This document shows, piece by piece, positions 1 to 25,384 of a DNA stretch of 25,384 nucleotides. The notes below the pieces were generated by a model. The model saw only the letters and a program-made list of their open reading frames with translations, made no database searches and was not told the DNA's origin. A program made the position numbers and the translations under genes. The first letter of the stretch is position 1, and the number at the start of each line of letters is the position of its first letter. Source of the stretch: a virus; IMG/VR virus record IMGVR_UViG_3300048838_000787, positions 1 through 25,384 of that record; one strand, written 5' to 3'.

Positions 1-2564
1 ATAGCATGAATAACACTATCGGGCATAGGTGCATAGTTAGCACTATCTGAATGAAGACTCGTTAATGAATATCGTGACGTGTCTACATACATTAAATTCC
101 ACTGTTCCTGAGAAACACTTATAATAGAATCTCGAACATTAGATAAGAATATAGGGTCTTGTTCATTATAATAAAATGTAGTATCTGAATAGATTACTGA
201 ATCCTGAGAAGGTAAATTAAGATATGTTTGAAAATTAGCTGTATCTCCTATTACTTGATTGCCTAATACATGAAGATTAGGATATATATAGAGAGGAGGT
301 AATATTGGAGATTTTATAGTAATGCTAACAATATCCCAAACCGACATTGAGTTATTAGGAGTATGAATAAATTTTGTTACTGAGTCAGTAGAGGGAAGGA
401 CAGCATATATCACATTAGTAATAATACAAGTATCTGTTGCTGGTTCACTCCATTCAATAATAATTGTGTCTGCTATATTACCAAGTACTCTTTCATCAGC
501 AACAACCCAAACCTCATTTGTAGTCCACGGAGTTGCTAATCCACTACCATTATCGGGATTTTCATAAATGTAATCTATATGTTGTTCCGGTAAAGTAAAT
601 AAGTATATGGTATCTATATTCATGCTTACATAACTACTATCTTTAGCATAATTAAAAGAATATCTGGAAGTATCAGTATAAGTTAATAACCATTGTTCTT
701 GGCTTATAGAAAGTACACTATCTCGAACATCAGCAGTAAAGTAAGGGTCTGTTTCATTTACTGATTGTGCAGTATCATACGTAATTTCTCCTGTTAATGT
801 ATCGTAATATAGAATATTAGATTTAGCTAAATTACTAATCAATGGAGCATATACTTCCCCTGTAGCATTAATATGAAATACCTTAGTAGTATCATTAGCT
901 TTATATCCAAGACTATCCTTAGTGGCATAAAATGAGTTATAATGATTTTCTAAAGAGCCATTAAACAAATAGAATGGATTATTACCTTCTTCAGATAAAT
1001 CTAAAGACATTGCAGTATAGCCTGCTTCATCACTATTACTTCTATCTATTATAAACTGTAAGGTTGGAATATAAGATAATCCCACACCGTTAGTATCATA
1101 TACACCAAAACCTGCTGGATTAATTAAATCAGAAGAAACATTTAAAAAACCTCTAACATCTAATGTACCATTAGGATAATCAGTACCAATAGCAACAACA
1201 TTACCTGAATCTACAAGAGATATAATATCATAACCTTCCGTACTATATGTTGATTTCCATAGAGTATCTCCCGTATAAGGAATTATTGTAGAGTTACTGA
1301 ATAAAGAACTATCTGCCTTATATAGAGTCCCATTTTCATCAAACCCTGCAACATATTTAACAGTAGATTCGGGAATACCAGTAAACTTATAATTACTATC
1401 GGTTATAGATAGCACTGTATTCATAGCACTTTCTATATAAAGATTAAATGTATCAGCAGTTATCGTAGCATTTTCTTTACTATTAATAGCTACCGAAGTA
1501 TGATTTCCAGCAAATAGTTCAACAGAATGCCTTCCTCCAACAGTCTTATTCATAGACGCACTCAATCCACTTGTAGTCCCATCAAGTAAATTAACTCCCA
1601 TAATAGTTCTCACTAACATTTCACTTTCACTCCAAACATGGTCTATCATCCATACACTATCTTCTAATATACCAAACACTAAATTAGAATCGTTACCAAA
1701 TAAACCAGTATTATAATGTCCAAATATAGTATTCTTGTAATTAACCATAAAACTTGAATCCACAACTACATGATTGTAAGTTTTAATAGTATCATCAGGA
1801 ACTTCATACCAATAACTATTTAGTGCATATCCGGCTGTGTCTGCATAGAGTACACTGTCAATGGATAAGTACATCTTAAAGATAGTATCGTTTCTTGTAA
1901 CAAGTACAGTATCAGATTCAGCAAGAGGAACAGTCAAAAATACATTAGTAGTATCATCTTTAATGTTAGTAGAGTAAAGTCCATACCAAGGAGAGGAGGC
2001 TAATCCCATTGATGATTTAGATATTCCGGGTACATTAAATCTATAGATACCATTAGGATCAATAATCACATAACCATTACCTCCAGATAAGATAAATCTA
2101 TCAGGTGAGTTTAAATTAAGAGTACTATCAAAAGTAGTATATCGTATAGATGCCTGTCCACCATCTAACATATATAAAGTAGTACTTGTTCCAGGATATA
2201 TAGTATCTAATGTTATCTCTGTAATAACTTTAAGTGGAGCATAAACATTTATTTCTTCTCCAACAGATTGAGAAGTGTGAAAGATACTATCAATTAATAA
2301 ATTTCCATCAATTTTTAAGTCATTATCAATATAAACAGGTAAAAAAGATTTATTGCGAATACTATCATTATGATTATACCACATAGTAATAGTACTATCA
2401 GTTACTATTGTTAAAATGCTATCATGAATATCTTCATTCCAATCTTGATTTAATTCATAACCAAGATTTTTTAAACGATCAAGTACCCACATTTTAGTGG
2501 GTACTTGAGAAAAAGCAGAAAATGAAACTATCAAAAAAAGCAGTGATATAATAAATCTTTTCAT
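1..2564 (-). CDS. Partial secreted tail-fibre-like protein (3' end beyond the window)
   Basis: The minus frame is open from an ATG at 2564 to the left edge, giving at least 854 codons with no stop. The N-terminus is a clear Sec signal peptide (MKRF, hydrophobic stretch, AFSQ at about residue 20). The rest is rich in Ser, Thr, Asp and Asn with many DS/DT pairs, as in beta-structured fibres. An IGTDYPNGTLDVRG segment resembles the IGT-x-P-x-LDV motif common in Bacteroidota phage fibre proteins. A module beginning NETDPYF and containing VRDS, SQEQW and DTSRYS, near residues 600-645, recurs as EQDPIF...VRDS...SQEQW...DTSRYS near residues 797-845. It lies 6 nt downstream of the 159-aa gene in the same operon. 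Host binding is the likely role by context. No catalytic motif was recognised. Confidence 0.85.
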   Translation of the reverse strand, partial: MKRFIISLLFLIVSFSAFSQVPTKMWVLDRLKNLGYELNQDWNEDIHDSILTIVTDSTITMWYNHNDSIRNKSFLPVYIDNDLKIDGNLLIDSIFHTSQSVGEEINVYAPLKVITEITLDTIYPGTSTTLYMLDGGQASIRYTTFDSTLNLNSPDRFILSGGNGYVIIDPNGIYRFNVPGISKSSMGLASSPWYGLYSTNIKDDTTNVFLTVPLAESDTVLVTRNDTIFKMYLSIDSVLYADTAGYALNSYWYEVPDDTIKTYNHVVVDSSFMVNYKNTIFGHYNTGLFGNDSNLVFGILEDSVWMIDHVWSESEMLVRTIMGVNLLDGTTSGLSASMNKTVGGRHSVELFAGNHTSVAINSKENATITADTFNLYIESAMNTVLSITDSNYKFTGIPESTVKYVAGFDENGTLYKADSSLFSNSTIIPYTGDTLWKSTYSTEGYDIISLVDSGNVVAIGTDYPNGTLDVRGFLNVSSDLINPAGFGVYDTNGVGLSYIPTLQFIIDRSNSDEAGYTAMSLDLSEEGNNPFYLFNGSLENHYNSFYATKDSLGYKANDTTKVFHINATGEVYAPLISNLAKSNILYYDTLTGEITYDTAQSVNETDPYFTADVRDSVLSISQEQWLLTYTDTSRYSFNYAKDSSYVSMNIDTIYLFTLPEQHIDYIYENPDNGSGLATPWTTNEVWVVADERVLGNIADTIIIEWSEPATDTCIITNVIYAVLPSTDSVTKFIHTPNNSMSVWDIVSITIKSPILPPLYIYPNLHVLGNQVIGDTANFQTYLNLPSQDSVIYSDTTFYYNEQDPIFLSNVRDSIISVSQEQWNLMYVDTSRYSLTSLHSDSANYAPMPDSVIHA

Positions 2565-2570
2565 AAACTA

Positions 2571-3050
2571 TTAATCTTTGTGATCTTTGGTAAAATCTCC
2601 TAAATAATTAGTTCCATCATATGTAAATTCAATTTTATCAATTCCACTACTTACAGTTCCAGTATAATCTGTTCCACCTGTCCATAAAATTATAGGATCG
2701 AAATAGACTGGAAATGCAGTACTACTTGTATCATGCACTAGTATTAATGTTAATCTTGCAGGATAAGAAGGATCAATTAATGTGAAGTTTACTGTATCAA
2801 CAACAGTAACAGTTTGTAAATTACCAAGTTTCCAATTAATACTTGTTTCTACAGTATCACCTGCTACAGCAGTAAATGTGTTTGTGACAACATTATCAAA
2901 CATTGCTGTTTTAGTTACTGTCAAAAAAGGTGTTTCCATTTTAATTTTGGCATTTACTTCATCAGGTGTAAGAATATTTTTCTTTCTTTGACCAAATGAA
3001 GTACCTACTACCAATAAGGATAGTACAATAAGTAAGAGTTTTGCTTTCAT
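2571..3050 (-). CDS. Small secreted tail-associated protein (159 aa)
   Basis: The protein starts with a signal peptide (MKAK, Leu/Val-rich core, SFGQ at residues 18-21), then a short basic linker (RKKN) and a beta-rich domain of about 130 residues. The C-terminal pattern of a Gly/Thr-rich strand followed by EFTYDGTNYLG resembles the small beta-sandwich domains that follow fibre genes in Bacteroidota phages and prophages. The similarity is recalled, not searched. The gene lies between two other genes encoding signal peptides, 6 nt before the long fibre gene and 19 nt after the 145-aa gene, so all are probably cotranscribed. There is no Shine-Dalgarno sequence; the upstream DNA is AT-rich. An accessory or tip protein of the fibre is plausible but not proven. 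Confidence 0.75.
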   Translation of the reverse strand: MKAKLLLIVLSLLVVGTSFGQRKKNILTPDEVNAKIKMETPFLTVTKTAMFDNVVTNTFTAVAGDTVETSINWKLGNLQTVTVVDTVNFTLIDPSYPARLTLILVHDTSSTAFPVYFDPIILWTGGTDYTGTVSSGIDKIEFTYDGTNYLGDFTKDHKD

Positions 3051-3069
3051 GATTTTTTAATTTTAATTG

Positions 3070-3507
3070 TTATTCTTTGTATTTTCTTGTTAATCTAAAC
3101 ATTAAATCGAAATATCCACTATTGGTATCTGCACTAACAGATTCAACTTCTATTATTAGAAATGGATAAGTAAAAAATTCTTTCTCCATTGTTAGTGATG
3201 TACTTCCTTCAAATAATAGTGTATCTCCATAAGCTACATAAGAATTAGTACTATCTGCATCATCAGCTACTTTAAATCTTACATATAATGAGTCTTCAAT
3301 AGATGCTGATGTTCCAATCACATTAAAACCAGCAGCATTTAATGGCATTTCTAAAATAATAGTAGTATCAGAAAATAAAAATCCACCTGTAATTGTATCT
3401 AATGCAAGATCATTTAATACATAAAATGGTCTGTGTTTTACACCTATTTGTGAAAATCCTGTTACACAAATGATTGTAAATAATACTATAAAAAATAACT
3501 TTTTCAT
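3070..3507 (-). CDS. Small secreted tail-associated protein (145 aa)
   Basis: The protein opens with a typical signal peptide (MKKL, Phe/Ile-rich core, GFSQ at residues 17-20). The mature part of about 125 residues alternates short beta strands with polar turns (repeated DTI/DST motifs) and ends in a charged tail (RKYKE). I recognise no named domain. Its size, secretion signal and composition resemble the 159-aa neighbour, so the two may be related accessory proteins, although they do not align convincingly by eye. The start 9 nt after the stop of the YadA-like gene fits a polycistronic message. The role is inferred only from its place in the fibre block. Confidence 0.72.
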   Translation of the reverse strand: MKKLFFIVLFTIICVTGFSQIGVKHRPFYVLNDLALDTITGGFLFSDTTIILEMPLNAAGFNVIGTSASIEDSLYVRFKVADDADSTNSYVAYGDTLLFEGSTSLTMEKEFFTYPFLIIEVESVSADTNSGYFDLMFRLTRKYKE

Positions 3508-3516
3508 ATTTTTAAA

Positions 3517-5709
3517 TTATGGTGTTGATATTGTATATACTATTGAAGGATTAAAATACATTACATCTGCTGATATTGCAATACCTACTGGTTGTATTAA
3601 ATCTCCACCTGACGGTATTGTTTGTGTAAATTCTCCTGTTGTAGCACTTAAATAAACAATTCCTGAACTACCACCTACTGTTAATGTCCATGCATCATTT
3701 CTTACATATCCTCTTTCTATGAATTGTCCAGATGTAGTATTAGCATCTTCTATTGCCATCCACAAACAAGGTGCTGTAGATGTAGCACTTGCATCTGCTT
3801 GCCAAAGTTTTCCATCAGATTTCATATAACAGAGATCAAATTGTTTTACATCTTCTCCTGTTGTATGAGTAGAAATGATACCATTAAATTGTTGATCAGC
3901 ATTAGGTGAACTATCAAATTCTAATGTATTATTAATTACTATACTTTTTTCAGAAAAGTCACCATCTATTAGTTTAGATGTTGATGAATTTCCTATAATG
4001 AGTTTGTTATCACCTGTTTCTGTTAATCCAGATTGATAGCCTATAAATACATTACCTGATTTTTTATGTTTTGTACTATTACCACTTCCTGATTGATAAC
4101 CAATATAAACAGAAGTTGTTGAGTTAGTATCGTAAGCTGCTGCTTCATAACCTATTGCTACTGAATTAGCACCAAAGTCATTTTCATATCCTGCTTTATA
4201 ACCAATAAATACATTGTTATTTCCAGTAGCATGATTGTATAATACACTACTACCAATTGCTGTATTATAAGAGGCTGTATGAGTTGCATTTTTTATAGCA
4301 TTACTACCTATTACAGTATTACCACCACCAGTAGTATTTGCATATAAAGAATAATATCCAATTGTTGTATTTTCATCACCAGTAGTATTTCCATATAATG
4401 ATCTTTCTCCAATTCCAGTATTATAATCTCCTGACATTGTTAGATTTCCAGCATTATAACCAAGAAATGAATTACCAGTTCCTATTGAATGAGCAAAATT
4501 AGCACCACCTAATTTAATAATACCAGTTGTTGATGTTGTAGCTGGAAGATATAAATTTCCTGAAAGCCCAACACTACCATCTACATCTAATTCATGTGCA
4601 GGAGAATTTGTACCAACTCCAAGATAATCACTTAATGTAGTAGCATATAAAGCACCTATGTCATTATCTCTTGTCCAATATCCAGTAACAGAATCAGTAA
4701 CTTTATTTGCATCAATATAGTAAAGATTTTCAGCACCATTTTTATCAATACCTACAAGATAATAATCAGAAGATGTTAATCCTGAATCATCTTGTAATCC
4801 TGAAAATATTACTGTAGTATCAGCTTCAAGAAAATGATTGCTTTTATTTGTAATTGTAGTTCCTACCAATGACCATAATGTTGTATCAGCATTTAAAATA
4901 ATAACTGTATCTGTTACTATATTATTTCCGTATGTATAAATAAACAAACTATCAGAATTTGTAGAAATTCCAGTTGTATTTTTATAGTAATTAAAGATTG
5001 CTGTATCTGCTTTTATATCATTTAATACTTCTAACTGTTCAGTTGGTGTTCTTGTACCTATACCTGTGAGTGTAGATGTATCTGTAATAAACATAAAATT
5101 ATTTGCTGTGTCAACTGTCCATCCAAACAATGTATCCATTTCAGCATGAGTAAGATAATATAATCCTGAATCTGCAGAATTATATACAATCATTCTTATC
5201 GTACTCATATCATCTATTTCTTTAACCACAATATTTGCAAAAATTGTAGTATCAAATACAGAAAATCCTGTTACATTGAAATTACCATTAACTTTAGCAT
5301 CTGTAATATCAGGTCTTGTATAAATTAATCCACCAGTTTTATACCATAAAGTATCAACTCCACCTGTACCAGCTACAAAGTTTACAGTTCCATCAGTATT
5401 TACAACAATATATTTATTAGTATCTGGTAGTTCAATATTTCCTGCAACAATCATTGTACTATCTGGCTGACCTATTAATGCTGATATTGCATATTTATTT
5501 GATATTTCATATAATGCTGTAGCTGCTGAACATCCTGTTGGTAATACATAAAGTGTGTTTGTTTCAGCACTTAATACTAATGATGCAGGAACAACTGTTG
5601 ATGTTGAAATATCTGTTGAATCATCAGCAACTCTAAATATATTTGTCCTTATTTGAGAAAATACTGATACAGAGATCAGTAGGAACAATATTGTAAATAA
5701 TTTTTTCAT
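3517..5709 (-). CDS. Secreted fibre with YadA-head-like left-handed beta-roll (730 aa)
   Basis: Residues 1-19 form a signal peptide (MKKL...VFSQ). Residues 217-240 (GIGTRTPTEQLEV) and 363-388 (LGVGTNSPAHELDV) match the IGT-x-P-x-LDV segments that introduce fibre blocks. Residues about 412-575 are a run of repeats of roughly 14-20 residues with the pattern N-T-x-I-G / S-L-x-x-N-T-T-G, the signature of the YadA-like head beta-roll, which trimerises in adhesins. Residues 600-730 form a compact C-terminal domain containing YMKSDGKLWQAD and a Gly/Thr-rich end, similar to C-terminal knobs of other phage fibres. No autotransporter barrel or type IX secretion tail is present. Receptor binding is the likely role. 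A Sec signal on such a fibre is unexpected for a protein assembled into virions in the cytoplasm. Confidence 0.85.
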   Translation of the reverse strand: MKKLFTILFLLISVSVFSQIRTNIFRVADDSTDISTSTVVPASLVLSAETNTLYVLPTGCSAATALYEISNKYAISALIGQPDSTMIVAGNIELPDTNKYIVVNTDGTVNFVAGTGGVDTLWYKTGGLIYTRPDITDAKVNGNFNVTGFSVFDTTIFANIVVKEIDDMSTIRMIVYNSADSGLYYLTHAEMDTLFGWTVDTANNFMFITDTSTLTGIGTRTPTEQLEVLNDIKADTAIFNYYKNTTGISTNSDSLFIYTYGNNIVTDTVIILNADTTLWSLVGTTITNKSNHFLEADTTVIFSGLQDDSGLTSSDYYLVGIDKNGAENLYYIDANKVTDSVTGYWTRDNDIGALYATTLSDYLGVGTNSPAHELDVDGSVGLSGNLYLPATTSTTGIIKLGGANFAHSIGTGNSFLGYNAGNLTMSGDYNTGIGERSLYGNTTGDENTTIGYYSLYANTTGGGNTVIGSNAIKNATHTASYNTAIGSSVLYNHATGNNNVFIGYKAGYENDFGANSVAIGYEAAAYDTNSTTSVYIGYQSGSGNSTKHKKSGNVFIGYQSGLTETGDNKLIIGNSSTSKLIDGDFSEKSIVINNTLEFDSSPNADQQFNGIISTHTTGEDVKQFDLCYMKSDGKLWQADASATSTAPCLWMAIEDANTTSGQFIERGYVRNDAWTLTVGGSSGIVYLSATTGEFTQTIPSGGDLIQPVGIAISADVMYFNPSIVYTISTP

Positions 5710-5710
5710 T

Positions 5711-6028
5711 TTATCTTACAATTACAATGTTTGAATTCTCTTGTGGTATGTTTTCCAAAGTTACAACATTATTTAATATTGTATATTCGGATGAAGAAAT
5801 TAATATTCCATTAATAAATATTGATGATTCTGGCCTGAGTACAATAGATTCTTCTGGAACTATTATAACTGCTTGATCCCCAGGATTTAATGATGGTGGA
5901 GTAACATAAATTGTTTCATACTTATTTATTTTTTCAGGTGCTTTTTTAACAGATGATACTCCTTCATTGTCAACACTTTGTATGGTTTTATATGCACCAA
6001 ATGGGTATGTTTGTTTTAAATCATTCAT
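5711..6028 (-). CDS. Small structural protein sharing a C-terminal module with its neighbour (105 aa)
   Basis: The start codon overlaps the stop of the 349-aa gene in the sequence TAATG, which suggests translational coupling. Residues 1-60 are polar and partly Pro-rich. Residues 69-105 read IFINGILISSSEYTI...VTLENI...IVIV, closely parallel to residues 312-349 of the upstream protein (IIFINGVAIPSSDYIV...VTLSYG...ITII). This FINGxxI-S-DY-V-L pattern is a beta module often seen at the ends of phage baseplate and fibre proteins. A linker or attachment domain between tail and fibre is a fair guess. There is no signal peptide, unlike the four genes downstream. Confidence 0.75.
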   Translation of the reverse strand: MNDLKQTYPFGAYKTIQSVDNEGVSSVKKAPEKINKYETIYVTPPSLNPGDQAVIIVPEESIVLRPESSIFINGILISSSEYTILNNVVTLENIPQENSNIVIVR

Positions 6029-7077
6029 TACTTTATGATTGTTATTCTGTCACCAACACTAAGACCATAAGATAATGTTACTGTTGTACCAGATACAATA
6101 TAATCAGAACTTGGTATTGCAACACCATTGATGAAAATAATAGAATTACTATCAATCTCAAAAGCTAATGCATTAAATGTTTGCTTACCTTCAAGTTCAA
6201 CAAATTCTTCAAACTTTGACGTTGCATCTTGATAGAAATAAGATAATCCATTCTCACATGTATATATTTGACTTGTAAATATTGATTCAAATTTTGCAAT
6301 CCACATGTTTACATTTATACCTAATATGGCATAACAATTTTCAAGTTCTGAAAATGCAAATAATTCATCAAGTGCATCTTGTTCTCCATCATTATAATCA
6401 GAACTTCCTGCTGTTGCAGGTGCTTCTACATAATCAAAATCAATTTCTGATTTTTCTGTGAAATATGCCATTATATAGAAATATGACATTGTTTCACGAA
6501 GAAGTTGTTCAGTATCAGGTGAATAACCATATGTATCCACATAGTCCATATAATATTCAAGCTTCTGAACATATCTGTCTATACCTTCACCTATCAGCAA
6601 TCTAAATGCATGTTCTGTATATTTTACAAAACATGGTGATTGCAAAATGTCTTTATAAGCAACCAGAGAATTAATTGCCAGATAAATATCATTTCTTATT
6701 TGTTGTGATTTATTGTATTGTCCATTTGTACACAAATCTTGTGATGTTTGTGAACATTGACAAATTAAATTTCTTATGGTTGGTATTAATCTTGCTCTAA
6801 GTGTTGGATAATATCTTACATAATAATTATAATATGTTCCGGGTTGAAAACTTGTTGATTCACTACTATATCTTATTGATATAATATAAGAACCTTCTTC
6901 TGGAAATTCTAACAATTCAGGATCACCTTCTTGTAAGTATTCATTTTGAAGTACAAGTGTTTTATAATTGTTTTCAATCTGATACACATAATAGGTTACT
7001 GTACCACTTCCAATACACTCAATATAATAACCATCTAGTGTTCTATAAAATTTATATCCTGGCGTATTTATCCTCAT
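6028..7077 (-). CDS. Virion structural protein, Cys-containing, tail or tail-attachment region (349 aa)
   Basis: Residues 1-90 are rich in Tyr and beta strands. The central part, from about residue 95, is helical and starts with RARLIPTIRNLICQCSQTSQ and a further Cys, resembling the ICxC...C segment seen in structural proteins of Bacteroidota phages. Residues 312-349 form the FINGVAIPSSDY module shared with the next gene. The ATG at 7077 is downstream of the terminator at 7092-7118, so this gene probably depends on read-through or an unseen promoter. No enzyme motif is visible. The order (connector, abundant structural protein, this protein, fibres) suggests tail or baseplate attachment. Confidence 0.75.
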   Translation of the reverse strand: MRINTPGYKFYRTLDGYYIECIGSGTVTYYVYQIENNYKTLVLQNEYLQEGDPELLEFPEEGSYIISIRYSSESTSFQPGTYYNYYVRYYPTLRARLIPTIRNLICQCSQTSQDLCTNGQYNKSQQIRNDIYLAINSLVAYKDILQSPCFVKYTEHAFRLLIGEGIDRYVQKLEYYMDYVDTYGYSPDTEQLLRETMSYFYIMAYFTEKSEIDFDYVEAPATAGSSDYNDGEQDALDELFAFSELENCYAILGINVNMWIAKFESIFTSQIYTCENGLSYFYQDATSKFEEFVELEGKQTFNALAFEIDSNSIIFINGVAIPSSDYIVSGTTVTLSYGLSVGDRITIIK

Positions 7078-7091
7078 AGTAGTAAAATTTT

Positions 7092-7118
7092 AAAAAGAGT
7101 GGGAGTTTCCTCCCACTC
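7092..7118 (-). terminator. Intrinsic terminator after the 383-aa gene
   Basis: A perfect 9-bp GC-rich stem (GAGTGGGAG at 7097-7105, CTCCCACTC at 7110-7118) with a 4-nt loop is followed, on the minus strand, by TTTTT at 7096-7092. It lies 26 nt after the stop of the 383-aa gene and before the start of the 349-aa gene. It should stop or reduce transcription into the fibre block. Confidence 0.85.
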
Positions 7119-7143
7119 AGACAGACAAAAAAGAAAGGAAAAA

Positions 7144-8295
7144 TTACGGGGTCAGTACTCCCGCTGCTGCGACAATATTATCCATCACATCATTCAGGTC
7201 AGCTACACCAATAGAATCTATTGAGATGAAATAAGTAGTAACTGAGTTTTTATGTCTCAACCAACCTGCAACAGATTCATTTTCATACTGCAATGTATGA
7301 ATTGTGTACTGTGCAGTATCACTTGGTACAAGATACAAAAAGTCAGGATATGGTAATCCATGCAATGCTGACTGCCTGTAGGGGCCAGGTCTTCCATTCC
7401 ATCCACCAGCTTCATATTCAATTTCTTTCAGTTCATAGCCATAGTTTGTACCATAAACCATTGCAACTGAAGCATTGTTAATTGTGCACCATGAGCAGTT
7501 TGAACCTGACATGGAAGCATAACCTTGAATTTGACGAAGTTTGAAGAACTTAGGATTAATGTTCACAAAACTGTACATTGAAGACAAAGGCTTCACTGTA
7601 ATTGTGATAGTGGCTGCTGCTGTGCTATCAAGTGTGATAAGTTCAGCAAGTGTTCCTGTTCCACCAATTGTACCTGAACCTGCTCCAGAAACACCAGTAG
7701 TATAGGTAATAGTAGATGCACCACCTGAACCTGTGTAAGCAATTGACAAATCCATGAACTGATCTTCATCATTCACAATACCCATGAACAAGTCATACAG
7801 TACTTTGTTTGCATAAGCAGCATCTTCACTTGCTAATGCACAATGTGTATCAGATACAAAGGTTTTTTTGGCTTGATTGTAACCAAACCTGCCATAAATC
7901 TCTGTGTTTCCACGGAATTCAATTCCAATTCCATATTCACTGCCAGACAACACCTGATCATAATTAGGTGTAATTAGAATTTGCTGATTAACTGCTGTTG
8001 CTGCTGCAGATTCATTGTAAGACCTGATGTTTCTCAATTGAATATATTGACCTGCACTCCTGTAAATAACACCAGTTGTTCCAAGAGTTCCAGTCAAACC
8101 TTTAAATGCAACATAAAAAGCATCAGGTACATTAGCTGCTCCAGCACCACTGCCAGCACCCAAGTTCACAGCAGTATCATTTGATGCATCAAATACTCCC
8201 CATGCACCATCAGCCATGGCTGAGATATGACCAGAAGTTACTGCTGCTGAATTAGGAAGTACCAATAGTGTGTAAACGTCATTAAGTGTACTCAT
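7144..8295 (-). CDS. Probable abundant virion structural protein (383 aa), family not recognised
   Basis: The protein has no signal peptide or membrane segment. It is rich in Ala, Gly, Ser and Thr, with a low-complexity stretch (TGSGGAST...GAGSGTIGGTGT, about residues 190-215) between two globular halves. The C-terminal half contains aromatic blocks such as ELKEIEYEAGGWNGRPGPY. Its base composition appears richer in G and C than the fibre genes and closer to the capsid gene, and a strong terminator directly follows it; both fit high expression. It starts 6 nt after the stop of the connector-like gene. It could be a head fibre, a decoration protein or a major tail component. The sequence alone does not decide. 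Confidence 0.7.
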   Translation of the reverse strand: MSTLNDVYTLLVLPNSAAVTSGHISAMADGAWGVFDASNDTAVNLGAGSGAGAANVPDAFYVAFKGLTGTLGTTGVIYRSAGQYIQLRNIRSYNESAAATAVNQQILITPNYDQVLSGSEYGIGIEFRGNTEIYGRFGYNQAKKTFVSDTHCALASEDAAYANKVLYDLFMGIVNDEDQFMDLSIAYTGSGGASTITYTTGVSGAGSGTIGGTGTLAELITLDSTAAATITITVKPLSSMYSFVNINPKFFKLRQIQGYASMSGSNCSWCTINNASVAMVYGTNYGYELKEIEYEAGGWNGRPGPYRQSALHGLPYPDFLYLVPSDTAQYTIHTLQYENESVAGWLRHKNSVTTYFISIDSIGVADLNDVMDNIVAAAGVLTP

Positions 8296-8301
8296 GATAT
8301 T

Positions 8302-9033
8302 TTAATTTAATTGTTTAAGATTAAGTTTGTTTTGTTTTAATTGATAAGCTGTTGGTAATTCTAATTCACCTGCAGCCAAGAGCACAGCTATATCTACAAT
8401 CTCTGTATGAGTATGTTCTGGAAGTTCACAATCTACAGAGCCAGTAAGAACTGTTCCTCCGGGAAGAGTATATCCACCTGCAAGAAAGTCCTTAGCATTG
8501 TGTATATAGACATGTCTTTTTATATAGTCAAGTCTGAAAGTTGAAATCAGAAAATCAGCATGATAAGCTTTTATTCCTGTATTAAGAAATCTCACATTAA
8601 GTTGCCCCCATTGAAATGATGAATTATAAAAAGAACGATTTTCACTTCTATTATTATGTTTGATAACTGTTACATCCATCTTTCTTCCACCACATGTTTT
8701 GAGTTGATCCTGATCAATGTATGCAATAGCATTAACTGATTGATATGCAAGATAATCTGTTGGTAGTGAGTATATAGTATATCCAGTTCCTTGTGATGCT
8801 ACTGTACAATAATGATCATCAACTACTAGTGGATAAATATCATCAATTGTTCTTTGAAAGGTTTCAAACCCTAAGTGATTTCTTAACCTAGGTACTGCTA
8901 TAAGTAATGCAAATAACTGAAGAGCTTCATTGAGAATCCAATCAATCTCAGGAATTTTAAGATTTCTGTATTCTTGTGAATCAAGCTTATTAAGCTTTCG
9001 CTTAAAGTCATAATGCATGTCAGCGATTTTCAT
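8302..9033 (-). CDS. Head-tail connector (adaptor/ring)-like protein (243 aa)
   Basis: The N-terminus (MKIADMHYDFKRKLNKL...IPEIDWILNEALQLFALL) has the helix pattern of phage head-completion or adaptor proteins, in which an I-D-x-x-LN-x-A helix packs against the portal. The middle is beta-rich, and the C-terminus is helical and basic (QLKQNKLNLKQLN). Crassvirales virions have ring proteins below the portal, and the length and position after the capsid gene fit such a protein. It is separated from the 263-aa gene by 1 nt, consistent with coupled translation. The role is inferred from pattern and position; no search was possible. Confidence 0.65.
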   Translation of the reverse strand: MKIADMHYDFKRKLNKLDSQEYRNLKIPEIDWILNEALQLFALLIAVPRLRNHLGFETFQRTIDDIYPLVVDDHYCTVASQGTGYTIYSLPTDYLAYQSVNAIAYIDQDQLKTCGGRKMDVTVIKHNNRSENRSFYNSSFQWGQLNVRFLNTGIKAYHADFLISTFRLDYIKRHVYIHNAKDFLAGGYTLPGGTVLTGSVDCELPEHTHTEIVDIAVLLAAGELELPTAYQLKQNKLNLKQLN

Positions 9034-9034
9034 C

Positions 9035-9826
9035 TTAACTGTTTAACTTTTCTAAAATGATAGCTTTTAATTTCTGATTTTTTACATCTGAAAAATATTC
9101 AATAGTACTTTCAATGTCAAAACCTACCTGATCTCCCATATAGTATATTGCTGAACCATCTTTTGTAAGGATGTTTCTATGAATTGCTTCTAATACTGCA
9201 GCTCTGATATAAACCATAGCATTATCCATTTCTGCATATTTTACGAATTCAACTGGTTTTTCAGTAACAATCTTATCAATTTCTACATTAACAAAATCAT
9301 CACTCATACCTCTTGCTGATTTGTCTGACAAAATTTGAATGATGTTAATCTTTTCATCTTTTGACATTTTTAATGATAATGAAGTAGCTTTATTTTTCAG
9401 TTCAACTTTTTTAGCTTTAATTTCAACTTCTTCTTGTTCATCAAAAATAACATGATGAGCATCAGGCCATAAACCTTCTTCCCATTCCTTCATTGAATTT
9501 GCAACAAACTTACTTGCTTTTAATATTTTAACCTTAATTTCATCAAGTGGTTTGGATGTGTCAAAGATCGTTGTTGAATTTGGCAATTTTATCATTGCTG
9601 CTGCTGTATTCCAAAATGGATGCGGTTGTTCATGATTAAAATTATCAGATAAATCAAATCCTGTTAATTTTCCTAATCTTACTTTATCTTCTTCTGTAAG
9701 TCCTGTAGAATATTTTTGTGTTTGTTCATCATACAGTGCTTCAATTACTTTAGGTCTTGTGAAATCTTCCTTTCCTGATTTCTCATGCCATTTCTTCAAT
9801 GGTAATGGTCTAACTTCTACTAGCAT
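9035..9826 (-). CDS. Conserved-looking phage protein of the capsid region (263 aa)
   Basis: This soluble protein begins MLVEVRPLPLKKWHEKSGK and has mixed charge, no signal peptide and no membrane segment. Residues about 130-160 are rich in Glu and Lys and probably helical (EEVEIKAKKVELKNK). The C-terminal half is helical as well. I recall similar openings in proteins next to capsid genes of Bacteroidota phages but cannot name the family. It starts after the hairpin that follows the capsid gene and is nearly joined to the connector gene. A minor capsid or assembly role is possible. Confidence 0.7.
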   Translation of the reverse strand: MLVEVRPLPLKKWHEKSGKEDFTRPKVIEALYDEQTQKYSTGLTEEDKVRLGKLTGFDLSDNFNHEQPHPFWNTAAAMIKLPNSTTIFDTSKPLDEIKVKILKASKFVANSMKEWEEGLWPDAHHVIFDEQEEVEIKAKKVELKNKATSLSLKMSKDEKINIIQILSDKSARGMSDDFVNVEIDKIVTEKPVEFVKYAEMDNAMVYIRAAVLEAIHRNILTKDGSAIYYMGDQVGFDIESTIEYFSDVKNQKLKAIILEKLNS

Positions 9827-9852
9827 ATTTGTCTGTTTTTAATGTTTAATTA

Positions 9853-9885
9853 ATTTGCAGTAGGGATGTTTTCCCTACTGCAAAT
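9853..9885 (-). terminator. Long stem-loop after the major capsid gene (weak terminator or stabiliser)
   Basis: A perfect 14-bp stem (9853-9866 with 9872-9885) and a 5-nt loop begin 11 nt after the capsid stop. On the minus strand it is followed by TTAATTAAAC, not a true U-tract. It may therefore protect the 3' end of the capsid message, or attenuate transcription, more than terminate it. Confidence 0.6.
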
Positions 9886-9896
9886 ATAATTGATTA

Positions 9897-11363
9897 TTAG
9901 TTACGTGATAAGATTAATTCACCACATTTGGTAATATCTTCAACATGAATACCACATTGTTTTTCAACATGCATTTCATAATAGTTACCTGAATGTGACA
10001 TAAGTTTTCCGTTATTTGGCCCATAAGGGTTCACAAGACCAGCTACATAGCCAAGTTTGTAGCCATTTTTCTTGTTAATAACCCTGATATTTGAACTTGC
10101 TCCTTGTCCTGAAAAATCAAGGAAAGTAATCCTCATTGATTCCATTGGATAACCACTTACAGGATCAATTTCAAAGTTGATTTCACGATCATCGTAGAGA
10201 GGATTATGAATGAGTTCAAGTTCTGCTCCATTTGCCATCTGGTATTTTGTAAACTGATAACCAGCTTCCAATGCATTTTGATGGAAAGGTGAAGTTGTTT
10301 TCCTCATTGTAAGGTCTTGAACAACAGTAATGAAACCAGTTCTTTCAGCCCAATTTTGAATTGCCCTGTGGAAAAGGATCATTCCATATTCACCAGTGAA
10401 ACCTTTGATTTTCCTACCACTTCCGGGTTTTACCCTTGAATAGAAAATGTCCATCAAATATTCTTCAACCAGTTTTGCTGTTAAGAATGAGTAATAGTGA
10501 ATGTGAGAATCCTCAAGCTGTTCCTGTAAACCGGGGCCAGTCCTGACAGGTCTTCCATTTGCACCAAGTACTGTATCTGTTGAACGTGAATACCAGAAAC
10601 CTCTTTCAATTTCCCTGTACCATTGTTCCCAATACTCTACTTCGGCATACTTAATCCATGAATCATGGTAATTTCCTTTGCTGTCAGGAATTTTTACTGC
10701 TAATACTTCATCAGCAGCATCACCTGTTACTTTGTATTTTTTACGATACCTTGACATGTGATTTCTCAATGCAATTGGCATCGAGTATTGAGTGCTACCT
10801 GATTGTTCAGCAGCTTCTTCATACTGTGAGAACAATTTTGCCCACTGTTGTCCGGGAGCAAAATATTTTGCAGGTACATAAGCAGCATCATCATCATTCA
10901 TTAGCCTTGCAAGATAGAGGAAACCAGTTCCACTTTTCTTACCTTCTTCCTGAATACGACATTGATACTTTTTGTTTGATGTTCCGGGAGAAACAATATC
11001 TCCAGGTTCCCAATGCTTCTCATCAACTTTAAGTTTAATAAGGTTTTTGTAACGCCCTGCTTGTGTTGCTACAGCACTGTCAGAATAACTGCCAATGTTC
11101 TCTGTTACTACAAGTGGTCTTGTTACAGCACCTTTAAGTTCCCATTCCCATTCAGTTGAGGTAATGGTTTCTTCTCTACCAACACCCATTAGATTCATGC
11201 TAAGTGGGTTATCAGAATACCTATGTGCCGTGAAGAGTTGGTTCATCTTTCCTTCAAACACATGAGGTTTTGCTATCAGTGCTGCTCCAAGATGATTCAA
11301 CTCTGTCATATTGGCATGCCAAGGCATCTGTTTGGTAATAAGACTGCTTTGTAATTGTGCCAT
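9897..11363 (-). CDS. Major capsid protein, crAss-like type (488 aa)
   Basis: Length and order (portal, acidic scaffold-like protein, this protein) fit a major capsid protein. The segment at residues 257-283 (WYSRSTDTVLGANGRPV, then TGPGL and EQL) matches what I recall as a hallmark of crAss-like capsid proteins. There is no signal peptide. The gene looks more GC-rich than its neighbours and is followed by a long RNA hairpin, both consistent with very high late expression. The ATG at 11363 is preceded by AT-rich DNA with no Shine-Dalgarno sequence, the usual situation in Bacteroidota. The protein should form the icosahedral shell with an HK97-type fold, a statement based on the family and not on visible residues. 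Confidence 0.8.
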   Translation of the reverse strand: MAQLQSSLITKQMPWHANMTELNHLGAALIAKPHVFEGKMNQLFTAHRYSDNPLSMNLMGVGREETITSTEWEWELKGAVTRPLVVTENIGSYSDSAVATQAGRYKNLIKLKVDEKHWEPGDIVSPGTSNKKYQCRIQEEGKKSGTGFLYLARLMNDDDAAYVPAKYFAPGQQWAKLFSQYEEAAEQSGSTQYSMPIALRNHMSRYRKKYKVTGDAADEVLAVKIPDSKGNYHDSWIKYAEVEYWEQWYREIERGFWYSRSTDTVLGANGRPVRTGPGLQEQLEDSHIHYYSFLTAKLVEEYLMDIFYSRVKPGSGRKIKGFTGEYGMILFHRAIQNWAERTGFITVVQDLTMRKTTSPFHQNALEAGYQFTKYQMANGAELELIHNPLYDDREINFEIDPVSGYPMESMRITFLDFSGQGASSNIRVINKKNGYKLGYVAGLVNPYGPNNGKLMSHSGNYYEMHVEKQCGIHVEDITKCGELILSRN

Positions 11364-11389
11364 AATTTAAGAGTTTTTACTATTAATTT

Positions 11390-12604
11390 TTAATCGTTAA
11401 AATAATCAGATAATGATTTTTTATTAGAACTTCCAGAACTTATCGTTTTTGATCCTTTTTGTGTTGATTCAAGTTTCCTTTTAATGTTAATTGTTTTCTT
11501 TGTTTCAATTGTTCTTTCCAAGTCTTTTAAGTCAAAGTTATTTTTTACAAGTTTTGCTAACAAAATAAGGGTATCATGTTTATCAGTCAAATTTTTCATG
11601 TCAGCTTGAAACTGAGTTATATATCTGTTTTGACCAATTTTTACAGCAGGTTTTGTTATGTATCCTAGAAGCTCTGATTTATCTTTTTTGTTGATAACTA
11701 TGTTATTTACTTCTTCAACAGTATTAAGTGATTCTGTAAGTTTCTTTATGAAAGCAACTTTGTCTTGTTCACGAAGATTTTTTCTTTCTTCTTCTTGTTT
11801 TACAATTGCTTCTTTGAGTTGTTCTTCCTCAGTATTAATTTTCTGTTCGTAGCTTTGTGCAAACTTTTTTAGTTTTGCAGTACTTTGTAACCACTCAATC
11901 CTATCATCAATATCATCTGCTGACATATTTTCGTATGCTGAAAGGTAATGTCTGACAATATTTTCTTGATATTTTTTATCTTCAATATTACCTTCTGGCC
12001 TTTCAGTACCCCTTTTCATTAACTCAAAGAACTGCTTTGTATCACCACCTTCTTTTTTAAATTTTAAGAATCTTTTAGCATCATCATCAAGTTCACTAAA
12101 AAAAGCTTCAAATGTTTCATCAACCCTTGCTTCTACTTCTGCATCTTGAAGTTCGATGAATTTTTCTTGATCAATTTCTTGTGTTTCATCAATTTCAACA
12201 TTAGCAAATACTCCTGCTTCTTTTAATTCACTTGCCAGTACTTTAAAGAACTCTTTGTTTTTTGTTGATGGTTCTTCTGTTTCTTCTGTTTCTGTTTCAG
12301 AGAATGGTTCTAATTCTCCTTCGTCTCCATCTCCCCCTTCACTTTTGTCTCCGTCTCCACTATCTCCGTCTCCACTTCCGGTATCACTTCCATCTTTATT
12401 GTCGTCTCCTCTTCCTTTTTCTTTGGATTCTTTTTTGGAGCTTTTAGATTTCTTGGTACTTTTCTCATCTTTTTCTAATTTAAGTTGTTCAATTTCTTCT
12501 TGCGACAATGGGCTTTCCTCAGTTTCTTCTTCAAAAAGTTTAACTCCTTCACCATCCCATGTAAAATTGTCGAGTTCCATGTCTTCTTTTTCTGTCATTT
12601 CCAT
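11390..12604 (-). CDS. Acidic scaffold-like protein (404 aa)
   Basis: Residues about 45-115 are extreme low complexity: a Lys/Ser block, then a Gly/Asp/Ser block, then Glu/Thr. Residues 115-400 are almost entirely charged helix with probable coiled coils (QKINTEEEQLKEAIVKQEEE), and the end is Ser/Lys-rich. The position between portal and capsid genes and this composition are classic for a capsid scaffolding protein. A TAACTTTG box lies 1 nt upstream of the ATG on the minus strand, matching the -7 consensus, but no TTTG is found at the right distance. A virion cargo protein is an alternative. Confidence 0.65.
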   Translation of the reverse strand: MEMTEKEDMELDNFTWDGEGVKLFEEETEESPLSQEEIEQLKLEKDEKSTKKSKSSKKESKEKGRGDDNKDGSDTGSGDGDSGDGDKSEGGDGDEGELEPFSETETEETEEPSTKNKEFFKVLASELKEAGVFANVEIDETQEIDQEKFIELQDAEVEARVDETFEAFFSELDDDAKRFLKFKKEGGDTKQFFELMKRGTERPEGNIEDKKYQENIVRHYLSAYENMSADDIDDRIEWLQSTAKLKKFAQSYEQKINTEEEQLKEAIVKQEEERKNLREQDKVAFIKKLTESLNTVEEVNNIVINKKDKSELLGYITKPAVKIGQNRYITQFQADMKNLTDKHDTLILLAKLVKNNFDLKDLERTIETKKTINIKRKLESTQKGSKTISSGSSNKKSLSDYFND

Positions 12605-12669
12605 ACAAAGTTAAGTTTAAATATTAATAATTATTCAGTTTGATTATGAATGTCTCCTAATAGCGTTAA

Positions 12670-15042
12670 TTATTTACTGGTAGATTTTGATGCTTTTTTA
12701 TTTTCAATTTTGATTTTTTCTTTATCTACTTCTTTTTGGTGTTCAAACTTACGTTCATCCAATGATTGTTTTCTATCTTTTAATGCCAGTTCAACTCCTT
12801 TTGTTGCAACTTCCAGTACATCAGGTATGTTATCATTATCTATATCCTTATCTTCATTGAATCCCATGGCAAGAATTACTTGTTTTTGTATTTCTGTTTT
12901 GCGATTTTCTTCTTCTTTTAATATAATTAACTCTTTTGCTCTTTCATGATCTGCTTTTTTGTTTTCTTCTTCCATTGCCATTAGTTCTTTTTGACCTGAT
13001 ATTTTACGTTCTTCGATGTCCATCTTTCTTTTCTGCATCTTTTCTTCTCCAACCATCAGGAACTCTTCTGCTTCTGGAATACTCTCTGCTCTAAGAACTT
13101 TTATTGCATCACTCATTTCAAGCATCTGATTTTGTATTGCTGCATTAGCAAATAATCTTACATCTTGCTTAACATCATTAGCTTGCATTGAGTCTGCTAC
13201 AAATAAACCAAAATGTGATATATTCAACAATTCTTTATCAAGTCTAATCAGTTCCCTTGAAAAATCATCCATTATATAATCAAGGTATTTTTTATCACCT
13301 ATGGCATAACAATATTTACCAATATTTATTAATGCTGTAAGTACATTTCTTTTTATAGAATTATGTAGTTCAAAGTAAGGTTCTATTACATATCCACTGT
13401 TTGTTAATGCTTTATCTGTTGTTTGTGCAGTTTGATATTGTCCAATTCTACCTTCCATTTCTTTTGTTACACCAATAGAAGCACCACATCTAATATCCAT
13501 GTACTCAGCAAGTCGTATATATTTTTCAATATCACTTGCCAATGACATATCAATTTCCTTTGCAGAAGTGGCAATATCCCCTTCACGATTACCTTCTTCG
13601 TTAGGATTTAAAAATCCAATCTTTAATGCTTCTGCATAGTAAAGCCATTTTTGCATATCAATCTTTTGTGATTGAGGTATCATGTTCATGTTCATCAGAA
13701 GAAGTTTACCCTTATCTGATGCCATTAATAGTTCCATTCTATACAGAATAACATTAAAATAGTATTGATAGATTTTCATTCTATCCATTGGTGATGTTGG
13801 CTGTGAATTCATATCATCATACACAGCACCCATATAATGTAATTTGCAGTTGTATGGGTCTTCAATATTTATAACTTGTCCGGGAACAGGTCTTAGTCTT
13901 GCATAAATATCTCTGTTTATTTTATATCCCTCATATACTCTTGGTATCCATTGCCAATCTACTGATATATGACCTGCTTGCTTATCCATCTTAAATGTTT
14001 CATCAACAATGGTTGTTTGAATTTCTCCTACCTCATCTATGTAATTGAGAAATCCAATTTTTTCAAGAGCTTTCCACTCCCTATGAAGTACTCTTATTTT
14101 TGAATCATCACTTGATGAGTTAAATGAAAACTCTATATCTTCTGATGTACCTGAATTATAATCTTCATATAACTCATCAATTTCTTTTTCTGTTAGCTCA
14201 TCACCAAATAACTCAATTATTTGTGTAGGTGATAACCACATTTCTACACCAGCCCATTCACCATCTTCAATAAAATCAGTATCCTTTGATTTATCAAAGT
14301 TAAAATACATTGGATTGATAACTTCAAATAATGGTTTATAGTCACTCATTCCAACCCAATAAACTTCATAAGCTGAGAGCATTGCATGTTTCCATCCCTT
14401 ATTAAACTTTCTTTTGCATTGTTGTTCCTGTATAATATACTTGAGAATCTGAGATGCCATTACTTCTGCAGGGTCTTGATGTTTACGTTTCATGTAAATC
14501 ATAACCTCTTCAGGAGTTTGAGCATTTATTTCTTCAGCCATCTGTTGCTGAATTTGTTGCTGTTGTTGTGGACTTAATTGTTGTCCTTGTAATTGTTGTG
14601 CATATTTCATTTGAACTTCCTGTTGTATTGGAAGCATAATTTGTTGCACAACATATTCTCTATATCTTTTAAATGCCTCTTGTTCTTTTCTTGTTGTAGC
14701 ATCTTCATTTACTGCAAATACACGCCATGGAAAAGGTCTTTCCATTTCCATACCTAGCAGTACTTTGATCTTGTTAGATACAATGTCTTTATTTGTGAAG
14801 TCTGCAGGAAGCTCTCCTACTTCATTCCCTAATGGATTTATCACATATTCAAAATCTTTCCTGTTAATGATACCATTAAAGAGATCATAATTAGTTTTCT
14901 GTCTCATATAATCAGTACTATCATAGAATATACTTGTATTATAAGTTGTTCTATGATCAAGAAAGTCAATAGTATCTTTATACCATTGTTTTTCATTGGC
15001 ATTTTTTGCCGCAGAGGATAATCTCCTGTCTCTTCCAATCAT
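12670..15042 (-). CDS. Portal protein (790 aa)
   Basis: The N-terminal part includes the segment at residues 86-108 (DIVSNKIKVLLGMEMERPF) typical of large portal proteins of Bacteroidota phages. Residues 139-168 are strongly Gln-rich. The core contains alternating helices and strands, and about residues 680-790 form a long charged coiled coil (EERKISGQKELMAMEEENK) ending in a Lys/Ser tail. The length is close to that of crAss-like portals. The portal forms the dodecameric vertex ring through which DNA is packaged and to which the tail binds. It starts 2 nt after the TerL stop, as expected for a packaging operon. Confidence 0.85.
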   Translation of the reverse strand: MIGRDRRLSSAAKNANEKQWYKDTIDFLDHRTTYNTSIFYDSTDYMRQKTNYDLFNGIINRKDFEYVINPLGNEVGELPADFTNKDIVSNKIKVLLGMEMERPFPWRVFAVNEDATTRKEQEAFKRYREYVVQQIMLPIQQEVQMKYAQQLQGQQLSPQQQQQIQQQMAEEINAQTPEEVMIYMKRKHQDPAEVMASQILKYIIQEQQCKRKFNKGWKHAMLSAYEVYWVGMSDYKPLFEVINPMYFNFDKSKDTDFIEDGEWAGVEMWLSPTQIIELFGDELTEKEIDELYEDYNSGTSEDIEFSFNSSSDDSKIRVLHREWKALEKIGFLNYIDEVGEIQTTIVDETFKMDKQAGHISVDWQWIPRVYEGYKINRDIYARLRPVPGQVINIEDPYNCKLHYMGAVYDDMNSQPTSPMDRMKIYQYYFNVILYRMELLMASDKGKLLLMNMNMIPQSQKIDMQKWLYYAEALKIGFLNPNEEGNREGDIATSAKEIDMSLASDIEKYIRLAEYMDIRCGASIGVTKEMEGRIGQYQTAQTTDKALTNSGYVIEPYFELHNSIKRNVLTALINIGKYCYAIGDKKYLDYIMDDFSRELIRLDKELLNISHFGLFVADSMQANDVKQDVRLFANAAIQNQMLEMSDAIKVLRAESIPEAEEFLMVGEEKMQKRKMDIEERKISGQKELMAMEEENKKADHERAKELIILKEEENRKTEIQKQVILAMGFNEDKDIDNDNIPDVLEVATKGVELALKDRKQSLDERKFEHQKEVDKEKIKIENKKASKSTSK

Positions 15043-15044
15043 GA

Positions 15045-17168
15045 TTAATTTCTTTTAAATAGTTGAAGTTCAAGTAATTGTTGAGCAGTACTGTGCTGTT
15101 GGTTTTCTTCGTATTCTTTTCCTTCTTCTTCTTCCTGTAGCTGGAACATGACCATCATAAAAGCCATAACTCTGTCAAAGTTACCTTTTCTATTATAAGC
15201 TATCAATTCTTCAATTAATCCGGGTGAATAAATTTTTTCCAAATTTAACACTTTATTTCCATTTTCATCCCAATCCCTTATGTCAAGTAGCCATTTTTTT
15301 ATATATTTCTCTCCTGCATCCTTTAATTTTTCTGTCATGTGAATACCATAAACCCTAGCTACCTTTGAGTTTTTAATGTTTTTAGATATGACAGCATCAG
15401 GTTGTGCAGCCAAAAGATATAATCTTTTTTTCTGTCTAAAATAATTTTTTACTTCAAGTACTTCATTTTCATGCATCAATTCAAGATTGTAAATCATGGC
15501 AAGATACATGACATTCTTATTAAATGTATCAAAATCTTTTGGTCTTCCTACATATTCAGCTACAATTGTATCACCTGAATATGAAAATTTGTTTCTTGAT
15601 TTATAAACATAAAAAGCACCTAATGATGCTCCTGATGATTGATCTTGTCTGTATGGGTCATATCCTGCTTTATATAATCCTCTTGGTGCATTAGGTATTG
15701 GAGATTCATAGATAACAACACAACCTGTATTATCCATTGTATCTTTTGGTGGATATGCATTTACTGGTGAAAGTTTACTTGAAAGATCAGGTTTCATTGA
15801 TGGTGCTTGAAGTTCTGTATCCCAATATAATTCAACAGGTTGTGCTTTTTTCTTAAATAATCCCTCAGAGTTAATCTTATTAAGCTGATTTCTTAATTCT
15901 ATAACTGGAAAATCATTAGTTGATACATCCAGAAATGATTCTTCTGGTGTGAAAGAATATTGTTGGATATAGTTTTGAAAGTCTGTTGAGTTACTTTCTT
16001 CTTCAAGTTCTTTTCTATATTTTAATTCATATTCGTATGCAGATACTTTATCACTATTACCATGTTTGTCAATAAATCCCGGCTTACACCAGTAGTCAGG
16101 AACATAAAATCCACATTTAACATTTGGTGCTACTTTTGGAGACCATATATTATTAAAAGGTAATAATCTATTTATTTTTGGATGATAAAAAAGATTAGCA
16201 AAATCAGTTGTTCCACTTTCCATGTCACCACCTGTACCAAATATAATTGCTTGACCTGTAGTATAAATACCATCTTCAAGTGTAGGTCTTGTTTTAGTGT
16301 ATGATTCTTTTAAATTAGGAAACATACCTGCTTCTTCAAATAATACAAGTGTACCATCTTTACCAATAGCTGCATTAGGATTATTTTGAAATGTTAAAGC
16401 AAGTATTGTAGATTTGTATCCTTTCTCTACTGTAATATTATTATCATCTGTTTCTGCAAATGAGGCTTTCTTATGATTTACTTTATCAGTATATTCTCTT
16501 GCTTTTGCCCACCCTGTATATTCATTAAAGAAGTTAATGTAATCAGATGCCATTTTCATTGTACCTTCTGGATACATATATTCTTTTACATAAGCACCTA
16601 CTACTGATACTGAATTTCTAACAGTATTATATCTGTTTGCAAGTAAGAATCCATTCTTGTAACTAAATCCTTTACGTCTTGATTTACCTACAATCATGTG
16701 CCAGCCACCATTAAGATAATCAGGTTCTATTATTACTTCTAATCCTAGTGCTTCATATTCTTCAATTGTTGCACCCCATCTTGCAATATCTAGTGTCCAG
16801 AAATAATTATAATCTAAATCCCAAAAACTAGGAAATGTAACATCTTTAGCTGCACCTTTTCTTTTTCCTACAGTTCTTGTTCTTGTATTTTTTGACGCTA
16901 CTGCTTCTGCTAAATCTTCAAATTCTTTTGTTAATTTTATTTGTCCAAAATTCAAATATCCATAATGGTCTCCTGTTATTTTTAAACCACCAGATGAATA
17001 ACCATTTATACATCTGTTAATTTGTTCTTCCCAATATTGAGTCCATGCAGGACTTTCCCATGGATCAGCACAATAGTAACCATACTTGAGAAAATGTAAT
17101 GCTTCTTCTCTTAGTCCTTCTGTGTTGACAAATATGCCATCTGAATTTTTTAGAGCATTAACTTGCAT
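15045..17168 (-). CDS. terL: Terminase large subunit (707 aa)
   Basis: Both expected domains are visible. In the ATPase, the P-loop-like motif is GKSRRKGFSYK at residues 161-171, the Walker B is LVLFEEAG at 274-281, and the coupling motif is IFGTGGD at 309-315. In the RNase H-like nuclease, the acidic residues are D504 in AGYDPY, E567 or E569 in MHENE, and D665 in GNFDRV. The protein pumps DNA into the prohead and cuts the concatemer. The length fits the large terminases of crAss-like phages. The start overlaps the stop of the 102-aa gene by 11 nt. The last 30 residues are Glu/Gln-rich and may contact other packaging proteins. Confidence 0.93.
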   Translation of the reverse strand: MQVNALKNSDGIFVNTEGLREEALHFLKYGYYCADPWESPAWTQYWEEQINRCINGYSSGGLKITGDHYGYLNFGQIKLTKEFEDLAEAVASKNTRTRTVGKRKGAAKDVTFPSFWDLDYNYFWTLDIARWGATIEEYEALGLEVIIEPDYLNGGWHMIVGKSRRKGFSYKNGFLLANRYNTVRNSVSVVGAYVKEYMYPEGTMKMASDYINFFNEYTGWAKAREYTDKVNHKKASFAETDDNNITVEKGYKSTILALTFQNNPNAAIGKDGTLVLFEEAGMFPNLKESYTKTRPTLEDGIYTTGQAIIFGTGGDMESGTTDFANLFYHPKINRLLPFNNIWSPKVAPNVKCGFYVPDYWCKPGFIDKHGNSDKVSAYEYELKYRKELEEESNSTDFQNYIQQYSFTPEESFLDVSTNDFPVIELRNQLNKINSEGLFKKKAQPVELYWDTELQAPSMKPDLSSKLSPVNAYPPKDTMDNTGCVVIYESPIPNAPRGLYKAGYDPYRQDQSSGASLGAFYVYKSRNKFSYSGDTIVAEYVGRPKDFDTFNKNVMYLAMIYNLELMHENEVLEVKNYFRQKKRLYLLAAQPDAVISKNIKNSKVARVYGIHMTEKLKDAGEKYIKKWLLDIRDWDENGNKVLNLEKIYSPGLIEELIAYNRKGNFDRVMAFMMVMFQLQEEEEGKEYEENQQHSTAQQLLELQLFKRN

Positions 17169-17466
17169 CTTCTTGTAATTCTATAACATTTAATGATTCA
17201 CCTTCTTTCTTTAATGCTAGTTTCATTTTTTCTATTAGTCTTGTTTTCGACATTGGTATAGGCCAGCAATCACCATTTGTTAATCTGACAGTAGTTTCAT
17301 TTGACATATTGGCATCATTAAAAGCACAAATATGGTCAATGTTAATATAAATATAACCTTCATCAAGAAGATCATTTCTTGAACTACCATTATCTATCAT
17401 ATCATCAATAAATTCTTTTGACGAATCTTGTGGTATGTAGTAAGTTTTTAATTTTAGTATGATCAT
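17158..17466 (-). CDS. Small protein upstream of TerL (102 aa)
   Basis: An acidic N-terminal half is followed by a beta pattern (YIYINIDHICAF, TTVRLTNGDCWPIP) and a helical C-terminus. The hydrophobic strand, polar gap and LxNG turn recall small beta-barrel proteins such as FlbD-like or LytTR-like domains, but this is weak. The gene overlaps its neighbours at both ends (ATGA with the DUF5675-like gene, 11 nt with terL), indicating tight translational coupling. Small terminase or regulator functions are possible; none is shown by motif. Confidence 0.7.
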   Translation of the reverse strand: MIILKLKTYYIPQDSSKEFIDDMIDNGSSRNDLLDEGYIYINIDHICAFNDANMSNETTVRLTNGDCWPIPMSKTRLIEKMKLALKKEGESLNVIELQEDAS

Positions 17467-17852
17467 ATTATATTAATATAAATTTTATCGTTTATTGTTT
17501 TTATCAAATTTATTAATATAGTCATTGCTAACTTACTAGAGAATACACCATTTTCGTTTCTTGTTGTACCAACTAATATACAACCATCTGTATCAGAATG
17601 ATAATTTCCAGCATGAATTCTTATCCCATCAAATCCTGGAACATTTAGCAATAGTGGTAGTTTCTTTTTAAATCTGTCTGAGTAGGTAAACACTACTTCA
17701 TATTTTCCTTTTGGTATTGCAGTTCTTCCTTTTATCTTTTTATCTCTTTCTACATCTTCCAGTGTAAAAAGAGTTGTTCCATCATTCAATGTTAATACAC
17801 CTTGTGTATGTATTTCAGTTGATGGTTCTCGTTTTAATGTCCATTCAATCAT
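17463..17852 (-). CDS. DUF5675-like protein, possible cell-wall function (129 aa)
   Basis: The order of motifs fits DUF5675 as I recall it: an early FTLEDVERD (residues 29-37), GRTAIPKGKYEV (42-53), SDRFKKKLPLLLNVPGFDGI (58-77), then RIHAGN and DTDGCILVG (78-94). The H80, D89 and C91 positions resemble the HxxN and GC residues of L,D-transpeptidase-like enzymes, so a role in acting on or binding peptidoglycan has been suggested for such proteins. No signal peptide or membrane segment is present. It sits in the packaging operon, overlapping the zinc-ribbon gene by 8 nt and the 102-aa gene by 4 nt. Its function in this phage is open. Confidence 0.75.
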   Translation of the reverse strand: MIEWTLKREPSTEIHTQGVLTLNDGTTLFTLEDVERDKKIKGRTAIPKGKYEVVFTYSDRFKKKLPLLLNVPGFDGIRIHAGNYHSDTDGCILVGTTRNENGVFSSKLAMTILINLIKTINDKIYINII

Positions 17853-18006
17853 TTTGTGTTAGTATTGCTAGTCCTCCATTTTTTTCTAATTTTGAATATC
17901 CTTGTACAGAAAGTACATTTCTTGAGTAACACTTTGGACATTTTAATTTTGCATAACATCCCTTATAAGTGAATACTGTTTTACATTTTACACATTTGTA
18001 TTTCAT
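17845..18006 (-). CDS. Zinc-ribbon miniprotein (53 aa)
   Basis: This short frame begins in the ATGA overlap with the 186-aa gene and ends inside the start of the DUF5675-like gene, so it fills the gap exactly. The sequence has two Cys pairs, CVKC near residues 5-8 and CPKC near residues 23-26, spaced as in a rubredoxin-like zinc ribbon, followed by a short basic and aromatic tail. The overlaps on both sides support translation. Such ribbons bind zinc and often nucleic acid or a protein partner. The target here is unknown. Confidence 0.75.
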   Translation of the reverse strand: MKYKCVKCKTVFTYKGCYAKLKCPKCYSRNVLSVQGYSKLEKNGGLAILTQND

Positions 18007-18563
18007 CGTTCAAATGGATTAACTCTTCTTTGTTTTGTTGCTCTTGATGATTCCAGTAATTCTTGTCTTACTTTATCACGAAGTCCTTGTAATGTTTTTA
18101 ATACTTCTGCTGTTTCTTTTAATGCTCTTGTAATATCTGCTGGTTTATAAACAGCATTTCCCTGATTTGTTCTCGCACCAAAATCAAAACTATTAAAGAA
18201 ACTAATCATCTTTTCAGCACCATGCATTGATGCTTCATAGAATCTTAATGATGGTGATGCTTTTTGTTGAAATTCATCTAGTGTATCAATTAATGGATTG
18301 ATGTTAAGTTTTTCTTCTGTCATTAATATATTAATTTCTACACCACTAGGTAGATGTGATAGTATCTTTTCACTTCTTAATTCTTCTTTGTAGCCAATAA
18401 AAATATTACGTGAAGATTGAGATACCATAAAATATGCATAAGCAATAATATCAATTGCCAATTCTTTTTCGTAATTTTCCCATATATATCTGAATTCATC
18501 AATTAGTAATAATTCAGGTGATGGTAAAATTCTTGTACCTTCTACTATAAATAATCCTTCCAT
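18003..18563 (-). CDS. Packaging-operon protein with helical basic C-terminus (186 aa)
   Basis: Residues 1-90 form a mixed alpha/beta region with no known motif. Residues about 140-175 are a charged helix (RALKETAEVLKTLQGLRDKV), and the end is basic (ATKQRRVNPFER). It overlaps the 120-aa gene by 19 nt and the zinc-ribbon gene by 4 nt. An oligomer-forming DNA-binding protein upstream of TerL could be a small terminase subunit, but I see no convincing helix-turn-helix, so this is only a suggestion. Confidence 0.7.
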   Translation of the reverse strand: MEGLFIVEGTRILPSPELLLIDEFRYIWENYEKELAIDIIAYAYFMVSQSSRNIFIGYKEELRSEKILSHLPSGVEINILMTEEKLNINPLIDTLDEFQQKASPSLRFYEASMHGAEKMISFFNSFDFGARTNQGNAVYKPADITRALKETAEVLKTLQGLRDKVRQELLESSRATKQRRVNPFER

Positions 18564-18907
18564 TGTTGTAGTTTGTCCATGTGTTTTTTAAAATGCTCTT
18601 TGTTTGCTTTTACGTAACTAAATAGCAAATTCATATATCTTGTGTATTGTTTCTCGGTAATAAGATTCTTTTCAAATCTCATTTGATTATATCCAGCCAT
18701 CTTAATAATCATTCCGGGTAATACCATAAATGATCCAAGATAAGTGAATCTAATCAAAGGTAATACATCATCTGACATTTGCCTCCTGAGATGAATGAAT
18801 GGGGTTTGGCATATAACTTTGAAATCTTCAAATGTCATATCTGGTTGTTCATTTCTTGAACAAAGATAGTCATAATATTGCTGTATTATATCATCACCTT
18901 TTGCCAT
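18545..18907 (-). CDS. Small helical protein (120 aa), unknown
   Basis: The protein is predicted to be mostly helical, with an acidic start (MAKGDDIIQQYYDYL), a hydrophobic middle (LGSFMVLPGMIIKMAGY) that is too broken by polar residues to be a sure membrane span, and a Lys-rich end. It starts 1 nt after the stop of the 133-aa zinc-ribbon gene and overlaps the next gene. I do not recognise the family. The location suggests a packaging or late regulatory role. Confidence 0.68.
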   Translation of the reverse strand: MAKGDDIIQQYYDYLCSRNEQPDMTFEDFKVICQTPFIHLRRQMSDDVLPLIRFTYLGSFMVLPGMIIKMAGYNQMRFEKNLITEKQYTRYMNLLFSYVKANKEHFKKHMDKLQQWKDYL

Positions 18908-18908
18908 A

Positions 18909-19310
18909 TTAGATATTTTGTTCTAATTGCCTTTTTGATAGATTATCAAGATGTATTTCATACCATTCATCAAATGTAGTCCAGTATAAACATGATGGGC
19001 ATTGATAAACATCAACATTATTATGATGTTGGAATTTCATTTTGTTCATTTCTGTTTTACATTCAGGACAAATAACAGACGATTCCCATAATGTTTTACG
19101 TATGAATTTAAAATTAGAATTTAATGATTTTTTTTCAAGATTATCTTCTCTTGAATAAAGAACATTAGCTATCCATTTATCAAATTCTTCTACAGTAATA
19201 CCACCTTTATAGTATAAAGTTTGATCTTGTATTTGTTCCATTAATCCACCAGTACATTTTGTAGGATGATGATCTATCTTTTTATGTTTGTATGTCCTGT
19301 GTTTTTTCAT
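18909..19310 (-). CDS. Zinc-ribbon protein (133 aa)
   Basis: A basic N-terminus (MKKHRTYKHKKIDHHP) precedes a helical part and a zinc ribbon with C81/C84 (CPEC) and C104/C107 (CPSC). The same frame is open upstream to 19448, but that extension overlaps a Cys-rich gene at 19327-19470 in another frame and is less protein-like, so the ATG at 19310 is preferred. This leaves a 16-nt gap. The basic start and ribbon suggest nucleic-acid binding. The function in the late operon is unknown. Confidence 0.72.
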   Translation of the reverse strand: MKKHRTYKHKKIDHHPTKCTGGLMEQIQDQTLYYKGGITVEEFDKWIANVLYSREDNLEKKSLNSNFKFIRKTLWESSVICPECKTEMNKMKFQHHNNVDVYQCPSCLYWTTFDEWYEIHLDNLSKRQLEQNI

Positions 19311-19326
19311 AATGATAATTTTTCTG

Positions 19327-19470
19327 TTAATATCCTTCCTCACAAGCTTGGCAGCAAAATATAGGTGTTTTTGCTTCTGTTTTAGTAAATACTCTTTTAC
19401 AATGTGGACATGTTTTAATGGGTTTTGGAAATGTTCCAGTTTCTTCAAATACTGTATTTGTTTTTTTCAT
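19327..19470 (-). CDS. Zinc-finger-like miniprotein (47 aa)
   Basis: The ATG at 19470 overlaps the stop of the 116-aa gene as ATGA, which supports translation. The sequence has CPHC at residues 21-24 and a C-terminal CC...AC cluster near residues 39-43, fitting a small zinc ribbon. It ends 16 nt before the 133-aa gene. It is the second gene of the operon. I cannot assign a partner or function. Confidence 0.7.
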   Translation of the reverse strand: MKKTNTVFEETGTFPKPIKTCPHCKRVFTKTEAKTPIFCCQACEEGY

Positions 19471-19817
19471 GATTTTGGTTTTGAGTCTGTCAAATTAATT
19501 AGTCTAAATCTGTAATCTTGTATTTCTTCTTCTGGAAATAAAATAGGTAAGATTTTATTTCCTTTGATAAAGCCTTTGTCTTTCAGGCTTTTAAGGTAGT
19601 TCCCCAATCCACTGATAGAAATAGATAGTTTGTCCATTATCAGTTTACGTGCTGTAGTTCCAAATCTGTCATTTGCTATATCACCGCTTAGTGACATGAA
19701 GGATGCAAGTACTTCTATTTCTTTTGGTGTCAATGATATTGGTAGCATTGGATTGATAATTGCAAGGTGCTTTGCATAATAAGCATCCCTTGTAAGTCTT
19801 ACTTCCTTTTTTATCAT
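19467..19817 (-). CDS. Winged-helix-like DNA-binding protein, first gene of the late operon (116 aa)
   Basis: Residues 29-90 resemble a winged helix-turn-helix: LTPKEIEVLASFM (helix 1), GTTARKLIMDKLSISISGLG (helix-turn-helix) and NYLKSLKDKGFI (recognition helix running into the wing). The ATG at 19817 is 17 nt downstream of the -7 element of a strong consensus promoter. As the first gene of the late operon it could be a regulator of late transcription or the DNA-recognition part of the packaging machine (small terminase). The fold is inferred from the pattern. Confidence 0.72.
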   Translation of the reverse strand: MIKKEVRLTRDAYYAKHLAIINPMLPISLTPKEIEVLASFMSLSGDIANDRFGTTARKLIMDKLSISISGLGNYLKSLKDKGFIKGNKILPILFPEEEIQDYRFRLINLTDSKPKS

Positions 19818-19834
19818 AGTTTTTTATCTTGACA

Positions 19835-19867
19835 CAAAGTTAATATTAAAATGAATAATAATCCAAA
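19835..19867 (-). promoter_or_regulatory. Bacteroidota-type promoter for the leftward late operon
   Basis: On the minus strand, TTTG at 19867-19864 is separated by 21 nt from TAACTTTG at 19842-19835, matching the -33/-7 consensus of the Bacteroidota housekeeping sigma factor. Transcription should start about 6-8 nt downstream, giving a leader of roughly 10 nt before the ATG at 19817. This points to host RNA polymerase for at least some transcription of the operon. Confidence 0.7.
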
Positions 19868-20147
19868 AAAATCTGAAATATTTTTCAATTTAAAAATTCT
19901 AAAAAATTTTTTGGAGGTTAAAAATTTGTTGGAGATTTGTGAGAGGATGAATGCCCTTGATTCAAACCCCGCCCTATCATCGTTGGTTTTCTGTGTACCC
20001 CCCCACCAATGAAACCACAACAAGCTCACTGTCTCTCCACACAATGAATCCTATCACATAACCTAATCATTGTACCTTTTGGAAAGCTACTCTAATGCAT
20101 ACCTTGTCACACTTTGCAACCTGCATATACTACTTACCATTAATTAG
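19868..20147. other. Divergent intergenic region
   Basis: No credible gene was found here. The left part is AT-rich. The middle holds a degenerate copy of the repeated box (TTCAAACCCCGCCCTA, 19961-19976) and a run of seven C at about 20000. A possible weak rightward promoter, TTTG at 20078-20081 and TACCTTG at 20100-20106 (spacer 18 nt), lies about 100 nt before the 87-aa gene. The region separates leftward late from rightward genes and probably holds control signals for both. Confidence 0.5.
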
Positions 20148-20163
20148 TTCAAACCCTGACTTA
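20148..20163 (+). repeat. Upstream box, copy A
   Basis: TTCAAACCCTGACTTA, 41 nt before the ATG of the 87-aa gene. A short palindrome (GCAATATTGC, about 20169-20178) follows. This copy lacks the second half CAGTACTAACC seen in copies B and C. Confidence 0.7.
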
Positions 20164-20204
20164 ATATCGCAATATTGCAACATGATGCCTAAAATCTGAC
20201 AGTT

Positions 20205-20468
20205 ATGGCAACAACTCTCATTCTTGAAAAGGTGACACCTTCCTCAAATGGTGGTTTTATCAACACATGGTCACAGGCAATCAATACCCCGTTGGGTATT
20301 ATGCGTAGTGGCAATGAAGAACATCGTTATTGCACAAAGAGCAGAAACGAATTGTCTGTTGGTATGGAAGTAGAGATTGACCTCAACCAATGGGAAATCA
20401 GTGAATCCGACCCTTTTACAGGGAAAGACGGCAAAGAGTACACTACCAGATGGTTGCGTGTTAAATGA
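20205..20468 (+). CDS. Small early-type protein (87 aa), unknown
   Basis: A soluble protein with a mixed strand pattern and charged C-terminus (DPFTGKDGKEYTTRWLRVK). The segment LSVGMEVEIDLNQWEI suggests a small beta-barrel of OB or SH3 type, but no family is recognised. It is preceded by upstream box A and followed within 10 nt by a strong terminator hairpin, so it seems to be its own transcription unit. Its place at the start of the rightward block suggests early expression. Confidence 0.7.
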   Translation: MATTLILEKVTPSSNGGFINTWSQAINTPLGIMRSGNEEHRYCTKSRNELSVGMEVEIDLNQWEISESDPFTGKDGKEYTTRWLRVK

Positions 20469-20474
20469 TCCCAA

Positions 20475-20512
20475 AGCAGAACACAGATCATCGTGTTCTG
20501 CTATTCTTTATA
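20475..20512 (+). terminator. Terminator after the 87-aa gene
   Basis: A 10-bp perfect stem (AGCAGAACAC at 20475-20484, GTGTTCTGCT at 20493-20502) with an 8-nt loop is followed by the T-rich ATTCTTTATA. Confidence 0.75.
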
Positions 20513-20520
20513 CAATTTAA

Positions 20521-20556
20521 TTCAAACCCTTACTTATATCCAGTACTAACCTTTAA
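20521..20556 (+). repeat. Upstream box, copy B, with second half-element
   Basis: TTCAAACCCTTACTTA at 20521-20536, then a 4-nt gap, then CAGTACTAACCTTTAA at 20541-20556, 14 nt before an ATG at 20570. The second element contains TAACCTTT, similar to the -7 box TAnnTTTG. It may be a promoter recognised by a phage polymerase or a modified host enzyme. Confidence 0.7.
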
Positions 20557-20569
20557 ACATTTTACAACT

Positions 20570-20980
20570 ATGAAACAAGCAATCGGTTGGCTACTCTTGC
20601 TCATTGCAATGATAGCAATTTTCTCGTTGTTGTCACCTGTAAGTGCACAGCAAATTGACAATGAATATGTAACAGTCAATTTGGATGGTGAAACTGCTAG
20701 TGTGACATTGAAATCGGTAAGCATTACCAGAGCTATCAATGAACTGGTGGATGCAAGTGTCAAAGGCAAACAAGCATCTCATGTTGTTACCAATGATAAT
20801 GGTGATGATGTGTGGTTTGTTGATTACATTGACAAGACATACCTTGTCCTGTTCATTGATGAGCCTATTGCAGGTAGTCCATTCGCTAATACAACAGATG
20901 CCAAGAAAGCATTGAAGAAAGCCATGAAGGACTATTATGCAGCTAATAAAACACTGGTAGCCTATTATGCACCCCGGTAA
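20570..20980 (+). CDS. Secreted small protein (136 aa), unknown
   Basis: The ATG at 20570 is chosen because the upstream repeat lies just before it. The same frame is open from 20465, but that extension runs through the terminator and repeat B. The N-terminus is a signal peptide (MKQAIG, hydrophobic core, VSAQQ near residues 23-27). The mature part has a strand-rich region (ENEYVTVNLDGE-like) and a helical, Lys-rich C-terminus (AKKALKKAMKDYYAANK). It should be exported to the periplasm or surface. A role in superinfection exclusion or host envelope change would fit but is not shown. It ends 14 nt before a terminator. Confidence 0.72.
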   Translation: MKQAIGWLLLLIAMIAIFSLLSPVSAQQIDNEYVTVNLDGETASVTLKSVSITRAINELVDASVKGKQASHVVTNDNGDDVWFVDYIDKTYLVLFIDEPIAGSPFANTTDAKKALKKAMKDYYAANKTLVAYYAPR

Positions 20981-20994
20981 ACCAGCTTAACACT

Positions 20995-21021
20995 GAGAGC
21001 AGAAATGCTCTCTTTGTTTTT
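20995..21021 (+). terminator. Terminator after the secreted-protein gene
   Basis: GAGAGC at 20995-21000 pairs with GCTCTC at 21007-21012 (loop 6 nt), followed by TTTGTTTTT. Confidence 0.8.
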
Positions 21022-21036
21022 AGCAGTTAATTTTAA

Positions 21037-21072
21037 TTCAAACCCTTGCTTAGTGCCAGTACTAACCTTTAA
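21037..21072 (+). repeat. Upstream box, copy C, with second half-element
   Basis: TTCAAACCCTTGCTTA at 21037-21052, 4-nt gap, CAGTACTAACCTTTAA at 21057-21072. It is nearly identical to copy B and 10 nt before the ATG at 21083. Confidence 0.7.
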
Positions 21073-21082
21073 TTATATTGTC

Positions 21083-21217
21083 ATGACAAGGAAACAACAG
21101 TTTGAGAACAGCAGAGCTAAAGCTAAAGCAACCATAGTTGCTATAGTTGAGAAGAAGATTGACAGAGAGATTGAACAGATGTTTGGAAGACTCTCAAGAT
21201 CATCCAGTTGGGGATAA
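21083..21217 (+). CDS. Small basic helical protein (44 aa), unknown
   Basis: The ATG at 21083 directly follows copy C of the repeat; the longer frame from 21005 would start inside the preceding terminator. The product is Lys/Arg-rich and helical (MTRKQQFENSRAKAKATI), ending in a Ser-rich tail. It is followed after 7 nt by a terminator. Such a small basic protein may bind nucleic acid or a host protein early in infection. Confidence 0.6.
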   Translation: MTRKQQFENSRAKAKATIVAIVEKKIDREIEQMFGRLSRSSSWG

Positions 21218-21224
21218 CCAGTTG

Positions 21225-21250
21225 AGGGCTGATTGCCCTCTTTCTATTTA
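21225..21250 (+). terminator. Terminator after the 44-aa gene
   Basis: GAGGGC at 21225-21230 pairs with GCCCTC at 21236-21241 (5-nt loop), followed by TTTCTATTT. Confidence 0.75.
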
Positions 21251-21272
21251 TAAACCTTAAAACTTAAATATA

Positions 21273-21433
21273 TGGAAACAGACTTTGACTATTTAGAAAA
21301 AGCCATTAACATTTACCTTGATACTTATGGTAATAAACCTATTACACCAAGAGAATTAAGAACAATAGTTAATAATGCAAGAGTACTCAAGCAAAGAGAA
21401 AGGAAACCCAGAGTCATATTTTGGATTAACTAA
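21273..21433 (+). pseudogene. Small gene with apparent -1 frameshift (about 53 aa if restored)
   Basis: From the ATG at 21273 the frame reads METDFDYLEK and then stops at 21359. Another frame, open from about 21290, reads AINIYLDTYGNKPITPRELR onward and ends at a TAA at 21433, just before a terminator. Neither a start codon nor a start-like codon is present in the second frame. The two fit together if one A is missing in the run GAAAAG at 21297-21302. Explanations are a sequencing or assembly error in the A-run, a real broken gene, or programmed -1 slippage. I recognise no family. Confidence 0.5.
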
Positions 21434-21438
21434 CAATC

Positions 21439-21462
21439 AGGAAGGTTAATAGCCTTCCTTTT
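21439..21462 (+). terminator. Terminator after the frameshifted gene
   Basis: AGGAAGG at 21439-21445 pairs with CCTTCCT at 21453-21459, followed by TTTC. Confidence 0.75.
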
Positions 21463-21500
21463 CAATTGTTAATAAATTTAACATTTTTTAACAAAATAAA

Positions 21501-21532
21501 TTTGACACGTATTATTTAAAAGCTTAGCTTTG
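21501..21532 (+). promoter_or_regulatory. Perfect Bacteroidota consensus promoter with no gene close behind
   Basis: TTTG at 21501-21504, 20-nt spacer, TAGCTTTG at 21525-21532. Both boxes match the TTTG / TAnnTTTG consensus exactly. Transcription should start near 21539. The next gene begins only at 22169, so the transcript has a leader of about 630 nt or is a separate RNA. Confidence 0.7.
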
Positions 21533-21756
21533 TGCAGCCATCACCCCCACTCATATTAATATAATACTTAACTACTAGACAATAAATTAGGAGTTAATAA
21601 ACCAAAACCAAAACTAACATTCAACTACTATTTTGGAAAGGGGTGCAGGGGAAAACCTTAGCTGATTGATTGGAGGCTTGCCAAGCTCACATATTTTTTC
21701 TTTCAGGAGCAACTATCAATATTGAAATTTGAAGCCTATATAATAAGGTATTGAGA

Positions 21757-21781
21757 TTTAAACCCTATCTTAATGCCAGTA
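21757..21781 (+). repeat. Upstream box, copy D
   Basis: TTTAAACCCTATCTTA at 21757-21772, 4-nt gap, then CAGTA as in copies B and C. A further CCAGTAGTAACC occurs at about 21797. No gene follows closely. Confidence 0.6.
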
Positions 21782-21839
21782 GCCCATCTTTTTCTTCCAG
21801 TAGTAACCATTGAGATTGAAAGCAAACTCTTACTTTTAA

Positions 21840-21855
21840 TTAAAACCCTATCTTA
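21840..21855 (+). repeat. Upstream box, copy E
   Basis: TTAAAACCCTATCTTA, followed by TTTTCGTGATAG. It shares the extension CTATCTTATTTT with copy F. A more degenerate copy (CAAACTCTTACTT) lies just upstream near 21823. Confidence 0.6.
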
Positions 21856-22073
21856 TTTTCGTGATAGATTATTCATATAAACCTGAATGATCCTTCATTG
21901 TGTGCTGATTACCGTCAACAAAAATTCAAACAAACACTTTGTTGAAAATTGTTGAGGGCTTGAAAGCCTTGCGAGAGTAGACATAGAGCCCAAACTAGGT
22001 GTTTCAGACCATTTGTACAAATCTTCATTTTTATCTCTATGTTTATACATAGCCTTTTACCCGTCAACTAAAA

Positions 22074-22089
22074 TTCAAACCCTATCTTA
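22074..22089 (+). repeat. Upstream box, copy F
   Basis: TTCAAACCCTATCTTA, 79 nt before the ATG of the 212-aa gene, followed by TTTTGGTAGGG. Confidence 0.65.
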
Positions 22090-22168
22090 TTTTGGTAGGG
22101 AAATTAAAATATCCTATATTAATCAACGTCTTAATCAATGAATTTAAACAATCTAAAAAACAAACAAA

Positions 22169-22807
22169 ATGACAACAGAAAGTAATGTCGTGAAGACACA
22201 AAAACGCAGCAAAGTAAAGTGTACACTGGTAAGCAAAGGCAATTACCAAAAAGACCATACACTTACCGCAGAACTCAGGCAAAAAGTGATCACAACCAGC
22301 AAATACCCCGGCATGCAGATCAGCAATGATATGCAACAGAATGTGTTTAGCATGGATGATTTTGATGTAAAACCGCAGGAGTTTACATCAGAAGAAACCA
22401 GAGTTGCGTGGATTGATGTGCCTGAAAACACCACAGTAAAAGATGTACAGGACAAAATCCCCGAAAAAGCTACCCTTTACAGGGTATTGAGCAACAGTCC
22501 TATCCTTACCAATTCACAGAAGAACGCAATTTCCCGCAAACTGATCACACTGGATACCATCGCCAATGCACAGGTACTCAGGTATCCTGCAGGCCATGAA
22601 TCAGAAGGTGAAATCATCCTTGATCCTGAAGGTCGTGTGCAGTACAGGAAAATCTTTTTCTGGAAAGAACACAGAGAAGATCAGGACTTACGTGGCACAA
22701 CCCCCGAATACAGAAGCAAGGAAATCATTGCCGAATTAGGCAGTGAGCCTGTCAGTGTTGAAGCTGAACTTGAACTTGCTGAAAGCTGGGAAGTCCAGGA
22801 AGACTAA
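22169..22807 (+). CDS. Soluble protein with acidic C-terminal tail (212 aa), unknown
   Basis: The N-terminus is basic (residues 10-20, KTQKRSKVKC), the middle mixes strands and helices (TRVAWIDVPENTTVKDV; NSQKNAISRKLITL), and the end is strongly acidic (VEAELELAESWEVQED). A basic head with an acidic tail is the layout of single-stranded DNA-binding and some replication proteins, but no OB-fold motif can be proven by eye. The gene appears richer in G and C than its neighbours, which may reflect high expression. It has its own terminator and the long leader region upstream. Confidence 0.78.
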   Translation: MTTESNVVKTQKRSKVKCTLVSKGNYQKDHTLTAELRQKVITTSKYPGMQISNDMQQNVFSMDDFDVKPQEFTSEETRVAWIDVPENTTVKDVQDKIPEKATLYRVLSNSPILTNSQKNAISRKLITLDTIANAQVLRYPAGHESEGEIILDPEGRVQYRKIFFWKEHREDQDLRGTTPEYRSKEIIAELGSEPVSVEAELELAESWEVQED

Positions 22808-22833
22808 CCTAAAGTCGTAAACATAACTGTCAA

Positions 22834-22870
22834 AGAGAGTGTGATTAATTTCATGCTCTCTCTTTTTTTT
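22834..22870 (+). terminator. Terminator after the 212-aa gene
   Basis: AGAGAGTGTG at 22834-22843 pairs (two G-U pairs) with CATGCTCTCT at 22852-22861, followed by a run of eight T. It contains the ATG at 22850 region that could be mistaken for the start of the next gene. Confidence 0.8.
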
Positions 22871-22897
22871 AATAGCCAAAAAACAAAATTTACAATT

Positions 22898-23089
22898 ATG
22901 GATACAATCAAAGTAGTTCGTTGGCCTGAAAGTCAAATATGTATGGATTGTGTGTATGGAGAATTTGTTGAGTCTGAAAAAACATTTACGTCTTCAGATT
23001 ACATTTGCCATCATCCTTCAAAAATTAGACAAGATCAAGACTGTCCTCACAACAAAACCATTAAAGAAAAAACACATGCACATAGTTAA
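22898..23089 (+). CDS. Small Cys/His-rich protein (63 aa)
   Basis: The frame is open from 22841, but that part lies in the terminator stem and T-run, so the ATG at 22898 is preferred. The product has CMDC at residues 14-17, then CHH and CPH further on, suggesting a single zinc site. It has a basic, His-rich end. The stop codon TAA is the first part of the repeated 31-nt leader at 23086-23116. Function is unknown. Confidence 0.65.
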   Translation: MDTIKVVRWPESQICMDCVYGEFVESEKTFTSSDYICHHPSKIRQDQDCPHNKTIKEKTHAHS

Positions 23090-23116
23090 TTTTCATATTT
23101 TTGCAACATAAAACAA
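23086..23116 (+). repeat. 31-nt leader repeat, copy 1
   Basis: It begins TTAATTTTCATATTTTTGC and ends ACATAAAACAA, and overlaps the stop codon of the 63-aa gene. It contains TATTTTTG at 23096-23103, which fits the -7 promoter box, but no TTTG is found at -33. It is followed after 8 nt by an ATG. Confidence 0.75.
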
Positions 23117-23124
23117 AACTCACA

Positions 23125-23553
23125 ATGGATAACTGGATACCATTAGAAATGTTAAATTTAAAAGACCCACTCATTATTAGATTGGTCAAACAAATTCATG
23201 TTGATACAAGAGACTTTCATTGTTATGTAAATGCTGATAAAGAATTACCACCTGAGACAGAAAAAAACAATGATTTTGGTAAAATGTCAAAATATGGTAA
23301 CAGGTTTTTCTTTACATCAGATGAAGTAATAGAAATACTCAACAGATTGTACACTGAATCTGGTGGTGAATATAAATGGAGAATGTTAACACTGAAAGAT
23401 GATGGTGCTAAATATTCAAAGGGATGGCAACTAAAATACATTCGCATTTACAAGATTAAAGACAAATGGATAATGTGCAATGCTTACAACTATGCACTAA
23501 AAAGAGAAGTCTTTGAATGTGAAGTTGACAAAGAATATACAAACGAACATTAA
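23125..23553 (+). CDS. Hypothetical protein (142 aa)
   Basis: The ATG at 23125 is preferred over an upstream TTG at 23101, which lies inside the promoter-like repeat. The protein is soluble with charged and aromatic patches (SGGEYKWRMLTLKDDG; KYIRIYKIKDKWIMCNAY) and no recognised motif. Its stop codon overlaps the second 31-nt leader repeat, as for the 63-aa gene. The pair of repeats suggests these small genes behave as movable cassettes. Confidence 0.72.
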   Translation: MDNWIPLEMLNLKDPLIIRLVKQIHVDTRDFHCYVNADKELPPETEKNNDFGKMSKYGNRFFFTSDEVIEILNRLYTESGGEYKWRMLTLKDDGAKYSKGWQLKYIRIYKIKDKWIMCNAYNYALKREVFECEVDKEYTNEH

Positions 23554-23580
23554 TTTTTATATTTTTGCAACATAAAACAA
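23550..23580 (+). repeat. 31-nt leader repeat, copy 2
   Basis: It matches copy 1 in 30 of 31 positions (T for C at the ninth base), again overlapping the previous stop codon, with TATTTTTG at 23560-23567. The next ATG follows after 7 nt. Confidence 0.75.
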
Positions 23581-23587
23581 TAAAAAC

Positions 23588-23725
23588 ATGACAACAGACA
23601 AAGAACAAATCAACAAAAAGGTTGAGAAAATCAGAAAGAAATCCATTATTAAAGAATGGAAAAAAGAAATCGGTATTCCAAAAAGACAGTACAAATATGA
23701 AACTGTCATAACTTTTACAAGTTAG
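23588..23725 (+). CDS. Small Lys-rich helical protein (45 aa)
   Basis: The product MTTDKEQINKKVEKIRKKSI... is a charged helix with many Lys and Glu, then KRQYKYET and a short hydrophobic end. The start directly follows leader repeat 2. It ends in TAG, 2 nt before the next ATG. It might bind nucleic acid or a partner protein; nothing more can be said. Confidence 0.6.
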   Translation: MTTDKEQINKKVEKIRKKSIIKEWKKEIGIPKRQYKYETVITFTS

Positions 23726-23727
23726 CC

Positions 23728-23871
23728 ATGGACAATAACATCATTGACAACGAAGATGAAGGTACAATTTACAATACTACTGTACCTGATCCCACCTTAT
23801 CCATTCCTCAACTACCAGAATTACCTGATGAGGACATTGGAACAACAAGAGAAAAAGAACTACTTTATTAA
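23728..23871 (+). CDS. Small acidic protein (47 aa)
   Basis: An acidic, Pro-containing protein (MDNNIIDNEDEG; LSIPQLPELPDEDIG) with no signal or membrane segment. It follows the 45-aa gene with a 2-nt gap and is probably translated from the same message. Acidic peptides of this size in phages sometimes mimic DNA or inhibit host enzymes; this is only a possibility. It is the last gene before the structured RNA region. Confidence 0.6.
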   Translation: MDNNIIDNEDEGTIYNTTVPDPTLSIPQLPELPDEDIGTTREKELLY

Positions 23872-23875
23872 AATA

Positions 23876-24421
23876 TAGGCCGAACAAATTATAATGAACC
23901 ATTGGATTGTTGGGCTTAAAGACTGATAACTGAACGTGAGAAGGCAGAAAACAGTTAGTATCTCACTCACATGAGATATGGGATAGATTGTCAAGGCGAA
24001 CAATTTCCCGATGTATAGCCAGCTATGCATTGAAAAAATAATATTTCTATCAAAAAGAAGGTTATCACCGCTTGGAGATAGACTAATCGAAGGTTGTCAT
24101 TATGAAGAGGTAAGACATTAAATTGATACCTGTCTGGCAAATTGCATGTGAACACCTGCACAGTAAAAGAGCACAGTTTTGAAAAATAGATTGTGTTGAG
24201 TAAGCCAGTATAAACAAAGCCTTTGATTTTTAAGACATTTACACCAAAAGCTGATAGGCAGTCGAGCATTAGCAGGCACTATGGCTACTTGATATATACT
24301 AGTTTCTATCAAGTAGTAAGAATAGTAAAGGTGAAATTCCTTATTGGTGTAGATAGACGAACACAATTAATCTGCAAGAATGTAGGTTGTATCACAGGTG
24401 AAGCAGTCTGATGGGGAAACT
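23876..24421 (+). ncRNA. Candidate large structured RNA, 5' part
   Basis: No plausible gene lies here; short frames on both strands lack protein-like composition. Many stems are visible: 23927-23932/23952-23957; 23959-23965/23972-23978 (7 bp, perfect); 23985-23991/24000-24006; 24011-24018/24023-24030 (8 bp, CCAG loop); 24046-24051/24077-24082; and a four-way fold at 24237-24354. The base composition appears less AT-rich than the flanking genes. Such dense folding beside phage tRNA genes is the setting of GOLLD and ROOL RNAs. I cannot assign it to either family. The strand is assumed from the tRNAs that follow. Confidence 0.55.
24237..24354 (+). other. Cloverleaf-like four-way fold inside the RNA region
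   Basis: A 9-bp closing stem (24237-24245 with 24346-24354, one G-U) encloses three arms: 24250-24255/24268-24273 (6 bp, one G-U), 24285-24294/24307-24316 (10 bp, perfect), and 24328-24331/24339-24342 (4 bp, 7-nt loop). The arrangement and 7-nt last loop recall a tRNA, but the T-loop consensus is absent. The 10-nt GAGCATTAGC here (24264-24273) recurs in the split tRNA at 24443-24452. Confidence 0.5.
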
Positions 24422-24588
24422 AGGAAAGTAGCTCAGTTGGTAGAGCATTAGCGTGAAAAAAATAGTAATCTGTTATCACAGAATTAGAAAGCTGTAAAGG
24501 TGCTCAGGAGCATTAAAGATAGAAGATAACTAACAGCAATTAAAACAACTGGTTCTAAGGGTCAGTGGTTCGAGTCCACTCTTTCCTG
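24422..24588 (+). tRNA. tRNA with an insert of about 95 nt in the anticodon loop
   Basis: All outer parts are present: acceptor AGGAAAG/CTTTCCT (24422-24428, 24581-24587), D arm GCTC...GAGC (24431-24446), T arm AGTGG-TTCGAGT-CCACT (24564-24580), variable loop GGGTC, and discriminator G at 24588. CCA is not encoded. The anticodon stem is split: TTAG at 24448-24451 pairs with CTAA at 24555-24558. Between them are about 103 nt, including a three-way fold: 24472-24477/24525-24530, 24478-24481/24492-24495, 24500-24504/24509-24513. The anticodon cannot be read with certainty (CUG or GUG are options). The insert is far too short for a usual group I intron. Confidence 0.7.
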
Positions 24589-24969
24589 CAAATTTAAAAT
24601 ACAAAGAAACTATGCAAGCACAACATCTAGCGTTAGCAGAGAAAACTGCGTAAGCAAATTAAATCTGTTGTCTATAAAGTTGCATGGTAATAGCCTGCTG
24701 AAAACAAACAGTGAGGGTTGTATTATCAACTGAAAGATAGGTAAATTGCTTGGACACTCCGAGTTAGAATTAAGGAGCCAATATAAAGGTTTAAACCTTT
24801 GCACGGGTGGTATGCTAAAGAGAACCACAGAACAAAACCTTATCATAGTCCTTTGCCAAAGGACGTTGTTTGTTGGATGATATTAAGACATCAGTTCTGA
24901 TGACTCCGAAATGAGAAAATAAGAGTTTTATCAAGATATTCCAGGTGGCACTGGGCAGGCTTGTTTTAC
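24589..24969 (+). ncRNA. Candidate large structured RNA, 3' part
   Basis: No gene is seen. Nested stems 24612-24617/24680-24685 (ATGCAA/TTGCAT), 24620-24625/24666-24671 (ACAACA/TGTTGT) and 24636-24639/24646-24649 form a long arm. Others are 24717-24720/24727-24730, 24750-24753 and 24757-24760 with 24774-24781, the palindrome 24785-24800 (AAAGGTTTAAACCTTT), 24848-24854/24858-24864 (7 bp, 3-nt loop) and 24889-24894/24897-24902. It may continue the RNA begun before the split tRNA, or be a second RNA. Confidence 0.55.
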
Positions 24970-25043
24970 AGAGTAGTATATCAGTTGGTTAGATTACTTG
25001 GTTTGGAACCAAGAGGTCGTCAGTTCGAGTCTGACCTACTCTA
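24970..25043 (+). tRNA. tRNA-Pro (UGG)
   Basis: A complete cloverleaf: acceptor AGAGTAG/CTACTCT, D arm TATC...GATT (one mismatch), anticodon stem CTTGG/CCAAG with loop TTTGGAA (anticodon TGG at 25004-25006), variable loop AGGTC, T arm GTCAG-TTCGAGT-CTGAC, discriminator A. CCA is not encoded. Phage tRNAs usually support codons common in the phage but rarer in the host. Confidence 0.93.
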
Positions 25044-25068
25044 CATTAATAGTTCAACTTTTAAAGAA

Positions 25069-25365
25069 ATGGAACAATTAACTAAGCAAGAAAAATTAAA
25101 GATTTACAAACTTGCACTTGAAATATACAAAAAAGAGATAGGTATATATCATTGGGTTGGTTTATGCAATGCATGTCACCAAGCAATGCGTAATTTATTC
25201 TATTTTTGTGATATTGAAAATTGTTTAAAAGAGTTAATGGATTATAAACCAATATATATAACTAATAATCATACCTATTGGTGGCCTGTTGATGATCATG
25301 AAATTCGTATTAAAATATTAGAAGAAATTATTAACAAACTTAAACAAGATGTCGAACAGCAATAA
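25069..25365 (+). CDS. Hypothetical protein with Cys residues (98 aa)
   Basis: The ATG at 25069 lies 25 nt after tRNA-Pro; a longer frame from 24961 would read through the tRNA and is rejected. The N-terminus is a Lys-rich helix (MEQLTKQEKLKIYKLALEIY), the middle has CNAC and CDIENC, the next part is aromatic (TYWWPVDDHE), and the end is a charged helix. The Cys spacing might allow metal binding but is not a standard ribbon. Function is unknown. Confidence 0.72.
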   Translation: MEQLTKQEKLKIYKLALEIYKKEIGIYHWVGLCNACHQAMRNLFYFCDIENCLKELMDYKPIYITNNHTYWWPVDDHEIRIKILEEIINKLKQDVEQQ

Positions 25366-25374
25366 AACTAATAT

Positions 25375-25384
25375 ATGAAAAAAG
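25375..25384 (+). CDS. First codons of a gene running off the right edge
   Basis: ATGAAAAAAG begins 9 nt after the stop of the 98-aa gene, in an AT-rich context like other starts here. Only three codons are visible. Confidence 0.35.

Follow-up and report, generated by a model that had tools for sequence, protein, structure and literature searches.

The stretch at 23876-24969 of a viral DNA of 25,384 nts (referred to here as the window) is probably a cluster of separate small RNAs that includes a new phage RNA family, element A. The family, the structure and the separability of element A are established by comparative sequence analysis. The terminase, portal and major capsid proteins of the window match phrog_6681, phrog_6547 and phrog_11589, which we take to be a crAss-like set, so that the window phage is presumably crAss-like, a gut-type phage. 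The window is a fragment of this phage, and its RNA region recurs without a single difference (100% identity) in contig G001 of 92.7 kb. A conserved neighbouring gene, matching phrog_16309, was used as bait to collect related loci (Table 1).

Table 1. Features of the RNA region and homologues of element A. Positions are those of the window unless another contig is named.
Feature	Position	Strand	Basis or remark
phrog_16309 protein gene, unknown function	22169..22807	+	E 7e-46
Predicted hairpins 5′ of element A	23876..24084	+	within the region of z -4.5; without confirmed homologue
Element A, ~145-nt structured RNA	24085..24228	+	homologues and covariation
P1 of element A	24085-24093/24220-24228
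P2 of element A	24108-24112/24127-24131
P5 of element A	24134-24138/24204-24208
P3 of element A	24143-24148/24155-24160
P4 of element A	24172-24179/24188-24195
Closed multi-helix domain, cloverleaf-like	24237..24354	+	single-sequence fold only
tRNA-like gene (split tRNA), acceptor, D and T arms intact	24422..24588	+	Rfam tRNA 47.2 bits (gathering threshold 29); arm scan
Element D, conserved, immediately upstream of tRNA-Pro	24835..24969	+	homologue in L150
tRNA-Pro, anticodon TGG, normal	24970..25043	+
Element A homologue	L088 5822-5976
Element A homologue	L138 12453-12321	-
Element A homologue	L150 1865-2011

An earlier note, made from the letters of the DNA, had taken the whole stretch as a candidate for one giant, densely structured phage RNA of the GOLLD or ROOL kind, a divergent relative or a new class, with a split tRNA in its middle and a tRNA-Pro at its side. 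Both tRNA genes were recovered where the note had placed them, and the + strand of 23876-24969 is indeed without convincing ORF. The dense structure held for the first half, 23876-24421, which has a folding energy (MFE) z score of -4.5 in sense and -1.3 in antisense, but not throughout: against dinucleotide shuffles the whole 1,094 nts reach a moderate -2.8 on the + strand (-1.3 on the - strand) and the second half, 24590-24969, is weakly structured with -1.5. Coding controls for the whole stretch gave -1.1, -2.5 and -1.8, and one from another phage gave -4.7. Because coding sequence can score this low, the case was not built on folding energy and homologues were sought instead. Search with Rfam 15 (cmscan, at gathering thresholds and at E<=10) reported only the two tRNAs, with no GOLLD and no ROOL, and a BLAST search of annotated phages with this region returned essentially tRNA matches alone. 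A hammerhead-like CUGAUGA..GAAA at 24896, also without Rfam match, was rejected on inspection because its stems misfit.

All-against-all comparison of the gene-free DNA of the related loci gave a single match to the window RNA, L088 5839-5967 (66% identity over 130 nts, E 1e-4; pairwise E 6e-8), with a local score of 96 where the best of 200 shuffles reached 76. A covariance model of this pair, run on contigs found by a relaxed core pattern, retrieved element A from L138, a contig of 320,934 bases (74 bits, E 3e-14), and from L150, one of 50,892 bases (71 bits, E 2e-13); the element is known from at least four different phage genomes. A second covariance model, run on 39 whole contigs, reported these four members and two weak matches, G028 (27.5 bits) and G040 (21.4 bits), which were not counted because both score far below the members and G028 is without the UGGC/GCC helix. 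Exact scans of the viral collection yielded few copies, no believable match was found in annotated phages and no curated Rfam family matched. As judged from its sequence, element A is a new, previously undescribed family of structured phage RNA. The new class of structured RNA near phage tRNAs envisaged by the earlier note is thereby supported, in the form of a four-member, strongly covarying element outside the Rfam families.

The architecture of element A comprises a long closing helix, P1, around three hairpins and a short UGGC/GCC helix, with a U-rich tail after it, and this structure is established by the covariation of the aligned members, not by z scores alone. The P1 strands read AATCGAAGG/CCTTTGATT in the window, GATTTCTAAG/CTTAGAAATT in L088, AAAAGTGAGG/CCTCATTTTT in L138 and ATGATCAAGG/CCTTGATCAT in L150. 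With helix registers set by hand, the four phages display changes on both sides, with pairing kept, in 7 of the 9 pairs of P1, in all 6 pairs of P3 and in 1 of the 5 pairs of P2. P4 is found in all four members with differing sequence, and the core of the UGGC/GCC helix is invariant. These compensatory changes indicate that element A is under selection. The conserved single strands are UCUGGCAAAU, GUAAAAG, AGUGAGCC (AGUAAGCC in the window) and AUAAACAAAGCC; since two members were obtained via a pattern that includes the conserved core, the constancy of the core letters partly reflects how the members were selected, an effect that does not touch the covarying helices. P1, P3, P4 and the GGC/GCC helix all appear in the single-sequence MFE folds of the window, L088 and L138, and the fold of L150 is broadly alike; the single-sequence z scores of the four are -3.8, -3.5, -3.3 and -2.0. 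When an unadjusted MAFFT alignment of the window and L088 was used, its fold was equalled by 7 of 500 column shuffles. Two of the refuting conditions named by the earlier note left the structured RNA unrefuted: covariation among homologues is present in element A, and no coding frame is apparent in the homologous stretches.

The genomic settings of element A differ from phage to phage. In two of them (L138 and L150) it stands alone between protein genes, and in L138 a Bacteroidetes-type promoter sequence, TTTG-N20-TACTTTTG, lies just upstream; a promoter of this type was not found at 23000-25384 of the window. The L138 promoter is one of three in a tandem array (12522-11890, - strand), the other two of which, downstream of element A, precede short repeated GGGACTTTGGATTTCTATCCTTAGTCCC hairpins. 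The element is followed by the split tRNA in the window and by small ORFs in L088 and L150, and in L138 by no same-strand gene of at least 70 codons for at least several hundred bases. A compact fold with invariant unpaired letters is typical of ligand-binding or catalytic RNAs, which would suit a cis-acting, riboswitch- or ribozyme-like element controlling the next gene, but such a role is unlikely with downstream settings so different. Because each of the four phages has other genes beside it, element A is probably not a switch for one gene and is more plausibly active in trans. It would be a free-standing phage small RNA that may bind a protein, a ligand or another RNA, with the four nearly invariant single strands, held by P1, as the putative recognition surface. 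Similar to other structured small RNAs of phages, it is short and intergenic and has, in one phage, a promoter sequence of its own, but its sequence and five-helix architecture fall outside every curated family.

Element D contains a AGUCCUUUGCCAAAGGA hairpin and a CCA-N-NUGGCA-N-UGG hairpin with one compensatory pair, and matches L150 3503-3653 with a local score of 73, the highest of 500 shuffles being 56. Its model (R3) has two members only, the window and L150, and element D alone is not significantly folded (z about 0). The block abuts the tRNA-Pro in the window and a tRNA-Gly in L150, where it lies ~1.5 kb beyond element A with protein genes in between.

The size of the stretch, its lack of genes, the adjoining tRNA and the tRNA in its middle would all fit one giant ornate RNA of a class like GOLLD/ROOL, either new or very divergent, that would form a large RNA assembly and carry the tRNA in a variable region, as happens in some GOLLD RNAs. 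GOLLD and ROOL frequently lie near tRNA islands, and tRNAs are sometimes found within the GOLLD linker (PMC12286853). Like these RNAs, those of the stretch are phage-encoded, structured and placed beside tRNA genes; unlike them, which are single RNAs of >500 nts assembling into homo-oligomers, element A has only ~145 nts and occurs alone, no large conserved unit is apparent, and Rfam, whose GOLLD model covers the conserved 3′ domain, gave no match even at E<=10. The weak structure of the second half also speaks against a giant RNA. Since other phages have elements A and D as short units apart from each other, the parts are separable and a single giant RNA is improbable; the earlier proposals of one continuous RNA and of a GOLLD/ROOL membership were not borne out. 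No homologue was confirmed for three parts, 23876-24084, 24237-24354 and 24590-24834, which in the window phage could still belong to a larger RNA as its arms. The first bears a marginal similarity to L088 (4 of 200 shuffles were equally good), and the second has an 11-bp outer stem and a 7-nt UGAAAUU loop (z -3.5 for 24228-24366).

In the split tRNA, 103 nts separate the anticodon-stem halves where the Rfam model has 9, so that the middle of the molecule counts 117 nts instead of the normal ~23 and the anticodon loop is ~94 nts too long. Neither a 7-nt anticodon loop with U33 nor any other standard anticodon loop was found at 24422-24588, the insert is not significantly folded and the whole gene has a z score of -0.7. 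A search for tRNA arm sets in 553 kb of the phage group found 13, against 0.25 expected from shuffles, and most of the 13 miss the standard anticodon arm. A tetraloop replaces the anticodon loop in the tRNA-likes of L049/L048, L025 has two tRNA-likes with enlarged loops, and G001 has a second, tRNA-Leu-like one. The tRNA-likes without standard anticodon in L049 (5104-5175, 5986-6057 and 6448-6515, their anticodon arm ending in the tetraloop), L025 (10354-10437 and 6857-6996 (-)) and L034 (2884-2984 (-)) lie mostly between protein genes. The intact acceptor, D and T arms and an anticodon stem that re-forms across the insert would be expected of an ordinary tRNA with an intron removed by splicing. 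Such an intron is hardly probable: at ~94 nts the insert falls below the length of known self-splicing introns, the gene lacks significant folding, and splicing explains neither the tetraloop tRNA-likes of L049 nor the different inserts of L025. Because most tRNA-likes of the phage group are without the standard anticodon arm, an unspliced, non-decoding role of the split tRNA appears more likely.

The split tRNA resembles a tmRNA (RF00023) in joining tRNA-like ends to a large middle, and the tmRNAs of relatives adjoin the phrog_16309 gene, but it keeps a normal D arm and is without a tag reading frame. A tmRNA in the window phage was rejected, because RF00023 has no match in G001 or the window and no tag end (GCN-GCN-stop) occurs within 23876-24969. 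Among relatives, RF00023 exceeds the Rfam cut-off in 15 of 40 contigs near the phrog_16309 gene, several of which are near-identical, and FpV4 and FPSV-S29, cultured phages of Flavobacterium, have tmRNAs as well. Examples near phrog_16309 are L046 6815-7202, L055 (FpV4, KT876724) 5948-6362, L056 (MK764449) 5490-5904 and those of L098-L114; the tmRNA is unannotated in both cultured Flavobacterium phage records examined. The phage tmRNA tag is unusually long and conserved (GNT.EN.QVQANM..V..LI...EEVELAVAA). Since relatives have tmRNAs in this same gene neighbourhood and the window phage has none, the locus might be viewed as a decayed tmRNA/tRNA island without current function; this is very improbable, because the compensatory changes of element A require selection.

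Past the window end, the gene that follows the RNAs in G001 encodes a DUF2828/DUF7788 (Ro60-like) protein (E 3e-21), and in G014, of similar layout, a TROVE gene follows the RNAs (E 3e-16). By analogy with bacterial Ro60 (Rsr) and the YrlA Y RNA, where a tRNA-mimicking RNA likewise stands beside a Ro60-like gene, the RNAs and the tRNA mimic may bind the neighbouring protein in a phage Ro60/Y-RNA-like particle, with a role in RNA decay or as anticodon-nuclease decoys. The tRNA-like part of YrlA is not cut by an anticodon nuclease and was proposed to be a competitor of that nuclease (PMC7790460), and some jumbo phages encode TROVE proteins (PMC7824862). However, the phage association is sporadic: most relatives that have RNAs at this place are without TROVE/DUF7788, as are two of the four element A phages (G038 and G047), and in G046 it lies ~207 kb away. 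In L153 and L154 the surroundings of the DUF7788 gene yielded no tRNA-like, no Y RNA family of Rfam matched the stretch, and RtcB is absent from G001, G014 and G038; a search for RNA_lig_T4_1 gave no signal anywhere, controls included, and so carries no weight. Since its genes are missing from most relatives and distant in G046, such a particle is unlikely and was kept as a rival, not as the main explanation.

Other gene-free RNAs were observed in the relatives. Element B is common to five phages (L063 3275-3560; L088 7645-8110; L013 2140-1340 (-); L078 and L080, about 4730-5130), has no Rfam match in L063 and L088, and carries the motifs CTAAACATTGA, CTTGAGAAAG, GAGTTCTCRGCAA and ACCCTACTCTTA..AGAGGGT; it was rejected as part of the window RNA, from which these motifs are missing. 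In L063 it follows a tmRNA of 525 nts (2719-3243), which carries large insertions in its interior, and precedes a TROVE (Ro60) gene (4127-5524), and in L013 it is followed by an HNH gene with NUMOD4. L013 (4890-5240 (-)), L069, L072 and L074 share a gene-free block of ~217 nts that is 88% conserved between otherwise diverged phages. In L006, a close relative, a strongly folded gene-free RNA with a T-arm-like 3′ end (440-118 (-), z -4.2) lies downstream of the phrog_16309 gene; no sequence similarity between it and the window RNA could be detected.

Under the preferred reading of a small-RNA cluster, element A of the window would be co-transcribed with the tRNA-like gene, element D and tRNA-Pro, and could be freed by cuts of the host RNase P and RNase Z at the tRNA ends, a release suggested by known tRNA processing. 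More tentatively, and with the chances rather against it, the locus may belong to a wider phage RNA system, a variable island near one conserved gene in this crAss-like group, composed of anticodon-less tRNA-likes, long-tag tmRNAs and element A, sometimes with a Ro60-like protein. If so, the island RNAs would together counter a host defence that cuts tRNAs, or assume the task of ribosome rescue. Element A is a compact RNA family supported by covariation, missing from Rfam and found in phages whose genomes differ widely in size, and ‘giant’ gene-free stretches next to phage tRNAs can be clusters of small RNAs. Through the anticodon-less tRNA-likes and the unannotated tmRNAs of this neighbourhood, the latter present in cultured Flavobacterium phages too, tRNA mimicry and ribosome rescue by phages become open to bench experiments.
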